The notes below the pieces were generated by a model. It was given only the letters and a program-made list of their open reading frames with translations, did not search any database and was not told where the DNA came from. Of a stretch of DNA of 64,000 nt, positions 1-64,000 are shown in pieces. Positions within the stretch are counted from its first letter, which is position 1. Every line of letters begins with the position of its first letter. This stretch comes from Salinimicrobium sediminis (GTDB taxonomy: Bacteria > Bacteroidota > Bacteroidia > Flavobacteriales > Flavobacteriaceae). The DNA lies in assembly GCF_900215295.1 (NCBI RefSeq), contig NZ_OCMF01000001.1, positions 496,001-560,000 of the forward strand, in the 5' to 3' direction. Position numbers and translations under genes: made by a program.

Positions 1-127
1 TTGTCGGTTCTCAGTTGTCGGTTGTCGGTTTCCGGTTCTCGGTTGTCGGTTGGGTTTCTTTTTTATAATGATTAAAACAATTCTCTAATTAACCAATCCC
101 CAATTAACTAATTAACCAATCCCCAAT
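1..127. repeat. Intergenic short-repeat block
   Basis: Bases 1-52 are made of imperfect copies of a GTTGTCGGTTCTC-like unit. Bases 85-104 and 108-127 are two identical 20-bp copies of CTAATTAACCAATCCCCAAT at a period of 23. No coding potential was seen here. Such degenerate repeats are common between genes in Flavobacteriaceae, and no function is assigned. Confidence 0.7.
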
Positions 128-202
128 CGCACTTCCAACTCCGCACCTCTACCTTCCCATTGAATCATTCTAAATAAGCTGCAAAAGACCAACATAAAGT
201 TG

Positions 203-210
203 TATTTTTG
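203..210 (+). promoter_or_regulatory. Candidate TAnnTTTG promoter element for nfu
   Basis: TATTTTTG matches the Bacteroidetes -7 consensus TAnnTTTG and lies 15 bases before the ATG at 226. No TTG element is found at the usual upstream spacing, so support is only the -7 match and its position. If it is used, the 5' UTR would be only about 10 nt. Confidence 0.35.
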
Positions 211-225
211 CGCAAATTTTCAGTC

Positions 226-1137
226 ATGCAGAACATCACTATAAATATTCAGCCTACAGCCAAACCAACCATAGTTAAGTTTGAAGCCAATACCTTCCTT
301 ACCAAACACGAAAGCTTTGAATTTCATAACATAGAAGAAGCTGACCGCTCTCCCCTTGCCCGCCAATTATTTCACCTTCCGTTCGTAAAGACAGTTTATA
401 TCGCGCAGAATTTTGTGGCGCTTGAAAAATATAATATTGTGCACTGGAAGGATGTACAACAGGAGATCGCAGAGCAAATCGAATCCTTTTTGAACAGCGG
501 CGGACAGGTAGTGACCCCTTCCGAAGAAGAAACCGGAAAAAAGATCCCTGTCACCGTTTATGCAGAGAGCACGCCAAATCCTACGGTGATGAAATTTGTT
601 TCGAACAAGAAACTCGTCCTGCAAACCGTGGAGTTCAAAAATATTGATGATGCAAAAAATGCACCTTTAGCTAAGGCTTTATTCCATTTTCCGTTCGTGA
701 AGGAGGTTTTCATTGATGAGAACTATCTTTCTATCATGAAGTATGACATTGCCGAATGGGAAGAGATCACCCAGGTGCTCAGGGAATTCATTCGGGAATA
801 CCTGGAACAGGGGAAAGATGTACTTACTGAAGACAGCGTGCAGCCCTCCCCTGCTATAGCCGAAGAAAAAGCACCTGTAAGGGAACTCAACCTCGATGAC
901 ACCTCTAAGGAGATCGTTGCCATTCTTGACGAGTACATCAAACCTGCAGTAGCAAGTGACGGGGGAAATATCCTTTTTGACAGCTATGATGAAGACGAAA
1001 AGGTGGTGAAAGTCATCCTTCAGGGCGCCTGCAGCGGATGTCCTTCCTCTACTTTTACGCTTAAGAACGGGATCGAAACCATGTTAAAGGAAATGCTTCA
1101 GGGGCGTGTAGAGCGTGTGGAGGCGATCAACGGATAA
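226..1137 (+). CDS. NifU-like Fe-S cluster carrier with two N-terminal Nfu domains
   Basis: This cytoplasmic scaffold or carrier would hand [4Fe-4S] clusters to apoproteins. The 303-residue product has two Nfu N-terminal-type domains in tandem (about residues 3-95 and 109-200; the second carries the typical ESTPNPTVMKFV motif). A NifU C-terminal domain follows (about 225-300) with the cluster-binding pair C269-x-x-C272 in ACSGCPSS. An in-frame TTG at 208 would add six residues, but it overlaps the candidate promoter, so ATG 226 is chosen. The duplicated N-terminal domain makes it longer than the usual Nfu of about 190 residues. It stands alone, followed 80 bp later by a lipoprotein gene on the same strand. 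Confidence 0.9.
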   Translation: MQNITINIQPTAKPTIVKFEANTFLTKHESFEFHNIEEADRSPLARQLFHLPFVKTVYIAQNFVALEKYNIVHWKDVQQEIAEQIESFLNSGGQVVTPSEEETGKKIPVTVYAESTPNPTVMKFVSNKKLVLQTVEFKNIDDAKNAPLAKALFHFPFVKEVFIDENYLSIMKYDIAEWEEITQVLREFIREYLEQGKDVLTEDSVQPSPAIAEEKAPVRELNLDDTSKEIVAILDEYIKPAVASDGGNILFDSYDEDEKVVKVILQGACSGCPSSTFTLKNGIETMLKEMLQGRVERVEAING

Positions 1138-1216
1138 TTTTAGAAATCAGTATTTAGTGGGCAGGGAGCAGTCACAGCCCCAAATAAATGCAACAGCTCA
1201 CTTCTATATAGAAAAG

Positions 1217-1513
1217 ATGAAAAACAACACGAACATAGCAATAATTCTGATCCTTATGGCCACCGGTTTATTTACAGGTTGCCAGGAGATGAATTCCCGG
1301 GTGGAAGACCAGTTAGATCATATCAATAAACGCGCAGAAGAACTGGATTCGGCCGTAAACAGCGGATTGGACAAGGTTGAGGACCTGGATTCCACGATTT
1401 CTGCAAAAACAGAAAAGATCAGGGATCTTGATTCCATTGTTCGCAAGACAGGCAGCAGGATCGATTCTATAGTCACCAAAAGTACAGAGAAGGTCAACTT
1501 CATAAGAAATTAG
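1217..1513 (+). CDS. Small coiled-coil lipoprotein
   Basis: This 98-residue protein has a type II signal peptide (MKNNTNIAIILILMATGLFTGC, lipobox LFTGC), so it is probably a lipid-anchored envelope protein. The mature part is almost entirely charged heptad-like sequence with recurring DLDS/RIDS motifs (residues about 25-95), which predicts a long helix or coiled coil. The start at 1217 is chosen because it places the signal peptide at the N-terminus; an upstream in-frame start at 1115 overlaps nfu and adds unrelated residues. No specific family was recognised. A strong terminator follows at 1561-1590. Confidence 0.7.
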   Translation: MKNNTNIAIILILMATGLFTGCQEMNSRVEDQLDHINKRAEELDSAVNSGLDKVEDLDSTISAKTEKIRDLDSIVRKTGSRIDSIVTKSTEKVNFIRN

Positions 1514-1560
1514 CTCCGGCAACAGGATTCCGGGTAAAACTTCTGAAACAATATTTTTTA

Positions 1561-1590
1561 AAGTCCTTTCTTCCTGAAGGGACTTTTTTT
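1561..1590 (+). terminator. Rho-independent terminator after the small lipoprotein gene
   Basis: AAGTCCTTTC and GAAGGGACTT form a 10-bp stem with one G-U pair, followed by a run of seven T. It separates the housekeeping genes from the recombinase and cassette region. Confidence 0.8.
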
Positions 1591-1720
1591 ATATCATTTT
1601 TTCGGGTAAGAATCCAAAAGAGGAATTTTTGAAAGGGCAGATCCGTAGGCATTCTACAGCAGGAATAAACGCACATTTTCGGAATCGGTTTTAATTTATA
1701 TTTACTTTAAAATCAGCAGG

Positions 1721-2896
1721 ATGAAGAAAATTTACCTCACCCCCTTATTGCACAAAGATGAGTGGCAAATTGCAATAAGATTCAGGTTTGACCAGGCGCT
1801 TAAAGATCTTATCACCTCCATAGAAGGCGTAAAATGGTCGGCCACTCATAATTGCTACATCACTACCTTGAACCGGGCCAATAAGCAGCTGCTCTATTCC
1901 AAAATTAGAGTTTCCGGCTTTTATATTGACTATACCGCATTGCAGCATTTTAGGCTGCCACAAGAACAGGAGGAAAAGCCTGGTGCCAGATTTAGTCGGG
2001 AGCAGAAGAAAATGCTACATGAATACGTCGCCTATTTACGTGGGCAGCGGCTTAGCGAGAGCAGCGTTCGCACCTACTACAATTTTATTCTGAAGTTGGT
2101 GGATTTCCTGGGAGACCGCAACGTAACCGATCTTAGCCACAGGGATCTTGAACTTTTCATTGAACAAAGGATTGCTGCGGAAAATTACGCTAGCACGCAC
2201 CGGCAGTGTATTAGTGCGATAAAACATTTCCTGGAGCTTTATGACTGCGGAAAAATAGATACAGCCGCAATCAAGCGTCCTAAAAAGAGCAGGTATTTGC
2301 CAACGGTACTTTCCAAGGAAGAAGTGATTTCATTACTGCGGGCTACCCGCAACCTGAAGCATCGGGCTATCCTGGCCATGATCTACTCGGGCGGTTTACG
2401 TGTTGGGGAACTCCTCGATTTAAAATTGCAGCATATTGACGTTTTGCGCAGGCAGATCATTATCAAAAATGCGAAGGGTCGCAAAGACCGGGCAGTAGTT
2501 TTGGCCGAAAGTATGCTACCCCTGCTTAAGAATTACCTTTCCACCTATAGCCCAAAAGTCTATTTCACCGAAGGCCAGGCCGGCGGATCTTATAGTGCAC
2601 AAAGTATAAGGGCTTTTTTACAAGACTCCTGCCGTCGTGCCGGAATAACGAAAAAAGTCACCCCGCACACCCTAAGGCATTCGTATGCCACGCACATGTT
2701 GGAAAACGGAATTGATTTACGGTACATCCAGGAACTGCTGGGGCATTCAAAACCGGAAACCACGATGATCTACACCCACGTTTCGCGCAAAGACATTTTA
2801 AAGATCGAGAGCCCACTTGACGTCACTGTGAAGGAAATGCTGAATTCTGATAAAAACAATGACAACCTGTTGTTATCCCGTCATTTTAAGGGATAA
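1721..2896 (+). CDS. Tyrosine recombinase heading the cassette array
   Basis: This 391-residue site-specific recombinase has the full catalytic set visible: R227 (GGLRVGEL), K252, H316 and R319 (HTLRHSYATHML), H342 (LLGHS) and nucleophile Y351 (TTMIYTHV). Residues 1-78 are an extra N-terminal region; about 92-175 is the SAM-like core-binding domain; about 192-365 is the catalytic domain. The C-terminal IESPLD resembles the end of integron integrases (VRSPLD). The roughly 35-residue insert that IntI enzymes carry between the catalytic K and H segments seems absent: a short STYSPKVYFTEG loop is there instead. The gene is on the same strand as the cassettes, and the first cassette begins 28 bp after its stop. 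It probably catalyses cassette capture or excision; that role is inferred from position and from the sites. Confidence 0.85.
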   Translation: MKKIYLTPLLHKDEWQIAIRFRFDQALKDLITSIEGVKWSATHNCYITTLNRANKQLLYSKIRVSGFYIDYTALQHFRLPQEQEEKPGARFSREQKKMLHEYVAYLRGQRLSESSVRTYYNFILKLVDFLGDRNVTDLSHRDLELFIEQRIAAENYASTHRQCISAIKHFLELYDCGKIDTAAIKRPKKSRYLPTVLSKEEVISLLRATRNLKHRAILAMIYSGGLRVGELLDLKLQHIDVLRRQIIIKNAKGRKDRAVVLAESMLPLLKNYLSTYSPKVYFTEGQAGGSYSAQSIRAFLQDSCRRAGITKKVTPHTLRHSYATHMLENGIDLRYIQELLGHSKPETTMIYTHVSRKDILKIESPLDVTVKEMLNSDKNNDNLLLSRHFKG

Positions 2897-2908
2897 TTAA
2901 CTATATTA

Positions 2909-2930
2909 GTTTTCATATAACGAGTTGCCA
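2909..2930 (+). other. attI-like junction between recombinase and first cassette
   Basis: The AT-rich sequence ending CATATAACGA|GTTGCCA joins the recombinase 3' end to the first cassette, whose boundary GTTGCCACC recurs at 3615. It occupies the place of an attI primary insertion site. No second copy exists to define its limits. Confidence 0.4.
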
Positions 2931-2954
2931 CCAATTTAAAGAACCTCCGATTCG

Positions 2955-3503
2955 ATGAATATTATTGAAGAATTATCTAAAAAATACAATGGAAACTATT
3001 CGGAGGAACAGCCAAAGAGTGTAAACAGCCCTATAGGAAAATACCTCTATCAGCCGAAAACGGGACTCATTGAATTTGACGGCTCAAAGATCGGAGTTAA
3101 TATTGACTCAGTTGGTGGTGCAATACCTGTAGCAGAACCTTTTCGGATCACACTTTACCTGGACAAAAATTATCTAACGGATCTGACAATCTTTCCTAAG
3201 AGTACATGGAATCGAATAACGGATCTGGTTTTCATCAAAAACAAAGAAAATCTACCTAAGCAGATAAGAAAACAATTCACGTTCGTTGGCGAAAGAAACT
3301 TGATAATGCAGCTCGGATCAAACGCTGAGTTTACAAATGGTTTGATGAATGAAAAAGTTTACATCAGAACGGACAGTAAAAAACCCACGCGGATTGTTCT
3401 AACTCCTGCACATGGTATTGAAGACATAGAACAATTTGAAAAATTTATATCACTTTTAAAGATCATTGAAAAGGCAATAAAAACTGGTGGCAACATCGGT
3501 TAA
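2955..3503 (+). CDS. Cassette 1: unknown 182-residue protein (copy 1)
   Basis: The product is soluble, with no signal peptide or membrane segment. It has a beta-rich middle (about residues 30-150) and a short C-terminal helix (about 155-175), and matches no family I recognise. ATG 2955 lies 31 bp after the cassette boundary. The last codons (GGNIG and stop) are read through the R'' and L'' arms of the attC-like site, so the recombination site sets the C-terminus. The gene is repeated without any difference at 3646-4194. Confidence 0.7.
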   Translation: MNIIEELSKKYNGNYSEEQPKSVNSPIGKYLYQPKTGLIEFDGSKIGVNIDSVGGAIPVAEPFRITLYLDKNYLTDLTIFPKSTWNRITDLVFIKNKENLPKQIRKQFTFVGERNLIMQLGSNAEFTNGLMNEKVYIRTDSKKPTRIVLTPAHGIEDIEQFEKFISLLKIIEKAIKTGGNIG

Positions 3504-3623
3504 CGAGCAAATAGCGGCAGACCGCTCAAAATGACATTTTTGACTACCTTTAAAAAGATAACTTAACCGACCAATAATCGTTTCCCAGGTCCGCTACTTG
3601 CGTTAACCGGGAACGTTGCCACC
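3486..3623. other. attC-like site A1
   Basis: Outer arms GGTGGCAAC (3486-3494) and GTTGCCACC (3615-3623) are exact inverse complements. Inner arms CGGTTAACG (3497-3505) and CGTTAACCG (3601-3609) are also exact. Further in, GCAAATAGCGG pairs imperfectly with CCGCTACTTGC. Total length is 138 bp, within the range of integron attC sites. The crossover-side core is GTTG. Confidence 0.75.
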
Positions 3624-3645
3624 AATTTAAAGAACCTCCGATTCG

Positions 3646-4194
3646 ATGAATATTATTGAAGAATTATCTAAAAAATACAATGGAAACTATTCGGAGGAAC
3701 AGCCAAAGAGTGTAAACAGCCCTATAGGAAAATACCTCTATCAGCCGAAAACGGGACTCATTGAATTTGACGGCTCAAAGATCGGAGTTAATATTGACTC
3801 AGTTGGTGGTGCAATACCTGTAGCAGAACCTTTTCGGATCACACTTTACCTGGACAAAAATTATCTAACGGATCTGACAATCTTTCCTAAGAGTACATGG
3901 AATCGAATAACGGATCTGGTTTTCATCAAAAACAAAGAAAATCTACCTAAGCAGATAAGAAAACAATTCACGTTCGTTGGCGAAAGAAACTTGATAATGC
4001 AGCTCGGATCAAACGCTGAGTTTACAAATGGTTTGATGAATGAAAAAGTTTACATCAGAACGGACAGTAAAAAACCCACGCGGATTGTTCTAACTCCTGC
4101 ACATGGTATTGAAGACATAGAACAATTTGAAAAATTTATATCACTTTTAAAGATCATTGAAAAGGCAATAAAAACTGGTGGCAACATCGGTTAA
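3646..4194 (+). CDS. Cassette 2: unknown 182-residue protein (copy 2)
   Basis: This is identical in DNA and protein to the gene at 2955-3503. The whole 691-bp unit 2924-3614, including its recombination site, is repeated as 3615-4305 with no difference that I could see by direct reading. The absence of any silent change implies a very recent duplication, a double insertion of the same circular cassette, or an assembly duplication. Its function is unknown, as for copy 1. Confidence 0.7.
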   Translation: MNIIEELSKKYNGNYSEEQPKSVNSPIGKYLYQPKTGLIEFDGSKIGVNIDSVGGAIPVAEPFRITLYLDKNYLTDLTIFPKSTWNRITDLVFIKNKENLPKQIRKQFTFVGERNLIMQLGSNAEFTNGLMNEKVYIRTDSKKPTRIVLTPAHGIEDIEQFEKFISLLKIIEKAIKTGGNIG

Positions 4195-4314
4195 CGAGCA
4201 AATAGCGGCAGACCGCTCAAAATGACATTTTTGACTACCTTTAAAAAGATAACTTAACCGACCAATAATCGTTTCCCAGGTCCGCTACTTGCGTTAACCG
4301 GGAACGTTGGCAAA
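4177..4314. other. attC-like site A2
   Basis: This has the same inner sequence as A1, but the downstream core is GTTGGCAAA from the next cassette instead of GTTGCCACC. The left arm GGTGGCAAC thus mismatches the right arm, as expected when the last bases of an attC site in an array belong to the following cassette. Confidence 0.75.
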
Positions 4315-4376
4315 CATGTGGCAAATCATTAGAGCTCACAGCGTTTTAGCCATTAAAAAGTGATTAAACGGACTCA

Positions 4377-4727
4377 ATGATTTTCTTTGAACATCTATTC
4401 ATTGTTATAGCTAAATTTTACATCAACACCTGGAGTAAATACAAAAATTGGTGGGTGAGTGTAAGATATGGTATTACTGTACTCGTGCTGTTAAATTTGC
4501 TATCTGTTCAGGCCATGATTGATAATCGGATGAATAAAATAACTTTTCTCTCCATTTTTGGGATTTGTTATTTAACTTCCTCCTTCATTTATCCCAAATT
4601 AAATGATAAGGACTTTGTTAAAAACTATAGCTTAAGTAAATCGTGGCGGACAGTTTCACTGATCTATATTTTTGGCTCAATAACAATCGGTATTCTGACT
4701 TTCTGGATTTTTATTGTGGGGATTTAA
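4377..4727 (+). CDS. Cassette 3: small membrane protein
   Basis: The 116-residue protein has about three hydrophobic segments (near residues 28-48, 53-72 and 88-115) joined by short charged loops, and ends in a membrane segment. No family was recognised. The gene sits 71 bp after the cassette boundary at 4306 and stops 9 bp before the R'' arm of its attC-like site. An integral inner-membrane location is inferred; the function is unknown. Confidence 0.6.
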   Translation: MIFFEHLFIVIAKFYINTWSKYKNWWVSVRYGITVLVLLNLLSVQAMIDNRMNKITFLSIFGICYLTSSFIYPKLNDKDFVKNYSLSKSWRTVSLIYIFGSITIGILTFWIFIVGI

Positions 4728-4735
4728 AATAACAC

Positions 4736-4871
4736 GTTTGCCAACACTGTATAAAAAAAATGCTCAAATCTGTCCCAATTCGAAAGTCCGTGCTCGCTTG
4801 CAACGCCTGATTGTCCTGCGGACAATCAAGCCATCGCCAGCTCGCACTATTTTTTATACGGGACGTTGTGC
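4736..4871. other. attC-like site B1
   Basis: R'' GTTTGCCAAC (4736-4745) is the exact inverse complement of the first ten bases of its own cassette (GTTGGCAAAC, 4306-4315). Inner arms TGTATAAAAAAAATGC and GCACTATTTTTTATAC pair. A central hairpin TGATTGTCC/GGACAATCA has a TGC loop. R' is GTTGTGC (4865-4871). This second site architecture (type B) differs from A1 and A2. Confidence 0.75.
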
Positions 4872-4885
4872 CAAATGTAAACTGA

Positions 4886-5362
4886 ATGAAGGCAACATTT
4901 AAAAACTTAGGAAAGCATCTTTTGTGGGGAATTTTAATAATCCTCGGCGGATTATTCCTTTATATGGTCGGAGCACAAATATTAGGTTATCTGCCATACT
5001 CTGACCGACCCGGACCCGGATGGTACAAAGGAGAAATCCTGGTGGATTGGGACGGATTAAAGTTCGTTTTAGATTTTATCCTGTTTTTAGGAATTTATAT
5101 CATCGGATCTCTGATTTTGGTTTACGGATTATTTCGGATTTTTCGCCTGTTCGGTTATAATAGAATAATTTACTCCATCCTTGGCGGACTGATTATCGGA
5201 TTCATATGTCTTTATTGGACTCTTGGGATTGGCTGGTACATTGCGATTGACGGTTCAACAGTAACTGCTGGAGGGATTCTTGGATTAATTTACGGAGCAA
5301 CAATTTTTCCGAAACTGCTTAGACCTAAAGAAGAACAAACACTTGGCACAACAAAGAACTGA
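4886..5362 (+). CDS. Cassette 4: membrane protein whose stop codon is made by an IS junction
   Basis: The 158-residue product has about four membrane segments (near 10-32, 55-80, 88-112 and 118-142). The family is not recognised. ATG 4886 lies 21 bp after the cassette start. The C-terminal LGTTKN is encoded by the R'' arm (TTGGCACAAC, 5343-5352). The stop TGA (5360-5362) is formed by TG of the target plus the first A of the IS110-family element. If the element is removed, the frame would continue for about 19 codons into the attC-like site before a TGA. The gene may therefore have been slightly shortened by the insertion. Confidence 0.6.
   Translation: MKATFKNLGKHLLWGILIILGGLFLYMVGAQILGYLPYSDRPGPGWYKGEILVDWDGLKFVLDFILFLGIYIIGSLILVYGLFRIFRLFGYNRIIYSILGGLIIGFICLYWTLGIGWYIAIDGSTVTAGGILGLIYGATIFPKLLRPKEEQTLGTTKN
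5343..5361. other. Left part of attC-like site B2, split by the IS
   Basis: R'' TTGGCACAAC (5343-5352) is the exact inverse complement of its own cassette start GTTGTGCCAA (4865-4874). The remainder of the site resumes at 6554 beyond the insertion. Joining 5361 to 6557 rebuilds AAAGAACTGTATAAAAAC, which matches the start of the other type B sites. Confidence 0.7.
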
Positions 5363-5379
5363 GTTAAAAAACAAGTCCT

Positions 5380-6345
5380 CTAAGCTAATTTCGAGACAAA
5401 ATTTTCCTGATAAGGCAAGCCTGATTTAGCGATAGCAAATGCCTGTTTCAATAGCTTGTTACATACAGCGATTAGAGCTAACTTTTTACTTTTCCCTTTT
5501 GCTACAATTCGTTCATAGATCTCCCTACAGGCTTTGTTATGTTTGCAAGCCGAAAAACTGCACATAAACAAAAGATTCCTGAGCTTTGCATTTCCCATTT
5601 TTGTTATCCGGCTACGGCCTCTCACACTGATGCCTGATTCTCGTAAGCTGGGCGTAATCCCGGTGTAGCTGCAAAGTTGTCTGGCGTTTTCAAAATTTGA
5701 AAATCCGTCGGTTAAGACAATCAACATAATGGCTGTTTTACTGCCCATTCCGGGAATGCTTTTGAGGAGGGTCAATTGTTTTTGTTGTTCTTCTTTGACG
5801 ATCTCCATCAGGCGGTCCTCCAGGATCTGGATTTCCTTCTGTACAGCTTTTAAGGAGCGGTTTAAAGAATGATATACTGCTTTAGAAGGTTTCCCCAGGG
5901 TTTTCTCTCCGTGCAGCTTATTCTTTAAGGCAGTGCTTTGTTTCAGGTAAATATCGATCAGGCGCATGAGCTGTAGACATTCCGCCTGGTTCTTATCCCT
6001 TGCAGTATATAGAGGAACTTCATTTATCGTAGCATATTCACAGATGGCTTTTGCATCAGATTTATCTGTTTTTATTCTGAAAAGTTTCATTTGGATAAAT
6101 CTTTTAACTGAAAATGGATTTACTACAGAGACCTTTACCCTTTGCTCATAAAGGAACTGAGCCAACCGGTAATGATAATATCCTGTAGCTTCCATTATAA
6201 CTAAAGCATCGGCAGGAAGAGCTTTTTGAAAGGTTTTAAATCCATTACCATCGTTCTTGAATTGAGAATGATTTCCTTCAGAGTCTACAACATCAAATAC
6301 ATTTTTACTGATGTCTACTCCATAAATTTGGCTACATTTATTCAT
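5380..6345 (-). CDS. IS110-family transposase (DEDD recombinase)
   Basis: The 321-residue protein has a RuvC-like DEDD N-terminal domain: D11 (YGVDISKN), E52 (MEATGYYHY), D94 and D97 (KTDKSDAKAI). The C-terminal IS116/IS110/IS902-type domain has the helix-hairpin segment IPGMGSKTA and the ESGISVRGRSRI region that holds the presumed serine nucleophile. ATG 6345 is preferred because the IS110 consensus begins near YGVDISK; an upstream GTG at 6369 would add eight residues. The gene appears intact. It would cut and paste the element through a circular intermediate. Confidence 0.9.
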   Translation of the reverse strand: MNKCSQIYGVDISKNVFDVVDSEGNHSQFKNDGNGFKTFQKALPADALVIMEATGYYHYRLAQFLYEQRVKVSVVNPFSVKRFIQMKLFRIKTDKSDAKAICEYATINEVPLYTARDKNQAECLQLMRLIDIYLKQSTALKNKLHGEKTLGKPSKAVYHSLNRSLKAVQKEIQILEDRLMEIVKEEQQKQLTLLKSIPGMGSKTAIMLIVLTDGFSNFENARQLCSYTGITPSLRESGISVRGRSRITKMGNAKLRNLLFMCSFSACKHNKACREIYERIVAKGKSKKLALIAVCNKLLKQAFAIAKSGLPYQENFVSKLA

Positions 6346-6369
6346 AGATAATTGATTACGAAAGGACAC

Positions 6370-6553
6370 CTACTTTGCTTTCAACAACTTAAAATCGAGA
6401 TCAAAGTCTCACAGAACTGAACGAAATTGAAGTAGAAAAGAGAGGGGATTTTCAATGTTGACGGAATCTCAAGGTTCCCACATATAACATAACCTTACTC
6501 CTCTCTTTTGTTCTTTCTGGTTAGTGAGTAAAAGTTAGAAAATCAAACTTAAG
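6370..6553 (-). ncRNA. Candidate bridge-RNA region of the IS110 element
   Basis: This is the non-coding region between the element end and the transposase start. AAAAGAGAGGGG (6436-6447) pairs with CTCCTCTCTTTT (6498-6509) with one wobble. Nested inside, AAGGTT (6471-6476) pairs with AACCTT (6491-6496), giving a stem with internal loops. IS110-group elements are known to encode a structured guide RNA here. Assignment is by position and foldability only. Confidence 0.4.
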
Positions 6554-6674
6554 CTGTATAAAAACAATGCTAAAACCTGTCTCAAATCGAAAGTCCCTGC
6601 TCGTTTACAACGCCTGATTGTCCTGCGGACAATCAAGCTCGCCAGCTCGCACTGTTTTATATAGGACGTTGGAA
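6554..6674. other. Right part of attC-like site B2
   Basis: The segment from CTGTATAAAAACAATGC through the central hairpin TGATTGTCC/GGACAATCA and CTCGCACTGTTTTATATAG to R' GTTGGAA (6668-6674) parallels site B1 closely. It is separated from its R'' arm by the IS. Confidence 0.7.
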
Positions 6675-6700
6675 GCAATTTGCATATTTAAAACCGTTAA

Positions 6701-7366
6701 ATGAAAGAATCAATCTTACTAACCTGCGCTTTAATATTTTTTAGTATCAAACCTAGTAGTGCTCAAAAGTATATACCTGCCGATCTAATTCCCAAAGGAT
6801 ATGTATTATTTGAGGAATATAGTGGAGACCTAAATAATGATGACAGAAAGGATTATGTACTAATAATTAAAAATACAAAGGAAGAGAAGATAGTTAAAAA
6901 CAGATTTGGAGATGTAATTGATCGTAATAGAAGAGGAGTTATCATAATTCTCACCAAAGACAATGAATACGAAAAAGTAGTTGAAAATAAAGATTGCTTC
7001 TCATCAGAAAATGAAGATGGCGGAGTTTATATGCCGCCAGAATTATGGATTAATATTGAGGACAATAAGCTGAAAATTCATTACGGTCACGGCAGATATG
7101 GTTATTGGGAATATATCTTTAAAAACCTGGATTCTGAATTTAAACTAATTGGGTATGAATCAAGTGAAAGTAACGGACCAAAAGTGCTTTATCAAACTAA
7201 AATAGACTTCTTAAAAAAAGAAAAAACATTATCCGAAAACACAACTAAAGATCCTGCGGTTGAAGAAGAAATCTTTGAAGTAATCTCTTACGATATAAAA
7301 ATAGATGATTTATTAAGATTAACTGAAATTGAAAATTTTGAAGATCTCGATATGACAAAATATTAG
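6701..7366 (+). CDS. Cassette 5: secreted protein of unknown function
   Basis: The 221-residue product has a cleavable signal peptide (about residues 1-21, ending SSAQ). It is followed by a DLNNDDRKDYVLII segment of the kind found in FG-GAP/VCBS-type calcium-loop repeats, then acidic, mixed sequence. It probably works in the periplasm or is exported. No named family was recognised. ATG 6701 lies 33 bp from the cassette boundary. Directly after the stop is GTTGGCAAAC (7367-7376), the same ten bases that start cassette 3, and the R'' that follows does not match this cassette's own start. The unit may thus be a fusion of two cassettes. Confidence 0.6.
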   Translation: MKESILLTCALIFFSIKPSSAQKYIPADLIPKGYVLFEEYSGDLNNDDRKDYVLIIKNTKEEKIVKNRFGDVIDRNRRGVIIILTKDNEYEKVVENKDCFSSENEDGGVYMPPELWINIEDNKLKIHYGHGRYGYWEYIFKNLDSEFKLIGYESSESNGPKVLYQTKIDFLKKEKTLSENTTKDPAVEEEIFEVISYDIKIDDLLRLTEIENFEDLDMTKY

Positions 7367-7376
7367 GTTGGCAAAC

Positions 7377-7510
7377 AGACAACATCGGTTTAACGGGCAA
7401 ATATGGGGAAACCCTTCTAAAATACCATTTTTGACTACTTATAAATAGATAATTTATCCGACAAATTGAGTTTCCAGGTCCGCCACTTGCGTTAACCGGG
7501 ACCATTGCCA
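7377..7510. other. attC-like site A3
   Basis: AGACAAC (7377-7383) is followed by ATCGGTTTAACG, and CGTTAACCGGGACC precedes ATTGCCA (7504-7510). The middle shares ATTTTTGACTAC, GATAA and CCAGGTCCGC with A1 and A2, so it is a diverged type A site. The core begins ATTG instead of GTTG. Confidence 0.65.
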
Positions 7511-7540
7511 GTAATTTGACCAAACCCTGGAAATAACAAA

Positions 7541-7600
7541 ATGGACATAAAAAAATTAGTAGAAGTTGAAAAAGCGGCCTCTTTATTTTACAGAATGTAA
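7541..7600 (+). pseudogene. Short reading-frame remnant upstream of the RibD-like gene
   Basis: A frame of 19 codons starts MDIKKLVEVEKAAS and ends at TAA 7598-7600. It sits in the 144-bp leader of cassette 6. It may be the start of a decayed gene or chance; no homology can be claimed. Confidence 0.2.
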
Positions 7601-7647
7601 TGGTTGTCTAAAATTAATTTTGACAAAACATTAAAAATTTAAAACAG

Positions 7648-8181
7648 ATGCGAAAATTATCACTTTTCATTGCCACAAGTTTAGACGGCTACATTGCAAA
7701 ACCTAATGACGACTTGAGTTTCTTAAAACTCGTAGAAAAAGAAGGTGAAGATTATGGTTATAACGAATTTACAGATACAATTGACACTTTGATTATTGGT
7801 AGAAGAACTTATGATTATGTGCTTAAGGAAATTGGCTCATCATTTTACGACAATGGCCAAAGAGACGTATATGTGATAACAAGAAGCCCAAGACCAAGTG
7901 TTGGTAGAACGACTTTTTACACAGGTAATTTAATCGATTTGGTAGAGCAACTCAAATCAGAAAACGGGAAAAACATCTATTGTGATGGTGGTGCAGAAGT
8001 AATTAATGAACTATTAAAAAATGACTTAATTGATGAATTTATTATTTCCGTGGTTCCTGTTTTGTTGGGGAATGGTACAAGATTATTTAAAGACGGACGA
8101 CCTGAACAAATACTTGAATTGGTAAAAGCAAAAACATTTGAAACAGGCTTGACGCAACTCCACTACAAACGGAAAAATTAA
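7648..8181 (+). CDS. Cassette 6: RibD C-terminal/dihydrofolate-reductase-like protein
   Basis: The 177-residue cytoplasmic protein belongs to the YwjB/YyaP-type branch of the DHFR-like fold. It has FIATSLDGYIA at residues 7-17, IIGRRTYDYV in the middle and CDGGAEVINELLK near 113-125, followed by LIDEFIISVVPVLLGNGTRLF, all hallmarks of the RibD_C family. These proteins bind NADPH-like cofactors; the substrate is usually unknown. Similar genes often travel in mobile cassettes. Its attC-like site starts 7 bp after the stop. Confidence 0.85.
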   Translation: MRKLSLFIATSLDGYIAKPNDDLSFLKLVEKEGEDYGYNEFTDTIDTLIIGRRTYDYVLKEIGSSFYDNGQRDVYVITRSPRPSVGRTTFYTGNLIDLVEQLKSENGKNIYCDGGAEVINELLKNDLIDEFIISVVPVLLGNGTRLFKDGRPEQILELVKAKTFETGLTQLHYKRKN

Positions 8182-8187
8182 AAAACG

Positions 8188-8354
8188 AACCGCCAACTAT
8201 GTATAAGCGTAATGCGGGTGAAAGATCCCGATAGGCATCGGGACCGTGCTTGCTTGCTCAGGGGATTGTCCTTTCCCCTCCGCTGAACCTACAGGTAACG
8301 CGACCAACAATCAAGCTCTCCAGCTCGCACTGTTTTTTTACGTGAATGTTGTAC
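8188..8354. other. attC-like site B3 with enlarged hairpin
   Basis: R'' AACCGCCAAC (8188-8197) is followed by TATGTATAAGCGTAATGC, and R' is GTTGTAC (8348-8354). It keeps the type B ends and CAGCTCGCACTGTTTTTTTACG. The central ATTGTCC...CAATCA hairpin is replaced by a longer version starting TTGTCCTTTCCCCTCCGCT. A second hairpin GATCCCGAT/ATCGGGACC lies at about 8225-8250. The cassette's own start matches R'' at 6 of 9 positions. Confidence 0.6.
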
Positions 8355-8361
8355 CCTTTTA

Positions 8362-8862
8362 ATGAAAACAAAAACTAAACTTACAACCATGAAAAAAGTG
8401 TTATTACTAATTGCCGCAACTCTCATCACCGCTTGCTCTACCGAAAAGGATGAGAAAATTTGTTGTACAATTATAGACACAGAAGTTTCTATAAAATATG
8501 TAAATGAAGATGGGCAAAATCTTTTTGAAATTGAAGATGGCTTAACCGCAGACGAAATTACCATCTATCATAAAATAAATGATGAGTGGATAGAATACTA
8601 TAAGGGAAATCTGGACCATCCGAAAGGTATTTTTGTCGTAGAAAGAGAAGAAGGAAGTTTTTTAAAAATATTCCCAAGTTCTACCATTGTTGAAGACACC
8701 TATTCAGAGACAAAAATAGAATTTTCTGAATCTGATTCTGATGTTTTGAGAACGGAAATCGAGAAGAAGAATTCCAATGAAATAGTAACAAAAGTGTGGT
8801 ACAATGATGAATTGAAATGGGAAAGAAATCAGTCCGAGAGAATGTTTGAAATATTAAAATAA
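8362..8862 (+). CDS. Cassette 7: lipoprotein of unknown function
   Basis: This lipoprotein has a type II signal sequence (MKKVLLLIAATLITAC, lipobox LITAC). The first ATG, at 8362, is 14 bp after the cassette core and gives 166 residues. The ATG at 8389 gives a more typical signal peptide, and either start may be used. The mature part is acidic and rich in E, D and K, with beta-type alternation and no recognised domain. Envelope localisation is inferred. Confidence 0.6.
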   Translation: MKTKTKLTTMKKVLLLIAATLITACSTEKDEKICCTIIDTEVSIKYVNEDGQNLFEIEDGLTADEITIYHKINDEWIEYYKGNLDHPKGIFVVEREEGSFLKIFPSSTIVEDTYSETKIEFSESDSDVLRTEIEKKNSNEIVTKVWYNDELKWERNQSERMFEILK

Positions 8863-8865
8863 AAC

Positions 8866-9028
8866 GGTTTGCAACATTTTATAAAAACAATGCTGAAATC
8901 TATTTCTAATCCAAAGTCTCTGCGTACTTGCTGCGTCTGATTGTCCTTTCCCCTCCGCTAAAGCTACGGCGAACACGACGGACAAGCACGATAGACAGCT
9001 CTCACTGTTCCTATACGAGACATTGTGT
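8866..9028. other. attC-like site B4 with enlarged hairpin
   Basis: R'' GGTTTGCAAC (8866-8875) is followed by ATTTTATAAAAACAATGC, and R' is ATTGTGT (9022-9028). It shares with B3 the central insertion beginning TTGTCCTTTCCCCTCCGCT, then diverges. CTCTCACTGTTCCTATACGAGAC closes the site. Confidence 0.6.
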
Positions 9029-9064
9029 TCAACCAACAGGAACGTCATTGCATAATGTACTTTA

Positions 9065-9898
9065 ATGGAAATAAAAATAATAGATACTGATAAAGGACAG
9101 GTTGAATACTCAATTGTCGGAAAAGAAAAACCTGTTTTATTTCTGCATGGAGGACATTCCAATTGCAAAGAGACTCTATTTCATAAAGGATTTGACACAA
9201 ATAAATTTCAGCTTATAACACCTTCCCGTCCTGGATATGGAAAAACTCCCCTCGACGATAAATTTACTCCAGGAAAGACAGCCGATTTGTTAATCGCATT
9301 ATTGGACTATTTGAAAATTGATAAAGTAGTATTATATGGAATATCCGCCGGTGGATTGACCTCCATTGAATTGGCTTCTCGATACCCGGAAAGAGTTGAT
9401 AAATTAATTTTAGCTTCAGCTGTATCAAAAAAATGGTTAGATGAAAATGGACAGGTTTATAAAACAGCAAAGAAACTATTTAATCCAAAAACGGAAAAAA
9501 TCATATGGGGCATGACAAGGATATTTTCGAGAATATTTCCCAAAATGATTGCAAATAATTTTCACCCGCAGTTTTCAAAAAATAAACTTCAGAAATTAGA
9601 TAAGGGGGATGTGAATGAGTTATTAGCGACCTTAAGGCACTATAATTCAAAAACCGGTTTTATAATTGACATAGAACACAATATTGAAAGGGAAATCATT
9701 TCGAATATTCAATGTCCCACTTTAATAATACACAGTAGGAATGACAATAGTGCTTCATTTGAACATGCCGAACATGCTAACAAAATGATAAACAATTCCA
9801 AACTTATTGGATTAGATAATGAGTGGGGGCATTTATTTTGGATTGGAAAAGACTCTAATGAAACGATAAAAAAGATAATAGAATTTATAGAGCATTAA
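9065..9898 (+). CDS. Cassette 8: alpha/beta hydrolase
   Basis: This 277-residue cytoplasmic serine hydrolase shows the fold's landmarks: oxyanion loop FLHGGHS (H28-G29), SRPGYGKT at about 54-61, nucleophile elbow GISAGG with S94, a candidate acid in HSRNDNSASF near 223-232 and the catalytic histidine in EWGHLFW near 255. There is no signal peptide. The substrate is unknown; esterase or haloperoxidase-like enzymes share this layout. The next cassette holds a fragment of another hydrolase. Confidence 0.8.
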   Translation: MEIKIIDTDKGQVEYSIVGKEKPVLFLHGGHSNCKETLFHKGFDTNKFQLITPSRPGYGKTPLDDKFTPGKTADLLIALLDYLKIDKVVLYGISAGGLTSIELASRYPERVDKLILASAVSKKWLDENGQVYKTAKKLFNPKTEKIIWGMTRIFSRIFPKMIANNFHPQFSKNKLQKLDKGDVNELLATLRHYNSKTGFIIDIEHNIEREIISNIQCPTLIIHSRNDNSASFEHAEHANKMINNSKLIGLDNEWGHLFWIGKDSNETIKKIIEFIEH

Positions 9899-9904
9899 TG
9901 CCGG

Positions 9905-10031
9905 CACATAACACGTGGTATAATCAAAGGGTTTCAGTGCTATGCGAAGGATTGTAGTTTGATTTAATGTCTCGTGTACCTTGAAGTGATTCACCCGCAC
10001 TCCCTTAACGGCCATATCACCCACGTTGAGC
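9905..10031. other. Diverged attC-like site C
   Basis: The arms are CACATAACACGTGG (9905-9918) and CCACGTTGAGC (10021-10031). The outer ends pair imperfectly and the interior is unlike types A and B. The start of cassette 8 matches the R'' complement at about 6 of 9 positions. This is the weakest site of the array and marks its decaying end. Confidence 0.45.
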
Positions 10032-10095
10032 TTAATACTGGCAAAAACCCGGTTAATACCGAAAAAGATGAGATATTGAGGAAAAAGTTTCAAGT

Positions 10096-10356
10096 ATGTT
10101 ACAAGCAAATCTAAACAACTACAAATTCAATTATGTTGAGAATGGAAATGGAGACAGACTTGTATTTGTTCACGGTTCTGCAAGCGATTACCGAACCTGG
10201 AACAACCAATTGGAATACTTTTCCAAATATTATCACACTATAGTATATAGCAGACGATATCATTGGCCAAATGAACGAATACCAGACGAAGAGGATTATT
10301 CTATGGCAAAACACGTCGAAGATTTAGAAGAATTAGAAAAGTGCAGGCGCAATTAA
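10096..10356 (+). pseudogene. Cassette 9: truncated alpha/beta hydrolase
   Basis: The 86-residue frame begins like an alpha/beta hydrolase. It has the oxyanion loop FVHGSASDYRTW and a strand followed by YSRRYHWPNE and MAKHVEDLEEL, then stops at about one third of the usual length, before any nucleophile elbow. No continuation is visible in other frames downstream, where only about 60 bp separate it from the next gene. A remnant left by deletion in the last cassette is the simplest reading. Confidence 0.65.
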
Positions 10357-10419
10357 AAAATTTATAAGGCCGGGTGTAACATTTTGAATAACGGCAGGTC
10401 TTTTTTGGAAACGAACCCA

Positions 10420-11913
10420 ATGAAAGAAATCTTCGCAATCTTATTAACCGGTTTACTTTTTTTATCCTGTAAAGAAGCTCAAAACGAAGAAGCTGTTATC
10501 TATACAGTTGCATTTGATAAGGACAATTTAAAAAGTGCTGAGGTAAAGGTTGAACTTAACCTTAGAGACAGCATTCTGTTCATGGATCCTGGTGCCAACG
10601 ATCTGGAAAGAGGTTGGGCGACCTTCATCCATGACTTGAAGGCTGTAAACTTAAAAGGGGAACCGGTCACATTGGAAGAACTCCCCGGTGCCAAATGGAA
10701 GATCCACTCCCCCCTTGACGGAAAGATTGTATTGACCTATGATGTGCACTTGGACCATGAAGACTTCGAGTGGGACGGGGGTATAGACGGGGTGGCCTAT
10801 CACACCGACAGGGGCATATTTTTTACGGGAAGAACCCTGTTCATCATGAATGGAGAAAAACGAAAAAATATCAAGGTTGATTTTCAGCTGCCTGAAAACT
10901 GGAAAGTTACCACTCCCTGGGCCGATAACCGGGATATTGTTCCTTCCTATCTTGTAATGAATAACACCGAACTGGCCAACGCAATGGTCTTTGCCGGAAC
11001 ACATAAGGAACTTACTCTCAAAAGGGAGGATTTTGAGTTTGTCTTTGCGCTTGGCAGTAACGAAATCATTGCTGATGAAGCCATTTTTAAAGATCTCGCG
11101 GAAGGGGTTTTGGATTATTATATTGAACTTATGGGAGGCATCCCGAGGCCTTCACCCGATGATCCTTTCAAAAAAATGGTAGTGGTTATTAGTTCACATC
11201 CATCGGTTACAGATGGAGAAGTTATAGGAAATAACATTAGTATCCTGATTCAAATAGGTGCTGATCAATTTTCAAAAACGATTTCAAGGTTCATTTTCGC
11301 TCATGAATTCTTCCACCTCTGGAACGGTAAATCTTTTAGCCCAAATAGTGAAAACGCGGAGTGGTTCAAGGAAGGCCTGACCAACTATTACACCTTGAAA
11401 GCCTTGCACCACGTCAATTTTTTGACAGACGAATCTTATTTGGATTTCCTGAGCAACTTTTTTTACAAACGCTACCGGGAAGATGAAGGTCTCGGGGAAA
11501 TAGCCATGGCAAATGGTGAAGAGAAGCACGATCACTGGGGTTTGATATACGGAGGCGGTATGCTTGCGGGTATCGCGCAGGATTTGATCATTCGTGATGC
11601 CACTAACAATGCAAAATCCATGGATGATTTGATGCGCGGTTTATGGGTTAAATATGGAAATACCAATGATCATTATAGCCTTGAAGAACTTCAAAAGCTT
11701 ATGTCCCAACTCAGCGGAAAGGATCAAACTAAGTTCTTTGATTCCTATGTTCTGGGCACCGAAAGCATCCCTATTGAAGCCTATTTAAAATTGTCCGGAC
11801 TGGACGCGAATACTGAAAATGGAAATTTGATCTTATCAAAAAAAGAACAACAAACTCAGATGCAAAGGGCTATTATGAAGGGAATGTTTGGCCAATTAGA
11901 AGATGAAAGATAA
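10420..11913 (+). CDS. M61/M1-like metallopeptidase lipoprotein
   Basis: The 497-residue lipoprotein (signal MKEIFAILLTGLLFLSC, lipobox LFLSC) carries a zinc protease signature: HEFFH at residues 295-299 and E318 in WFKEGLTNYY, an HExxH-x18-E spacing typical of gluzincins. The region before it (about 40-220) is beta-rich, as in M61 glycyl-aminopeptidase-type proteins. ATG 10420 is chosen for the signal peptide; an upstream in-frame TTG at 10384 adds twelve unlikely residues. It begins about 64 bp after the broken hydrolase and looks like resident chromosome. Confidence 0.75.
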   Translation: MKEIFAILLTGLLFLSCKEAQNEEAVIYTVAFDKDNLKSAEVKVELNLRDSILFMDPGANDLERGWATFIHDLKAVNLKGEPVTLEELPGAKWKIHSPLDGKIVLTYDVHLDHEDFEWDGGIDGVAYHTDRGIFFTGRTLFIMNGEKRKNIKVDFQLPENWKVTTPWADNRDIVPSYLVMNNTELANAMVFAGTHKELTLKREDFEFVFALGSNEIIADEAIFKDLAEGVLDYYIELMGGIPRPSPDDPFKKMVVVISSHPSVTDGEVIGNNISILIQIGADQFSKTISRFIFAHEFFHLWNGKSFSPNSENAEWFKEGLTNYYTLKALHHVNFLTDESYLDFLSNFFYKRYREDEGLGEIAMANGEEKHDHWGLIYGGGMLAGIAQDLIIRDATNNAKSMDDLMRGLWVKYGNTNDHYSLEELQKLMSQLSGKDQTKFFDSYVLGTESIPIEAYLKLSGLDANTENGNLILSKKEQQTQMQRAIMKGMFGQLEDER

Positions 11914-12050
11914 AGGGTATCTGCACCTGATGTTTAACGCAGGGTTCCAAAGTGAAGCCCGGTTCCATTTCTAAAGATCTGTTTTTCCAAGCAGGAGGAA
12001 TCTCCCAATTCCCTTATATTAGTTGAGCTAAAGTAAAAGTATAAGTTTCA

Positions 12051-12332
12051 ATGAAACCGCTTCTCCTCTTTTTTCTAATGGCCACTACAAGCCTTAGCTG
12101 TCAAACCCCGGTTACGGAAGTCATTTTCCACCCCCATGAAGATACTGTTGTTTATCAACAGGAACCGAACCCGTTAAGGCGGGTATTAAAACAAAGTGTG
12201 GTTTTCCAAGGCTTGCTACTTAACAGGCAACTCCCGCTTTGGAAAACTTGTAGTTTCCACTGCAATATTGAATTCCCGGTAAAGTTCCAGCAGGTTCATG
12301 GTGGAGGTTACAAGATCACGGGTTTCCAGTAG
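12051..12332 (+). CDS. Possible small lipoprotein, doubtful gene
   Basis: A 93-codon frame starts with a convincing lipoprotein signal (MKPLLLFFLMATTSLSC). Its last 39 codons run antisense through the 3' end of the phosphate transporter gene and have no natural character. The first 50 or so residues may be the remains of a gene cut off when the convergent region was rearranged. No family was recognised. Confidence 0.35.
   Translation: MKPLLLFFLMATTSLSCQTPVTEVIFHPHEDTVVYQQEPNPLRRVLKQSVVFQGLLLNRQLPLWKTCSFHCNIEFPVKFQQVHGGGYKITGFQ
12201..12247. other. Inverted repeat at the 3' end of the phosphate transporter gene
   Basis: GTTTTCCAAGGC (12201-12212) and GCTTTGGAAAAC (12236-12247) pair at 11 of 12 positions around the transporter stop codon. 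There is no long T-run, so it may act as a weak terminator or mRNA end stabiliser. Confidence 0.4.
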
Positions 12333-14504
12333 AAGTCCGAAATAAAGTTCAGAGTTCTTGGGACTGCTTTCTGTTGTTCGAATGCGTTTGATCTGCTTCT
12401 CAATGAGCTGCGATACCTCGTTAAAAAGTTCCTGTTTTCCGGCCAATACATTTTCAATACGTGAAAATTGCTGTTGCTCAAAGATATCTTCTATTTCATC
12501 AAAGAGTTTCTTAATCTTTTCATCCACCCGTTTAAGGTCCTTGATCTGGTTGAACTTTAAATTCTTATGGTTATTGTTCACATGGTTGTAGCTGTTCCTG
12601 GTGATATAACCAATAGACTGTACCATGTCCTGCAGATAGTCCAGAATAAGTATGTAAAAACGGTTGGAATCGAGAGAATTTTCTTCAATGGTCTTAATAA
12701 AATAGAAGACATTCCGTTTAAGCTCATCGATTTCAGACTCCAGTTTTTTAATAGCCTTTTTGTTCTTTTTAAGCTTTGATTTATCGTAATAACCAAGGTT
12801 TTCTACTGTTTTTGAATACATCTTGTTAACTCCTCCAATGATGCTGGAAATGTTCTTGGAACTTTCTACAACAATATCATTGATGGTACTAAGCTCTTTT
12901 CTTCGGAAAGGTTTATTTAAGGCTTCCTCTTTTTCTTTGCGGGTGTGGATCACAAAACTACGGGCTATACTAAAGATGGCCAGACCAAGTAAAATGGTTA
13001 TAGCGATGATGCCTCCAAAATAGATAATAGAAGCAAATAGGGCTGCTGCCGAAAAAGCAACCAGAGCAGTAATAAACCAACCTCCTACAACATTGACTAC
13101 GCCGGCCACCCTGTAAACCGCACTTTCTCTATCCCAGGCCCTGTCGGCCAGAGAAGTACCCATGGCAACCATAAAGGTCACATAGGTGGTAGATAGCGGA
13201 AGCTTTAAACTGGTACCAATAGAGATCAGTATTCCCGCCACTACCAGGTTTACAGACGCCCTTACCAGGTCAAATGCAGGAGTATCCTCATCATCTTTGG
13301 TAAAGGATTTTTGGTTCTGAAATTTTTCATCAATTTTTTTACTTACTACTGCCGGGGTGATCGCTTCCAGGACATTCCCCATGTAAACGGAATACCTTAC
13401 GATCCCACGGGAAATAAAATTAGGATCAAATCTTTCTGAAACCTCTCCCTGTCTTGAGAGATTCACTCCGGTTTTGACCACGTTACGGGCCTTTCGGGAA
13501 AACCAAAGCGTGATCACCATCACCGCCCCTGCCCCCAATAACAGGAATGGCGGAGTAGAAACTTCTCCCTGCAGGCCACTCATTAAAAATTCCGATGGCA
13601 ATGCACCCGAGGTGAGGTAAGCATCCTGCCATAAAACAAATGATTGCCAGGCTGCAATGGGAACACCTATAAAGTTCACCAGGTCATTCCCCGCAAAGGC
13701 CAGGGCCAGGGAAAACGTACCTATCAGGATAATGACCTTTAAAATATTCATTTTTAAAAGGCTCATTAGCAGTTGTGAAACAATAGTAAAGAGAATTAAA
13801 CCTGCACCAATAATGATAAAAGTATTTTCTTCAATGTATTCGAGAAAACTTTCCGGAATAAAGGTCACAGATTTTAATCCCTTCAGTAGGATAAAATAGA
13901 GAATAGCGGTTAGAGACACTCCTCCAAAAACAGCACCGGCATATCTGATCTTTTGTTCATACTGAAAGGAGAAAATAAGGCGTGAGAAATACTGCACCAC
14001 CGCTCCAATAATAAATGCAATGACCACGGCCATTAAGATCCCAATAATTATTTCGGTGGCTTTGGAGGTGTTGATATAATTCAGGATCTCCCCATAATCT
14101 CCCGAATCCTTATAGATCTTTATGGCTGCCATACTTACGGCTGCACCAAGTAATTCAAACACAATGGACACTGTGGTAGAGGTAGGAAGGCCAAGGGAAT
14201 TGAAGAAATCCAGGAGCAGCACATCGGTGATCATCACTGCCATAAAGATGATCATGATCTCCTCGAAATAGAACTGCCCCGGGAGAAAGATACCTTTTCG
14301 GGCCACTTCCATAATGCCACTGGAAAATATTGCTCCCACTGCTACTCCAATACTGGCCACGATGAGGATCTTTCGCATTGAAAAAGCCCTGGAACCAATT
14401 GCCGAACTTAAAAAATTGATAGCATCGTTACTTACACCCACTACAAGATCTGTAATGGCAAGTGCAAACAATGCAACCAGCATTAAAATATAAATATCTT
14501 CCAT
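12216..14504 (-). CDS. PiT-family inorganic phosphate transporter with C-terminal cytoplasmic domain
   Basis: This 762-residue cation-coupled phosphate permease has two inverted PHO4 repeats. The first has GVSNDAINFL at 23-32 and LGLPTSTTVSIVFELLGAA near 105-123. The second has AFAGNDLVNFIGVPIAAW near 270 and LKLPLSTTYVTFMVAMGTSLADRAW cut across residues about 428-452. About twelve membrane segments are present. After about residue 530 comes a roughly 230-residue hydrophilic helical tail resembling PhoU/DUF47 regulators, which are separate proteins in many bacteria. Divergent from the PepSY-like gene. Confidence 0.88.
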   Translation of the reverse strand: MEDIYILMLVALFALAITDLVVGVSNDAINFLSSAIGSRAFSMRKILIVASIGVAVGAIFSSGIMEVARKGIFLPGQFYFEEIMIIFMAVMITDVLLLDFFNSLGLPTSTTVSIVFELLGAAVSMAAIKIYKDSGDYGEILNYINTSKATEIIIGILMAVVIAFIIGAVVQYFSRLIFSFQYEQKIRYAGAVFGGVSLTAILYFILLKGLKSVTFIPESFLEYIEENTFIIIGAGLILFTIVSQLLMSLLKMNILKVIILIGTFSLALAFAGNDLVNFIGVPIAAWQSFVLWQDAYLTSGALPSEFLMSGLQGEVSTPPFLLLGAGAVMVITLWFSRKARNVVKTGVNLSRQGEVSERFDPNFISRGIVRYSVYMGNVLEAITPAVVSKKIDEKFQNQKSFTKDDEDTPAFDLVRASVNLVVAGILISIGTSLKLPLSTTYVTFMVAMGTSLADRAWDRESAVYRVAGVVNVVGGWFITALVAFSAAALFASIIYFGGIIAITILLGLAIFSIARSFVIHTRKEKEEALNKPFRRKELSTINDIVVESSKNISSIIGGVNKMYSKTVENLGYYDKSKLKKNKKAIKKLESEIDELKRNVFYFIKTIEENSLDSNRFYILILDYLQDMVQSIGYITRNSYNHVNNNHKNLKFNQIKDLKRVDEKIKKLFDEIEDIFEQQQFSRIENVLAGKQELFNEVSQLIEKQIKRIRTTESSPKNSELYFGLLLETRDLVTSTMNLLELYREFNIAVETTSFPKRELPVK

Positions 14505-14599
14505 GGGGGAATATGATTTTGCGCTAATGCAAAATATGAATTATTTAAAGAAAAGCAGGGAAACCTTTGTTTTAAAAATCTCATAAGAACTTATCGAAA

Positions 14600-14623
14600 A
14601 CTGATAAATGTCATAGTATCAGT
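14600..14623. promoter_or_regulatory. Inverted repeat in the pit/PepSY divergent intergenic region
   Basis: ACTGATA and TATCAGT are perfect 7-bp inverted arms with a 10-bp spacer, placed between two divergent genes. The geometry suits a dimeric regulator; the regulator is unknown. Confidence 0.35.
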
Positions 14624-14703
14624 AATTTAAAAGTATTAAATTGAAGATTCCCCGATTCGGAAATAATAAAAGAAAAACAATATTAATTAAAAACCTGGAA
14701 ATC

Positions 14704-15210
14704 ATGAAAAAGTTACTTTTAGGATTATTCTTATTTGGAATAATGAGTCCGGTGATCGCTCAGATCACTAAACCTGAGGTTCTTAAAGAGGTAAGATTGG
14801 TGGCGGTGAACTATAAATACCTTAACGCCGTAACAAATGAGGAAGTCGCTGTACCGGTTAAAAATCTGGAACAACATGTGGCCAATTTCGACATTCGCTC
14901 TTCTGAAATATACAGCGATGACTATGACACTTATGAGGTAAGCTTTTTTATACCTGAAGGAACCATACTTGCGGCATATGACAGGGATGGTCAATTAATA
15001 AGGACAATCGAAAGGTATAAAAATGTGGGTCTTCCACAAGCTGTCCGAACTGCAGTCAAAGAAAAATATCCCGACTGGAAAATCTCAAAAGACGCTTATC
15101 TCGTGAATTTCCACGACGAGGAAGGTGCAGAAAAGAGATATAAATTAAAACTTGAAAACGGAAAAAAAGTACTCAGAATTAAAGTTGACGAAAAAGGAAA
15201 TTTTCTTTAA
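14704..15210 (+). CDS. Periplasmic PepSY-like protein
   Basis: The 168-residue exported protein has a signal peptide MKKLLLGLFLFGIMSPVIAQ cleaved after A-Q. The rest has the alternating strand-helix pattern of PepSY-like (beta-lactamase-inhibitor-like) periplasmic proteins: VPVKNLEQHVANFDI, then a strand series ending with AVRTAVKEKYPDWKI, DAYLVNF and the KLKLENGKKVLRIKVDEKGN hairpin. ATG 14704 is preferred over the in-frame TTG at 14641, which adds a charged, non-signal extension. The role is unknown. Confidence 0.65.
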   Translation: MKKLLLGLFLFGIMSPVIAQITKPEVLKEVRLVAVNYKYLNAVTNEEVAVPVKNLEQHVANFDIRSSEIYSDDYDTYEVSFFIPEGTILAAYDRDGQLIRTIERYKNVGLPQAVRTAVKEKYPDWKISKDAYLVNFHDEEGAEKRYKLKLENGKKVLRIKVDEKGNFL

Positions 15211-15418
15211 TTGAAATCAATTTTAGAGATTGCCTCCCTATTTGAATTACACCTTTAAAGGGCCCGCCTGAATTTCTTTACCGTGTGATCATTATTCCCC
15301 TCCTCCTCTTTACATAGTTATTAAGGTTTAACAATTCTTTTCCAAATGTGGAGTTTTCGTTTTGTAAATTGATAATCAATCAGTTAAAACAAATTTAATC
15401 ATCTAAAAATTAGAAATT

Positions 15419-15622
15419 ATGGCAGTAATGAAAGTAGTGGAAATTATGGCGAACTCCAGCAAAAGTTGGGAAGATGCCGTGAAGAATGCGGTAAAGACCG
15501 CTGCAAAAACCATTAAAAATATTAAGTCTGTTTATGTCAAGGATCAAACCGCACATGTGGAAGGAGAAAACATTACAGATTACCGGGTTATTGTAAAGAT
15601 AACTTTTCAGGTTGAGGCTTAA
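15419..15622 (+). CDS. Dodecin
   Basis: The 67-residue flavin-binding storage protein assembles into hollow dodecamers. The sequence follows the family throughout: MKVVEIMANSSKSWEDAVKNAV, with the conserved S-W pair, then AAKTIKNIKSVYVKDQTAHV and the final YRVIVKITFQVE strand. Length is exactly that of the family. ATG 15419 or the second Met (15428) could be the start. It is a single-gene unit ended by a strong terminator at 15657-15678. Confidence 0.92.
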   Translation: MAVMKVVEIMANSSKSWEDAVKNAVKTAAKTIKNIKSVYVKDQTAHVEGENITDYRVIVKITFQVEA

Positions 15623-15656
15623 TCCCTAAAAAATAGTATTCTTAATTAGTTCTAAG

Positions 15657-15678
15657 GCTCCCCATAGGGGAGCTTTTT
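15657..15678 (+). terminator. Terminator after dodecin
   Basis: GCTCCCC and GGGGAGC form a perfect 7-bp stem with an ATA loop, followed by TTTTT. Confidence 0.9.
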
Positions 15679-15768
15679 GTTTGCATAAGCTGTTCCGTTA
15701 AGATTATTTTAACACCTCCAGGCCTGCCAAAAAAGGCATAAACCCTCATCTTTGCACAAATTTTGAAT

Positions 15769-16611
15769 ATGAGGGAAATCAACGAGTTAAAAGACGTTTC
15801 GCAGGAGTATTTAGAACGATTTATTGCTTTTTTGCCTGATCTTCTTGGGGCTATTCTCTGGTTAGTAATTGGTTGGTGGCTTATTAAACTAGTAGTAGGC
15901 TACATGCGCAAATTCTTTGAGAAAAAAGGGCACGATCCCGCTTTGTCCAAATTTTTACTCAATCTTACCAACGGTGCCCTTATAGTTCTGCTTCTCATTA
16001 GCGTGGTGGGGATGTTAGGTATTGAAACCACCTCATTTATTGCCATTTTAGGAGCTGCTGGTTTAGCCATAGGCCTGGCATTGCAAGGCTCCCTGTCAAA
16101 TTTTGCCGGAGGTGTATTAATTTTGTTGCTTAAGCCCTTTAAGCTGGGAGACTGGATAGAGGTTAACGGGATATCTGGAACTGTAAAAGATATTTCCATG
16201 TTCTATACCAGGCTCAATACCTTTGGAAATCAACTGGCGATTATTCCCAATGGAGAACTGTCTAATGAAAACATTGTAAATTATTCTGCCGAAGCCACCA
16301 GGAGGGATGCGATCACCATAGGAATTTCTTACGACAGCAATATCAAACTGGCAAAAGATACCTTGATGGGACTGTTGAAGGAACAGGAAAACATTCTTGA
16401 GGACCCTGCTCCTGCCGTTGTTGTTACAGAGCTTGCAGATAGTTCCGTCAACCTTTCGGTAAGGTACTGGGCTAAGCTGGACCATTTCTGGGACTGTCAC
16501 TGGTATACCATTGAAGAAGCAAAATGCAGGCTTGAAGCAGCAGGAATTTCGATCCCTTTCCCGCAACGCGATGTACATTTCTTCAATCACAGTGAAAAGA
16601 GTGGGCAGTGA
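15769..16611 (+). CDS. Small-conductance mechanosensitive channel (MscS family)
   Basis: The 280-residue inner-membrane channel opens on hypo-osmotic shock. It has three membrane helices: about residues 22-46, 62-84 and the pore helix GLAIGLALQGSLSNFAGG near 98-115. The MscS beta domain follows (KLGDWIEVNGISGTV, then LAIIPNGELSNENIVNYS), then the alpha-beta C-terminal domain. ATG 15769 is used in place of the in-frame TTG two codons earlier. CATCTTTG, one base from the TAnnTTTG consensus, lies 15 bp upstream (15747-15754) and may be the promoter. Confidence 0.92.
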   Translation: MREINELKDVSQEYLERFIAFLPDLLGAILWLVIGWWLIKLVVGYMRKFFEKKGHDPALSKFLLNLTNGALIVLLLISVVGMLGIETTSFIAILGAAGLAIGLALQGSLSNFAGGVLILLLKPFKLGDWIEVNGISGTVKDISMFYTRLNTFGNQLAIIPNGELSNENIVNYSAEATRRDAITIGISYDSNIKLAKDTLMGLLKEQENILEDPAPAVVVTELADSSVNLSVRYWAKLDHFWDCHWYTIEEAKCRLEAAGISIPFPQRDVHFFNHSEKSGQ

Positions 16612-16830
16612 TCGGTGATCAGTGTTCAGGAAGTAGGCAGCAGTAGTCAAAGTGATTAGAAAGTCAAAAGGCATAGCGGTAATCCAAAAATCATGTTTAG
16701 AACCGGCACGGATTGCAAATCCGCGCCAACAGGTAAAAGATCGGTGATCGGGTTATAAGTCTGATAAGAATTCCGAATTATGAATTACTAATTCACTTTT
16801 GACTTTGAACTTTGAATTTTAAACCTTGAA
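16612..16830. repeat. Non-coding interval with palindromic and simple repeats
   Basis: No gene was seen between the converging mscS and tsaB genes. CGGATT-GCA-AATCCG at 16709-16723 is a palindrome of a kind often seen between Bacteroidetes genes. Bases about 16770-16830 are imperfect repeats of TGAATT/TTTGAACTTTGAA. A GATCGGTGATC-like motif occurs at about 16610-16620 and 16740-16750. Confidence 0.55.
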
Positions 16831-16832
16831 TT

Positions 16833-17489
16833 TTAGCCCGCCTGAAAATCTTTTAGATAATACGGCTCGAAATAGGCTACATCTTCAAATTTTCCTTTCT
16901 GAAATTTTTCTTCGGCCAAAGCGATCATTTGTTCTGCCGAGGGTAATTTGTCCTTTATGAAAGTGGCATTTTTGTGGCCACAGATTTTGCTGAACTTCTC
17001 CACCCCGCTCCCAATAAAAGCAACATTTGCATTCTCCAGGTATTCCGAAAAAGAATCGGGAACTAGGATCTCTGCGCGGGTGTCAAAAACCTTCTTATTT
17101 TCAGAATTAAAACCTGCCGTATATACTTCCATTCTACGGGCATCTAAAAGGGGAATAATAAAGCCGTCTTTCTCCTGCTTCACCTGTAAGGCAAGAGATC
17201 TTAGAGTAGGAATGGAGATCAAAGGAAGGTCCAGTGCAAAACAAAGACCTTTTGCTGCAGATACACCTATTCGAAGTCCCGTATAAGAACCGGGACCTTT
17301 GCTCACGGCTATTGCCGAAAGATCCTTAGCCTCAAGATCATTTTCGCGCAGGATCTCTTCAATGAAAAGGTGCAACCTTTCGGCATGTGAATAACTGCTG
17401 CTGTAGTCCTCTTTTAAGGCCAGCAATTTCCCTTTTTTCCCGATTGCTACAGAACAGTTTGTGGTAGCAGTTTCAATACATAAAATCAC
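16833..17489 (-). CDS. tsaB: tRNA N6-threonylcarbamoyladenosine protein TsaB
   Basis: TsaB partners TsaD in making the t6A modification at position 37 of ANN-decoding tRNAs. The 218-residue product matches the family: MILCIETATTNCSVAI at the start, SAERLHLFIEEILRE-like helix near 30-50, and the KGPGSYTGLRIGVSAAKGL core near 64-82. A degenerate C-terminal half follows, as usual for TsaB compared with TsaD. It starts 18 bp after the efflux adaptor stop, so it is probably co-transcribed as the last gene of that operon. Confidence 0.93.
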   Translation of the reverse strand: MILCIETATTNCSVAIGKKGKLLALKEDYSSSYSHAERLHLFIEEILRENDLEAKDLSAIAVSKGPGSYTGLRIGVSAAKGLCFALDLPLISIPTLRSLALQVKQEKDGFIIPLLDARRMEVYTAGFNSENKKVFDTRAEILVPDSFSEYLENANVAFIGSGVEKFSKICGHKNATFIKDKLPSAEQMIALAEEKFQKGKFEDVAYFEPYYLKDFQAG

Positions 17490-17506
17490 CGGCGCAAGTT
17501 ATGCAA

Positions 17507-18766
17507 TTATTCTTTTTCTGTCTTCACTTCCACTTTATCTCCGGGCTTAAGCAATTTTGTAACCGTGTTGTATGGTCCCGTGATCACCTCTTCGTCTTCT
17601 TTAAGTCCCTCTTTGATCTCAATGTTAGCGTCATCCTGGATTCCGGTTTTCACCACTCTCATTTTCGCCTCATCGCCCTCTTTTACATAAACGGTTTCGA
17701 AAAGCTGATCTGTAGCCTTTTCAGAGGTTTCCGGTTTCCTGGCGGTACTGGTATCGGTTTTAACAACCACGGCACTAATTGGCACTCCTATGACATCATT
17801 CCTGCGATTAGTGATGATATCAACCGTGGCGGTCATTCCCGGTCTAAAAGGGGAATAATTTGAAGGTTTTCCTTCCAGCAGGTCCTCATAGGATTCCTTC
17901 AGGATCTTTACTTTCACCTTAAAGTTGGTCACCTGGTCTGCCGTGGCAGTTGCATTTGCCGAGTTGGAAATTTCTGTAACTATGCCTTTGAATTCCTTTT
18001 TAAGATAGGCATCCACTTCCACCAGGGTTGAATCTCCAATGGAGATCTTTACAATGTCATTTTCATTCACATCCACCTCAACTTCCATGTTGCTAAGGTC
18101 TGCCACCCGAAGAATCTCGGTTCCTGCCATTTGTTGCGTCCCTACCACTCTCTCTCCTAATTCAGCATCAAGGGAAGAAATGGTTCCGGACATAGGAGCA
18201 TAAATATTTGTTCTTCCCAGACTTTCCTGGGCTTCATTCACACTGGCTTCGGCACTTCGCACGTTGTAGAAAGCAGCCTGGCGGGTTGCCTGGGCAACTT
18301 CATAGGCAGAAATGATCCTGTCCCATTCGGCTTTTGAAATGATCCCCTTCTCAAAAAGAGATTTGTTACGTTCATAATTGGCTTCGGCTTCTTTTAAAGA
18401 AGCTTCCGCCTGCGCCAGGCCAGATCTTATATTCTGAAGCCCGGCACGGGAGCGCTCCAGGTTAGATTGGTATATTTCGGGGTTGATGCGTACCAGCAGA
18501 TCTCCTTTTTCGACCTGCTGTCCTTCCACAACCGGAAGTTCAATGATTTCCCCGGAAACTTCCGAAGAAAGCTTCACCTCTATTTCCGGCTGAATTTTTC
18601 CGGTAGCAGAGACTTTTTCAATGATATCTATTCTTTCAACCTGCGTGATCTCTACTTCTTTAAAATTACCTGATTTTCCAAACCAGCCGGCTTTTTTACC
18701 TACCACGAGCAAAATGATAAGTACTAAAGCAATTGCGGCAATTATAAAAATTGTTTTTTTCTTCAT
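17507..18766 (-). CDS. Membrane-fusion (periplasmic adaptor) protein, MacA/HlyD type
   Basis: The 419-residue protein is anchored by one N-terminal helix (about residues 5-24) and spans the periplasm between an inner-membrane pump and TolC. It has barrel-sandwich halves VSATGKIQPEIEVKLSSEV and VVEGQQVEKGDLLVRINPE near 53-95, a long coiled-coil hairpin about 98-180, then NIYAPMSGTISSLDAELGERV and the beta-barrel and membrane-proximal domains. This is the second adaptor of the operon (the other is at 20273-21385). It lies 3 bp downstream of the TolC gene. Confidence 0.88.
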   Translation of the reverse strand: MKKKTIFIIAAIALVLIILLVVGKKAGWFGKSGNFKEVEITQVERIDIIEKVSATGKIQPEIEVKLSSEVSGEIIELPVVEGQQVEKGDLLVRINPEIYQSNLERSRAGLQNIRSGLAQAEASLKEAEANYERNKSLFEKGIISKAEWDRIISAYEVAQATRQAAFYNVRSAEASVNEAQESLGRTNIYAPMSGTISSLDAELGERVVGTQQMAGTEILRVADLSNMEVEVDVNENDIVKISIGDSTLVEVDAYLKKEFKGIVTEISNSANATATADQVTNFKVKVKILKESYEDLLEGKPSNYSPFRPGMTATVDIITNRRNDVIGVPISAVVVKTDTSTARKPETSEKATDQLFETVYVKEGDEAKMRVVKTGIQDDANIEIKEGLKEDEEVITGPYNTVTKLLKPGDKVEVKTEKE

Positions 18767-18769
18767 TTT

Positions 18770-20206
18770 TTAGAATTTAAGATCTGTGATGGGCACGCCG
18801 AAATAAAGTTCCAGCACTTTTAATTTAAAGATGTAATCGTATTTTGCTCTTACCAATTCGCTCTCGGCGTTTTCGAGGTTAAAAGAGGCCTGACTAAAAT
18901 CAAAAGCATTCGTCATTCCTACATTATAGCGCTCTGTCGCATAATCAAATGCCTGCACCTGAGCTTCACGGGCGATTAGCGCAGCTTCGTAAGCTTTTAA
19001 AGCTCCGCGGGCATCTGTATACGCCTGGTATACATTAGCTTCCAGATCCAGCTTTGTCTGCTCCAATTGATACTCTGAACGCAATACGTTCACTTTATTC
19101 TTTTTTACCTGGTTCCTGGTAGCAAAGCCATTAAAAATGGGAACGTTCAGTTGCACCCCGTATGATATCCCGTCATTGAGCTGTAGCTGCTCAAAAAACG
19201 GAAGGGGATTTCCAATTTCTGTAGCCATGTTAGGAGCTACTACCACCTCCTGTGTGGATTCCACGAATCCTATTTCTCGGTAAGGCTCATCGGGATCCAG
19301 GCCTGCTGCAATAAACCGCCCTGCACCGGACTCCCTGGTGTTGTAGTTAAAAAAGGCTCCAAAGGTTGGCCAGTAGGCGCCTTTTGCGATATCAAGTTGT
19401 TTTTCGGCAAGTTCGCGGTTCATTTCGGCAACCTTCACCTCATACCGCTCTTCTTCGGCTACTTCTATCACTTCAGAAACAGGTACTTCAAGTACTTCAC
19501 TTCCAAAGACCTCGTAATCTCTTTCGGCAATATCAAAATTCTCATAATCCTTGATCAACAGTAGTTGAGCCAGGGAGATCAGGGAGATCTTGATCTGGTT
19601 TTCTGCAACGATCATACGCTGCACTTCATTTGCCGAAGTTGCTCTTATTTCCAGCAGGTCCCCTTTGGGTAATGATCCCGCCTCCACCAAAGCTTCGGCT
19701 CTTTCAAGTTGCTCCAGGGTGATTTGATGTTGAGCCTGGATGACCTTTAGGTTCTCCTTGTTGAACAACACTTCCAGATAAGCATTGGCTACAAAAAGTG
19801 CCACATCATCTTTCATTTGTTCCAGTGAATATTCACTGGCCAGTTTTGCCATTTTAGCGTACTGGTACTGGCGAATGTTCCTTAACCCGTCAAAGAGGTT
19901 AAGACCGGCTGTAACCCCTGCGGAAAAATTCCGGGTGGTTTGCGTCTGGAGTATTCCGGTGGTAACATTCTGGGTAAGCCCCGTGTTCCAGGAATTGGAA
20001 GCGGATGCATTTACTCCCGGAAGAAAATTTCCGAAGGCGTCGGAAATATCGATATCAGCCAGCTCTACATCAAGTTCGGTTTGTTTAATGGTTATGTTAT
20101 GTTCAAGAGCACGTTCAATACATTCCTGAAGCGTCCATTCTCCCTGCTGTGCCGAGGCAAAAATGGTAAAGGAGAGGAGACCTGCAGTTAAAAATATTCT
20201 TTTCAT
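18770..20206 (-). CDS. TolC-family outer membrane efflux protein
   Basis: The 478-residue outer-membrane channel has a signal peptide MKRIFLTAGLLSFTIFASAQ. Two helical OEP repeats follow (about 28-220 and 250-470), with conserved starts TLQECIERALEHNITIKQ and the matching YGVQLNVPIFNGFATRNQVK element in the second half. It provides the exit duct for the ABC pump encoded upstream, and lies between the two adaptor genes. Confidence 0.9.
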   Translation of the reverse strand: MKRIFLTAGLLSFTIFASAQQGEWTLQECIERALEHNITIKQTELDVELADIDISDAFGNFLPGVNASASNSWNTGLTQNVTTGILQTQTTRNFSAGVTAGLNLFDGLRNIRQYQYAKMAKLASEYSLEQMKDDVALFVANAYLEVLFNKENLKVIQAQHQITLEQLERAEALVEAGSLPKGDLLEIRATSANEVQRMIVAENQIKISLISLAQLLLIKDYENFDIAERDYEVFGSEVLEVPVSEVIEVAEEERYEVKVAEMNRELAEKQLDIAKGAYWPTFGAFFNYNTRESGAGRFIAAGLDPDEPYREIGFVESTQEVVVAPNMATEIGNPLPFFEQLQLNDGISYGVQLNVPIFNGFATRNQVKKNKVNVLRSEYQLEQTKLDLEANVYQAYTDARGALKAYEAALIAREAQVQAFDYATERYNVGMTNAFDFSQASFNLENAESELVRAKYDYIFKLKVLELYFGVPITDLKF

Positions 20207-20272
20207 AATGGTTGTTCTAAAATATAAGTCTTTTGATTGCCCTAATTGTTACAGCAGAGGCTTAAAGGAGGT

Positions 20273-21385
20273 TTAGTTGGCTATTCCTGCCGGTTTTATC
20301 TGGTTCCAAACTTTGATCTTGTCATCTTTGCCAACGCCCTTTTTAACCTCCACAAAAATCCCGTCGCTCACACCTAGTTCGATCTCTCTTCGTTCGAATT
20401 GTTGGTCGCCGGTAGCCACTTCCACAAAAGGCTGTTGTGTTTTAGGATCGAATTGCACCAGAGCTTCTCTTATAGCGAGCACATTTTCTGCACGTGCAAG
20501 AATAATTGAAGCGTTAGCACTTAATCCTGCTCTTATAAAAGTAGTGTCGGCTTTATCAAGAGTTCCTTCAATATCAAACTGGATCGCGCCATTCTCCTCT
20601 ACTCCTTTGGGTGCGATATAATCGAGCATGGCATTGAAGGATTTATTTTCGATCGCTCCAACGGTCACCTCCAGCGGCAAACCTTCTTTGATCTTCCCAA
20701 CTTCACTTTCATCCACCTTGCCTTCAAAGATCATTTGGTTCACATCGGCAAGGGTAGCGATGGTGGTACCATCATTAAAATTATTGCTTTCAATGACCTG
20801 GTTCCCCACCTTCACCGGCACATCGAGTACCATTCCTTCTACTGTGGAGCGTATGTTGGTGTTTGCAGCACTGCCAAGCCCACTGGTGGTACCTGTACGT
20901 ACGATCTCATAATTCTGCTGAGCCGAACGGTAATTTTGCTCTGCCCTTTTATAAGCTACCTCGGCATTCTGGAATTCATTGGCCGAAATTACTCCCTTCT
21001 CAAAAAGAGTCTTTTGACGGTCATAATTTGTGCGCTCATTATCGAAATTGATCTTTGCAGTTTGCACAGCATCCTTGGCGCTTTGCAGAGAAGAAACATT
21101 TGGAATAACCCTGATCTTTGCAATAAGATCCCCGGCTTTTACCCTGTTCCCGGCTTCAATGTAGATCTCCTCAATTATTCCTGAAATATTTGGTTTGATG
21201 AGCACCTCTTCCTTGGGAACAATGTTTCCCGTAGCGACCGTCTTCTTTACTATGGTTTGTTCTGAAGCCTTTTCGGTTTCATAAACAGTGGGATCCTCCT
21301 GATTTTTGGAATACAAATAATACAATGCCCCACTAAAGGCTACTGCAATTACAACCAGGATTAGGATCGTTACAACTCTTTTCAT
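20273..21385 (-). CDS. MacA-type periplasmic adaptor
   Basis: The 370-residue adaptor has an N-terminal membrane helix (about residues 5-27) and KKTVATGNIVPKEEVLIKPN plus IYIEAGNRVKAGDLIAKIRV barrel-sandwich halves (about 50-95). A helical hairpin spans about 98-165, and NTNIRSTVEGMVLDVPVKVGN precedes the beta barrel. It follows the second permease by 27 bp and fits a MacAB-type assembly with the ATPase and permeases of this operon. Confidence 0.9.
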   Translation of the reverse strand: MKRVVTILILVVIAVAFSGALYYLYSKNQEDPTVYETEKASEQTIVKKTVATGNIVPKEEVLIKPNISGIIEEIYIEAGNRVKAGDLIAKIRVIPNVSSLQSAKDAVQTAKINFDNERTNYDRQKTLFEKGVISANEFQNAEVAYKRAEQNYRSAQQNYEIVRTGTTSGLGSAANTNIRSTVEGMVLDVPVKVGNQVIESNNFNDGTTIATLADVNQMIFEGKVDESEVGKIKEGLPLEVTVGAIENKSFNAMLDYIAPKGVEENGAIQFDIEGTLDKADTTFIRAGLSANASIILARAENVLAIREALVQFDPKTQQPFVEVATGDQQFERREIELGVSDGIFVEVKKGVGKDDKIKVWNQIKPAGIAN

Positions 21386-21412
21386 TCTGTTTAACTTATT
21401 TGAATTTATTTT

Positions 21413-22678
21413 TTATTCTGTTCTTAAAGCATCAACCGGCTTGATTCTTATAGCGTTCTGCGCAGGGATCAATCCTGCGAGTAATCCGGAGATCACGAGG
21501 ATGGCAAGGGCAGTCATGACTACTCCAAGGTCCACACTGGGGTTGAGAAACATCATTTCTGAAGTGTCCATCCCGCTAAGGGCGTTATTCACCAAAAAGA
21601 TCACAGCGGTAGCCATTGCAATTCCCGCCATCCCCGACATGATCGTGAGAAAAATGGATTCCATGAGGATCTGCCCTCTTATCGCCCAGGGCGTTGCCCC
21701 CAGCGCACGCCGCACCCCTATCTCATTGGTGCGTTCTTTCACCACGATCAACATGATATTACTAATCCCGATAATTCCCGAAAGCAGAACAAGGATTCCC
21801 ACGAAATAGGCTACTCCTTTTAAAGCCACAAATAATCCATTGATCTTGTTGAATTCCTCGTAAAGGTCAAAATGCCCTACTGCGCGGTCATCTTCAGGAT
21901 GTATGGTATGTCGGTCCTTAAGCACATCAAAGACCTGATTCTTTAGACTGGTGATAGAATGATCATCATTTGCTGTAATAGCCATCCAACCTACATCTTC
22001 ACCCCTGTTAAAGGCCTGGGAAAATGCGGTAAAGGGTACGTAGATCTGTTTTTGAGCCTCCTCCACATTACCATTGCCCCCGCCTTTTTTCTTATAGGTG
22101 CCAATAACCATAAAGTTTACTCCGCTTATCTTAATATAAGATCCCAGTACCTTTTCTCCCGGTTCATACAACCCGCTACGTACAGACTCTCCGATTACGG
22201 CAACTTTTCTCTTTTCTTTTATGTCTGAATGGTTGATAAACCTCCCTGAGGTAATGTCCATTGGCTCCTGCTGAATGATCTCGGGATAATCACCATACAC
22301 ATTATAAGCACCTGTATTGAGGCCTCTCACCACATTGTTTGCACCTCCAAAACCTCCTAATTGGTTTCGTGGCGATATGAATCTTAAATGCGGAACCTGT
22401 TCTTTGATAGCTTCCACGTCTCCCGTTTTAAAACTGAAACGTCTTCCCTGCGGCAAACCTTTATAAGGTTTAGAGGTAGTTTGACTCCACATGAACATGG
22501 AATTGGTTGCCATACCACCAAATCCCTGCTTTACCCCGTTCTCCAGGCCTTTACCTGCAGCGAGCAGGATAACGAGGATAAAGATCCCCCATAGCACCCC
22601 GAAAGCCGTGAGCACCGTCCTAAACCAGTTGGCGCTTAAAGCTTCAAGTATTTCGTCCCAGTTATCTCTGCTGAACAT
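21413..22678 (-). CDS. MacB-type ABC transporter permease 2
   Basis: The 421-residue permease has one N-terminal helix (about 18-40), a periplasmic MacB-type core domain (about 45-270) and three C-terminal FtsX helices. It carries the conserved IIGISNIMLIVVKERTNEIG stretch followed by RRALGATPWAIRGQI. The ATP-binding domain is on a separate protein (23918-24619). It starts 2 bp after the preceding permease stop and probably pairs with it as a heterodimer. Confidence 0.9.
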   Translation of the reverse strand: MFSRDNWDEILEALSANWFRTVLTAFGVLWGIFILVILLAAGKGLENGVKQGFGGMATNSMFMWSQTTSKPYKGLPQGRRFSFKTGDVEAIKEQVPHLRFISPRNQLGGFGGANNVVRGLNTGAYNVYGDYPEIIQQEPMDITSGRFINHSDIKEKRKVAVIGESVRSGLYEPGEKVLGSYIKISGVNFMVIGTYKKKGGGNGNVEEAQKQIYVPFTAFSQAFNRGEDVGWMAITANDDHSITSLKNQVFDVLKDRHTIHPEDDRAVGHFDLYEEFNKINGLFVALKGVAYFVGILVLLSGIIGISNIMLIVVKERTNEIGVRRALGATPWAIRGQILMESIFLTIMSGMAGIAMATAVIFLVNNALSGMDTSEMMFLNPSVDLGVVMTALAILVISGLLAGLIPAQNAIRIKPVDALRTE

Positions 22679-22680
22679 AA

Positions 22681-23925
22681 TTATTCGTCTCTAAGTGCTA
22701 CAATGGGTTTGATCCTGGCAGCCCTGTAGGCCGGGAAAAAACCGGCGAGTGCTCCCGCAACAATCAGTATGATCACCGTGGTTAGGGCCACCCGAAAGTC
22801 TACGGCAGGATTCGCAATAAATTCTGTCTCTATAATCGGTCCAACAAGTTCAAGTAGAGCAAGGCTGCTAATGAGTCCTATAAGCCCTGCAATGGCGGTC
22901 ACAAAAATGGATTCGTGAAGCACCATGCCAACAATAGACAAGGGTTCGGCTCCTAAAGCCTTTCTTACGCCAATCTCACGCGTACGTTCCTTAACGATAA
23001 TGAGCATGATATTGCTTACCCCCACAATTCCCGCGATGATGGTGCAGATCCCTACTCCCCAAAAGAAGAATTTGATCATATCCATGAGGTCGTAGAAACG
23101 TTTGGCGTTTTCAAGGGAATTATTGATGGTTATCGCGCGGGTATCTTCGGGAGCTACGACGTGTTGCTCTTTCAGGAATTGATCGATTTCCGCAGAAAAT
23201 TTATTAGAGGCGGCTAAGGCAGCTTCGAAATTATCGGCTTTTTCCAGTGTAAAAGCCATGTTATTGATGTAGTTGGAGCCGTTGAACACTCTTTGCCCCG
23301 TAGAAAGCGGCACATAGACCCTGTTCTCTTCCCGCTCTCCTCCGGGATCTGTAAAAACCCCTACCACCTTAAAATTTATTCCGGATACTTCTATGTATTT
23401 CCCAATAGGCTCAGCCCCTTTAAAAAGATCGTTGCTCACCCTGTTTCCAATCACTACTACTTTTTCGTAATTTTCATGATCTGTATAATTTAAATAGCGG
23501 CCCTTGACCATGCTGCTGTTCTCGAGGAATTGATAATCGGGCAGTACTCCCTCAACGCGATAGGAACCCGATTCCTTTTTATAGGTCACCATTCCATTCC
23601 AGATCCTGTAGACAGATGACCTAAATTCAAGATCATCTTCATATTTCTGACTAATGGTTTGAAAATCGGAATTTCGCAGTCGTATTATTCTTCCGGGATT
23701 AAGACCTTTATGTTCTACTGAAGTGGGCCCGGTCCAGATGTACAGAATATTTGCAGCATCTCCTTCGAATTCTTTGGATATACCATTCCTCATTCCTTCC
23801 CCGATACCCAATAAAACCACCAGAATGAAAATTCCGGAGGCTACAGAGAGACCCGTAAGAAAAGTTCTTAGTTTATTTTTGCGGATGGTATCAAAGATCT
23901 CCTCCCAACGTTCCAGATCAAACAT
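22681..23925 (-). CDS. MacB-type ABC transporter permease 1
   Basis: The 414-residue permease has the same architecture as its neighbour: N-terminal helix RTFLTGLSVASGIFILVVLL, a periplasmic core domain about 45-265, and FtsX helices with IVGVSNIMLIIVKERTREIG and VRKALGAEPLSIVGMV. It overlaps the ATPase gene by 8 bp, showing translational coupling. The two permeases have diverged well beyond recent duplication. Confidence 0.9.
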   Translation of the reverse strand: MFDLERWEEIFDTIRKNKLRTFLTGLSVASGIFILVVLLGIGEGMRNGISKEFEGDAANILYIWTGPTSVEHKGLNPGRIIRLRNSDFQTISQKYEDDLEFRSSVYRIWNGMVTYKKESGSYRVEGVLPDYQFLENSSMVKGRYLNYTDHENYEKVVVIGNRVSNDLFKGAEPIGKYIEVSGINFKVVGVFTDPGGEREENRVYVPLSTGQRVFNGSNYINNMAFTLEKADNFEAALAASNKFSAEIDQFLKEQHVVAPEDTRAITINNSLENAKRFYDLMDMIKFFFWGVGICTIIAGIVGVSNIMLIIVKERTREIGVRKALGAEPLSIVGMVLHESIFVTAIAGLIGLISSLALLELVGPIIETEFIANPAVDFRVALTTVIILIVAGALAGFFPAYRAARIKPIVALRDE

Positions 23926-24619
23926 ACTGAAGTGCCTTTATCTGATCTACTTTATTATCGTCGATTATTACTCCATCCTTCAGGTTCACGATCCTTTTGG
24001 TCATCTCTGCAATGTCATGTTCGTGGGTTACAATAAGGATAGTTCTTCCCTCTTCATTGATCTTCTGGATGAGATCCATCACCTCATAAGACGTTTTGGT
24101 ATCCAAGGCTCCTGTAGGCTCATCGGCCAACAGTACTTTAGGGTCACTTGCCAAGGCTCTTGCGATTGCAACGCGCTGTTTTTGTCCTCCCGAAAGTTCA
24201 TTGGGAAGGTGCTGCGCCCAATCTGTGAGTCCCACTTTTTCCAGGTAGGCCATGGCGCGGTCCATTCTCTCCTTTCGCTTCAATCCCTGATAATAAAGCG
24301 GTAAGGCTACATTATCTACAGCCGATTTATAAGATATAAGATTGAAAGATTGAAAAATGAATCCCAGGAATTTATTGCGGTAACGTGCCGCGATCTTTTC
24401 ATTCAGGTTTTTTATTGGCACTCCATCCAGAGTGTAAGTGCCTGAATCGGCTTCATCCAGCATTCCAAGAATGTTGAGCAAAGTGGATTTTCCGGACCCC
24501 GATGATCCCATGATCGAAACCAGTTCCCCTTCTGCCACACTAAAATTAATACCTTTTAGTACATGCAGGGAATTGCTTCCTGTCTTATAGGATTTATGCA
24601 AGTCTTTTATTTCGATCAT
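23918..24619 (-). CDS. ABC transporter ATP-binding protein, MacB/LolD type
   Basis: The 233-residue ATPase has Walker A GSSGSGKST (near 38-46), the Q-loop FIFQSFNLI, signature LSGGQKQRVAIARAL (near 140-154), Walker B VLLADEPTGALD and the H-loop VTHEHDIA. It is the first gene of an operon with two permeases, two adaptors, TolC and tsaB. The likely role is ATP-driven mechanotransmission export of a peptide, drug or lipoprotein-like substrate across the periplasm. Confidence 0.93.
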   Translation of the reverse strand: MIEIKDLHKSYKTGSNSLHVLKGINFSVAEGELVSIMGSSGSGKSTLLNILGMLDEADSGTYTLDGVPIKNLNEKIAARYRNKFLGFIFQSFNLISYKSAVDNVALPLYYQGLKRKERMDRAMAYLEKVGLTDWAQHLPNELSGGQKQRVAIARALASDPKVLLADEPTGALDTKTSYEVMDLIQKINEEGRTILIVTHEHDIAEMTKRIVNLKDGVIIDDNKVDQIKALQYV

Positions 24620-24733
24620 ATTTGTGTAATATGGTTAACAAAAACGGGGATTACACATTAGACTCGCAAAAAAGGAAAATGTTACATTCTTCTAAAAAAA
24701 CTTCAGAAAAGAGTAGGCAATAACGGGTATGGG

Positions 24734-24961
24734 TTATTCTTCAGAATGACGTTTTCTGCGGGATTTCCAGATGAAATATCCTACCCCGGCCATAAGAAGA
24801 TAAGGGAAAGCCATAAGGTAAACAATCCCGTCATTGATACCTTTGGCGGCAGACTGGCCGTCTTCGGTCTCCAGTACAGCGCGACACATCGCACATTGAG
24901 CCGTGGCATCAAAGGAGATGAGCAACAAAAGCATAAATACAAGCAGGATCCTTAACTTCAT
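24734..24961 (-). CDS. Small CxxC membrane protein of the oxidase-maturation cluster
   Basis: The 75-residue protein has a signal sequence (about residues 1-21, ending ATAQ), then CAMC at the presumed new N-terminus (residues 22-25), and a single membrane helix (about 44-64) with a basic tail KSRRKRH. The paired cysteines next to the membrane and its place 4 bp after the DUF420/CtaM-like gene suggest a part in copper handling or oxidase assembly. That role is inference only. Confidence 0.7.
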   Translation of the reverse strand: MKLRILLVFMLLLLISFDATAQCAMCRAVLETEDGQSAAKGINDGIVYLMAFPYLLMAGVGYFIWKSRRKRHSEE

Positions 24962-24965
24962 AATG

Positions 24966-25499
24966 CTAATAATATGGCGCCATGAATAAATATACTAAAA
25001 CTCCCGTGACCGCCACATACAACCACACAGGAAAAGTATAGCGGGCGATCTTTCTGTGCTTCTCAACTTCTCCCGTCAATCCACGGTACATGGTGAACAA
25101 AACCAGAGGAACGATGATAGCAGAAAGTAAAATATGGGTGATCAACACAAAAAAGTACAGGTATCGCAGGATTCCCTCTCCCCCATAGGGAACGGGATCG
25201 TTACTTATCTTGGAGATCACATAACTAATAAGGAAAACTGTGGAAAGGAAAAAAGCAGAGATCATTAGATTACGATGCCACAGCAATTCCTTCCTGCGCA
25301 TGGAGATATAGCCTGCGACCAGTAAAAGCGCAGTGAAGAAATTCAGCACTGCATGAAAAAGGGGAAAATTATTAAACCTTGTTCCTAAAAGCTCATAGCG
25401 CTCGGGCATGTACATAAGAATAAGTACCAGCACTGGCACAACAATAGATATCACGAGAATTGCCGGAACAATGACCTTATCTGCCTTTCTACTCCTCAT
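24966..25499 (-). CDS. DUF420 membrane protein, CtaM-like
   Basis: The 177-residue protein has about five membrane helices and keeps the family's histidine-bearing helices (NNFPLFHAVLNFFTALLL, LLWHRNLMISAFF, LITHILLSAIIVP, KHRKIARYTFPVWLYVAVTG). Relatives such as CtaM/YozB support assembly of the heme-copper oxidase. The start ATG 25499 overlaps the SCO1 stop region by 11 bp, indicating coupling; an upstream ATG at 25523 would lengthen the overlap. Confidence 0.85.
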   Translation of the reverse strand: MRSRKADKVIVPAILVISIVVPVLVLILMYMPERYELLGTRFNNFPLFHAVLNFFTALLLVAGYISMRRKELLWHRNLMISAFFLSTVFLISYVISKISNDPVPYGGEGILRYLYFFVLITHILLSAIIVPLVLFTMYRGLTGEVEKHRKIARYTFPVWLYVAVTGVLVYLFMAPYY

Positions 25500-26226
25500 T
25501 GACCAATCTTTTTGCATCTGCAATTAAAATATCTGTTTGCGGTTCTTCTTCACCCGGTTTCACATTTGCATTATATGGCACAGAACCCCGATAGTAAATG
25601 ATGGGATTGCCAAATTTGTCTTTTCGGGACCTGATATAACCTTCCTTGTCAACAAGCGCAAAATAACCTGAATGGGCAAATCCGCCTTCGGCAGCAGGAT
25701 CTTCTCCCGCATAGATATTAAAACCGGAATTCGCCAGTTCATAAATAGCTTCCCTTTCTCCTGTCAAAAGATGCCAGTTGGGATGTTTTACATTGTTCCT
25801 CTCTGCATACTCTTTCAAAACTTCGGGAGTGTCATGTTGCGGATCTATGCTGAATGAGGCAATCCCAAAGTCCTTGTTGTCAAGAAACTCATTTTGCACC
25901 TTAACAAGATTATCCTTCATAATAGGGCAAATGGTAGGGCAGGTGGAAAAGAAGAACTCAGCTATATAAACCTTACCTTCATAATCCTTGTTGGAAATGG
26001 TATCTCCATGTTGATCAACAAATTCAAAGGGAGGAACTTTTTTACGCTCCTCATTGACCATGATATAGGCCAACTCCTGACTTTCGGCGACACGTTCGGC
26101 CTGCCCGTCTGACCTGTTTGAAGTAACCGTCTCGTCATCCTGAATACGTTCGATGATTTCCGGAATGACTATGATCCCAAAAATAAGGATCACAAAAGCA
26201 ATTCCTATATAAGAATATCTTTTCAT
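25489..26226 (-). CDS. SCO1/SenC copper chaperone
   Basis: The 245-residue membrane-anchored thioredoxin-fold protein delivers copper to the CuA centre of subunit II. An N-terminal helix (about 5-24) is followed by the copper motif CPTIC (in FFSTCPTICPIMKDN, near 94-98) and a downstream histidine in GGFAHSGYFALVD. Its ATG shares one base with the preceding gene's TAA (TAATG at 26224-26228), so the two are translationally coupled. Confidence 0.92.
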   Translation of the reverse strand: MKRYSYIGIAFVILIFGIIVIPEIIERIQDDETVTSNRSDGQAERVAESQELAYIMVNEERKKVPPFEFVDQHGDTISNKDYEGKVYIAEFFFSTCPTICPIMKDNLVKVQNEFLDNKDFGIASFSIDPQHDTPEVLKEYAERNNVKHPNWHLLTGEREAIYELANSGFNIYAGEDPAAEGGFAHSGYFALVDKEGYIRSRKDKFGNPIIYYRGSVPYNANVKPGEEEPQTDILIADAKRLVNEE

Positions 26227-26879
26227 TATTCTGTTGCTGCTTCTTTGTTATATTTTTTAAGTTCCAGCCTGTATTCTGCCAGGATCACCTTAATATCATC
26301 ATCCATTTTGTTGTTAAGCACATAAATGGAGTTGGTGTCATATCCAAAAAGCTCATTGCCGTCATCATCCTTGTCCCTGCCCCGTAGTTTTCCATCTTTG
26401 TCGATAATGAAAACATTAGGAGTAGACAGATCTTCAGAAAGATCAAGATTCGTATTGAGGCTATTGAACAGATCCCTGATCTCTTCGGGAGAACCCTCTA
26501 CAAATTTCCACTTTTTAAGATCTATAACTTCGGAAAGCTTTTGCTTCAGAAGCTCTACTTCTTCTTCATTTCCTTCCGGAACCACAGATACCAGCTGAAA
26601 TTCATTGAATTGGGCGTAAGGATCGTACACCTTTTCAGCAATATGATATGCATTGGTAAGATATTCTTCAGGATCATCTCCGGGGAATCCCAGGACGGTG
26701 ATATTTCCGCGGAAGCTAAGCTCCTCTTCATCTTTTTCAAGGCTGCGGAAGGATTCCAGCTGCGCGATTTCCTGAGTAAGAACAGGCAGGCGGGCAAAAT
26801 TATTGACTCCCGAAGCAAAAAAAAGATAAGCTACCAATGGAAGTGCAAAAAGAACAAAAATTACCAGAAATTTTTTCAT
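26226..26879 (-). CDS. Cysteine-free thioredoxin-fold membrane protein (SCO-like)
   Basis: The 217-residue protein is anchored by residues 5-23 and has a soluble domain with the order expected of a thioredoxin fold: NITVLGFPGDDPEEYL (strand then helix), FQLVSVVPEG, LSTPNVFIIDKDGKLRGR and a closing helix. It resembles SCO1, but where CxxxC should be there is GFPGD, and the entire protein has no cysteine. It is coupled to sco1. ATG 26879 is used; an upstream start at 26903 overlaps the terminator side. Redox or copper transfer is unlikely, and a structural assembly role is possible. Confidence 0.7.
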   Translation of the reverse strand: MKKFLVIFVLFALPLVAYLFFASGVNNFARLPVLTQEIAQLESFRSLEKDEEELSFRGNITVLGFPGDDPEEYLTNAYHIAEKVYDPYAQFNEFQLVSVVPEGNEEEVELLKQKLSEVIDLKKWKFVEGSPEEIRDLFNSLNTNLDLSEDLSTPNVFIIDKDGKLRGRDKDDDGNELFGYDTNSIYVLNNKMDDDIKVILAEYRLELKKYNKEAATE

Positions 26880-26904
26880 AAGATCTCTCCGGAAGATGTG
26901 CACA

Positions 26905-26938
26905 AAAATAAAAAAAGGCGGTCTTAAAAACCGCCTTT
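26905..26938 (-). terminator. Terminator after cytochrome oxidase subunit IV
   Basis: On the minus strand AAAGGCGGT and ACCGCCTTT form the stem with a short A-rich loop, followed by a T-run. It separates the subunit genes from the maturation genes downstream. Confidence 0.85.
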
Positions 26939-26954
26939 CCCGATGTTTTAACTA

Positions 26955-27317
26955 TTAAAAATCCCAGGCAATATTACCCCGGTGCATTACCTCATAAACG
27001 TAATCTCCTTCTGTAAGCAAAATGAATACAAGGTAGATGATCAAAAAAGTAGATGTCCATACCACCGCTCTTCTCAAACCTTTTGTTTCCCCTTCCAGGT
27101 GCATGAAAGCCCAGGCAATGTAATACGCCTTTACAATGGTAAGGATGATGAAGATCCAGTTAAGCAGTTTCAGACTTATAAAATAGGTATCTGTAAGAAA
27201 TTCGGGTTTTATGATCCCAAGAAAAACTTCTACCAGGGTCACCACAGACATGATGATGAATACGGTCCAGATCCTTTTAGTGTTCGATTTATGTACGTGT
27301 GTAGTATCGTGTGCCAT
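26955..27317 (-). CDS. Cytochrome c oxidase subunit IV
   Basis: The 120-residue membrane protein has three helices (about 14-34, 45-67 and 84-104) in the pattern of bacterial subunit IV (YTVHxxxTKRIW-type start, IVKAYYIAWAFMHLEGE, and a final helix). It belongs to the aa3-type oxidase together with the subunit III genes 12 bp upstream. It has a histidine-rich N-terminus (MAHDTTHVH). Confidence 0.88.
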   Translation of the reverse strand: MAHDTTHVHKSNTKRIWTVFIIMSVVTLVEVFLGIIKPEFLTDTYFISLKLLNWIFIILTIVKAYYIAWAFMHLEGETKGLRRAVVWTSTFLIIYLVFILLTEGDYVYEVMHRGNIAWDF

Positions 27318-27329
27318 TTTGTTCCTGAA

Positions 27330-28310
27330 TTATACTAAATAGAAGAATGTGAAAACAAATACCCATACCAAATCCACAAAGTGCCAGTATAGCCCCACTT
27401 TCTCAACCATTTCGTAGTGGCCCCTTCTTTCGTAAGTTCCAATAAGAACATTGAAAAAGATGATGATATTGATAAATACTCCTGTTAATACGTGAAAACC
27501 GTGGAATCCTGTAATAAAGAAAAAGAAGTCTCCAAAAAGTGGATTCCCGTATTCATTCTTTTGCAGGTTGGCCCCTTCTATGATCCCAATCCCATCACTT
27601 TCCAGCTTGGCCAGGGAAGCCTGTCTGGTTAGGACTACCTTTTCTCCCGTGGGAGTAAGCTCCTGGGTTCTTATGTGCAGGTTTGGATTTGCAGAAAAGC
27701 CTGTAATCACATCCTCAATAGTATATCGTGGTATGGTAGGCTCATCAACAAACCAAAGTCCGTTGGTACGCTCATGCTGTAATCTTTCTTTGGGGGCAGC
27801 AGTAACGAATGCATCCAATGCTACTCTTTCGCCGTCACTATTAACAACCTGAAGCACATTCCCGCCCCTGGTCTCAATAGCTCCGTAGGTTCCGGTAATA
27901 AAGTTCTTCCATTCCCAGGCTTGTGACCCAAGGAAAATAATACCTCCAATGATGGTAAGCAACATGTAGAAAGTAACTTTACCTTTCTTCATTTGGTGCC
28001 CTGCGTCTACTGCGAGAACCATAGTTACAGAAGAAAAGATAAGGATGAAGGTCATCAATGCCACATAGTACATAGGAGCATCTACCCCATGTAAAAACGG
28101 GAAGTGATTAAACACCTCATCTGCGATAGGCCAGCTATCGGCGAATTTATATCTCGCAAACCCGTAAGAGGCAAGAAATCCGGAAAAAGTAAGCGCATCG
28201 GACAAGATGAAGAACCACATCATCATTTTACCGTAGCTTACCTTCAAGGGTTCATTTCCACCGCCCCAGGTTCGTCCTTCAGTACCTGTTCTAGCAACAG
28301 TAGTTTCCAT
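27330..28310 (-). CDS. Cytochrome c oxidase subunit III with a large inserted domain
   Basis: The 326-residue membrane subunit has helices at about 30-50, 82-103, 113-133, 260-285 and 305-325. Typical segments are MMMWFFILSDALTFSGFLASY and the final ITGFHGFHVLTGVFINI and YWHFVDLVWVFVFTFFYLV. Between two helices, residues about 141-258 form a hydrophilic insert of nearly 120 residues absent from ordinary subunit III. It is followed by subunit IV and preceded by a second, shorter subunit III gene. Confidence 0.9.
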   Translation of the reverse strand: METTVARTGTEGRTWGGGNEPLKVSYGKMMMWFFILSDALTFSGFLASYGFARYKFADSWPIADEVFNHFPFLHGVDAPMYYVALMTFILIFSSVTMVLAVDAGHQMKKGKVTFYMLLTIIGGIIFLGSQAWEWKNFITGTYGAIETRGGNVLQVVNSDGERVALDAFVTAAPKERLQHERTNGLWFVDEPTIPRYTIEDVITGFSANPNLHIRTQELTPTGEKVVLTRQASLAKLESDGIGIIEGANLQKNEYGNPLFGDFFFFITGFHGFHVLTGVFINIIIFFNVLIGTYERRGHYEMVEKVGLYWHFVDLVWVFVFTFFYLV

Positions 28311-28356
28311 AGAAAGATTTTGAAATTTAATGTAAGGGCAAAAATAGGTTTTTTAT

Positions 28357-28938
28357 TTATCTAAAGAAATATAAAAATAAAAACAGGTAGATCCACAAGG
28401 CATCCACAAAATGCCAGTAGGTAGCACCAAGTTCTAATCCAAGGGTTTGCCCAGCATGGTACCTCTGTTTAAAATGATTATAAATTATTACCAAAAGCAC
28501 GATCATACCTCCCGCCAGGTGGGCAAGATGCGCAAGGACAACGATATAGATAAATGAGGTGGTAATATTACTTTCACTCCCGGTAAAGTAAAATCCTTCA
28601 GAAATCAGCTGATTAAAACTGTAAAACTGCAGCACAATAAAGACCACACTTAGGCCTAAGGTCGCCAGTAATCCTGTTGTAGTGAGGGATCGATTATCTT
28701 TTTTTATAGCCCTTTCGGCAAAATGAAGAGTGATACTACTCAACAGTATGATTATGGTACTCCATAAGAAGCTTGAAGGCAGGTCAAGTTCTGCAACCCA
28801 GTCTGGTCTGGACTTACTTACCACATAAGCACTCGTAAGCCCGGCAAACATCATTGCCATACTTATTATCCCGAACCAAAGCATCATTTTTTTCGCCCGG
28901 CCTTGCTTATAGCTGTCGGTTCCCTGTGTTAAATCCAT
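28357..28938 (-). CDS. Second cytochrome c oxidase subunit III-type protein
   Basis: The 193-residue membrane protein has five helices and subunit III hallmarks: MMLWFGIISMAMMFAGLTSAYVV, LAHLAHLAGGMIVLL and ATYWHFVDALWIYLFLFLYF. It overlaps the heme O synthase gene by 10 bp. It lacks the long insert of its neighbour. Whether both are in the same oxidase or serve different assemblies cannot be told from sequence. Confidence 0.9.
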   Translation of the reverse strand: MDLTQGTDSYKQGRAKKMMLWFGIISMAMMFAGLTSAYVVSKSRPDWVAELDLPSSFLWSTIIILLSSITLHFAERAIKKDNRSLTTTGLLATLGLSVVFIVLQFYSFNQLISEGFYFTGSESNITTSFIYIVVLAHLAHLAGGMIVLLVIIYNHFKQRYHAGQTLGLELGATYWHFVDALWIYLFLFLYFFR

Positions 28939-29831
28939 ACACGAATCAATTTATCCAATACATATATTATTTGCAGCAAAGTGATATAGGACACACTCGC
29001 AAACATTAGTTTTTTCGCAGACCTTTCATCCCTGTTGCGGTATAATTGCACTGCATAGTAAAGCATTCCCAGCCCCAGCATTAACACCAGTACGGCAGAA
29101 AACGGAGTGATGTACAATGCTCCGGTCATACCTGTTACCGGGATCAAAGAAACAATAACAGTCCAGATGGTATAAAGCACTATTTGAACCGCAGTACCCT
29201 TGTCTCTCTTTCCCGTAGGCAACATATAGAAGCCGCCTTTTGCATAGTCATCATAAAGCCACCAGCCTAAAGCCCAAAAGTGAGGGAATTGCCAAAAAAA
29301 CTGTATCATAAAAAGCGTTCCGGGTTCGATACCAAATTTTCCTGTGGCTGCAACCCATCCCAGCATAAACGGTATGGCACCGGGAAAGGCACCCACGAAT
29401 ACCGAAAGAGGGGTCTTTGTCTTTAAAGGAGTATAAATGCACACATACAAAAAGATGCTTATGGCGCCAAACATGGCTGTCCTGGGATTAATAAGGTACA
29501 GGATCACTAGACCTGTAACAGTAAGTGCACTGGCAATTACAAAAGCAGTATTGACAGACATTCTTCCTGAAGGCACAGGCCGGTTGCTGGTCCTCTTCAT
29601 CAATACATCCAGATCTTTTTCAAGAATCTGGTTATAGGCATTTGATGCACCCACCAAACAGTAGCCGCCAATAGACAACATGATCACTGTAAGCAGATCT
29701 ATACTTTCTGCCCCAAGGAAGTAACCGGCTACAGAAGAAAAGACCACACTAAGGGCCAGCCTCATTTTAGTTACTTCTTTAAGATCGCTTACAAGGGAAA
29801 CTGAAGGATTATGTACTTGAGTGTTTTCCAA
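28929..29831 (-). CDS. ctaB: Protoheme IX farnesyltransferase (heme O synthase)
   Basis: This UbiA-type prenyltransferase makes heme O from heme B for the oxidase. The 300-residue product has about eight to nine helices and the family motif NQILEKDLDVLMKRTSNRPVPSG (presented here in part: N-x3-E-x-D-x-D, then RTxxRPVPSG) near residues 66-88. A second aspartate-rich loop WWLYDDYAKGGFYMLP lies near 193-208. The start is a TTG (29829-29831), 12 bases downstream of the predicted transcription start. It is the first gene of the oxidase subunit operon. Confidence 0.93.
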   Translation of the reverse strand: MENTQVHNPSVSLVSDLKEVTKMRLALSVVFSSVAGYFLGAESIDLLTVIMLSIGGYCLVGASNAYNQILEKDLDVLMKRTSNRPVPSGRMSVNTAFVIASALTVTGLVILYLINPRTAMFGAISIFLYVCIYTPLKTKTPLSVFVGAFPGAIPFMLGWVAATGKFGIEPGTLFMIQFFWQFPHFWALGWWLYDDYAKGGFYMLPTGKRDKGTAVQIVLYTIWTVIVSLIPVTGMTGALYITPFSAVLVLMLGLGMLYYAVQLYRNRDERSAKKLMFASVSYITLLQIIYVLDKLIRVWI

Positions 29832-29847
29832 AAAGGGAATTTTGGCG

Positions 29848-29877
29848 CAAAGATACTTCTTAATTGTTTTTTACCAA
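29848..29877 (-). promoter_or_regulatory. Promoter of the heme O synthase/oxidase operon
   Basis: On the minus strand TTG (29877-29875) and TATCTTTG (29855-29848) are separated by 19 bp, a full match to the Bacteroidetes -33/-7 consensus. The ctaB start codon is 17 bp further on. Confidence 0.65.
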
Positions 29878-29943
29878 GAAACACCAACCGTTAAAATTTT
29901 ATATCTGTTAAAAATTTGAAATTGATTTTCAACCGATTAAATC

Positions 29944-32061
29944 TTACATATCGAAATACCAGTTGAAGATATCTGTTCGAAGACCAATGTTTATCCAATA
30001 GGTGGTTTGGTCAAAATTTGCCGGAGTTGTCACCTGAGGATCAAAATTGCGATAGATAAAACTTCCGAAGAATTTAAGATTGGTAGCAGGATTTACTATA
30101 TATCCCACCTCAGTTTCAGCATAAAAGGAATCTGTATTGTTACCCTGCCCAATTTCTACTCCTGTTTCAAAAGGCCGGTCCTCTTCAGACCGGTAGATAT
30201 TTCCGCCGTAATAGGCGCCGGAGTCGCTAAAATCAAATCCGCGCTCGCCTAAAATTGCTTTCACATGTCCGTAATATCTACCCCTGTTGTAACGCGCTAT
30301 AGCCACCAGCTCCCTGAAATTCGCTCCCCACAGATGTGCCATGGACTGATTGCTATGTCCGTAATTAAGGGTGATCGTATTATGGGAGTAGGTGTAAGGG
30401 CGCACCTGGTTGTATTCCAGTTGCAGGTAAAGATCCTCTACATTAAAAGCATTAAAGTATTTAGTTCCCAATTGAAAGCCATGTTTGTTCTTCCAGCTGC
30501 CTTCTCCTCCAAAAACATCTGTAGAAGAGAATTCATCGATCAACCATTGCCCGTAGCTCAGGAAGTGATCATTCCATTTATATTTTCCGGTAAGGCCAAT
30601 AATAGCATTCCCCGCCTGCGCCCCTGTAGAGAACTCGATCGCCCGGTAAAAAATAACCGGATTGAGATAATTTAGATCGAATCCCCTGTTATTGTCATTC
30701 TCCCACATTACCGATTCAAAAAAGCCAATATTTAACCGCTTTGTTACATTGTAGCTCAGGTAATGATTAGCCATGAACTTGGTGCGGTAAGAACCTTCCC
30801 CGGTCACTTCGGGCCGCACATCACGTAAGGACATCCAGGTGTTGGTATACTTGACTTTCCAGAAGGTGGTATTTAATTTGAAAAATGGGTAAGGTGCCGC
30901 AACATCACTCAAGAGTAGCGACCGGTAACCATCTCCTATAAAATTCTTGCCGTGCCCAAACTGCAGATTGAAATATTTGCCCGGACTAAAGGAAAGGTAG
31001 CCCTCTGCCACAGGATAATCATATGCCTGCCCCATAAAACTTTTTGCTATTCCCCGTCCCGGGATGATCGCTCTTCCTTCACTTCCGGGTCTTAACGATT
31101 CGGCGTAGTGGTTAAAATAGTCTGCAAATCTCCCCTGGTTTTCATAAACAACGGAATAGAAATTAAAATTCTTTCCTAGTCCTCCCTGGAAAATAGCTGC
31201 TCGGGTATTGTTATAGGTCACATCAAGATCGCTGTCGAGGTCTTTTCCCACCTGCAGGTCTAAAGCAAAATCTACAGTAAACCAGTAATCTTCGGCCTGA
31301 AAAGTAAAGAGATGCTCATTCCATAATTTTCTGCCCACCCAGGATTCTGCAGGTTTTTGAAGAGCTGTAAATTCTGCTTCAAAATCATAGTAAGGTTGCA
31401 CTTCAGAAAACAGAAACGGCTTAGAAGCGGAATGAAAATTAGTACCTACCCGGTTCACCTCATCTTCAAACCTGCTGTAAAATTCATGTGAAAGAGGAAT
31501 ATTGATCTCGCTTTGCAAGCGGGGATGCTCAAATTCAAGAGATTTGATCTGGTCATACTCTTCTATAACAGGTTCTTTGAGCAGACTTTCTTCTGAAGAC
31601 ACTTCTGCAGCAATGGCTTCAACACTTCCGGAAACAAATTCGCTTTCTACTGAATTTCTTTCCAACGGAATTTTCACAGGCATGCGGAACTGCATATCGA
31701 TGGCCCTGCTATTATAAGTAGCAGGAGAGACCTTAGGTAAGGTTTCAAAAATGCGATTAACTTCCTCCTTTAGTTCAGGATAGGCAGCATCAACATAAAT
31801 ACTTTTAAAAACTCCTTCTTTTGTAACCTCGAAGAGCACTACCAGTTCCCCTTCATAATTATCCTTTAAAACAGCTTCGGGCAATTTGAATTCCCCAAGC
31901 ACCTTAGCTTTTAAAGTAGTGGCAAAGCATTGTTCTTCCCGCTCAAAGTCTACGTTTTCACACTCGGAAAACTGCGGAAATCTCTCGGGATCTCCTTTGT
32001 AAGTTTGGGATGAGCTAATGAAGGGTAAAAGAAAGATGAGGAGCGGGAATAATTTTATCAT
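29944..32061 (-). CDS. RemB-like outer membrane gliding/adhesion protein
   Basis: The 705-residue exported protein has a signal peptide MIKLFPLLIFLLPFISSSQ. A small TonB C-terminal-like domain follows (about 50-135, with VVLFEVTKEGVFKSIYV and IFETLPKVSPATYNSR). After a linker, a long beta-strand-rich region (about 215-705) ends in an aromatic-rich strand NIGLRTDIFNWYFDM, suggesting an outer-membrane barrel. This matches my memory of RemB, a protein associated with gliding in Flavobacterium; the symbol is left blank because the match is from overall architecture and neighbourhood (tonB, gcvH, sprA). Confidence 0.65.
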   Translation of the reverse strand: MIKLFPLLIFLLPFISSSQTYKGDPERFPQFSECENVDFEREEQCFATTLKAKVLGEFKLPEAVLKDNYEGELVVLFEVTKEGVFKSIYVDAAYPELKEEVNRIFETLPKVSPATYNSRAIDMQFRMPVKIPLERNSVESEFVSGSVEAIAAEVSSEESLLKEPVIEEYDQIKSLEFEHPRLQSEINIPLSHEFYSRFEDEVNRVGTNFHSASKPFLFSEVQPYYDFEAEFTALQKPAESWVGRKLWNEHLFTFQAEDYWFTVDFALDLQVGKDLDSDLDVTYNNTRAAIFQGGLGKNFNFYSVVYENQGRFADYFNHYAESLRPGSEGRAIIPGRGIAKSFMGQAYDYPVAEGYLSFSPGKYFNLQFGHGKNFIGDGYRSLLLSDVAAPYPFFKLNTTFWKVKYTNTWMSLRDVRPEVTGEGSYRTKFMANHYLSYNVTKRLNIGFFESVMWENDNNRGFDLNYLNPVIFYRAIEFSTGAQAGNAIIGLTGKYKWNDHFLSYGQWLIDEFSSTDVFGGEGSWKNKHGFQLGTKYFNAFNVEDLYLQLEYNQVRPYTYSHNTITLNYGHSNQSMAHLWGANFRELVAIARYNRGRYYGHVKAILGERGFDFSDSGAYYGGNIYRSEEDRPFETGVEIGQGNNTDSFYAETEVGYIVNPATNLKFFGSFIYRNFDPQVTTPANFDQTTYWINIGLRTDIFNWYFDM

Positions 32062-32135
32062 ATCCTGCAGAGGGCTGAATGGATTACAGGGGAAAGATAC
32101 ATTTTTTTAGATATTTTTATGCTTTTAGACTGGGC

Positions 32136-32170
32136 AAAAAAAAATTCCGCACCAGGGCGGAATCTTTTTG
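32136..32170 (-). terminator. Terminator after the downstream tonB gene
   Basis: On the minus strand ATTCCGC and GCGGAAT form the stem, followed by a run of nine T. Confidence 0.85.
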
Positions 32171-32184
32171 TACAGAAATGGTAT

Positions 32185-32904
32185 TTAATCCTGCACTTTA
32201 AAAATAATAGGTAAGGAATAGGTTACCCCCACAGGCTTCCCTCCCATTTTCCCGGGGATCATGTCGGGAAATTTCTCCACCACCCTAATGGCTTCGGCTT
32301 CCAATTTAGGATGCGGCCCGCGGGCACCAATAATGTTTACTTTACCATCTTTATCTATTTTAAAACTCACATAAATTCTATGAATTCCGTTTAGACCCAG
32401 ATCTTCTCCCAAAGAAGCATTAAAAGTACGTCCCACCAGCTGATTCACTTTTTCACTCATACATTCCCTCCGGTCTTTATTGGTGATTTCTGTTTCACAG
32501 CCCGGAAAAACAGGAACTACTTCAACAGAGAGCATATCATATTCCCTTATTTCTTCATCATCTTCATCTGCTATTTCTATTTCATGGACCTCGAGAACCT
32601 TGTCATCAGCTTCTGTAGGGGCGATTTCTGTTTCTTCCTTATCGAGCTCATCATCGATCACCTCCACGTCTTTTGTCAGGATCTGTGGCGGCTCAGGCGG
32701 TTTTACTTCCTCCACCCTGGTAACGGGAATTTCATCTTCTTCAAATTGGTCAATATGGATAGTAGTATCCTGCGATACTTCTTTTCCATCTGCCTTCCAT
32801 TCTATAAGCTGCCATACCAGCAAAAGCGAGACTATCAATCCCACCTGAAAAAATAAAATGCTCCGTTTTGAAAGGTCTGCCTGCTTGTTCTTTTTGTTTT
32901 CCAT
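32185..32904 (-). CDS. TonB-type energy transducer (paralogue 2)
   Basis: The 239-residue protein has one N-terminal helix (about 14-32) and an acidic, proline-poor periplasmic linker (ETEIAPTEADDK, DEDDEEI). A TonB C-terminal domain (about 130-238) contains VVPVFPGCE, IHRIYVSFKIDKDGKVNI, IIGARGPHPKLEAEAIRV and GVTYSLPIIFKVQD. A cysteine pair sits at GCE and REC. It shares layout and many residues with the gene at 33111. It would pass proton-motive energy to outer-membrane receptors or T9SS-related machinery. Confidence 0.88.
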   Translation of the reverse strand: MENKKNKQADLSKRSILFFQVGLIVSLLLVWQLIEWKADGKEVSQDTTIHIDQFEEDEIPVTRVEEVKPPEPPQILTKDVEVIDDELDKEETEIAPTEADDKVLEVHEIEIADEDDEEIREYDMLSVEVVPVFPGCETEITNKDRRECMSEKVNQLVGRTFNASLGEDLGLNGIHRIYVSFKIDKDGKVNIIGARGPHPKLEAEAIRVVEKFPDMIPGKMGGKPVGVTYSLPIIFKVQD

Positions 32905-33054
32905 GGTTGTATATTTAAAGATTAATTATATCCGAAAACTATTAACAGCCTCAATAAGAGCTTTTATGTTAATCTTTTAAAGAACATTCAAGAATCAGAC
33001 CGAACAGCTACTACACCTGCAAAAGTTCCGGCATTTTTATATTTTTTTCTTAGG

Positions 33055-33087
33055 CCAAAAAAAAATCCCGCACCATTGGTGCGGGAT
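33055..33087 (-). terminator. Terminator between the two tonB genes
   Basis: ATCCCGCACCA and TGGTGCGGGAT make a perfect 11-bp stem. On the minus strand it is followed by a T-run of about eleven. The two tonB genes are therefore probably separate transcripts. Confidence 0.88.
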
Positions 33088-33110
33088 CTTAAAACTATAT
33101 ATTAAAAAAC

Positions 33111-33836
33111 TTAGTCCTGTACTTTGAAAACAATAGGCAGAGAATAAAGTACCCCTACCGGTTGCCCTCTTTGTTTCCCTGGCTGCATTTTTGGAAGCAT
33201 GTTTACTACACGCTCAGCTTCCTGCTGCAGGCGGGGGTGTGGAGCACGGGCTCCAAGAACTGTTACATTTCCATTCTTTTCAATTCTAAACTGTACGTAA
33301 ATCCTGTTGATTCCAGACAGACCAAGATCACTACCCAAACCGGTATTGAACCTTCTATCCACAAATTCCTGGATCTTTGCGCTCATACAGTTTTTACGGG
33401 CTTCATTGTTTCTTTCGCCTTCACAGCCAGGGAAGATAGGCACATCTTCAATAACTGCAAACGGAACGTCCCCAATTTCCTCTTCTTCTTCTACAACCTC
33501 TACCTCTTCAACTTCCACGATCTCCTCCTGGTTAGTTTCGGTAGATTCGATCACAGTCTCTTCAACTTCCTCCTCATCCTCAACGATCTCTATAATTTCG
33601 GGAGCTGGTGGCGGTGGCGGTGGTGGCGGTGGCGGTGGGGTATTCAACTCGGTGATTGGCACATCTTCCTCCTCCAGGGCATCCATATCCACCATTCCGG
33701 TATCTATAGCTTCCCTATCGTAGGTTTTCCACTCAATCGCCCTCCAGGTAATAAAAAGCATCAGGATCATTCCAATCTGGAAGAACAGGACGCTTCTCCT
33801 GGATAAATCAGCTTTTGGGTTTTTTTTGGGTTTCAT
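33111..33836 (-). CDS. TonB-type energy transducer (paralogue 1)
   Basis: The 241-residue protein has an N-terminal helix (about 16-33), a run of eleven prolines near 67-78, acidic repeats (EEVEETVIES, VEVVEEEEEIG), and a TonB C-terminal domain with IPIFPGCE-like start, GINRIYVQFRIEKNGNVTVL, ARAPHPRLQQEAERV and GVLYSLPIVFKVQD. It is closely related to the gene at 32185, so a tandem duplication is likely. It lies 33 bp after vanZ. Confidence 0.9.
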   Translation of the reverse strand: MKPKKNPKADLSRRSVLFFQIGMILMLFITWRAIEWKTYDREAIDTGMVDMDALEEEDVPITELNTPPPPPPPPPPPAPEIIEIVEDEEEVEETVIESTETNQEEIVEVEEVEVVEEEEEIGDVPFAVIEDVPIFPGCEGERNNEARKNCMSAKIQEFVDRRFNTGLGSDLGLSGINRIYVQFRIEKNGNVTVLGARAPHPRLQQEAERVVNMLPKMQPGKQRGQPVGVLYSLPIVFKVQD

Positions 33837-33869
33837 AATTCCGTTTTAATTACAGGTTGGCTAAAATAA

Positions 33870-34295
33870 TTATTTTTTCATTAAATCTAAATTAAACTTA
33901 GCTTTTAAGCTTAAGAGATAATTCTTTAGTATCCACACTAAAAGTGCAGCCGCGAGTACTCCAATGGTATTCGCCAGAACATCATAAAGATCAAGCTGGC
34001 GATAAGTGGTCAATGTATCCTGAAGAACCTCAATAAAAATGCCAAAAGCCACTGAGGCTGCAGAAATAACTACAATTCGCCTAAAGAGATATTCCTCCCG
34101 AAAGGAAAAAATGCCGTAGAGCATCCACAACAATCCCAAACCAAAGTATGCACCACTGTGCATTAATTTGTCACTCACCCCGAGCTTACTCACCGGGGTA
34201 TCTGAAAGATTAATGAGAGAAAGGTAAAGAATTAAACCGGTATATACCAGTGCAGGGATTAAAAAGAGTAGTTTACCCTTCAATAACCTCAGCAT
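33870..34295 (-). CDS. VanZ-family membrane protein
   Basis: The 141-residue membrane protein has four helices (about 8-28, 42-62, 72-94 and 103-125). It carries the family features [17 protein letters not shown] and [30 protein letters not shown], the second with the conserved E, Q, R, D residues. Its function is unknown in general. It overlaps gcvH by 23 bp, showing coupling, a neighbourhood common in Flavobacteriaceae. Confidence 0.88.
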
Positions 34296-34653
34296 ATTCT
34301 TCTGCGCTCAAAAGATCATCGATCTCTGAAGCATCGCTGAAACGTATCTTTACCATCCAGCCCTCTCCATAAGGATCTGAATTCACCTTCTCGGGCTCAT
34401 CCTCCAGACTTTGGTTAAATTCAATGATCTCTCCTGAAAGTGGTGAAAAAAGATCGGATACTGTTTTTACTGCTTCTACAGTTCCAAAAACCTCCTCCCT
34501 GTCCAGAGTTTCATCCACGGTTTCTACTTCAACATAAACAATATCCCCAAGTTCGCCCTGGGCAAAATCTGTGATACCTACTGTAGCCACATCGCCTTCA
34601 ATTCTCACCCATTCGTGATCATTGGTGTACTTTAAATCGTTTGGAATTTTCAT
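34273..34653 (-). CDS. gcvH: Glycine cleavage system H protein
   Basis: The 126-residue lipoyl carrier of the glycine cleavage complex shuttles the methylamine group between P, T and L proteins. It begins [19 protein letters not shown] and carries [20 protein letters not shown], in which the K of EAVK is the lipoylation site (near residue 64). Its end [12 protein letters not shown] is also typical. It has a good promoter upstream (34673-34702) and is followed by an overlapping vanZ. Confidence 0.96.
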
Positions 34654-34672
34654 GGTAAAATTTTATGAATAG

Positions 34673-34702
34673 CAAAGTTAAATTTTTAATTCTATCAATC
34701 AA
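34673..34702 (-). promoter_or_regulatory. gcvH promoter
   Basis: On the minus strand TTG (34702-34700), a 19-bp spacer and TAACTTTG (34680-34673) match the Bacteroidetes consensus. The ATG is 20 bp further. Confidence 0.55.
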
Positions 34703-34713
34703 GGGGGGCTGTC

Positions 34714-37700
34714 TTAATTTCCGAAGTTATACCTTAAAGTTATGCCCGAGCGAATAGTGGTTTGGGGGTAAGCAGTCGAAATTGCATACTCCGAGAAACT
34801 GTGATCATAATAGATGAGCGCTGTAAGGTTCTTTGAAAGTGCATAATCTGCGGTAAAATTAATTGCCCAAATATCCTGCCCTGCAGTTACCTGGCTATTC
34901 TCCAGGTCCAGATACCTTATTACCGTTTCATTATGGCGGTAAGAGATATCGGCTTTAAAATTAAGATCACTGCTCAGGATCCTTGTGCGGCCTCCAACTT
35001 TAGTGTCTATCTTGAGATCCTTAATTCTGTAACCAAGGCCAAGTGTATATTGGTTTCCGCTAATTTCGGTGAGCAGGTTATTGTCAAAGCTTAAAGAAAG
35101 CGCCCTGTCCTTCTGTACATCGGCAAGGATCTTTATGGAATTTGTCATTTCCATATCCACCCGTACCAGGGGGCTAAACTGTTCGGTTAAATTCACATTG
35201 GAATAAAGCACTTCACTTTTGAAATTTCCTGCCTGGTCTACCTCCCTTGCATTGGCAGGATCATAGTCAAGATTGGTTTGGAACTGGTTGATGGTGTATC
35301 CTGCTGAATAACCATGATTTACTGAAAATCTCTTGAAATTCTTTTTGAACCAAGGCATTCTCATAAACCCGGTGTATTTCAAATTCCAGTTTGGCAGCGG
35401 AAAATCTCTAAACGCTCCCAGCGCTACATCTCCCGCATCTGCCCCTGTATAGGCTGCGAGGAAAGCCGGCAAAAGTACATCCTGACTGTTCCTGCCAAAG
35501 CCTATTGGATATCCCTGGGCATCCGTTTCATTGGGATCCACTCCGTTTGCCAAAGCTAATCTTCTTGCCACCTCTAACCTGTTCTCTCTAAAGTCCTGAA
35601 ATGTAGCAGAAGATTCTGCGGAAGTTTGATTAAAAGCAGTTCTAAGCAAAATCGTGGAAATATTAAAGTTCCCAAAGGTCACGGGTGTAAGCGGCACATA
35701 TTGATCTCCAACTACTCTATAGTTCTCCTGAAAAGTTTCTGAATACATCCTCCCTGCAGTAATTTCAATAGTAAGGTCGGGCAGCAAAGACACTTCGGCA
35801 TTGATCCCCAGCTGTTCATTTTCTACTTCTGTGTACTGCTGATTGAATTCCTGGTATAAAGTTAGCCAACCTTTGCGCGCAGCCAGATACCTTATTTCTT
35901 CCTGACTTCCTAATGTAAATCCTGCAGTAGGTTTCCAGGTGCCCAAAAAGCCAATACTATTGGTGTATCCCGGCAGGTATATCCCGTTGTTCTCCTGATA
36001 GTTAAGTTGAATCCTCCGGATTGAGGTTAACAGTCCCACAAAAGTATTATAGGTCCTGTCTCCTGCATTCAACCTGGCAGCTTCTTCAGATTCCGGAGTC
36101 TGATTTCTGTTCTGATTAAGCGTGGGTACTGCCCGGCTTCGTTCTTCAATAGTTTGTCCCGCACCCTCACGAGTACGTTTTTTTAAGCCTATATAATCAT
36201 AAAGGGTTTGCATTTCCAAATTGGCGTTGACCTGGTGCGAATTTGAATTCTGGACGCTATTTCCAAGATCAGGTACGTTTTCCAGCGTCTGATAAATTTC
36301 CGAACCGCGCTCCCATTGGAAGTTCCCGGTATAGGAATAGGTGGCTTTTATGAATTCCAGGGCAGGCACCTTTGCAAAAGGCAGGTCATAGTTAAGCTGC
36401 AGGGACTGGAAATGCTGGTTGGGAATTCCCGTATTAAAAAAGCCATCCCAGATCCCCGTGGTGGTATCGGGATTATTTTCATCATCAAAATAATTACGAA
36501 CGATACGATTTGTAGAGGAATCGAAATTCATCCTTAAGCTCTTCGTAAAATTATAGTTAATGGTGTATTGCCAGTCAAAAAGAAAATTTCTCTGGTATAA
36601 TGTGGGAATCCCATTGATGAACCCCGGAGGCAAATTGATCTCTCTAAATTTCTGCTCATTATACTGTCTGAAAATGGTAGAACTGGCAGTAATGTTTGAA
36701 GGGAAGACATTAAAGTTGAGATCTCTTAAAAGGGCAAAATAGGCGCTACTGTCTAACGCCTTCACATTCTGCAAAGGTTCTATCGTAAGTGGCGCAAAGG
36801 TATAATCATAGGTAGCTCCCACCCTCACATTTTGATCAAAGGCATCTTCGATCTCAAAATCCCGATGATCTACCTGATTGTAACTTCCCGAAAGTGTGAG
36901 ATTCTCCACATCATAAGGCATCGGCTTAGAATCCTCTCCTACTCTTTCTTTACGCAGGCCAATCACGTTAATACTTTGACGGCGGGTAAAGTCTTCTGCT
37001 CTTTCTTGTAGATCATCCCTAATTTCTTCTGTCGCGGCATTATCAAGCACCGTTTCCAGCTCAAGGTCCAAAAATTCGGGATCATATTTTGGAGTGATCA
37101 ATTCTTCTCCATAGCTGTAGCTTACAGGAATCCTTATGCCCCAGGTTCTGGGGAGCAGTTGCCCCATATTGAGGTTGCTCACCACGTCATATTGTAAAAA
37201 GTCTTCCCGACTTCTTTGGTTTGGACCCTGCTCGAGAGAACCGAAGCCCACTGTACTTTTTCTTCCGGTAGCAGAGAGGTTGGCAAAATCTGCAACATTG
37301 GCATCCATATTAACTATAGCAGCCCAGCCTCCTTCATTATCCAATTCTGAAAGTCTTAACTCATTGAACCATACCTCTGCACAAAGGTCTCTGGAAGCAG
37401 TCTCAGAAAGGCCATTTTTGACACCCAACATCAACATCCTTACATTTCCGAAACTTGGATTTCCCTTGATACCTATACGTAGTTGCCCTATTTTGTAAGG
37501 ATCTTCAGCCTCAACGGGCTCTCCTTCTTCGCTAAAGAAATTCAATTCCGTAGAAATAAACCCCGGATCTCCAATTACTTTTGCCTTTACTTCCTGAAGC
37601 AGCTTTAAAGGCAGGTTCATTCTGTTCTCTTCGGGCCAGATTTCCGAAGCGCTGGCAGCACCAAAATCGGTACGTTTTAGCGGAATTTCGATCTGATAGA

Positions 37701-40700
37701 AGTTGTCTGTGAAATCTGTTCCAATCCTAACAAAGGCTACCAGTTCCCCTTCACTCCAGGCCACCCGGTTTACCACAGCTTCAGCATGAATGAACATTTC
37801 CAGGTTCTTGTACTGGCGCATATCAAGCTGAAAATTCTTGTAAACCCCGCGGGAGTCCTGTGGTTCCAAATCACAAACTGAAAGGGCCAGTGATTGTTCG
37901 TTCTGCCTTATCCTGGTATTATTATTCAACAGCTCTTCCCTGTCAACTCCCGGAGGCAGCACATAAGGTATAGGCTGGCGGTTCTCATTTTCCTCAATGC
38001 TAACAGAAGCCACTGTAAAAGTGGTATTTTCTAAAGCAGGATCAGAATTATCGGGATCGAGAGTCTGGGTATATCTTCGGTAATCTCCACGCACCAGGTC
38101 CATTGTCCCAAAACGAAGTACAGTTGGATCTTCAAATCCCGTTAGGTACATCCTCATGAACCTGATAGACCTGAAATCCCCAATCCCTCCACGGGCAGCA
38201 GTGGGCTCATAGATTGGTACTTTGAACTGCAACCACCTTACCGGTAATTCCTGTCCGTTGGCAAGGGTGGTCGAGAAAGATTTTACATCGGTAACATACT
38301 CGCTGTTATCGATATTCATGTTCGGAAAGAGCTCCACTTCATACTCATAGTAGCTGTCTACGGTATTCATGGTATTATCCCTGTTGAGATCTTCTACGGT
38401 AGGTAAAGTAGTATTTCCACGGTCAGTATTTGTAACATCCGGCGGGGAATTACCTTCAATTCCGTTATAATCAAAGTAACGCTGCAGGATGCTTCCTGAA
38501 GCATTAAGAAAGTAATCATAATTATCAGCGGCCGGATCAGGAAGGTTTGCAAAATTGGAAAATCTTGCAGCTTCTTCTGTATCCGAAAGTCCGTCGTAAC
38601 CTATATCCTGATTTAGACGCTCCTGTCCTTCGGTATTAAAAGCATAAATAAGAGATTGATTGGCAGGCACTTTTCCAAATTCTGTAATGGTAGTATTCTG
38701 TACCCCCCCGTCTTCGGGAAGACCATTCTCATATTGTTTACGGCCATCTTTGACCACATCTTCTGAAATATTCCCCAGGTTAAAGACCAGTTTCCCTCCG
38801 TCATTTCCGGAATTTTCAGGGTAAATGAACGGATCCATCAACCAGAATTCTATGTACTCTACATTGCTCTGCTCAAAATTGGTGGAATTTAATGCACGGC
38901 TAATCCCCGCCCAGTTTTCTTCGGCATTTGGCAGGGTGTTGGTTCCTGCTGCTACCGGGTTATAATTGTAAGGGCCGCGGGTATTTGGATAATAGGCGAG
39001 GTCAAGGGTATACAGCACCTGTGACTGCCCCTGCACCACATCAACATTAGGAAAGATCTCGTCAAGAAAAACTCTGCGGCTCGCATAGCTGGAAAGATCG
39101 GCATCAGTAATCCCCGAAGGTCTGCTGCTCCCGTAGAAGACAGGATCTATACTATACCAGGCCAATTTTGCCCTTTTATAATTGGTAGCAAGGTCACCAT
39201 TACCCAGCTCCCCGCCAAAACCAAGCGGCACACTGGAAAGTTCCCACCCCAGTGGATTATCTATAGCAATGGAAGTCTGTGCTGCCTCGAAATCGTCAAC
39301 ATAGGTGGTTGCCCGCCCCTCAAATTCACTTCCTTTTGGTGCCCCGGGAATTAAATAGGCCATCTCCCCACGCACAGAAAGATTGGAAACCACATCTGTA
39401 TCAATATTGGGAAGCCTGTTCACCCAACGGGTCAAAAAGGGTAATTCTGTAGAGTAATTCAGGTTGAAACCAAGAATGGTATTATTGATGGGCTCGTAGC
39501 TGTAGTTCGATTTTTGGGTAAGCGGCCTTTCGTTAAGGTTTAAGTAAGTGGCACCAACAAGAAAATTCTCATTGATCATATGCTCCACATTGATCCCGGT
39601 GAATCGCTTTGTTTGCTGGCCAAAAAGGGCATTATTTTCAGTGGATACCTGGATGGGAATATTGGAAGCAAGTAAGGCCTCATCAAGGATCTGTACCCGG
39701 CCAAACTGGTAATTCACCACATAATCCACCCCTTCCTGTAGTACTCTCCCTCCGGCCGTAACCGTAACAGACCCCTGCGGTACATTAAAAGCCCCAATGG
39801 GAATTCCTTCTACGTTAGAAGATTTATACCTACCTCTTAACTGAAACTTGTTTTTCTCTGCCTGCTGCTGCTCTGCCTGGGTCTTGGTTGTGTTATAAAG
39901 CGCTCTAAAAACGTATTTTTGCTGATTGGCATTCCAGGTTTCCGGAATTTCATAGATCTCCGATCCTGCATTGGGGTTTGGATCCAATTTGTTGAAAAGA
40001 TACTCCCCAAAAGGCTCTACAGAAGTGAAAATGATATTTCCCGTTTCAGCGTTGATGGTGATCCCCGGCACGAAATCAAAGAAGCCATCGCCGGTGGCAA
40101 TCGGATCTCCATTGATATTCAGATTGTCGAGATTAAAAACCCGTAACAGGGTAGTTTGTTCAACATCTTCAGGAAGCGGCACCCCGTCAACTCCGGTGAT
40201 ATAATTCAATGGCTGAGGATCTGTATAAACAATATTCATCCTGAAATCCTCTCTTTCCAGATTGAAAGCCCCCAGGTTGTAAATGTTTTTCATCATCAGG
40301 TCCCAAACCGGCTCATCCACATTGGTCACTGTACTCTTAAGCATTTTCACCACCAGGTTTTGAGAGACCGAAGCTTCTATTCCCGTTCCGCCGGAAGCCT
40401 CTATACCATCACTCGCGAATTCCCCTACCTGGTAAACCTCTCCTCCAACAGTGTACTGAAAAGCCACGGCAAGGATCTCATCGCTGGCCAGTCGCTGGTT
40501 TAGGGAGATATATCCCAATCTTGAGTTAAGGCGATATTCCGAAGGTCTTAACTGCCTTGCATTTTCCAGCTTCACATAATCTGTTCCTTCTGAAACCTGT
40601 AAGCCTCCAAAACCTGCCTGTACACTCGCCACATCCCGAATAGCAGGTGTAAGCACAGATTCCTCAGGGCCTGTAATCCCAAAAGGATTTAAGTCGTTGT

Positions 40701-41862
40701 TCCGGTTATCGGCATACGCTCCCGGAGGCTGATTGAAAAATCCGGCCGGTGGATTATCCAATCCTATATTTCCAGGAACCGGAGATTCCCCCAGATCCTG
40801 AATGGCAACAATGTTGCGGGTGTCGGTCAGGTTCTGAACATTATTTGTTCTGTTGGTAACCCACACCTGCACCCGGGTTATTTGTACGTTGGAGTTTATA
40901 AAAGGGTAATTTTCAAGAGCTTCATCATAATGATCCCTAAAATAATGCGCAAGGAAGAAGTGGCGGTTCTCATCATACTCATTGGCAAACCTGTCAAATT
41001 CCTGCACCGTAGCACCACCTTCAACATTTACTGTTCTTCTTTCAGATTTCTGTTCAGAAAAAACTCCTGTGATGGTGGTCTTCCCAAACTGCAGCTGTGT
41101 CTTGACTCCAAAAAGGCTTTGCGCTCCCTGGATCAGGGCAGAGTTTAGTGGCATATTGATATTTCCCACTTCGATCTTCTGAATAATATCATCTTCGGTA
41201 GGGGTGTATTCCAGTTTCAGCTGGTTCTGGAAATCAAATGTGGATTCTGTGTCGTAGTTTGCTGTTACTTTAAGCCGCTCCCCTATGTTTCCGAGTAAAC
41301 TTAATTGTATCCGTTGATCGAAGTCAAAAGTAAAGGTGCTTCTGTTACGTGGCGAAAAGGCCGGATTATCCCTTTTTGAGTACAGTATGCCCAGGTCGAG
41401 TGCCACAGATCCCTGCGGAATAAGTTCAATGTCTCCCCCGCCAAAAATATTCTGAAAAAAATCTGAATTCACGTAAAAGCCCGGCAAAAGATCCCGCTGA
41501 TCTTCTTCGGTTCCTTCCTTTCTACCCGAGAGCGCATCACTTTTATCCTGGAAATATCGTTGCATCTCTTCCCGGATCACCAGTTCCTGATATTCTTCGG
41601 GTGTTAGAATAAGGGGTGCGGTGATATTTAATGGCCCAAGGGTTTCGGTATAGATATACCTGTCCAGGATAGGATCATAGGTATAGGAAGCAACAATACT
41701 TCCCGGTTGGGGTAATCGGATTTTTCCGAGGGAATAACCTGTCTTAGTAGTATCCTGAGAAACTAAGGTATCCTGGGCAGATGCAAGAAATGGGAATGCC
41801 AGTGCACAAAATAGTGCAATAGAATTTGAAAGCCAAAACCGACGGCTATAGTTCTGCCCCAA
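34714..41862 (-). CDS. sprA: SprA/SOV, type IX secretion translocon
   Basis: This giant outer-membrane barrel is the protein-conducting channel of the type IX secretion system, required for gliding and secretion. The 2382-residue product is of the expected length. A signal peptide ends FLASAQ (about residue 29), an N-terminal region carries LPGFYVNSDFFQNIFGGGDIEL-type sequence near 125-145, and NRSTFTFDFDQRIQLSLLGNIGERLK lies near 175-200. Hundreds of residues of repeated aromatic beta strands follow, with FEGRATTYVDDFEAAQTSIAI in the middle and a terminal ITLRYNFGN strand. The gene starts 4 bp after ruvA. Confidence 0.95.
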   Translation of the reverse strand: MGQNYSRRFWLSNSIALFCALAFPFLASAQDTLVSQDTTKTGYSLGKIRLPQPGSIVASYTYDPILDRYIYTETLGPLNITAPLILTPEEYQELVIREEMQRYFQDKSDALSGRKEGTEEDQRDLLPGFYVNSDFFQNIFGGGDIELIPQGSVALDLGILYSKRDNPAFSPRNRSTFTFDFDQRIQLSLLGNIGERLKVTANYDTESTFDFQNQLKLEYTPTEDDIIQKIEVGNINMPLNSALIQGAQSLFGVKTQLQFGKTTITGVFSEQKSERRTVNVEGGATVQEFDRFANEYDENRHFFLAHYFRDHYDEALENYPFINSNVQITRVQVWVTNRTNNVQNLTDTRNIVAIQDLGESPVPGNIGLDNPPAGFFNQPPGAYADNRNNDLNPFGITGPEESVLTPAIRDVASVQAGFGGLQVSEGTDYVKLENARQLRPSEYRLNSRLGYISLNQRLASDEILAVAFQYTVGGEVYQVGEFASDGIEASGGTGIEASVSQNLVVKMLKSTVTNVDEPVWDLMMKNIYNLGAFNLEREDFRMNIVYTDPQPLNYITGVDGVPLPEDVEQTTLLRVFNLDNLNINGDPIATGDGFFDFVPGITINAETGNIIFTSVEPFGEYLFNKLDPNPNAGSEIYEIPETWNANQQKYVFRALYNTTKTQAEQQQAEKNKFQLRGRYKSSNVEGIPIGAFNVPQGSVTVTAGGRVLQEGVDYVVNYQFGRVQILDEALLASNIPIQVSTENNALFGQQTKRFTGINVEHMINENFLVGATYLNLNERPLTQKSNYSYEPINNTILGFNLNYSTELPFLTRWVNRLPNIDTDVVSNLSVRGEMAYLIPGAPKGSEFEGRATTYVDDFEAAQTSIAIDNPLGWELSSVPLGFGGELGNGDLATNYKRAKLAWYSIDPVFYGSSRPSGITDADLSSYASRRVFLDEIFPNVDVVQGQSQVLYTLDLAYYPNTRGPYNYNPVAAGTNTLPNAEENWAGISRALNSTNFEQSNVEYIEFWLMDPFIYPENSGNDGGKLVFNLGNISEDVVKDGRKQYENGLPEDGGVQNTTITEFGKVPANQSLIYAFNTEGQERLNQDIGYDGLSDTEEAARFSNFANLPDPAADNYDYFLNASGSILQRYFDYNGIEGNSPPDVTNTDRGNTTLPTVEDLNRDNTMNTVDSYYEYEVELFPNMNIDNSEYVTDVKSFSTTLANGQELPVRWLQFKVPIYEPTAARGGIGDFRSIRFMRMYLTGFEDPTVLRFGTMDLVRGDYRRYTQTLDPDNSDPALENTTFTVASVSIEENENRQPIPYVLPPGVDREELLNNNTRIRQNEQSLALSVCDLEPQDSRGVYKNFQLDMRQYKNLEMFIHAEAVVNRVAWSEGELVAFVRIGTDFTDNFYQIEIPLKRTDFGAASASEIWPEENRMNLPLKLLQEVKAKVIGDPGFISTELNFFSEEGEPVEAEDPYKIGQLRIGIKGNPSFGNVRMLMLGVKNGLSETASRDLCAEVWFNELRLSELDNEGGWAAIVNMDANVADFANLSATGRKSTVGFGSLEQGPNQRSREDFLQYDVVSNLNMGQLLPRTWGIRIPVSYSYGEELITPKYDPEFLDLELETVLDNAATEEIRDDLQERAEDFTRRQSINVIGLRKERVGEDSKPMPYDVENLTLSGSYNQVDHRDFEIEDAFDQNVRVGATYDYTFAPLTIEPLQNVKALDSSAYFALLRDLNFNVFPSNITASSTIFRQYNEQKFREINLPPGFINGIPTLYQRNFLFDWQYTINYNFTKSLRMNFDSSTNRIVRNYFDDENNPDTTTGIWDGFFNTGIPNQHFQSLQLNYDLPFAKVPALEFIKATYSYTGNFQWERGSEIYQTLENVPDLGNSVQNSNSHQVNANLEMQTLYDYIGLKKRTREGAGQTIEERSRAVPTLNQNRNQTPESEEAARLNAGDRTYNTFVGLLTSIRRIQLNYQENNGIYLPGYTNSIGFLGTWKPTAGFTLGSQEEIRYLAARKGWLTLYQEFNQQYTEVENEQLGINAEVSLLPDLTIEITAGRMYSETFQENYRVVGDQYVPLTPVTFGNFNISTILLRTAFNQTSAESSATFQDFRENRLEVARRLALANGVDPNETDAQGYPIGFGRNSQDVLLPAFLAAYTGADAGDVALGAFRDFPLPNWNLKYTGFMRMPWFKKNFKRFSVNHGYSAGYTINQFQTNLDYDPANAREVDQAGNFKSEVLYSNVNLTEQFSPLVRVDMEMTNSIKILADVQKDRALSLSFDNNLLTEISGNQYTLGLGYRIKDLKIDTKVGGRTRILSSDLNFKADISYRHNETVIRYLDLENSQVTAGQDIWAINFTADYALSKNLTALIYYDHSFSEYAISTAYPQTTIRSGITLRYNFGN

Positions 41863-41866
41863 GGAA

Positions 41867-42448
41867 TTATAATTTTTTAAGTGCCTGCTTTATAAGAGAT
41901 TCTACCGTAGCATCAGGTTCTTCCCTAACAATTCTTTCCACCACCTTTTCAGATTGCTTGCGGGTATATCCAAGAGTCTCTAATGCTGATAACGCTTCTT
42001 CACGATTTGTATTGCTTTTTGGAGCTGAAACTTCATCAATACCAAAGACTTTAACGATCTTATCCTTAAGATCTATGATCACCCGTTGGGCAGTCTTTGC
42101 TCCAATACCTTTTATCCCCTGCACCGTCGCCACATCACCTGCCGCAATAGCTTCCATAATTTGCCGCGGTTCCAGCGATGACAGCATACTTCGCGCAGTG
42201 CTCGCTCCAACTCCGGACACAGAGATCAATAACCTGAAGATCTCCCGCTCGCTTTTTTCCCAAAATCCGTATAAGGTATGAGAATCCTCCTTCACCTGCA
42301 GATGCGTAAAAAGCCTGAGAGATTCTTGAGAAGGGATCAAAGAATAAGTATGGAGGGAGATATGAATAAAGTAGCTTACCCCGTTGCAATCGATCACCAC
42401 ATTTGTAGGATTTTTTTCAACGAGCCTGCCCTGAATGCTATAGATCAT
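41867..42448 (-). CDS. ruvA: Holliday junction helicase subunit RuvA
   Basis: RuvA binds four-way junctions as a tetramer and loads RuvB. The 193-residue product starts MIYSIQGRLVEKNPTNVVID. It has the two helix-hairpin-helix motifs VSGVGASTARSML and IKGIGAKTAQRVI (near 80-92 and 112-124) and the C-terminal RuvB-binding three-helix domain beginning EEALSALETLGYTRKQ. ATG 42448 matches the family start; a longer frame from 42514 adds a foreign hydrophobic extension that crosses the candidate promoter. It is followed at once by sprA. Confidence 0.95.
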   Translation of the reverse strand: MIYSIQGRLVEKNPTNVVIDCNGVSYFIHISLHTYSLIPSQESLRLFTHLQVKEDSHTLYGFWEKSEREIFRLLISVSGVGASTARSMLSSLEPRQIMEAIAAGDVATVQGIKGIGAKTAQRVIIDLKDKIVKVFGIDEVSAPKSNTNREEALSALETLGYTRKQSEKVVERIVREEPDATVESLIKQALKKL

Positions 42449-42470
42449 GGAATAAGGATGGTTAGTAAGC

Positions 42471-42478
42471 CAAAAGTA
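42471..42478 (-). promoter_or_regulatory. Candidate ruvA-sprA promoter element
   Basis: On the minus strand TACTTTTG matches TAnnTTTG 22 bp before the ruvA ATG. No TTG at the expected upstream distance was found. Confidence 0.35.
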
Positions 42479-42560
42479 AGAAAATAAACAGGATAGAAAA
42501 ATAAGAAATAACACCCATGAAATAAGCTTTCAAAAAACGGCTTTTTGAGAGGTCTTGGAA

Positions 42561-42593
42561 ATAAAAAGCGGAAACAAATTTCTCTGTTTCCGC
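42561..42593 (-). terminator. Terminator after maeB
   Basis: GCGGAAACA and TGTTTCCGC make a perfect 9-bp stem. On the minus strand it is followed by TTTTTAT. Confidence 0.85.
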
Positions 42594-42616
42594 CTCAAAA
42601 TTTTATGATGGGTTTC

Positions 42617-44908
42617 CTACTGGTCGCGTTGGGCTTTTCGCTCTTTTTCCTGAGCATCAACCACTGCGACAGCAGTCATATTCACGATCTCCTCTACGCT
42701 GGCTCCCAACTGCAGAACGTGTACGGGTTTTTTCATTCCCATAAGGATTGGCCCCACAGATTCAGATTTATTGAGTTCCTTGAGCAGTTTGTAGGTGCTG
42801 TTACCCGAATCCAAACTTGGAAATACAAGGGTGTTTACTTTCTTACCTGCCAGCTTGGAAAACGGAAATTTCTTCTGAAGCATTTCCCTGTTAAGGGCAA
42901 AGTCGGTTTGCATTTCGCCATCCACCACAAGATCCGGATAGAACCTGTGCAGGTAAGCAACGGCATCTTTGACCTTTTCTGCACGTTCATTCTTGGAGGA
43001 ACCAAAGTTTCCATAGGAGATCATCGCGATCACCGGTTCCATCCCAAACAACCTAACAGTACGGGCTGTCATTTGAGCAATTTTTGCAAGCTCCTTAGCC
43101 GTGGGATCTATGTTTACGGAGGTGTCACTAATAAAAATGGGACCTCGGGAGGTGTTCATTAAATTGGTTGCGGCAACTTTTGAGACTCCGTTTGCTTTTC
43201 CAATCAATTCCAGCAATGGTTTTAAAACCGTAGGATAAGACCTGGAGTATCCTGAGATCAACGCATCGGCATCACCCTCATTCACCATCATGGCTGCAAA
43301 ATAATTTCGCTCCCGCATAAGCAGTTCGGCGTCATAGCGGGTTACACCTTTGCGCTTCCTGGTGTTCCAATACACTTCTGCATATCGGTTTCTGCGGCCG
43401 CTTTCTTCAGCAGATTTATTGTCGATGATTGGCACATCATCTGCATGAAAGTCGATTTCCCGCATGAGCTCCTCGATCACGTCCCGTTGTCCTAAAAGTA
43501 TTGGACTTGCGATGCCTTCGTCATGTACAATCTGTGCCGCTTTAAGCACATCAAGATGATCTGCCTCTGCAAAAACCACTTTTTTGGGGTTCATTTTTGC
43601 CCGGTTCATGAGCAAACGGGTGATCTTATTGTCATTCCCCATTCGCTCCAGCAGCTCATCAACATACTTATCCCAATCATGAATAGGATTTTTTGCAACT
43701 CCAGACTCCATAGCGGCTTTGGCCACCGCAGGCGGAACTACAGAGATTAAACGCGGATCAAAGGGTTTGGGTATAATATAATCCTTCCCAAAGATAAGTT
43801 TGGTCTCCCCGTAAGCGATATTCACCTGCTCGGGCACCGGATCTTTGGCTAACCTGGCTAGTGCCTTTACAGCTGCCATTTTCATTTCCTCGTTGATCTT
43901 GGTGGCTCGCACATCCAGCGCACCTCTAAAAATGAACGGAAATCCCAGTACATTATTTACCTGGTTAGGATGATCGCTTCGACCGGTAGCCATAATGATG
44001 TCCTTGCGGGTGGATACAGCAAGATCATAATCTATTTCCGGTTCGGGGTTTGCCATGGCGAAAACGATAGGTCGCTTTGCCATTTTCTTAAGCATTTCGG
44101 GTGTTACAATGTTCCCTACTGAAAGCCCCAGGAATACATCGGCACCATCCATGGCTGCCGATAAGTTCTCATATCTTTTCTTTATTGCGAAACGTTGCTG
44201 AAGATCTGAAAGGTCCTCCCGTCCCGAATGCAGTACTCCCTTAACATCAAACATGATAATATTCTCAAGTTTCACCCCGAGTAATACATAGAGGTTTGCA
44301 CAGGCAATAGCCGCCGATCCAGCACCCGAGATCACTACTTTAACCTTATCGATCTTCTTTTTGGCAAGTTCAAGGGCATTTAATAATGCTGCCGAAGAAA
44401 TGATTGCAGTACCATGCTGGTCATCGTGCATCACCGGGATATCCAGTTCTGCCTTTAACCTTCTTTCTATTTCAAAAGCTTCGGGAGCTGCGATGTCTTC
44501 AAGGTTGATTCCGCCGAAGGTTGGGGCAATATTTTTTACAGTATTCACAAAAGCATCAACATCTTTCGTGTCCACTTCAATATCAAAAACATCAATGTCG
44601 GCAAAGATCTTGAACAGCAATCCTTTCCCTTCCATTACGGGTTTGGAGGCTTCGGGACCAATATCCCCGAGTCCAAGAACCGCGGTACCGTTAGAGATCA
44701 CCGCTACCAGGTTGCCCTTGGTGGTATATTTATAAACGTTTTCAACATTTTTATGGATCTCCAGGCAGGGTTCTGCCACTCCCGGGGAGTAGGCTAAAGA
44801 AAGGTCGCGCTGGGTAGAATATTTTTTGGTAGGCACCACCTGGATCTTTCCCGGGTGCGGTTTTGCGTGGTAGACTAAAGCCTCACGTCTTTTGCGTTCG
44901 TTCCTCAT
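42617..44908 (-). CDS. maeB: NADP-dependent malic enzyme with phosphotransacetylase-like domain
   Basis: The enzyme oxidatively decarboxylates malate to pyruvate with NADPH formation. The 763-residue product has the malic N-terminal domain (RDLSLAYSPGVAEPCLEI near 35-52, DDQHGTAIISSAALLNALEL near 160-180) and an NAD(P) fold with VVISGAGSAAIA near 190-200. A C-terminal PTA/PTB-type domain (about 430-760) is probably regulatory and binds acetyl-CoA in relatives. ATG 44908 is preferred because the earlier in-frame start at 44935 overlaps the candidate promoter. Confidence 0.94.
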   Translation of the reverse strand: MRNERKRREALVYHAKPHPGKIQVVPTKKYSTQRDLSLAYSPGVAEPCLEIHKNVENVYKYTTKGNLVAVISNGTAVLGLGDIGPEASKPVMEGKGLLFKIFADIDVFDIEVDTKDVDAFVNTVKNIAPTFGGINLEDIAAPEAFEIERRLKAELDIPVMHDDQHGTAIISSAALLNALELAKKKIDKVKVVISGAGSAAIACANLYVLLGVKLENIIMFDVKGVLHSGREDLSDLQQRFAIKKRYENLSAAMDGADVFLGLSVGNIVTPEMLKKMAKRPIVFAMANPEPEIDYDLAVSTRKDIIMATGRSDHPNQVNNVLGFPFIFRGALDVRATKINEEMKMAAVKALARLAKDPVPEQVNIAYGETKLIFGKDYIIPKPFDPRLISVVPPAVAKAAMESGVAKNPIHDWDKYVDELLERMGNDNKITRLLMNRAKMNPKKVVFAEADHLDVLKAAQIVHDEGIASPILLGQRDVIEELMREIDFHADDVPIIDNKSAEESGRRNRYAEVYWNTRKRKGVTRYDAELLMRERNYFAAMMVNEGDADALISGYSRSYPTVLKPLLELIGKANGVSKVAATNLMNTSRGPIFISDTSVNIDPTAKELAKIAQMTARTVRLFGMEPVIAMISYGNFGSSKNERAEKVKDAVAYLHRFYPDLVVDGEMQTDFALNREMLQKKFPFSKLAGKKVNTLVFPSLDSGNSTYKLLKELNKSESVGPILMGMKKPVHVLQLGASVEEIVNMTAVAVVDAQEKERKAQRDQ

Positions 44909-44932
44909 AATTCCCTGTTTGTTCAGGACGTA

Positions 44933-44940
44933 CAAAGGTA
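44933..44940 (-). promoter_or_regulatory. Candidate maeB promoter element
   Basis: On the minus strand TACCTTTG matches TAnnTTTG 25 bp before the ATG at 44908. The -33 element is not evident. Confidence 0.45.
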
Positions 44941-45015
44941 AGAGTTTAGGATTTATGGGGTACTGATGTGGGTCATTTTTTAATGCTCTCTATTGAGCCG
45001 TGTTAAATCGCGGCT

Positions 45016-46944
45016 TTACTTCCCGAAGCTTATGTTCTCCGGCGGCACCAGCTCATTCAACTTCTCTCTGTATTCCGGCGGCAGCAATTCCAGGCCTAAC
45101 TGATAGGAAGCATTCATCCACCCAAAGCCTGAGGTCGTAATATAATCGAACTCCGTACCTACGTTTCCGTATTCAGCGTAGACCTTGTGGGTGCGGTCTA
45201 CCACATCATATTTTTCGGGAATTGTGCCGTTGTAATCCACCGCATTTTTGGTGATCATATAAAGCCAGCGATAGATGAGCTCATATGCGGTTGTTTCATA
45301 TCCATAATTGAGTAAACCATGCCACAGCAACATCTGGTGCGGAGCCCAGCCGTTGGGATAATCCCATTGCCGCTGCACCTTATTGGTCGCGGTTTTTTCT
45401 ACAGAAGTTTTTGCTGTTGATAGAATACCTCCCGGTGCCATCAAATGCTCTCTTAGTTCTTTCACCATTTGTTCAGCCTGTGCTTTTGAAGCCAATCCCG
45501 CCCACAACGGGTACAAATTAGTAGCCGAAATAAATCCTGTTTGTTGTTCCTTTACAAAGTCATAGTCAAAGAAGCTGCCGGCCTTCTCATTCCATAGATA
45601 CTCATCCATCAATTGCTTCCTTTTTTCAGCTTTTTGATGCCAGTATTCCGAAGTATATTTTTTTCCCGAAGCTGTCGTGTAACTACCGTCAAAATACTCC
45701 TCAATCAAAGCTTCAAAATCCTTTTCATATTTATAAAGCAGGGAATTGAGATCTACAGTATTTAAATTTGCAGCACGATTTTCCAGGCGCCAGGAGGTAT
45801 CATGACCGCTTTCCCTAACACTGCGATCATGCACAAAATATTCATCCAGTTCCTTGTCTATAATTTCGCCCGACTTATAGCCGGCTTCAAATTCGGCCAC
45901 GGGCAAATCATGTTTAGCAGCATATTTCTTTAATACCTCTTCAAAATGCCCTTTTTCGGTCTCCGGCGGAATACCTGTTCCCTGGCCCAGGTACCGGTTT
46001 AGGCCGGTTTTTGTCAAGCGTTCGCCTTCTACCATCCACACCTCTTCATATTCCTTAATTGCAGCGTCCAGAGCCTTCCTTAACCATGCTTCATCCTGTT
46101 CATCCATAGCCTCGTAAACCTGGCGAACAAATGAAGACATGAAGGGAGGTTGGGTGCGGGTGAGATAGTAAGAACGGTTGGCGTTGAGGATCTTTCCGTA
46201 GTGATTGATTTGGTACACAAAATTATCCACCATCGCTTTCGCAAGATCAAGACGGCCGTCGAGGAGCAAACCTACTCCTTCAAAATAGCTGTCCCATCCA
46301 TACATTTCGTTAAATCTACCCCCGGGAACTACGAAAGGGACTCCGCGACCATTTTCAATCTTAAGAGCCAGTAATCCCGGTTGATCATTTATGGATTTCA
46401 CGTATTGCGGACTTATCTGCTTCGGAAGGATCACTACTTCCAGATTTTCAAATTCCTGCTGAAGCTGTCTGTAATACTTGATCCCAACAGTATCTGAAGC
46501 CGGCACGTACAGCCGTTGTACACTATCTTCGGCCTTGGAATCCTTCAGGATCTTCCTGAGCCCCTTCTGATCAATGCTACGGGTGAGATCATCCCAGAAC
46601 TGTTCTTTAATCCGCCGGGAAATTCGGTTGGCAGGAGCTTCTTTAATTCTATCCAGGGAGATCTGCAGGCTGTCCTTTTCTTGAGCCCGGGCTATGGCCA
46701 ACTCCTGAAGCAGGTTTGAGAGAAAGTAAACCTCCTCTATCGCCACAGAATCCCCTGCTGAAAGAGGGACCAAAAAAGGCATTTTTGGCTTATCTTCTAT
46801 GGTGATCTTTTTATCCCCGTCTGTATCTATCTGAACCAGCAGGCGCGGCATGGTTTCCTCTACATTTAACTGCAGTTCCTGTGCTAAAACCGGGAAAGAA
46901 AGACAAAAACAAATAAGGGCTGAAAAAAGCTTTTTTGAGGCCAT
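45016..46944 (-). CDS. Periplasmic alpha,alpha-trehalase (GH37) with EF-hand-like loop
   Basis: It hydrolyses trehalose to two glucose. The 642-residue product has a signal peptide ending FPVLAQ (residue 22). A calcium-loop-like segment follows at residues 40-51 (D40-T-D42-G-D44-KKITIE-D51). The GH37 barrel carries signature 1 PGGRFNEMYGWDSYFEG (near 208-224), RESGHDTSWRL with the probable catalytic Asp, and signature 2 QWDYPNGWAPHQ, ending with SGFGWMNASY. The EF-hand loop and the flanking sequence resemble the Ca-binding region of fungal neutral trehalases. It stands between queG and maeB. Confidence 0.93.
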   Translation of the reverse strand: MASKKLFSALICFCLSFPVLAQELQLNVEETMPRLLVQIDTDGDKKITIEDKPKMPFLVPLSAGDSVAIEEVYFLSNLLQELAIARAQEKDSLQISLDRIKEAPANRISRRIKEQFWDDLTRSIDQKGLRKILKDSKAEDSVQRLYVPASDTVGIKYYRQLQQEFENLEVVILPKQISPQYVKSINDQPGLLALKIENGRGVPFVVPGGRFNEMYGWDSYFEGVGLLLDGRLDLAKAMVDNFVYQINHYGKILNANRSYYLTRTQPPFMSSFVRQVYEAMDEQDEAWLRKALDAAIKEYEEVWMVEGERLTKTGLNRYLGQGTGIPPETEKGHFEEVLKKYAAKHDLPVAEFEAGYKSGEIIDKELDEYFVHDRSVRESGHDTSWRLENRAANLNTVDLNSLLYKYEKDFEALIEEYFDGSYTTASGKKYTSEYWHQKAEKRKQLMDEYLWNEKAGSFFDYDFVKEQQTGFISATNLYPLWAGLASKAQAEQMVKELREHLMAPGGILSTAKTSVEKTATNKVQRQWDYPNGWAPHQMLLWHGLLNYGYETTAYELIYRWLYMITKNAVDYNGTIPEKYDVVDRTHKVYAEYGNVGTEFDYITTSGFGWMNASYQLGLELLPPEYREKLNELVPPENISFGK

Positions 46945-46993
46945 AGTTTTTCAATGAGACAGAAAGTTACAAAACTCTCTGAACAAAATGAAT

Positions 46994-47920
46994 CTACTCC
47001 TCCTTCAGAAAGCTGATGTTGCGGGTGAGTCCGCTGTATTTGGTGCGTTTAACTGCCGACTTTTTAAAAACTTTTCTAAAGGTCTCTTCAGTGATCTCTT
47101 CCCAGTCTTTTTTGCTCATGCTCAACAGCTCGGGATGCGGATTAAAAAGCGGTTCATTGTGAGGTTTGGAAAACCGGTTCCAGGGACAAACATCCTGGCA
47201 AATATCACAGCCAAAGGCCCAATCTTCAAATTTGCCTTTCATCTCCTGCGGCAGTTCATCTTTGAGCTCAATAGTAAAGTAGGATATGCATTTGCTGCCA
47301 TCCACTTTGTATGGTTCTACAATGGCGTTGGTGGGACAGGCGTCAATACAGGCAGTGCAGCTTCCGCAGTGGTCTGTAACGGGTGTGTCATATTCCAGCT
47401 CAAGATCAACAATGAGTTCGGCTACAAAAAAGAAGGAGCCTTTTTGCTTGGAAAGCAGCAGGGTATGCTTACCCACCCAGCCCAATCCGGCCTTAGCCGC
47501 CCAGGCCTTGTCCATGACCGGTGCAGAATCTACGAAGGCCCGGCCTTCTACTTCCCCGATTTCCTGCTGAATGAATTCCAGCAAACTTTTAAGCTTATCC
47601 TTTATGACAAAATGATAGTCTGTTCCATAAGCATACTTGCTGATCTTGTAGGTGTCCTCGCGTTGAGTTTCTTCGGGATAATAATTGAGGAGCAGTGAAA
47701 TAACACTTTTCGAACCTTCCACCAGTTTTGTGGGGTCTAAACGCTTGTCAAAATAGTTCTCCAAAAATGACATTTTCCCATGCCTTTGTTTTTTAAGATA
47801 TTCCTCCAAACGTGGCGCTTCCTCCTCAAGGAACTCAGCTTTGGAAATTCCGCATGAAAGAAAGCCGAGGCGGTTGGCTTCGGCTTTTATTAGTTGACTG
47901 TACTGGCACTTCTTATCCAC
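46994..47920 (-). CDS. queG: Epoxyqueuosine reductase
   Basis: This cobalamin-dependent, Fe-S enzyme makes queuosine in tRNA from epoxyqueuosine. The 308-residue product carries two [4Fe-4S] motifs: [16 protein letters not shown] and [36 protein letters not shown] is also typical of QueG. The start is GTG (47918-47920). TAACTTTG lies immediately upstream so that the predicted transcription start falls on or next to the GTG, suggesting a leaderless mRNA. Confidence 0.94.
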
Positions 47921-47924
47921 CGTA

Positions 47925-47932
47925 CAAAGTTA
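47925..47932 (-). promoter_or_regulatory. Candidate queG promoter element
   Basis: On the minus strand TAACTTTG fits TAnnTTTG only 4 bp before the GTG start. No clear -33 TTG was seen. Confidence 0.4.
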
Positions 47933-47975
47933 AGATTATTTAATTTTTTAAGATCAGCTTACGCAAAATTGAAAT

Positions 47976-49310
47976 CTACCTTGAAGTAAACTCCAAAACA
48001 GCATTTTTGGGCTTTAAAGTGATGAGTGGCTTAATCTCAATTTCAGAATTAATAGCTTTTATTCTGAATTTTTTCACCAGTTCAGCTATAGCCATGATCA
48101 TTTCGTACATGGCAAAATTATTACCTATGCACTTTCGGGGACCTGCCCCAAAAGGAAAATAATGGGAAGAGAATTCTGTCGGGTCTGCTTCTGAAAACCG
48201 TTCGGGAAAAAATTTTTCAGGATCCTTCCAGAACTTCTTATGGCGATGGATTTCGTAGACAGAAAATAAGAGCGTGGTTTCTTTTGGGAATTCCATGTCT
48301 TCAAACTCATCATCTTCAATATTCATCCTGTCAATAAAATAAGCAGGAGGATAAAGTCTCATGGATTCTTCAACTACGTTCTGTGTAAAGCTGCACTTTT
48401 GAATGAATTCCATCAAAGACGAGGCTTCAGTTTCGGCTTTTTGAACCTCCCTTAAAATCTTTTCCTGATACTGCGGATGTTTTGCTAACAATTGTGCGGT
48501 AAAAGTAAGTGCATTTGAGCTGGTTTCATGACCGGCGGTAAAGAGAATAAGGATCTCATCGAGAAGTTGCTCCCGTGTCATTGGCTCTCCATCCTCATAT
48601 CGGGCATCGAGCAGCATATCCAATAGATCGTCATGTCTTACTCCGCTTTTCTTGCGCTCTTCCACAATGCAATTCAGGATTTCCCGTGCCTCACCTGTAA
48701 GTTTTAAGTGTTGATCTATTTTCCCGCTGAGGCTAAACCACCAACCAAGATAGGGCTGACGCAATTCGCGAACAACCATTTTTTGGGCAGCCTCTGTGAT
48801 GAATTGAAGCCTGTTGATGTCACTTTGAGAAGCAGCGCTGCTGAATAAGGATTTCACGACAGTTTGAAAGGCCAGATCATTAAAAACAGGAAAGATATCA
48901 AATGATCTTTCGGTTTCGATTTTAACTAATTCCCCTTCTATCGCTGCTTTGATACTGGAAAGAAGATTTACGAGTTGCTTTTTGTGAAAGGCCGGCTGTA
49001 AAAGTTTTCTTTGGCGCTTCCAGTGCTCACCCTCTGCAGTAAGTAATCCGGCGCCTAAATACTTTGCAATATCCTCAGTTTGCACCTCTGTTTTCCTGTA
49101 GTTCTTTTGATTCTTCTGAAGAGCGTATTGGAGGAATAAAGGATTACGTGAAAAGATCACTCTTCTGCCCCAACCTACGTCAAGTTGAAAAGTATCTCCC
49201 AATGCTTCGAACCTCTCGTGATGAAATGGCAAAGGATTCACCAAAATTCTACGGGCATTAGCATAAAACTGAAGCCTGGAAACTTTAGGTATTCCTTTTA
49301 ATCCTTTCAT
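47976..49310 (-). CDS. Cytochrome P450
   Basis: The 444-residue soluble heme monooxygenase has the I-helix AGHETSSNALTF (near 260-271), ExxR in EESMRLYPPAYFI, and the heme loop FPFGAGPRKCIGNNFAMYE with the cysteine ligand. The N-terminus has no membrane anchor. It resembles CYP4/CYP102-like bacterial P450s that act on fatty acids or terpenes, but the substrate cannot be read from sequence. It lies 52 bp after ruvB on the same strand, and no redox partner gene is nearby. Confidence 0.92.
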   Translation of the reverse strand: MKGLKGIPKVSRLQFYANARRILVNPLPFHHERFEALGDTFQLDVGWGRRVIFSRNPLFLQYALQKNQKNYRKTEVQTEDIAKYLGAGLLTAEGEHWKRQRKLLQPAFHKKQLVNLLSSIKAAIEGELVKIETERSFDIFPVFNDLAFQTVVKSLFSSAASQSDINRLQFITEAAQKMVVRELRQPYLGWWFSLSGKIDQHLKLTGEAREILNCIVEERKKSGVRHDDLLDMLLDARYEDGEPMTREQLLDEILILFTAGHETSSNALTFTAQLLAKHPQYQEKILREVQKAETEASSLMEFIQKCSFTQNVVEESMRLYPPAYFIDRMNIEDDEFEDMEFPKETTLLFSVYEIHRHKKFWKDPEKFFPERFSEADPTEFSSHYFPFGAGPRKCIGNNFAMYEMIMAIAELVKKFRIKAINSEIEIKPLITLKPKNAVLEFTSR

Positions 49311-49362
49311 CTTTTTTCTTTAAGACCTAATAGGTTTTCGGGAAGCTGTAGGGTTAAATTCA

Positions 49363-50385
49363 CTAAAACAATCCGCCCTGGATGCCCCCTCTCACGCGAC
49401 CGAGATGTTTATAGGCAGCTTCGGTAACTTCGCGCCCCCTGGGAGTTCGTTGAATGAATCCCTGCTGAATAAGGAAAGGTTCATAAACCTCTTCAATGGT
49501 TTCGGCACTTTCGCTCACCGCCGTGGCAAGCGTAGTTAACCCTACCGGCCCACCTTTGAACTTATCAATAATAGTAGTAAGGATCTTGTTATCCATTTCA
49601 TCAAGACCGTGGGCATCAACATTTAAAGCTTTCAGGCTATACCTGGCGATCTCAATATCGATCTTCCCGTTGCCTTTGATCTGGGCAAAATCCCGCACCC
49701 TTCTTAAAAGGGCATTAGCGATACGAGGTGTACCACGGCTACGGCCGGCGATCTCGATAGCAGCTTCCATGGTAATGGGCACTTTTAGGATCTGAGCACT
49801 TCGCTGAACAATATCTGAAAGTAATTCTGTGGTATAGTATTCGAGTCGGCTGGAAATACCGAAGCGGGCGCGCATAGGAGCTGTTAGTAATCCGCTGCGG
49901 GTGGTGGCACCAATAAGAGTAAAGGGGTTCAGGTTGATCTGCACAGATCTGGCATTGGGGCCCGTTTCGATCATGATATCGATCTTGTAATCTTCCATGG
50001 CCGAGTAAAGATACTCCTCCACCACAGCGCTAAGCCGGTGGATCTCATCAATAAAGAGCACATCGCGTTCGTCCAGGTTGGTAAGCAAACCGGCAAGATC
50101 TCCCGGTTTATCGAGCACAGGACCTGAGGTCACTTTTATGCCCACTCCGAGTTCGTTGGCAAGAATATGTGCCAGAGTTGTTTTCCCTAACCCGGGAGGC
50201 CCATGAAAAAGCGTATGATCTAAAGCTTCTCCCCGCTGATTGGCAGCTTTTACAAAAACCTTTAAATTATCCAACACCTGATCCTGACCTGCAAAATCAT
50301 CAAATTCGAGGGGGCGTAAAGCTCTCTCGATATCCATCTCTTCCGAAGAAAAATGTTCTCCGGTGGGATCAAGGTTTTCGTTCAT
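49363..50385 (-). CDS. ruvB: Holliday junction branch-migration ATPase RuvB
   Basis: This hexameric AAA+ motor works with RuvA. The 340-residue product has Walker [10 protein letters not shown] (near 65-73), Walker [10 protein letters not shown], sensor 1 [20 protein letters not shown] and the C-terminal winged-helix end [17 protein letters not shown]. It begins [16 protein letters not shown], as in other Flavobacteriia. ruvA is 7 kb away (41867-42448) and not in the same operon. Confidence 0.96.
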
Positions 50386-50404
50386 ACAAACTAATGTTTA
50401 GAAA

Positions 50405-50412
50405 CAAAGATA
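50405..50412 (-). promoter_or_regulatory. Candidate ruvB promoter element
   Basis: On the minus strand TATCTTTG matches TAnnTTTG 20 bp before the ATG and abuts the coxA terminator at 50417-50449. The -33 region would overlap that hairpin. Confidence 0.45.
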
Positions 50413-50416
50413 AAAG

Positions 50417-50449
50417 AAAAAGCCTTTTCATGGGGGCGAAAAGGCTTTT
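50417..50449 (-). terminator. Terminator of the act-cox operon
   Basis: AAAAGCCTTTTC and GAAAAGGCTTTT form a perfect 12-bp stem 20 bp after the coxA stop. On the minus strand a T-rich tail follows. Confidence 0.88.
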
Positions 50450-50469
50450 AGATATGAGGTAATCAGAAC

Positions 50470-52287
50470 TTAATGGTTAAGCTCTTCTTCCCCTTTTTGA
50501 AGAGGTACATTCTGCGGCGCAAAATCCTGACCTGCAATTACGTATTCTCCCTGTTCATTCGTTTTACTGTAGTCATAAGGCCAACGGTAAACAGTTGGTA
50601 TCTCTCCAGGCCAGTTACCGTGAATAGGCTCAACCGGAGTAGTCCATTCCAGAGAATTGGAATTCCATGGGTTTGCAGTAGCCTTTTTCCCAGCGATTAT
50701 GGAATGAATAAAGTTGTAAAGGAATACCAGTTGTACCAGCGCGGTAATGATCGCAAAAACTGTGATCAATACGTTGATCTCTAAAAGGTCATCAAAATAC
50801 GGGAATGCGGTGTTGTCATAATAACGTCTTGGCAGACCTGCCATTCCCACAAAGTGCATTGGGAAGAAAACTCCGTAGGCCCCAATGATAGTGATCCAGA
50901 AGTGAACATATCCAAGATTTTTATTCATCATACGACCGAACATCTTGGGGAACCAGTGATAGATCCCGGCGAACATTCCGTAAAGCGCAGAGATACCCAT
51001 TACCAGGTGGAAGTGAGCCACAACGAAGTATGTATCATGCACGTTTATGTCAAGTGTACTGTCTCCAAGTACAATTCCTGTTAAACCTCCTGTGATGAAG
51101 GTAGAAACGAAACCAATGGAAAACAACATTGATGGGTTTAACTGCAGATTCCCTTTCCAGATCGTCGTGATCCAGTTAAAGGCTTTCACTGCGGAAGGAA
51201 TTGCGATCAATAAAGTCGTAAAAGTAAACACAGAACCAAGGAACGGGTTCATCCCCGATACGAACATGTGGTGACCCCAAACAATAGTAGAAAGGAAAGC
51301 AATTCCCAGTATGGATGCAATCATGGCACGGTATCCAAAAATTGGTTTCCTGGCGTTGGTTGCAAGAATTTCTGATGCAATACCCATGGCCGGAAGGATA
51401 ACGATATAAACTTCGGGGTGTCCAAGGAACCAGAATAAATGTTCAAACAAAATTGGAGAACCACCCTGATAATGCAATACTTCTCCACCAATGAAAATAT
51501 CACTAAGGAAGAAAGAAGTTCCAAAACTTCTATCCATAATAAGCATCAAAGCTGCCGATAAAAGTACCGGGAAAGATACTACCCCAATAATTGCGGTTAC
51601 AAAAAGAGCCCATATGGTCAATGGCAAGCGGGTCATTGACATCCCTTTTGTTCTCAGGTTGATAACTGTAACAATGTAGTTAAGAGAACCAAGTAAAGAA
51701 GAGGCTATAAAGATGGCCATAGAAACAAGCCAAAGCGTCATTCCCAAGCCCGAACCACCAATTGCCTGTGGCAATGCACTTAAAGGCGGATATATGGTCC
51801 ATCCCGCAGATGCAGGACCTGCTTCTACAAATAAAGAACCGATCATGATCACACAGGATAGGAAGAACAACCAATAAGAAAGCATGTTCATAAATCCTGA
51901 TGCCATATCCCTTGCTCCAATTTGAAGCGGGATCAACAGGTTACTGAAAGTACCACTCAAGCCCTGAGTAAGTACGAAGAAAACCATTATGGTCCCATGC
52001 ATGGTAACCAGGGCCAAATAAATATCCTGGCTCATTACCCCTCCCGGAGCCCAATCTCCAAGGAAGATCTCGAATATCTTAAAAGATTCTGCAGGCCAGG
52101 CGATCTGCATACGGAAGAACACGGACATTGCAATCCCGATGATCCCCATAATAAGTGCCGTAAAAAGGTATTGCTTTGCAATAACCTTATGGTCCATACT
52201 GAATATGTATTTCGTAAAGAAGTTACCCTCATGGTGGTGATCATCATGAGCGTGTTCATTAACTGGTACGTGTCCTACTGCTGACAT
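50470..52287 (-). CDS. coxA: Cytochrome c oxidase subunit I
   Basis: This is the catalytic heme-copper subunit. The 605-residue product has about twelve helices. WFLGHPEVYIVILPAMG (with the His of the CuB site and cross-linked Tyr), WGHHMFVSG with two more CuB histidines, and HDTYFVVAHFHLVMG with the heme ligands are all present. It has a histidine-rich N-terminus (HVPVNEHAHDDHHHEGN). It is last in the operon after actABCDEF and coxB. Confidence 0.96.
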   Translation of the reverse strand: MSAVGHVPVNEHAHDDHHHEGNFFTKYIFSMDHKVIAKQYLFTALIMGIIGIAMSVFFRMQIAWPAESFKIFEIFLGDWAPGGVMSQDIYLALVTMHGTIMVFFVLTQGLSGTFSNLLIPLQIGARDMASGFMNMLSYWLFFLSCVIMIGSLFVEAGPASAGWTIYPPLSALPQAIGGSGLGMTLWLVSMAIFIASSLLGSLNYIVTVINLRTKGMSMTRLPLTIWALFVTAIIGVVSFPVLLSAALMLIMDRSFGTSFFLSDIFIGGEVLHYQGGSPILFEHLFWFLGHPEVYIVILPAMGIASEILATNARKPIFGYRAMIASILGIAFLSTIVWGHHMFVSGMNPFLGSVFTFTTLLIAIPSAVKAFNWITTIWKGNLQLNPSMLFSIGFVSTFITGGLTGIVLGDSTLDINVHDTYFVVAHFHLVMGISALYGMFAGIYHWFPKMFGRMMNKNLGYVHFWITIIGAYGVFFPMHFVGMAGLPRRYYDNTAFPYFDDLLEINVLITVFAIITALVQLVFLYNFIHSIIAGKKATANPWNSNSLEWTTPVEPIHGNWPGEIPTVYRWPYDYSKTNEQGEYVIAGQDFAPQNVPLQKGEEELNH

Positions 52288-52308
52288 ATTTCTTTAATCT
52301 TAAACTTA

Positions 52309-53412
52309 TTAATTTTCTACCTGTGCTACTTCTGTTGCAGGTGCAGCCGTTTCCATAGTTTGGCTGTACTCCTTTTGCTCTGCTATCCAGGCATTAAAAT
52401 CTTCTTCGGATTCCACAACTACTTTCATTTGCATATTGTAATGTGCAACCCCGCAAATCTTGTTACATAACAGGTAGTATTCGAATTGCTCATAGTTACC
52501 AAGAGGTTCTTCTCCGGCTGCCATACGGGCCTCATTCCCACTTTTCCTTATCTCATTGATCCTTGCCACCTTATCTCTCATGTATTCGGTATCATTAATC
52601 TCATCTGTAGTAATGGTAGGAGTAAAAGAGAACTGAGTGATCATACCGGGTACCACGTTCATTTGGGCTCTAAAATGAGGGAAATATGCGGAATGAAGTA
52701 CATCCTGAGATCTCATTTTAAATAGCACCGGCCTGTTTACGGGAAGGTGGATCTCGGCAGTAATCACATCATCCATGGCATAAGGATCACTTTCATCAAC
52801 ACCCATGGTATTAGCTCCTTCAATGAACCTCACATTAGCTTTTCCAAGGACATTGTCCTTTCCGGCATATCTCGCCTGCCAGCTGAATTGCTTGGCATAA
52901 AGTTCGATTACAATCGGATCATCTTCTTCATTGATGTCCATGATATCTGTCCAGGTGAAAAGTCCGTAAATGATCAGTCCTGCAAGAACGATCACCGGGA
53001 TAATGGTCCAGACAAATTCCAGTTTGTCATTATCAGCAAAAAATAAGGCTTTATTCCCTTTTTTACCCTTGTATTTAAAAGCGAAATAGTGAAGTAATCC
53101 CTGGGTGATCACCTGCACAAACATGATCACTGCCATGGTGATCAATAACAGGTTGTCATATTGCACCCCATGTTCTGACGAAGCAGCAGGCAGAGCCCGG
53201 TCTCCAAACGTCCAGAAGTTGTACAACATGAATATATAAAATGCAATTCCAAAAGCCAATAGCAGGTTTCCCTGTATCCTGTTATCCTTATCACTGGCGA
53301 TTTGTGAGGAGTCCAGGGTATTGGTATTTCTGGACAACTGGTAGATCTTCGTGAGTTGCCAGAAAGTTATCGCAAATAATGCTACTACTACAATTACTAA
53401 AAATGCCGTCAT
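52309..53412 (-). CDS. coxB: Cytochrome c oxidase subunit II
   Basis: The subunit accepts electrons at its CuA centre. The 367-residue product has an N-terminal helix and two further helices (about 85-105 and 130-152), then a cupredoxin domain with FVWTIIPVIVLAGLI before it. The CuA motif is CNKICGVAHYNM (near 318-329), with SQDVLHSAYFPHFRAQ earlier supplying the first His. No cytochrome c domain is fused, so it differs from caa3 subunit II. It is located between actF and coxA. Confidence 0.94.
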   Translation of the reverse strand: MTAFLVIVVVALFAITFWQLTKIYQLSRNTNTLDSSQIASDKDNRIQGNLLLAFGIAFYIFMLYNFWTFGDRALPAASSEHGVQYDNLLLITMAVIMFVQVITQGLLHYFAFKYKGKKGNKALFFADNDKLEFVWTIIPVIVLAGLIIYGLFTWTDIMDINEEDDPIVIELYAKQFSWQARYAGKDNVLGKANVRFIEGANTMGVDESDPYAMDDVITAEIHLPVNRPVLFKMRSQDVLHSAYFPHFRAQMNVVPGMITQFSFTPTITTDEINDTEYMRDKVARINEIRKSGNEARMAAGEEPLGNYEQFEYYLLCNKICGVAHYNMQMKVVVESEEDFNAWIAEQKEYSQTMETAAPATEVAQVEN

Positions 53413-53438
53413 TTTATAATTTCTCTTTAAACAATCTT

Positions 53439-54830
53439 TTAATAATGATAATGCTCACTCTCCTTCATGAATGGATTTCTTTTCGCCATCAACGGAGCTT
53501 TAGTAAGAGAACTGAATACTACAAAAATAAACAATCCTGCAAAGAAAGCCAGCGCACTTAATTCAGGCACTCCTATAAACCATGATTCCCCAACCGTTGC
53601 AGGCATTACCATTACAAATACGTCAAGGTAATGTCCAACAAGAATAATAATCCCTGTCATAACCACAAACCAATTTACACGTTTGAAGTCGCTGTTCATT
53701 AATAACAATAGCGGGAAGATAAAGTTTAGAGCTACCATTCCGAAGAAAACAAGACCATAATCTTCAATTCTCGCAACAAAATAAGTTACCTCTTCAGGAA
53801 TATTTGAATACCAGATAAGCATGAACTGTGAGAACCACAGATAAGTCCAGAAAATACTGATCCCGAACATGAACTTTGCAAGGTCATGAATGTGACTGTC
53901 ATTAACCAGGGGTAAAAATCCTCTTGATTTAAGATAGATGGTCACAAGAGCGATCACAGTAATACCTGAAACAAACATACTGGAGAAAACATACCAGCCA
54001 AAAAGGGTACTAAACCAGTGTGGATCTAAACTCATGATCCAATCCCAGGACATCATGGATTCGGTTACGATAAAGAATACTAAAAATCCGGCTGCAAGTT
54101 TGAAATTCTTTTTATACCAGAAGTTGTCTGTTGCATCATCCTGTTTTAGAGAATTTCTTCTCATGAAATACCTGAAGATATTCCACCCGGCAATATATAT
54201 CGCTGCCCTGATAAGGAAGAATGGCACATTTAAGAATCCGCTTTTATTCTGAATGATCTCGTCATGAGCTACTACATCGGGATCCATCCACACGAAAAGG
54301 TGGTTGATATGGAAACCTGAAAGGGCTAAAAGGATGAACATAATGATACTTCCAGGCAACAGGTAAGAGGTAATTCCCTCCATTACTCTGAAAAGTACAG
54401 GAGACCATCCGGCTTGCGCAGCATATTGAACCGCATAAAAAGCAAGAACTCCAAGGGCGATCATAAAGAAAAAGAAAGCCGAAACATATAAAGCAGCCCA
54501 TGGCTTATTCTGCAATTGGTGCAGTAAATGTTCAAGGTGTACAAGCTCAGCATCCTCGGCCATAGCATGTTTTTCTTCATCGGTACGTTCAGTTTCTACC
54601 TGATGTTCTGATGGGACAAAATCAAAACCCTGAGCATCGTCTTCTATTTCATCTTCGGTTTGACCGGTAAGCGGCATTTCAACAACTTCACCATGATCAT
54701 CATGTGCGACCATTTCCCTTACCTCGTCAATAGTAGCCGGCGCTGCAATGAATCCGTAGATCAAGCCCAAAAGACCTACTACCATTAGAATGATAGAAAA
54801 TAATTTTAATTTACTGGATAGCGTGTACAT
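53439..54830 (-). CDS. actF: Alternative complex III subunit ActF
   Basis: The 463-residue membrane subunit (NrfD-like, quinone-binding) has about ten helices, an N-terminal helix at 8-28 followed by a soluble acidic loop (about 40-100), then helices from about 105. Characteristic stretches are MMSWDWIMSLDPHWFSTLFGWYVFSS-type (near 258-285) and WTYLWFSQFMLIWYSNIPEE (near 330-350). It partners ActC in the quinol:cytochrome c oxidoreductase. Confidence 0.92.
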   Translation of the reverse strand: MYTLSSKLKLFSIILMVVGLLGLIYGFIAAPATIDEVREMVAHDDHGEVVEMPLTGQTEDEIEDDAQGFDFVPSEHQVETERTDEEKHAMAEDAELVHLEHLLHQLQNKPWAALYVSAFFFFMIALGVLAFYAVQYAAQAGWSPVLFRVMEGITSYLLPGSIIMFILLALSGFHINHLFVWMDPDVVAHDEIIQNKSGFLNVPFFLIRAAIYIAGWNIFRYFMRRNSLKQDDATDNFWYKKNFKLAAGFLVFFIVTESMMSWDWIMSLDPHWFSTLFGWYVFSSMFVSGITVIALVTIYLKSRGFLPLVNDSHIHDLAKFMFGISIFWTYLWFSQFMLIWYSNIPEEVTYFVARIEDYGLVFFGMVALNFIFPLLLLMNSDFKRVNWFVVMTGIIILVGHYLDVFVMVMPATVGESWFIGVPELSALAFFAGLFIFVVFSSLTKAPLMAKRNPFMKESEHYHY

Positions 54831-54853
54831 ACTGTATAATATCTAATGTGCTG

Positions 54854-55534
54854 TTATTCTTGGGTTTCGTCGATTGGTTCTGCTTCCGATTCATCTTGCT
54901 TCACTTCCATAGGTTGTTCGGCATTTACCGGAGGCATCAGGTTTTCTGCATTCTCCATTTCGAATTCACGCGCAGGATTTCCTTCCAACTGGTCCTTTAA
55001 AGACATCACATAATGGGTGATCATCCAACGTTCTTCAATGGAAGTTTGTGAGGCATATGAACCCATGGCGTTAAGACCATAATATTGTACATGATAAACA
55101 CTTCCTTCGGTAATCGCCCTTCCGGCATCATCATAGCTCGGAATACCCAGGATCTTTTCTCTTTGCACTAAAATTCCCTTTCCGTCACCTTTATCACCGT
55201 GGCAAACCGCACAATAAATGGTATAAAGAGCCTTTCCTGTAGCTAAGTTATCTTCGGTATATGGCAGAGGATTCTGATTTTCGGCTTTAGCCGCAGCATA
55301 ACCTTCAGCACTATTCTCGTAATCATATGGTTTCCAACCTCTGGAAACAGTTCCCTCTACAGGTAATTTAGCTTCCTGTTGGTTTACAAACACATCGTAT
55401 GCTCCATAAGGTTCATAACTCACAGTTTCATACATATTAGGCATGTACTGGTAGTTAGGCTTTGAGTTTTCCACACAGGAAACAGCACTCAATGCCAGTA
55501 TGAAGAATATGGATTTCTTAAATAAACTTTCCAT
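54854..55534 (-). CDS. actE: Alternative complex III cytochrome c subunit ActE
   Basis: This monoheme lipoprotein has a signal with lipobox SAVSC (C20) and a single CAVCH heme motif at residues 108-112, with a methionine-containing segment downstream. The 226-residue protein ends in an acidic, glutamate-rich tail. It probably relays electrons from ActA/ActB to the oxidase. It starts 4 bp after actD. Confidence 0.92.
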   Translation of the reverse strand: MESLFKKSIFFILALSAVSCVENSKPNYQYMPNMYETVSYEPYGAYDVFVNQQEAKLPVEGTVSRGWKPYDYENSAEGYAAAKAENQNPLPYTEDNLATGKALYTIYCAVCHGDKGDGKGILVQREKILGIPSYDDAGRAITEGSVYHVQYYGLNAMGSYASQTSIEERWMITHYVMSLKDQLEGNPAREFEMENAENLMPPVNAEQPMEVKQDESEAEPIDETQE

Positions 55535-55538
55535 TGGT

Positions 55539-56066
55539 TTATTTGTTATCTATTAATTTAATTTCAGAAGCTCCGGTGTTGAACAAAAAGTCCGTCAATT
55601 CCTTTGCATCATGATTCCCTAAAGTCACTTCCATAAGAAAGTGGTCATCTGTAGTTCTTACGTCAGGATTTTCCGCTTTTTTAAAAGGCCATAATTTACT
55701 TCTCATAAAGAAAGTAAAAACCATAAGGTGAGCTGCAAAAAATACTGTAAGCTCGAACATAATAGGTACAAATGCAGGCATATTCTGAATAAAGCTAAAA
55801 CTAGGTTTTCCTCCAATATCCATTGGCCAGTCCTGGATCATAATGAAATTCATCATGGCAGTTGCTACGATCAAACCAATGATCCCATAGATAAATGAGG
55901 TGATAGCGAGCCTTGTAGGCGCTAAACCCATCGCTTTATCCAAACCGTGCACAGGGAAAGGTGTGTAAATCTCCCTAATGCTGTAGCGAGCCTCTCTTAC
56001 TTGCCTCACCGCCTGTAAAAGCAAGTCATCATCTGTATAAAGAGCGTGTATAACTTTAGATGCCAT
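55539..56066 (-). CDS. actD: Alternative complex III subunit ActD (DUF3341)
   Basis: The 175-residue protein has a soluble N-terminal part beginning MASKVIHALYTDDDLLLQAV and PFPVHGLDKAMGL near 38-50, and two membrane helices (about 60-80 and 96-120), with a C-terminal soluble tail. This is the DUF3341 structural subunit found between actC and actE in all such operons. It starts 2 bp after actC. Confidence 0.92.
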   Translation of the reverse strand: MASKVIHALYTDDDLLLQAVRQVREARYSIREIYTPFPVHGLDKAMGLAPTRLAITSFIYGIIGLIVATAMMNFIMIQDWPMDIGGKPSFSFIQNMPAFVPIMFELTVFFAAHLMVFTFFMRSKLWPFKKAENPDVRTTDDHFLMEVTLGNHDAKELTDFLFNTGASEIKLIDNK

Positions 56067-56068
56067 TA

Positions 56069-57856
56069 TTATTTCTTTTTAAGTTGGTTTGCCTGTTGGT
56101 TCCAATCTCCACGATTCTCTTTCGTTGGGAAATTATCAATGACCCTGTCAAGCAGTTCATAGTCTTCAAACGTAAGATTGCTCACCTGTGCATAGGTATA
56201 AATACCCACCTGATGTAGTTTTTGTTCCATTACAGGACCCACTCCGTTGAGCTTCTGCAGATCATCGGCATGGTTAGCTCCCGGATCGTACACCCCTATG
56301 CGGTGAAGCATTTCATCAATTTTGTCTTTATCGATCTCTGAATCTGTAAGGCTTTCGGTATGAGTTGTAGGTTCATGCTCCCTGCGGGTTTCATATTCGT
56401 CCCTTTTGATCCATCCTTCTTCAACATTAGAAACAGGTTCTCTAACAATGGTATTGGTATGATCTGCATGATCTCCGTGCTCTTCACGTAATTTCTTATA
56501 CCTGTCTCCTGAAGCCTTAAGAATTGTCTTCACCTCTGCCTGTGCGATCACAGGGAAGGTTCTTGCATAAAGAAGGAATAACACAAAGAAGAATCCAATG
56601 GTTCCAATAAAGATCCCGATATCAACAAAAGTAGGAGAGAACATTGTCCATGAAGAGGGAAGATAATCCCTATGCAAAGAGGTAACGATAATCACGAAAC
56701 GCTCGAACCACATTCCAATGTTCACTACAATAGAGATAAAGAATGAGAACATAATACTTGTACGAAGTCTCTTGAACCACATGAACTGCGGAGAGAATAC
56801 GTTACAGGTCATCATCGCCCAGTAAGCCCAGGCATAAGGACCGGTAGCCCTGTTAAGGAAAGCATATTGTTCGTACTCAACTCCTGAGTACCAGGCCATA
56901 AATAACTCTGTAATATAAGCCACACCAACGATAGAACCTGTAATCATAATTACGATGTTCATCAATTCGATGTGTTGTATGGTAATATAGTCTTCGAGAT
57001 TTGACACTTTTCTCATGATGATGAGCAGCGTGTTCACCATAGCAAATCCTGAGAAAATCGCCCCTGCAACGAAGTATGGAGGGAAAATGGTGGTGTGCCA
57101 TCCGGGAATAACCGAGGTAGCAAAGTCAAAGGATACAATAGTGTGTACAGAAAGTACAAGAGGAGTAGCCAAACCTGCCAAAACAAGTGACACCTCTTCA
57201 AAACGTTGCCAGTCTTTAGCACGTCCACTCCAACCAAAACTCAGGATTCCATAAATGTGTTTTTGGAATGGTTTTATTGCACGATCACGAATCATTGCAA
57301 AATCGGGAAGCAATCCTGTCCACCAGAACACCAATGAAACAGAGAGATAGGTAGAGATCGCAAAAACGTCCCAAAGCAGCGGAGAGTTGAAGTTCACCCA
57401 AAGGGAACCAAACTGGTTTGGGATAGGAAGTACCCAGTAAGCAAGCCATGGACGCCCCATGTGAATGATTGGGAACAATCCTGCCTGAACTACCGAGAAA
57501 ATTGTCATAGCCTCTGCCGAACGGTTAATCGCCATTCTCCATTTTTGGCGGAAAAGCAAAAGTACTGCCGAAATAAGTGTTCCGGCGTGACCAATACCTA
57601 CCCACCAAACAAAGTTGGTGATATCCCAGGCCCAACCTACAGTTCTGTTAAGTCCCCAGGTTCCAATTCCTGTGGAAACGGTATAGATAATACAACCCAA
57701 TCCCCAAAGGAAAGCTACAAGCGCAATAGAGAATACAATCCACCATGATTTATTTGCCCGTCCTTCAACAGGGGCGGCCACATCTATCGTAACATCATGA
57801 TAGGTCTTATCGCCAAGTACTAAAGGCTTTCGAATGGGTGCTTCGTAATGAGACAT
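56069..57856 (-). CDS. actC: Alternative complex III subunit ActC with C-terminal HhH tail
   Basis: This NrfD/PsrC-like quinol-binding membrane subunit has about ten helices (about 40-440) with NFVWWVGIGHAGTLISAVLLL near 88-108 and WGLNRTVGWAWDI. The 595-residue product is longer than the usual 450-480. After the last helix a hydrophilic tail of more than 100 residues ends with LQKLNGVGPVMEQKLHQVGI (from residue 533), a helix-hairpin-helix-like motif of the COG3743 kind. The function of that tail is unknown. Confidence 0.92.
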   Translation of the reverse strand: MSHYEAPIRKPLVLGDKTYHDVTIDVAAPVEGRANKSWWIVFSIALVAFLWGLGCIIYTVSTGIGTWGLNRTVGWAWDITNFVWWVGIGHAGTLISAVLLLFRQKWRMAINRSAEAMTIFSVVQAGLFPIIHMGRPWLAYWVLPIPNQFGSLWVNFNSPLLWDVFAISTYLSVSLVFWWTGLLPDFAMIRDRAIKPFQKHIYGILSFGWSGRAKDWQRFEEVSLVLAGLATPLVLSVHTIVSFDFATSVIPGWHTTIFPPYFVAGAIFSGFAMVNTLLIIMRKVSNLEDYITIQHIELMNIVIMITGSIVGVAYITELFMAWYSGVEYEQYAFLNRATGPYAWAYWAMMTCNVFSPQFMWFKRLRTSIMFSFFISIVVNIGMWFERFVIIVTSLHRDYLPSSWTMFSPTFVDIGIFIGTIGFFFVLFLLYARTFPVIAQAEVKTILKASGDRYKKLREEHGDHADHTNTIVREPVSNVEEGWIKRDEYETRREHEPTTHTESLTDSEIDKDKIDEMLHRIGVYDPGANHADDLQKLNGVGPVMEQKLHQVGIYTYAQVSNLTFEDYELLDRVIDNFPTKENRGDWNQQANQLKKK

Positions 57857-57888
57857 ATGCTTATTGTAAATTAATTCTATTTATTTTT

Positions 57889-60800
57889 TTAGGCTTCTGT
57901 GGTGTTACGAACTTTCGTTTGGTACATCACATTAGGTTTGGTTCCCACGTATTCAAGAGCATGATACATTCTGTCATCTTCACTTAAAGCAGCGATACGA
58001 CTGTTCTCATCATTGACATCTCCAAATACAATAGCTCCTTTATCACAAGCTGCAGAACATGCAGTCTGGAATTCGCCATCTTCGATAGCCCTTCCTTCAC
58101 GTTTTGCGTCAAGAATGGTCTTCTGAGTACGTTGAATACAGAAAGAACATTTTTCCATAACTCCTCTTGAACGCACAGTAACATCGGGATTCAATACCAT
58201 ACGACCAAGGTCATTGTTCATGTGGTAATCGAACTCCTCATTCTTCGCATATAAGAACCAGTTGAACCTTCTTACCTTATAAGGACAGTTGTTCGCACAA
58301 TATCTTGTTCCCACACATCTGTTATAAACCATTTGGTTTTGTCCCTGACGACCGTGCATTGTAGCAGCAACCGGACATACAGTTTCACATGGCGCATGAT
58401 TACAATGCTGACAAAGCATTGGCTGGAATACCACCTGTGGATTATCTGAAGCTACCTCAAGTTCTTTAAACTGACCAAGAGAATCTCCAAGGCCACTCAT
58501 ATTATCTTTCTTCTCGATATCCTCATGGAAGGTATCTTCGGAAGAGTAGTAACGGTCAATACGCAACCAGTGCATATCACGGTACTTTCTCACCTCTTCC
58601 TTACCAACTACAGGAACATTGTTCTCTGCATGACACGCAATCACACAAGCTCCACATCCTGTACAGGCATTAAGATCAATAGACATCTTAAAATGATGCC
58701 CAACAGATCTGTCAAAACCGTCCCAAAGATCCACATCCGGTGAAGTTACCGGAGTCTCAACATGGTTTAGAGAAACCTGCGGCATGTGATTCCACACATG
58801 GACATCCTTAGTATTGAAAATCTCAAGGGTGGTTTCTTTAACGATATCTTCCCTACCCATTAAGGTAGTATGAAGCTGAAGACATGCAAATTCATGCATC
58901 CCTCCTGCTTTTTCTATAGTAACATTTTGAAAGGAGCTAAAATCCTTGTAAAGCGGATAAGCATTAACCCCTACCTGCATTTCACGCTGAACTCCCTCTT
59001 TCTTACCGTAACCTAATGCAAGGGATACAACTCCTCTTGCCTGTCCCGGCTGTATAAACACAGGCACCCTTTCCAGCACAGTATCTCCTACTTTTAGATT
59101 TACGTAGCTTCCGTTGAGAGCTCCGTTGGATACATGCTCGTTTTCAAGGCCCATCTCTTCAGCATCAATCCTGGAGACCATAAGATAGTTATCCCATGAT
59201 GCTCTTGTGATAGGATCCGGTAATTCCTGTAACCATGGATTATTAGCCATGTTTCCGCTTCCCATTGCTACAGAAGTATATAGCTCCAGCTCCAATCCTT
59301 CTCCCGCAGCGGCAGAAGATAAATTTCTTACAGCCGAACTGTCATCAAAAGAACCTGCTCCAACTGCTCCTTCACCTGCAGCTCCTGCGGCGGCAGTTTC
59401 TGTTACTGCCGAGTTTCCTCCGGGCGCAGTTCCTTCAAATACACCGTCATGCAGGGCATCTGTCCATGGAGTTGAACCCATGGAACCTTCCCAAAGTTGC
59501 TTCAGGTAATCTGAATATGATGTATTATTATCGGACCATCTTAAAAGAACGTCCTGAAATTGACTTGTATCGAATAAAGGCCTGATGGTTGGCTGCATAA
59601 GACCAAACTTGTTTGCAGTGAACTGAACATCACCCCAGCTCTCAAGATAATGAGGCGTGGCAGCAACATAATCACTAAGCATCGCGGTTTCATCCTTTTT
59701 CATGGAGAAAGCCACCTTTAGATCCACATTTTTAAGACCTTCTACAAATTCATTAGCAAAAGGCAAACTATAAGCTGGATTAACTCCCGCAATAAGAAGA
59801 GCTCCAACCTGGCCGGCGTTCATATCGGCTACCAATTGCTTCACCTGGGCCACATTCCCCTGTCTCAGCATTCTTGGATTTGCCGTGTCCATAACCTGGC
59901 TACCGAGAGCTTCATTAATAGACAGCACGAGAGATTGTGCATCAACATCAGGAATCCCGGAAACAACTACTGCCCCGCTTCCGGAACTACGCAATTGTTT
60001 TGCAGCACTCTGCAGAGCCTGACTAATATTTTCGGGTAGATTGTTTGAAGATGAACCGCCGGTTACATATCCATGAAGAGCCGCAAGTGCCGCTTTTTGT
60101 TGAGAAAGCGTAAGAGGAATCCTCTTATCTGCGTTTGCGCCGGATAATGTAAATCTTGATTCAAATTGAATATGACGGGACATTTTACCTTCCTGTGGAA
60201 TACGTCCTTTTGCATAAGCCGCGTCATAACCTCCCCCGGCCCAATCTCCAAGGAAATCGGCTCCGATTGAAACAATGGTTTCGGCCTTTGAAAAATCATA
60301 GCTGGGAAGTGCTCTTTTTCCGTAACGTGCCTGGAAAGCTTCCAAAGCAGCATCTTCAGAAACAGTATCATAAACTACATGACGCACATTTCCATAGCGC
60401 TGAGAAAATTCATTGATAATTTTTGAAGTAGAAGGACTTGCAAAGGTTTGGGTTAAAAGCACTATCTGCCCGTCAACAGCGTTCAGTTTTTCTTTTATTT
60501 CCCTATCAAATTGTTCCCATGAAACAACTTCTCCATTTGCCAATGGCCTTTGAAGTCTTTTATTGTCATATAAAGAAAGTACCGATGCATGCACCCTGGC
60601 ATTTGCTCCGGTAGTTCCCATTGTATTATGTTCGATCTTAATAGGACGACCTTCACGTGTCTTTACCAGTACACTTGAAAAATCAAACCCATCGGCCATA
60701 GTTGTGGCGTAGTAATTAGCCACACCCGGAACGATCCTCTCGGGCTGCACCACGTAAGGGATAGATTTCATCACCGGACCTTCACAGGCAGCCAACGAAG

Positions 60801-60996
60801 CAGCTGCAGTACTAAAGCCTACGTACTTTAAAAAGTCCCTTCTGGAAGTCGTTGAAGCTTCAAGAGAAGCTTTGTCGCCAAGGAACTCATCTGTAGGGAT
60901 CTCCTCTACAAATTCTTTATGACTGTGTGTCTCAACAATTGAGCTGTTTGGTTTTAGCTCTTCAACACTTTTCCAGTATTTCTTGTTTGATGACAT
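57889..60996 (-). CDS. actB: Alternative complex III Fe-S subunit ActB
   Basis: The 1035-residue fused protein has an early Tat-type motif SRRDFLKYVG (51-60) and lipobox-like SLAAC (C71). A molybdopterin-oxidoreductase-like domain (about 75-750, probably without cofactor, as known for ActB) is followed by a ferredoxin-like domain (about 770-960). The four cysteine clusters are CTGCGACVIAC, CQHCNHAPCETVC, CVGTRYCANNC and CSFC/CSAAC. A glycine-alanine-rich stretch near residues 520-565 interrupts the first domain. It passes electrons from quinol to the cytochromes. Confidence 0.94.
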   Translation of the reverse strand: MSSNKKYWKSVEELKPNSSIVETHSHKEFVEEIPTDEFLGDKASLEASTTSRRDFLKYVGFSTAAASLAACEGPVMKSIPYVVQPERIVPGVANYYATTMADGFDFSSVLVKTREGRPIKIEHNTMGTTGANARVHASVLSLYDNKRLQRPLANGEVVSWEQFDREIKEKLNAVDGQIVLLTQTFASPSTSKIINEFSQRYGNVRHVVYDTVSEDAALEAFQARYGKRALPSYDFSKAETIVSIGADFLGDWAGGGYDAAYAKGRIPQEGKMSRHIQFESRFTLSGANADKRIPLTLSQQKAALAALHGYVTGGSSSNNLPENISQALQSAAKQLRSSGSGAVVVSGIPDVDAQSLVLSINEALGSQVMDTANPRMLRQGNVAQVKQLVADMNAGQVGALLIAGVNPAYSLPFANEFVEGLKNVDLKVAFSMKKDETAMLSDYVAATPHYLESWGDVQFTANKFGLMQPTIRPLFDTSQFQDVLLRWSDNNTSYSDYLKQLWEGSMGSTPWTDALHDGVFEGTAPGGNSAVTETAAAGAAGEGAVGAGSFDDSSAVRNLSSAAAGEGLELELYTSVAMGSGNMANNPWLQELPDPITRASWDNYLMVSRIDAEEMGLENEHVSNGALNGSYVNLKVGDTVLERVPVFIQPGQARGVVSLALGYGKKEGVQREMQVGVNAYPLYKDFSSFQNVTIEKAGGMHEFACLQLHTTLMGREDIVKETTLEIFNTKDVHVWNHMPQVSLNHVETPVTSPDVDLWDGFDRSVGHHFKMSIDLNACTGCGACVIACHAENNVPVVGKEEVRKYRDMHWLRIDRYYSSEDTFHEDIEKKDNMSGLGDSLGQFKELEVASDNPQVVFQPMLCQHCNHAPCETVCPVAATMHGRQGQNQMVYNRCVGTRYCANNCPYKVRRFNWFLYAKNEEFDYHMNNDLGRMVLNPDVTVRSRGVMEKCSFCIQRTQKTILDAKREGRAIEDGEFQTACSAACDKGAIVFGDVNDENSRIAALSEDDRMYHALEYVGTKPNVMYQTKVRNTTEA

Positions 60997-61022
60997 ATAT
61001 TAGTTATTACTTCTTTAATTAA

Positions 61023-62393
61023 TTAATAGTGGCATTTCATACACTCAATTCCACCCATTTCGGCAACTGTTAATTCTTCAACGCCGTATTTTTTTGTAAG
61101 CTCTTCATGAACCTTTTCATAGTATTCATTTCCTGCGGTCCTTACGTTGGTCTCACGGTGACAATTGATACACCATCCCATAGTAAGCGGGGCATTTTGA
61201 TACATGATCTCCATTTCCTGAACAGGACCGTGACAGGTTTGACAAGCTATCCCTCCAACCTCTACGTGTTGTGAGTGGTTGAAGTAAGCAAAGTCCGGCA
61301 GATTATGGATACGCACCCATTTCACCGGCTCTGTCTCTCCGGTATAAGCCTGATTCTGGACATCCCAACCCACAGCATCATAAAGTTTTGCGATCTCGCC
61401 GTCGTAGAATTCTTTAGAATATTCTTCTGTTGCAGTACTTTCTGCAACTTCACTAATTGACTTGTGACAGTTCATACAAACATTAAGAGAAGGAATTCCT
61501 GATGTTTTAGAAACTCTGGAAGAAGAGTGACAGAATTTACACTCTATCTGGTTATCTCCCGCATGTATCCTGTGAGAGAAGTGGATAGGTTGAATTGGCT
61601 GATATCCCTGATCAACACCCACCTGCATAAGGTATCCATAGGCAAAATAAGACCCCACTAAAACCAATATCACTGAAGTAAGGATTACCAAAAATTGATT
61701 CTCCACGAATGATTTCCAAATCGGTTTCCCTGCTCTTTTTTCCCTCACTGGAAGCTCTACACCGCTAGCCGCAGCAAATCTTCTTAAGGTTTTGTTTACA
61801 AGGAAAAGGATCACTAGCAGCATCAATAACACCAGCGCCAAAATACCAAGGATAACATCTGTAGAAACTCCGCTTCCACCTCCACCGGTTGCCGCAGCAT
61901 CACCACCTACAACCTGCTTTTCCTGAGGCACAGCCTTGGGAGCGTTAGTATAAGCTAAAATGTTATCAATATCTGTATCGCTCAATTGAGGAAAAGGAGG
62001 CATCGCCACCTGGTTATACTCATTGAAGATCGCTACAGCCTGCTCATCACCGGAAGCAATAAGCGCCTGGGAATTCTTGATCCACTCGTGCAACCATTCA
62101 GAATCTCTTCTTTCTCCAACCCCTCTTAAAGCAGGTCCAATAGAATTTCCATCTAATTTGTGACAGGCAGCACAAAGGGTATTAAAAAGCTCCTTCCCTG
62201 CAGCAGCATCTCCACCTGATGCTTCAGCCTCAACATTAGATTCTTCTGGTCCCTGAACAGTCTCCTGGACATCGGCCTCATTCTCAGAAAGTGGTGAGTC
62301 CTGCGCAATAACATGAGCATTAATGGAGAAAATAAAGGATACACTTAAAAGAACAAGTCGGGCGGCTGAATGGCGGTATTTCACCTTTTTCAT
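61023..62393 (-). CDS. actA: Alternative complex III multiheme cytochrome ActA
   Basis: The 456-residue protein has an N-terminal signal (about 1-30), a class I cytochrome c domain with CAACH at 74-78, a membrane helix (about 180-200), a second helix (about 232-252), and a pentaheme domain with CKFCH, CMNCH, CQTCH, CINCH and CMKCH. That is six heme motifs in all. Classic ActA is pentaheme, so the extra monoheme domain is a fusion at the N-terminus. It is the first gene of the act-cox operon. Confidence 0.94.
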   Translation of the reverse strand: MKKVKYRHSAARLVLLSVSFIFSINAHVIAQDSPLSENEADVQETVQGPEESNVEAEASGGDAAAGKELFNTLCAACHKLDGNSIGPALRGVGERRDSEWLHEWIKNSQALIASGDEQAVAIFNEYNQVAMPPFPQLSDTDIDNILAYTNAPKAVPQEKQVVGGDAAATGGGGSGVSTDVILGILALVLLMLLVILFLVNKTLRRFAAASGVELPVREKRAGKPIWKSFVENQFLVILTSVILVLVGSYFAYGYLMQVGVDQGYQPIQPIHFSHRIHAGDNQIECKFCHSSSRVSKTSGIPSLNVCMNCHKSISEVAESTATEEYSKEFYDGEIAKLYDAVGWDVQNQAYTGETEPVKWVRIHNLPDFAYFNHSQHVEVGGIACQTCHGPVQEMEIMYQNAPLTMGWCINCHRETNVRTAGNEYYEKVHEELTKKYGVEELTVAEMGGIECMKCHY

Positions 62394-62446
62394 ATTATAA
62401 GTTGAATTAACGTCTTTTTGGTACGATTTTTAGAGCAAATAAAATG

Positions 62447-62458
62447 TGACAAATGTCA
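62447..62458. promoter_or_regulatory. Palindrome upstream of the act-cox operon
   Basis: TGACA-AA-TGTCA is a perfect inverted repeat 54 bp before the actA ATG, within a TGTGACAAATGTCATG context that recalls CRP/FNR-family half sites. No regulator is identified. Confidence 0.4.
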
Positions 62459-62578
62459 TGTTTTAGTACCCAAAAATTTACGGACAAAAGTAATACTTAA
62501 GTTCGATTTAAGACGGCAGGGAAATAATTTATAACTGTTCTAAATAACTGCTGAAGCCTGAAATAAGGGATAAAGTTA

Positions 62579-62586
62579 TAATTTTG
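62579..62586 (+). promoter_or_regulatory. Candidate promoter element of the SPOR gene
   Basis: TAATTTTG matches TAnnTTTG 22 bp before the ATG at 62609. The -33 TTG is replaced by CTG at 18 bp spacing. Confidence 0.35.
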
Positions 62587-62608
62587 TAATTCAGAAAATT
62601 AAGAAGAA

Positions 62609-62995
62609 ATGTTCAAAAAAAAGAGTTTAATTCTGGCTTCTGCCCTTGTGATTGGAGCAGTAACATCCAGCACAGCACAGCAAGGTCAGGTTTCAATCAT
62701 TCAGGATGAGGCTATTCCCGAGCTGCTAGAGAAGAAAACAGAGATGGTTAAGGATGGCATTATTGGAGACCGCTATCGAATACAGTTGTTTTCCGGGGAT
62801 AATAATCAGGCCAGTAAAGTTATAAAAGACTATCGCTCCCAGTATCCCGATTGGCCTTCAACAATTGTTTTTGAAACCCCCAACTATAAAGTTTGGGTTG
62901 GAAATTTCAGGAACAGCCTGGAAGCTGACAGAGCTTTGCTAGAAATTAAAAAAACATTTCCTTCCGCCTTCAGATTTAAGCCGGAAAAAAGATAG
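62609..62995 (+). CDS. SPOR-domain protein
   Basis: The 128-residue exported protein has a signal peptide MFKKKSLILASALVIGAVTSSTA (in part) cleaved near residue 23. A SPOR domain at about 45-125 has GDRYRIQLFSGDNNQASKVI, then YKVWVGNFRNSLEADRALLEIK and the final strand AFRFKPEKR. SPOR domains bind denuded peptidoglycan glycan strands at division sites. It converges on infB and ends at a shared terminator. Confidence 0.85.
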   Translation: MFKKKSLILASALVIGAVTSSTAQQGQVSIIQDEAIPELLEKKTEMVKDGIIGDRYRIQLFSGDNNQASKVIKDYRSQYPDWPSTIVFETPNYKVWVGNFRNSLEADRALLEIKKTFPSAFRFKPEKR

Positions 62996-63013
62996 AAGAA
63001 AAAAAACAGGAAT

Positions 63014-63044
63014 AAAAAAAGGGATGCGGCTGCATCCCTTTTTT
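63014..63044. terminator. Bidirectional terminator between SPOR gene and infB
   Basis: GGGATGC and GCATCCC form the stem, with A7 on the left and T6 on the right, so it can stop both convergent transcripts. Confidence 0.9.
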
Positions 63045-63059
63045 AGTGGAAAATAATTC

Positions 63060-64000
63060 CTATTTAAGTTTTTTCTTCACGGCTACTTCCTGGAATGCTT
63101 CTACAACGTCACCCACATTAATGTCATTGTAATTCTTGATCTGCAATCCACAGTCATATCCTTTAGAAACTTCTTTTACATCGTCTTTAAATCGCTTCAG
63201 CGATGCCAGCACTCCAGTGTAAACTACTACTCCATCTCTAATCAACCTGATCTGAGAATTTCTGTAGATCTTACCGTCTGTTACCATACACCCTGCAATG
63301 GTTCCAATCTTGGACACTTTAAAGATCTCCCTGATCTCTGCATTTCCGGTGATCTCTTCCTTCATTTCAGGAGAAAGCATTCCTTCCATCGCATCTTTAA
63401 GGTCGTTGATCGCATCGTAGATGATCGAATAAGTTCTGATATCTATCTCTTCCTTCTCTGCTACCATTCGCGCATTTCCGGCAGGTCTCACGTTAAATCC
63501 AATAATAATCGCATCTGAGGCCGAAGCAAGCAACACATCACTTTCTGTAATTGCACCTACTCCTTTATGAATGATATTCACCTGAATTTCTTCAGTAGAT
63601 AACTTCTGGAAGGAATCTGTAAGCGCTTCCACAGAACCATCCACATCACCTTTAAGGATAATATTAAGTTCTTTAAATTCACCGAGAGCGATACGACGAC
63701 CAATTTCATCAAGAGTGATGTGACGCTGAGTCCTTACAGACTGCTCACGTTGTAACTGCGTACGTTTTGCTGCAATATCTCTTGCCTCCCGCTCATCTGT
63801 CATCACCTTGAACTTATCACCCGCCTGAGGGGCGCCATCGAGTCCAAGAATAGACACAGGTGTGGAAGGCCCTGCTTCTTTTACATCTTTTCCACGTTCA
63901 TCCTGCATGGCTTTAACTTTACCACTATTTCTTCCGGCAAGAACGTAATCTCCTATTTTCAAAGTTCCCGACTGCACCAGAATAGTGGATACATAACCTC
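63060..64000 (-). CDS. infB: Translation initiation factor IF-2, C-terminal part (cut by window end)
   Basis: Only the C-terminal 313 or so residues are in the window; the frame is open to base 64000 and continues with [22 protein letters not shown] at the edge. Domain II, the IF-2 domain III ([48 protein letters not shown]) and the fMet-tRNA-binding C-terminal domain ([47 protein letters not shown]) are seen. The GTPase domain lies outside. The gene is on the minus strand and ends at the shared terminator. Confidence 0.95.

Follow-up and report, generated by a model that had tools for sequence, protein, structure and literature searches.

Organization of the locus

The window analysed here is a 64 000-nucleotide stretch of a Salinimicrobium sediminis contig. 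Near its start, a gene for a tyrosine recombinase is followed on the same strand by an array of about eight cassettes that reaches ∼9.9 kb, with sites that by eye fall into two types, A and B. The first cassette boundary (the G of GTT) is at 2924, 27 nt past the stop codon, which ends at 2896, in agreement with an earlier sequence-only reading that had the gene co-oriented with the cassettes and a boundary soon 3′ of its stop. The features, with the evidence for each in parentheses where available, are as follows.

1721–2896, + strand: array-heading tyrosine recombinase, 391 residues, without the IntI insert (ORF translation, curated models, alignment)
1721–1969, + strand: N-terminal domain (about residues 1–83), best fold matches the UvsW/XPB N-terminal domains (moderate, Z 6.8–7.8), then eIF1-like folds (models, fold searches)
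2873–2880, + strand: conserved attI-flank element TTATCCCG, overlapping the gene end (attI alignment, −51 to −44)
2902–2909, + strand: conserved TATATTAG, candidate cassette promoter (attI alignment, −22 to −15)
2916–2926, + strand: attI-like site TATAACGAGTT with crossover TATAACGA|GTT, the G of GTT being 2924 (motif; duplicated-cassette junction)
2924–3614, + strand: cassette 1, ORF 2955–3503 without assigned function (ORF list, junction comparison)
3485–3624, + strand: attC-like site A1, R'' TGGTGGCAAC ... R' GTTGCCACCA (sequence, folding)
3615–4305, + strand: cassette 2, exact copy of cassette 1, ORF 3646–4194 (sequence comparison)
4176–4315, + strand: attC-like site A2 (sequence, site anatomy)
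4306–4864, + strand: cassette 3, ORF 4377–4727 (sequence, site anatomy)
4736–4874, + strand: attC-like site B1, R'' GTTTGCCAAC; L'/R' TTTTATACGGGACGTTGTGCC (sequence, folding)
4865–6667, + strand: cassette 4, ORF 4886–5362; an IS110 element splits its site between R'' (5343–5352) and L'' (6554)
6668–7503, + strand: cassette 5, ORF 6701–7366; 3′ site ending ATTG, not GTTG
7504–8347, + strand: cassette 6, ORF 7648–8181, RibD_C domain
8348–9021, + strand: cassette 7, ORF 8362–8862
9022–9900, + strand: cassette 8, ORF 9065–9898, alpha/beta hydrolase; boundary ATTG; 3′ end decayed or unclear

Cassettes 1 and 2 are an exact 691-bp tandem duplication (2924–3614 = 3615–4305), and the left junctions of the duplicated cassette (AACGA|GTTGCC and GGAAC|GTTGCC) place the crossover at the G of GTT. 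By eye, the late boundaries at 7504 and 9022 read ATTG rather than GTTG. Neither the recombinase nor any of eight window ORFs had a match in a defence-family search.

The IS110-family (RNA-guided) transposase ORF (5380–6369, − strand) is located inside an attC-like site (5343–6554), between R'' and L''. A second IS110 is annotated downstream of a homologue on a Chryseobacterium plasmid (L106, 13272–14273), and IS110 elements may have a preference for attC-like sites. The same genome contains a second small cassette cluster, which is CALIN-like (L104, ∼8474–12570; G000:C6, ∼404.7–408.8 kb), with two cassettes showing six-base own-end matches and two B-type sites; no match to a tyrosine recombinase was found within ∼50 kb of this cluster on its contig.

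The recombinase and its missing insert

For comparison, 59 homologue loci were fetched with their flanks and oriented by the recombinase gene, having been picked among the matches listed, chiefly for long contigs. These consist of 40 F1 loci, with proteins 43–68% identical to the window protein, and 19 F2 loci (33–43%); counts over 41 F1 include the window locus, as does the F1 array test described below.

The full catalytic set read from the sequence alone (R227, K252, H316, R319, H342 and Y351) is present, and all six residues are invariant in a 49-row alignment of the family. The segment between the K patch and the HxxR box is 59–60 residues long in 41 of 41 F1 and 19 of 19 F2 proteins, compared with 101–102 residues in 32 of 32 IntI proteins (IntI1, V. 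cholerae IntIA and 30 from the phylum) and 61–67 residues in three Xer references and the genome's own L001 and L003. The sequence-only reading was thus right about the absence of the IntI-specific segment and too low on its size, which is ∼42 residues rather than ∼35. It had also proposed a structure prediction for this region; the AlphaFold model of the recombinase (mean pLDDT 88, pTM 0.63) has no helix at residues 276–293. None of the 60 family proteins contains the additional domain, with its I2 helix, by which IntI-defined integrons are recognized.

The top curated models are the XerA-type NF040815 (215.9 bits, cut-off 220) and the IntI model TIGR02249 (186.3 bits, cut-off 265); neither cut-off is passed, and that of NF040815 is exceeded by some other members of the family. 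The closest solved structures are also XerA-type (4a8e, Z 21.7).

The N-terminal region, read from the sequence as ∼78 extra residues, is modelled confidently as a domain: residues 1–80 have block pLDDT values of 89–97 and 86–95 in two models, and residues 1–86 modelled alone have a pLDDT of 90. The best fold matches are UvsW (Z 7.8) and archaeal XPB N-terminal domains (Z 6.8–7.4), with lesser matches to eIF1-like proteins (up to Z 6.2) and the HARP domain of SMARCAL1 (Z 4.0). Foldseek returned nothing below E 0.001 for this domain (best row the eIF1-like YciH, E 0.078), and its two Pfam matches are sub-threshold, neither of them credible. At Z values below 8 the match may reflect a common arrangement only. 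XPB and HARP domains are readers of damaged or branched DNA, and we treat an XPB/HARP-like reading of the modelled domain as a lead only.

Phylogenetic position

A 57-row tree of the shared core separates F1 (support 100/99) and IntI (100/100, on a long stem) into distinct clades and places F1, F2, the `short' relatives and IntI together against Xer with support of 100/99, XerA being represented by two rows only. A first tree also recovered F1 (97/99) and IntI (100/99), with an unresolved backbone. F2 is not one clade, and some of its rows group with F1 (95/86). AU tests did not reject a grouping of IntI with F1 (p 0.469) or with F2 (p 0.543). Judging from these trees, the recombinase family is near kin of IntI and not an unrelated recruit. 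The phylogeny with IntI and Xer called for in the sequence-only reading therefore puts the protein outside the IntI clade and apart from Xer, which favours the distinct lineage proposed there, one that took up or independently handles attC-like sites, since F1 and IntI each have a clade of their own. An IntI with a displaced insert was also considered; the separate F1 and IntI clades together with the 59–60-residue stretch rule it out.

Site anatomy

Each cassette starts with GTTN7 and ends with N7AAC, and the two N7 stretches are complementary; these arms differ between cassettes, yet match between a cassette's own two ends. Downstream of the gene, own-end matches favour the cassette order, with 227 GTT-first against 94 AAC-first in 432 kb at F1 loci, 177 against 53 in 252 kb at F2 loci and 124 against 57 in a second set made up of the best 80 of 567 loci. 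The corresponding upstream counts are 15 against 15 (F1, 161 kb), 8 against 6 (F2, 76 kb) and 57 against 79 (80-locus set). Four other core triplets used in place of GTT/AAC gave no comparable own-end excess. Among 944 matches of at least six bases past GTT, 416 are six bases long and 489 are seven, with only 39 extending beyond that, which defines the arm as ten bases. The 80-locus set overlaps the 59 homologue loci, so that the two sets are not independent. L158 is the same as L078 in sequence and was omitted from the site-anatomy and array counts, but is counted in the own-end and attI-motif totals; other overlapping pairs (e.g. L139/G261 and L141/G047) were kept, and only identical site sequences were merged, in the site-anatomy count. 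Own-end matching replaced a first, structure-only site finder that was moderately specific (0.106 per kb upstream, 0.322 per kb downstream).

Since own-end matching selects sites by their arms, the measures of the interior alone are independent of the selection. These were taken from 197 distinct sites at 58 loci, with both flanking cassettes confirmed. The interior is ∼119 nt long (quartiles 117–120 nt, range 39–193 nt); in 154 of 197 sites it contains an inner helix of 6 bp or more (6 of 197 when shuffled), and the commonest unpaired spacers are 3/6 (84 sites) and 3/5 (45 sites). In 173 of 196 family sites, the bottom strand folds more stably than the top. Among three window sites that were folded, B1 clearly beats its shuffles on the bottom strand only (z −3.0, versus −1.2 for the top strand), and the stretch 7384–7514, folded as given without its left arm, shows no gain over shuffles. 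Bulge counts in the folded sites were too scattered for use.

A control was run with nearly the same settings on 20 true IntI loci from other lineages of the phylum Bacteroidota. Reading away from intI, the 5′ side there has 82 own-end matches against 19, and the 3′ side has 25 against 8. The 42 confirmed sites, from 13 loci, have a median interior of 110 nt and loops that are mostly 2/6 (21 sites) or 3/6 (seven sites). The method thus recognizes integrons, and the family sites have an IntI-like geometry. Three differences stand out. Firstly, IntI arrays are found mainly 5′ of the gene and those of the family 3′ of it. Secondly, family own-end matches end at ten bases, whereas those of IntI are often longer (41 stop at N7 and 66 do not). 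Thirdly, an extra base on the L'' side, which we take to be the place of the IntI extrahelical base, was scored at least once at 10 of 12 IntI loci versus 3 of 57 family loci; by site, the counts are 27 of 41 for IntI versus 7 of 189 for the family (10 of 41 and 20 of 189 when shuffled). The per-locus majority is L'' at six IntI loci and none at six, compared with none at 44, L' at 12 and L'' at one of the family loci; where an extra base is scored in the family, it is more often on L' than on L'' in both F1 (21 versus 4) and F2 (33 versus 3). The bottom-strand preference is weak in the control (24 bottom and 17 top of 42), and bottom-strand stability is for this reason not decisive.

Arrays on the 3′ side of the gene

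In the window's taxonomic family, 191 of 299 genomes contain relatives of the gene at E ≤ 1e-40, and the best 80 of 567 loci include named matches in Bizionia, Mesonia and Xanthomarina. In the class, a family profile matches at E ≤ 1e-70 in 171 of 345 sampled genomes; it gives a single match in the window's genome, indicating that the genome's Xer genes are not counted.

Loci with at least 8 kb downstream were scored as having array evidence if the 3′ side of the gene carried three or more repeat segments or five or more own-end matches. Such evidence is present at 26 of 30 F1 loci (window included) and 16 of 18 F2 loci, while the identical test on the 4 kb upstream is positive at 2 of 30 and 0 of 18; as the downstream flanks extend up to 14 kb, per-kb counts are the fairer comparison. 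The loci without array evidence are L045 (same genus), L054, L058, L076, L087 and L088. The sequence-only reading had held that the same gene in genomes with no cassettes nearby would count against it; this situation occurs at only those four of 30 F1 and two of 18 F2 loci, and also at eight of nine flank sets from relatives of 274–306 residues with at least 8 kb downstream, the ninth (L288) having an array. Two (L280 and L281) of five longer relatives from outside the window's family, fetched alongside, have arrays, so that heading an array is not universal in the wider clade. The array signal is likewise weaker outside the window's family (51 versus 28 own-end matches at 20 loci): the recombinase family mostly heads arrays in the window's own family and less clearly beyond it.

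The relatives of 274–306 residues at L277–L279 and L283–L287 are too short for the N-terminal domain and have no arrays by this definition; several of their genomes also carry a true IntI. The draft contigs of L017, L019, L060, L068, L084 and L090 stop less than 200 bp past the aligned end of the recombinase gene; such contig ends are expected if repeated sites break assemblies, and would make integrons look recombinase-only.

The attI-like site

An attI-like TATAACNA|GTT follows the gene at 35 of 41 F1 loci. As the pattern TATAA(C/T)NNGTT within 300 bp past the aligned gene end, it is found at 35 of 41 F1 loci, 26 of 80 loci in the 80-locus set and 0 of 19 F2 loci, with four matches in the 161 kb upstream of F1 genes. 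The aligned F1-type loci have two further elements in common: positions −51 to −44 read TTATCC-G, and positions −22 to −15 read TATATTTG. The latter resembles what we take to be the Bacteroidetes −7 promoter box, which makes it a candidate cassette promoter. By eye, the junction of many F2 loci is preceded by a palindrome, and the F2 attI differs from the F1 motif. An attI-like site adjoins the integrase gene at the point where the first cassette joins.

Cassette content and mobility

The longest ORF of 204 distinct cassettes is co-oriented in 190, opposite in five and shorter than 60 residues or absent in nine; it starts a median of 26 nt past GTT and stops a median of 12 nt before AAC. The arrays consist of tandem cassettes, each with a single ORF and an imperfect-palindrome site, in one direction. 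Six cassette proteins chosen among 20 listed include a GNAT acetyltransferase, SUKH, AbiH-type and HTH proteins, and two have no match. The AbiH (abortive infection) match is at L069 (∼4484–5677, − strand), where it is possible anti-phage cargo.

Identical cassettes occur in different positions. A 760-bp cassette is present at five places in L079, including at attI, and a 777-bp cassette of L201 occupies the first position and one inside the array; in each case the copies are 100% identical. L063 (F1-headed, G101) and L183 of Winogradskyella ursingii share a 916-bp cassette at 99.9% identity; the enzyme of L183 is 37% identical to the window recombinase, and since G101 has its F1 gene as the sole match, the two loci probably belong to different species. 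Other pairs of an attI-proximal and an internal cassette are found in L069/L070 (92.5%) and L162/L166 (88.0%). The ends of the mobile cassettes are at GTT or a few bases off, and long repeats resembling IS copies (e.g. in L092) were excluded. These comparisons argue for cassette mobility bounded at GTT.

Proposed mechanism and alternatives

The array, the attI-like site, the site anatomy, the exact boundaries, the cassette mobility and the absence of I2, all of them features read from sequence, very probably reflect an integron-type cassette platform operating in the absence of an I2-bearing IntI. The window recombinase would do the cutting. A conserved double-stranded attI, 27 bp past the stop codon, would be recombined with sites on circular single-gene cassettes, with cleavage at GTT and stacking of the cassettes downstream in the gene's own direction. 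The substrate would be the folded bottom strand: the right arm varies from cassette to cassette while a cassette's own two ends pair perfectly, which suggests that the sites are probably recognized as folded single strands, as own-end pairing is useful only if the ends meet in the hairpin of a closed circle. The polarity that I2 gives to IntI might come from the N-terminal domain, the asymmetric spacer or both. We more tentatively consider it possible that folded-site cassette capture needs no I2 at all, that IntI and the present family descend from one cassette-handling ancestor, that I2, with its docked extrahelical base, arose later in IntI, and that polarity in the Bacteroidota is set by the asymmetric spacer and/or an XPB/HARP-like N-terminal domain reading branched DNA.

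The same platform could instead run a classical double-strand reaction, with a Xer-type enzyme acting on duplex simple sites through two strand exchanges and the hairpins as by-products. The XerA-type character of the closest structures and the best model (4a8e, Z 21.7; NF040815, 215.9 bits), the absence of I2 and an attI core like an ordinary duplex core site would all fit. We nevertheless consider this unlikely, since duplex sequence recognition is hard to see with a right-arm 7-mer that varies per cassette, and the sites conserve own-end pairing and the inner stem as well as the length of the interior and the asymmetry of the spacer.

A genuine IntI, located elsewhere or now lost, might have built the arrays, with the co-oriented recombinase as an incidental neighbour. 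Elsewhere in the phylum IntI does occur frequently, with 105 of 395 sampled genomes above the cut-off, and IntI sites are similar in geometry. This explanation is nonetheless very improbable: there is no IntI match at E ≤ 1e-30 in the window's genome (five of ten candidates scored), where L001 and L003–L007 have 56–71 residues in place of the 101–102 of IntI, L008 being unaligned; only G333 is over the cut-off among the rows listed from the window's own class; recombinase and attI occur together in dozens of genomes; and the family sites mostly lack the L''-side extra base (3 of 57 versus 10 of 12 loci). A reading of the repeats as palindromes related to transposons or IS elements (IS110-type or MITE-like) that gather near the gene is scarcely credible, despite the IS110 in one window site and the IS-like character of some long array repeats (L092), given the one-sided placement, the single-ORF units and the own-end matching, and identical GTT-bounded cassettes at attI and inside arrays rule it out.

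Relation to known systems

The platform shares with IntI/attI/attC integrons, both mobile and sedentary chromosomal, its general layout, an attI beside the gene, AAC...GTT cores, own-end pairing of the arms, an asymmetric spacer, a single co-oriented ORF per cassette and mobility bounded at GTT. It differs in that the recombinase lacks the IntI insert, has an extra N-terminal domain and is co-oriented with its array, in that the arrays are on the 3′ side of the gene whereas those of IntI are mainly on the 5′ side, and in the sites, which mostly lack the L''-side extra base and have own-end matches that end at 10 bp where those of IntI are often longer. XerA, XerC and XerD have the catalytic core, the fold and the lack of an insert in common with it; in contrast to them, the window family is a separate clade, heads cassette arrays and has an N-terminal domain, and the Xer-type genes of the genome (L001 and L003) are separate from it. 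The system may accordingly be described, from its sequences, as an I2-less, co-oriented Bacteroidota integron, integron-like in its presumed working and kin to IntI.

In the excerpted text of PMC8138268, the insert is incompletely conserved in an `integron-like' subgroup of tyrosine recombinases, and that part of the description does not include the arrays, the sites or a Bacteroidota platform. Co-orientation is not unique to the present family, as typical IntIs of Spirochaetota are generally reverse-oriented (PMC9668308, excerpt). According to the excerpts of two further papers, the I2 helix is needed for cassette capture and is present in no other protein (PMC7790495), and the extra domain distinguishes IntI from other integrases (IntegronFinder 2.0; PMC9024848). 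In searches of open-access papers, judged from titles and the opening lines of abstracts, no report of the system was listed, and a prior description is possible. A search for the extra domain of IntI would miss the family, which is present in about half of the genomes sampled from the class (171 of 345). Related enzymes that either have or lack I2, acting on sites that either have or lack the extra base, offer a natural test of the role of I2.

Both F1- and F2-headed loci are present in one genome in the pairs L057/L098 (G100), L074/L092 (G168) and L064/L088 (G220). The first two pairs each contain segments that are common to both loci and more than 99% identical, possibly owing to exchange between F1 and F2 platforms, although some of these segments may be IS copies.
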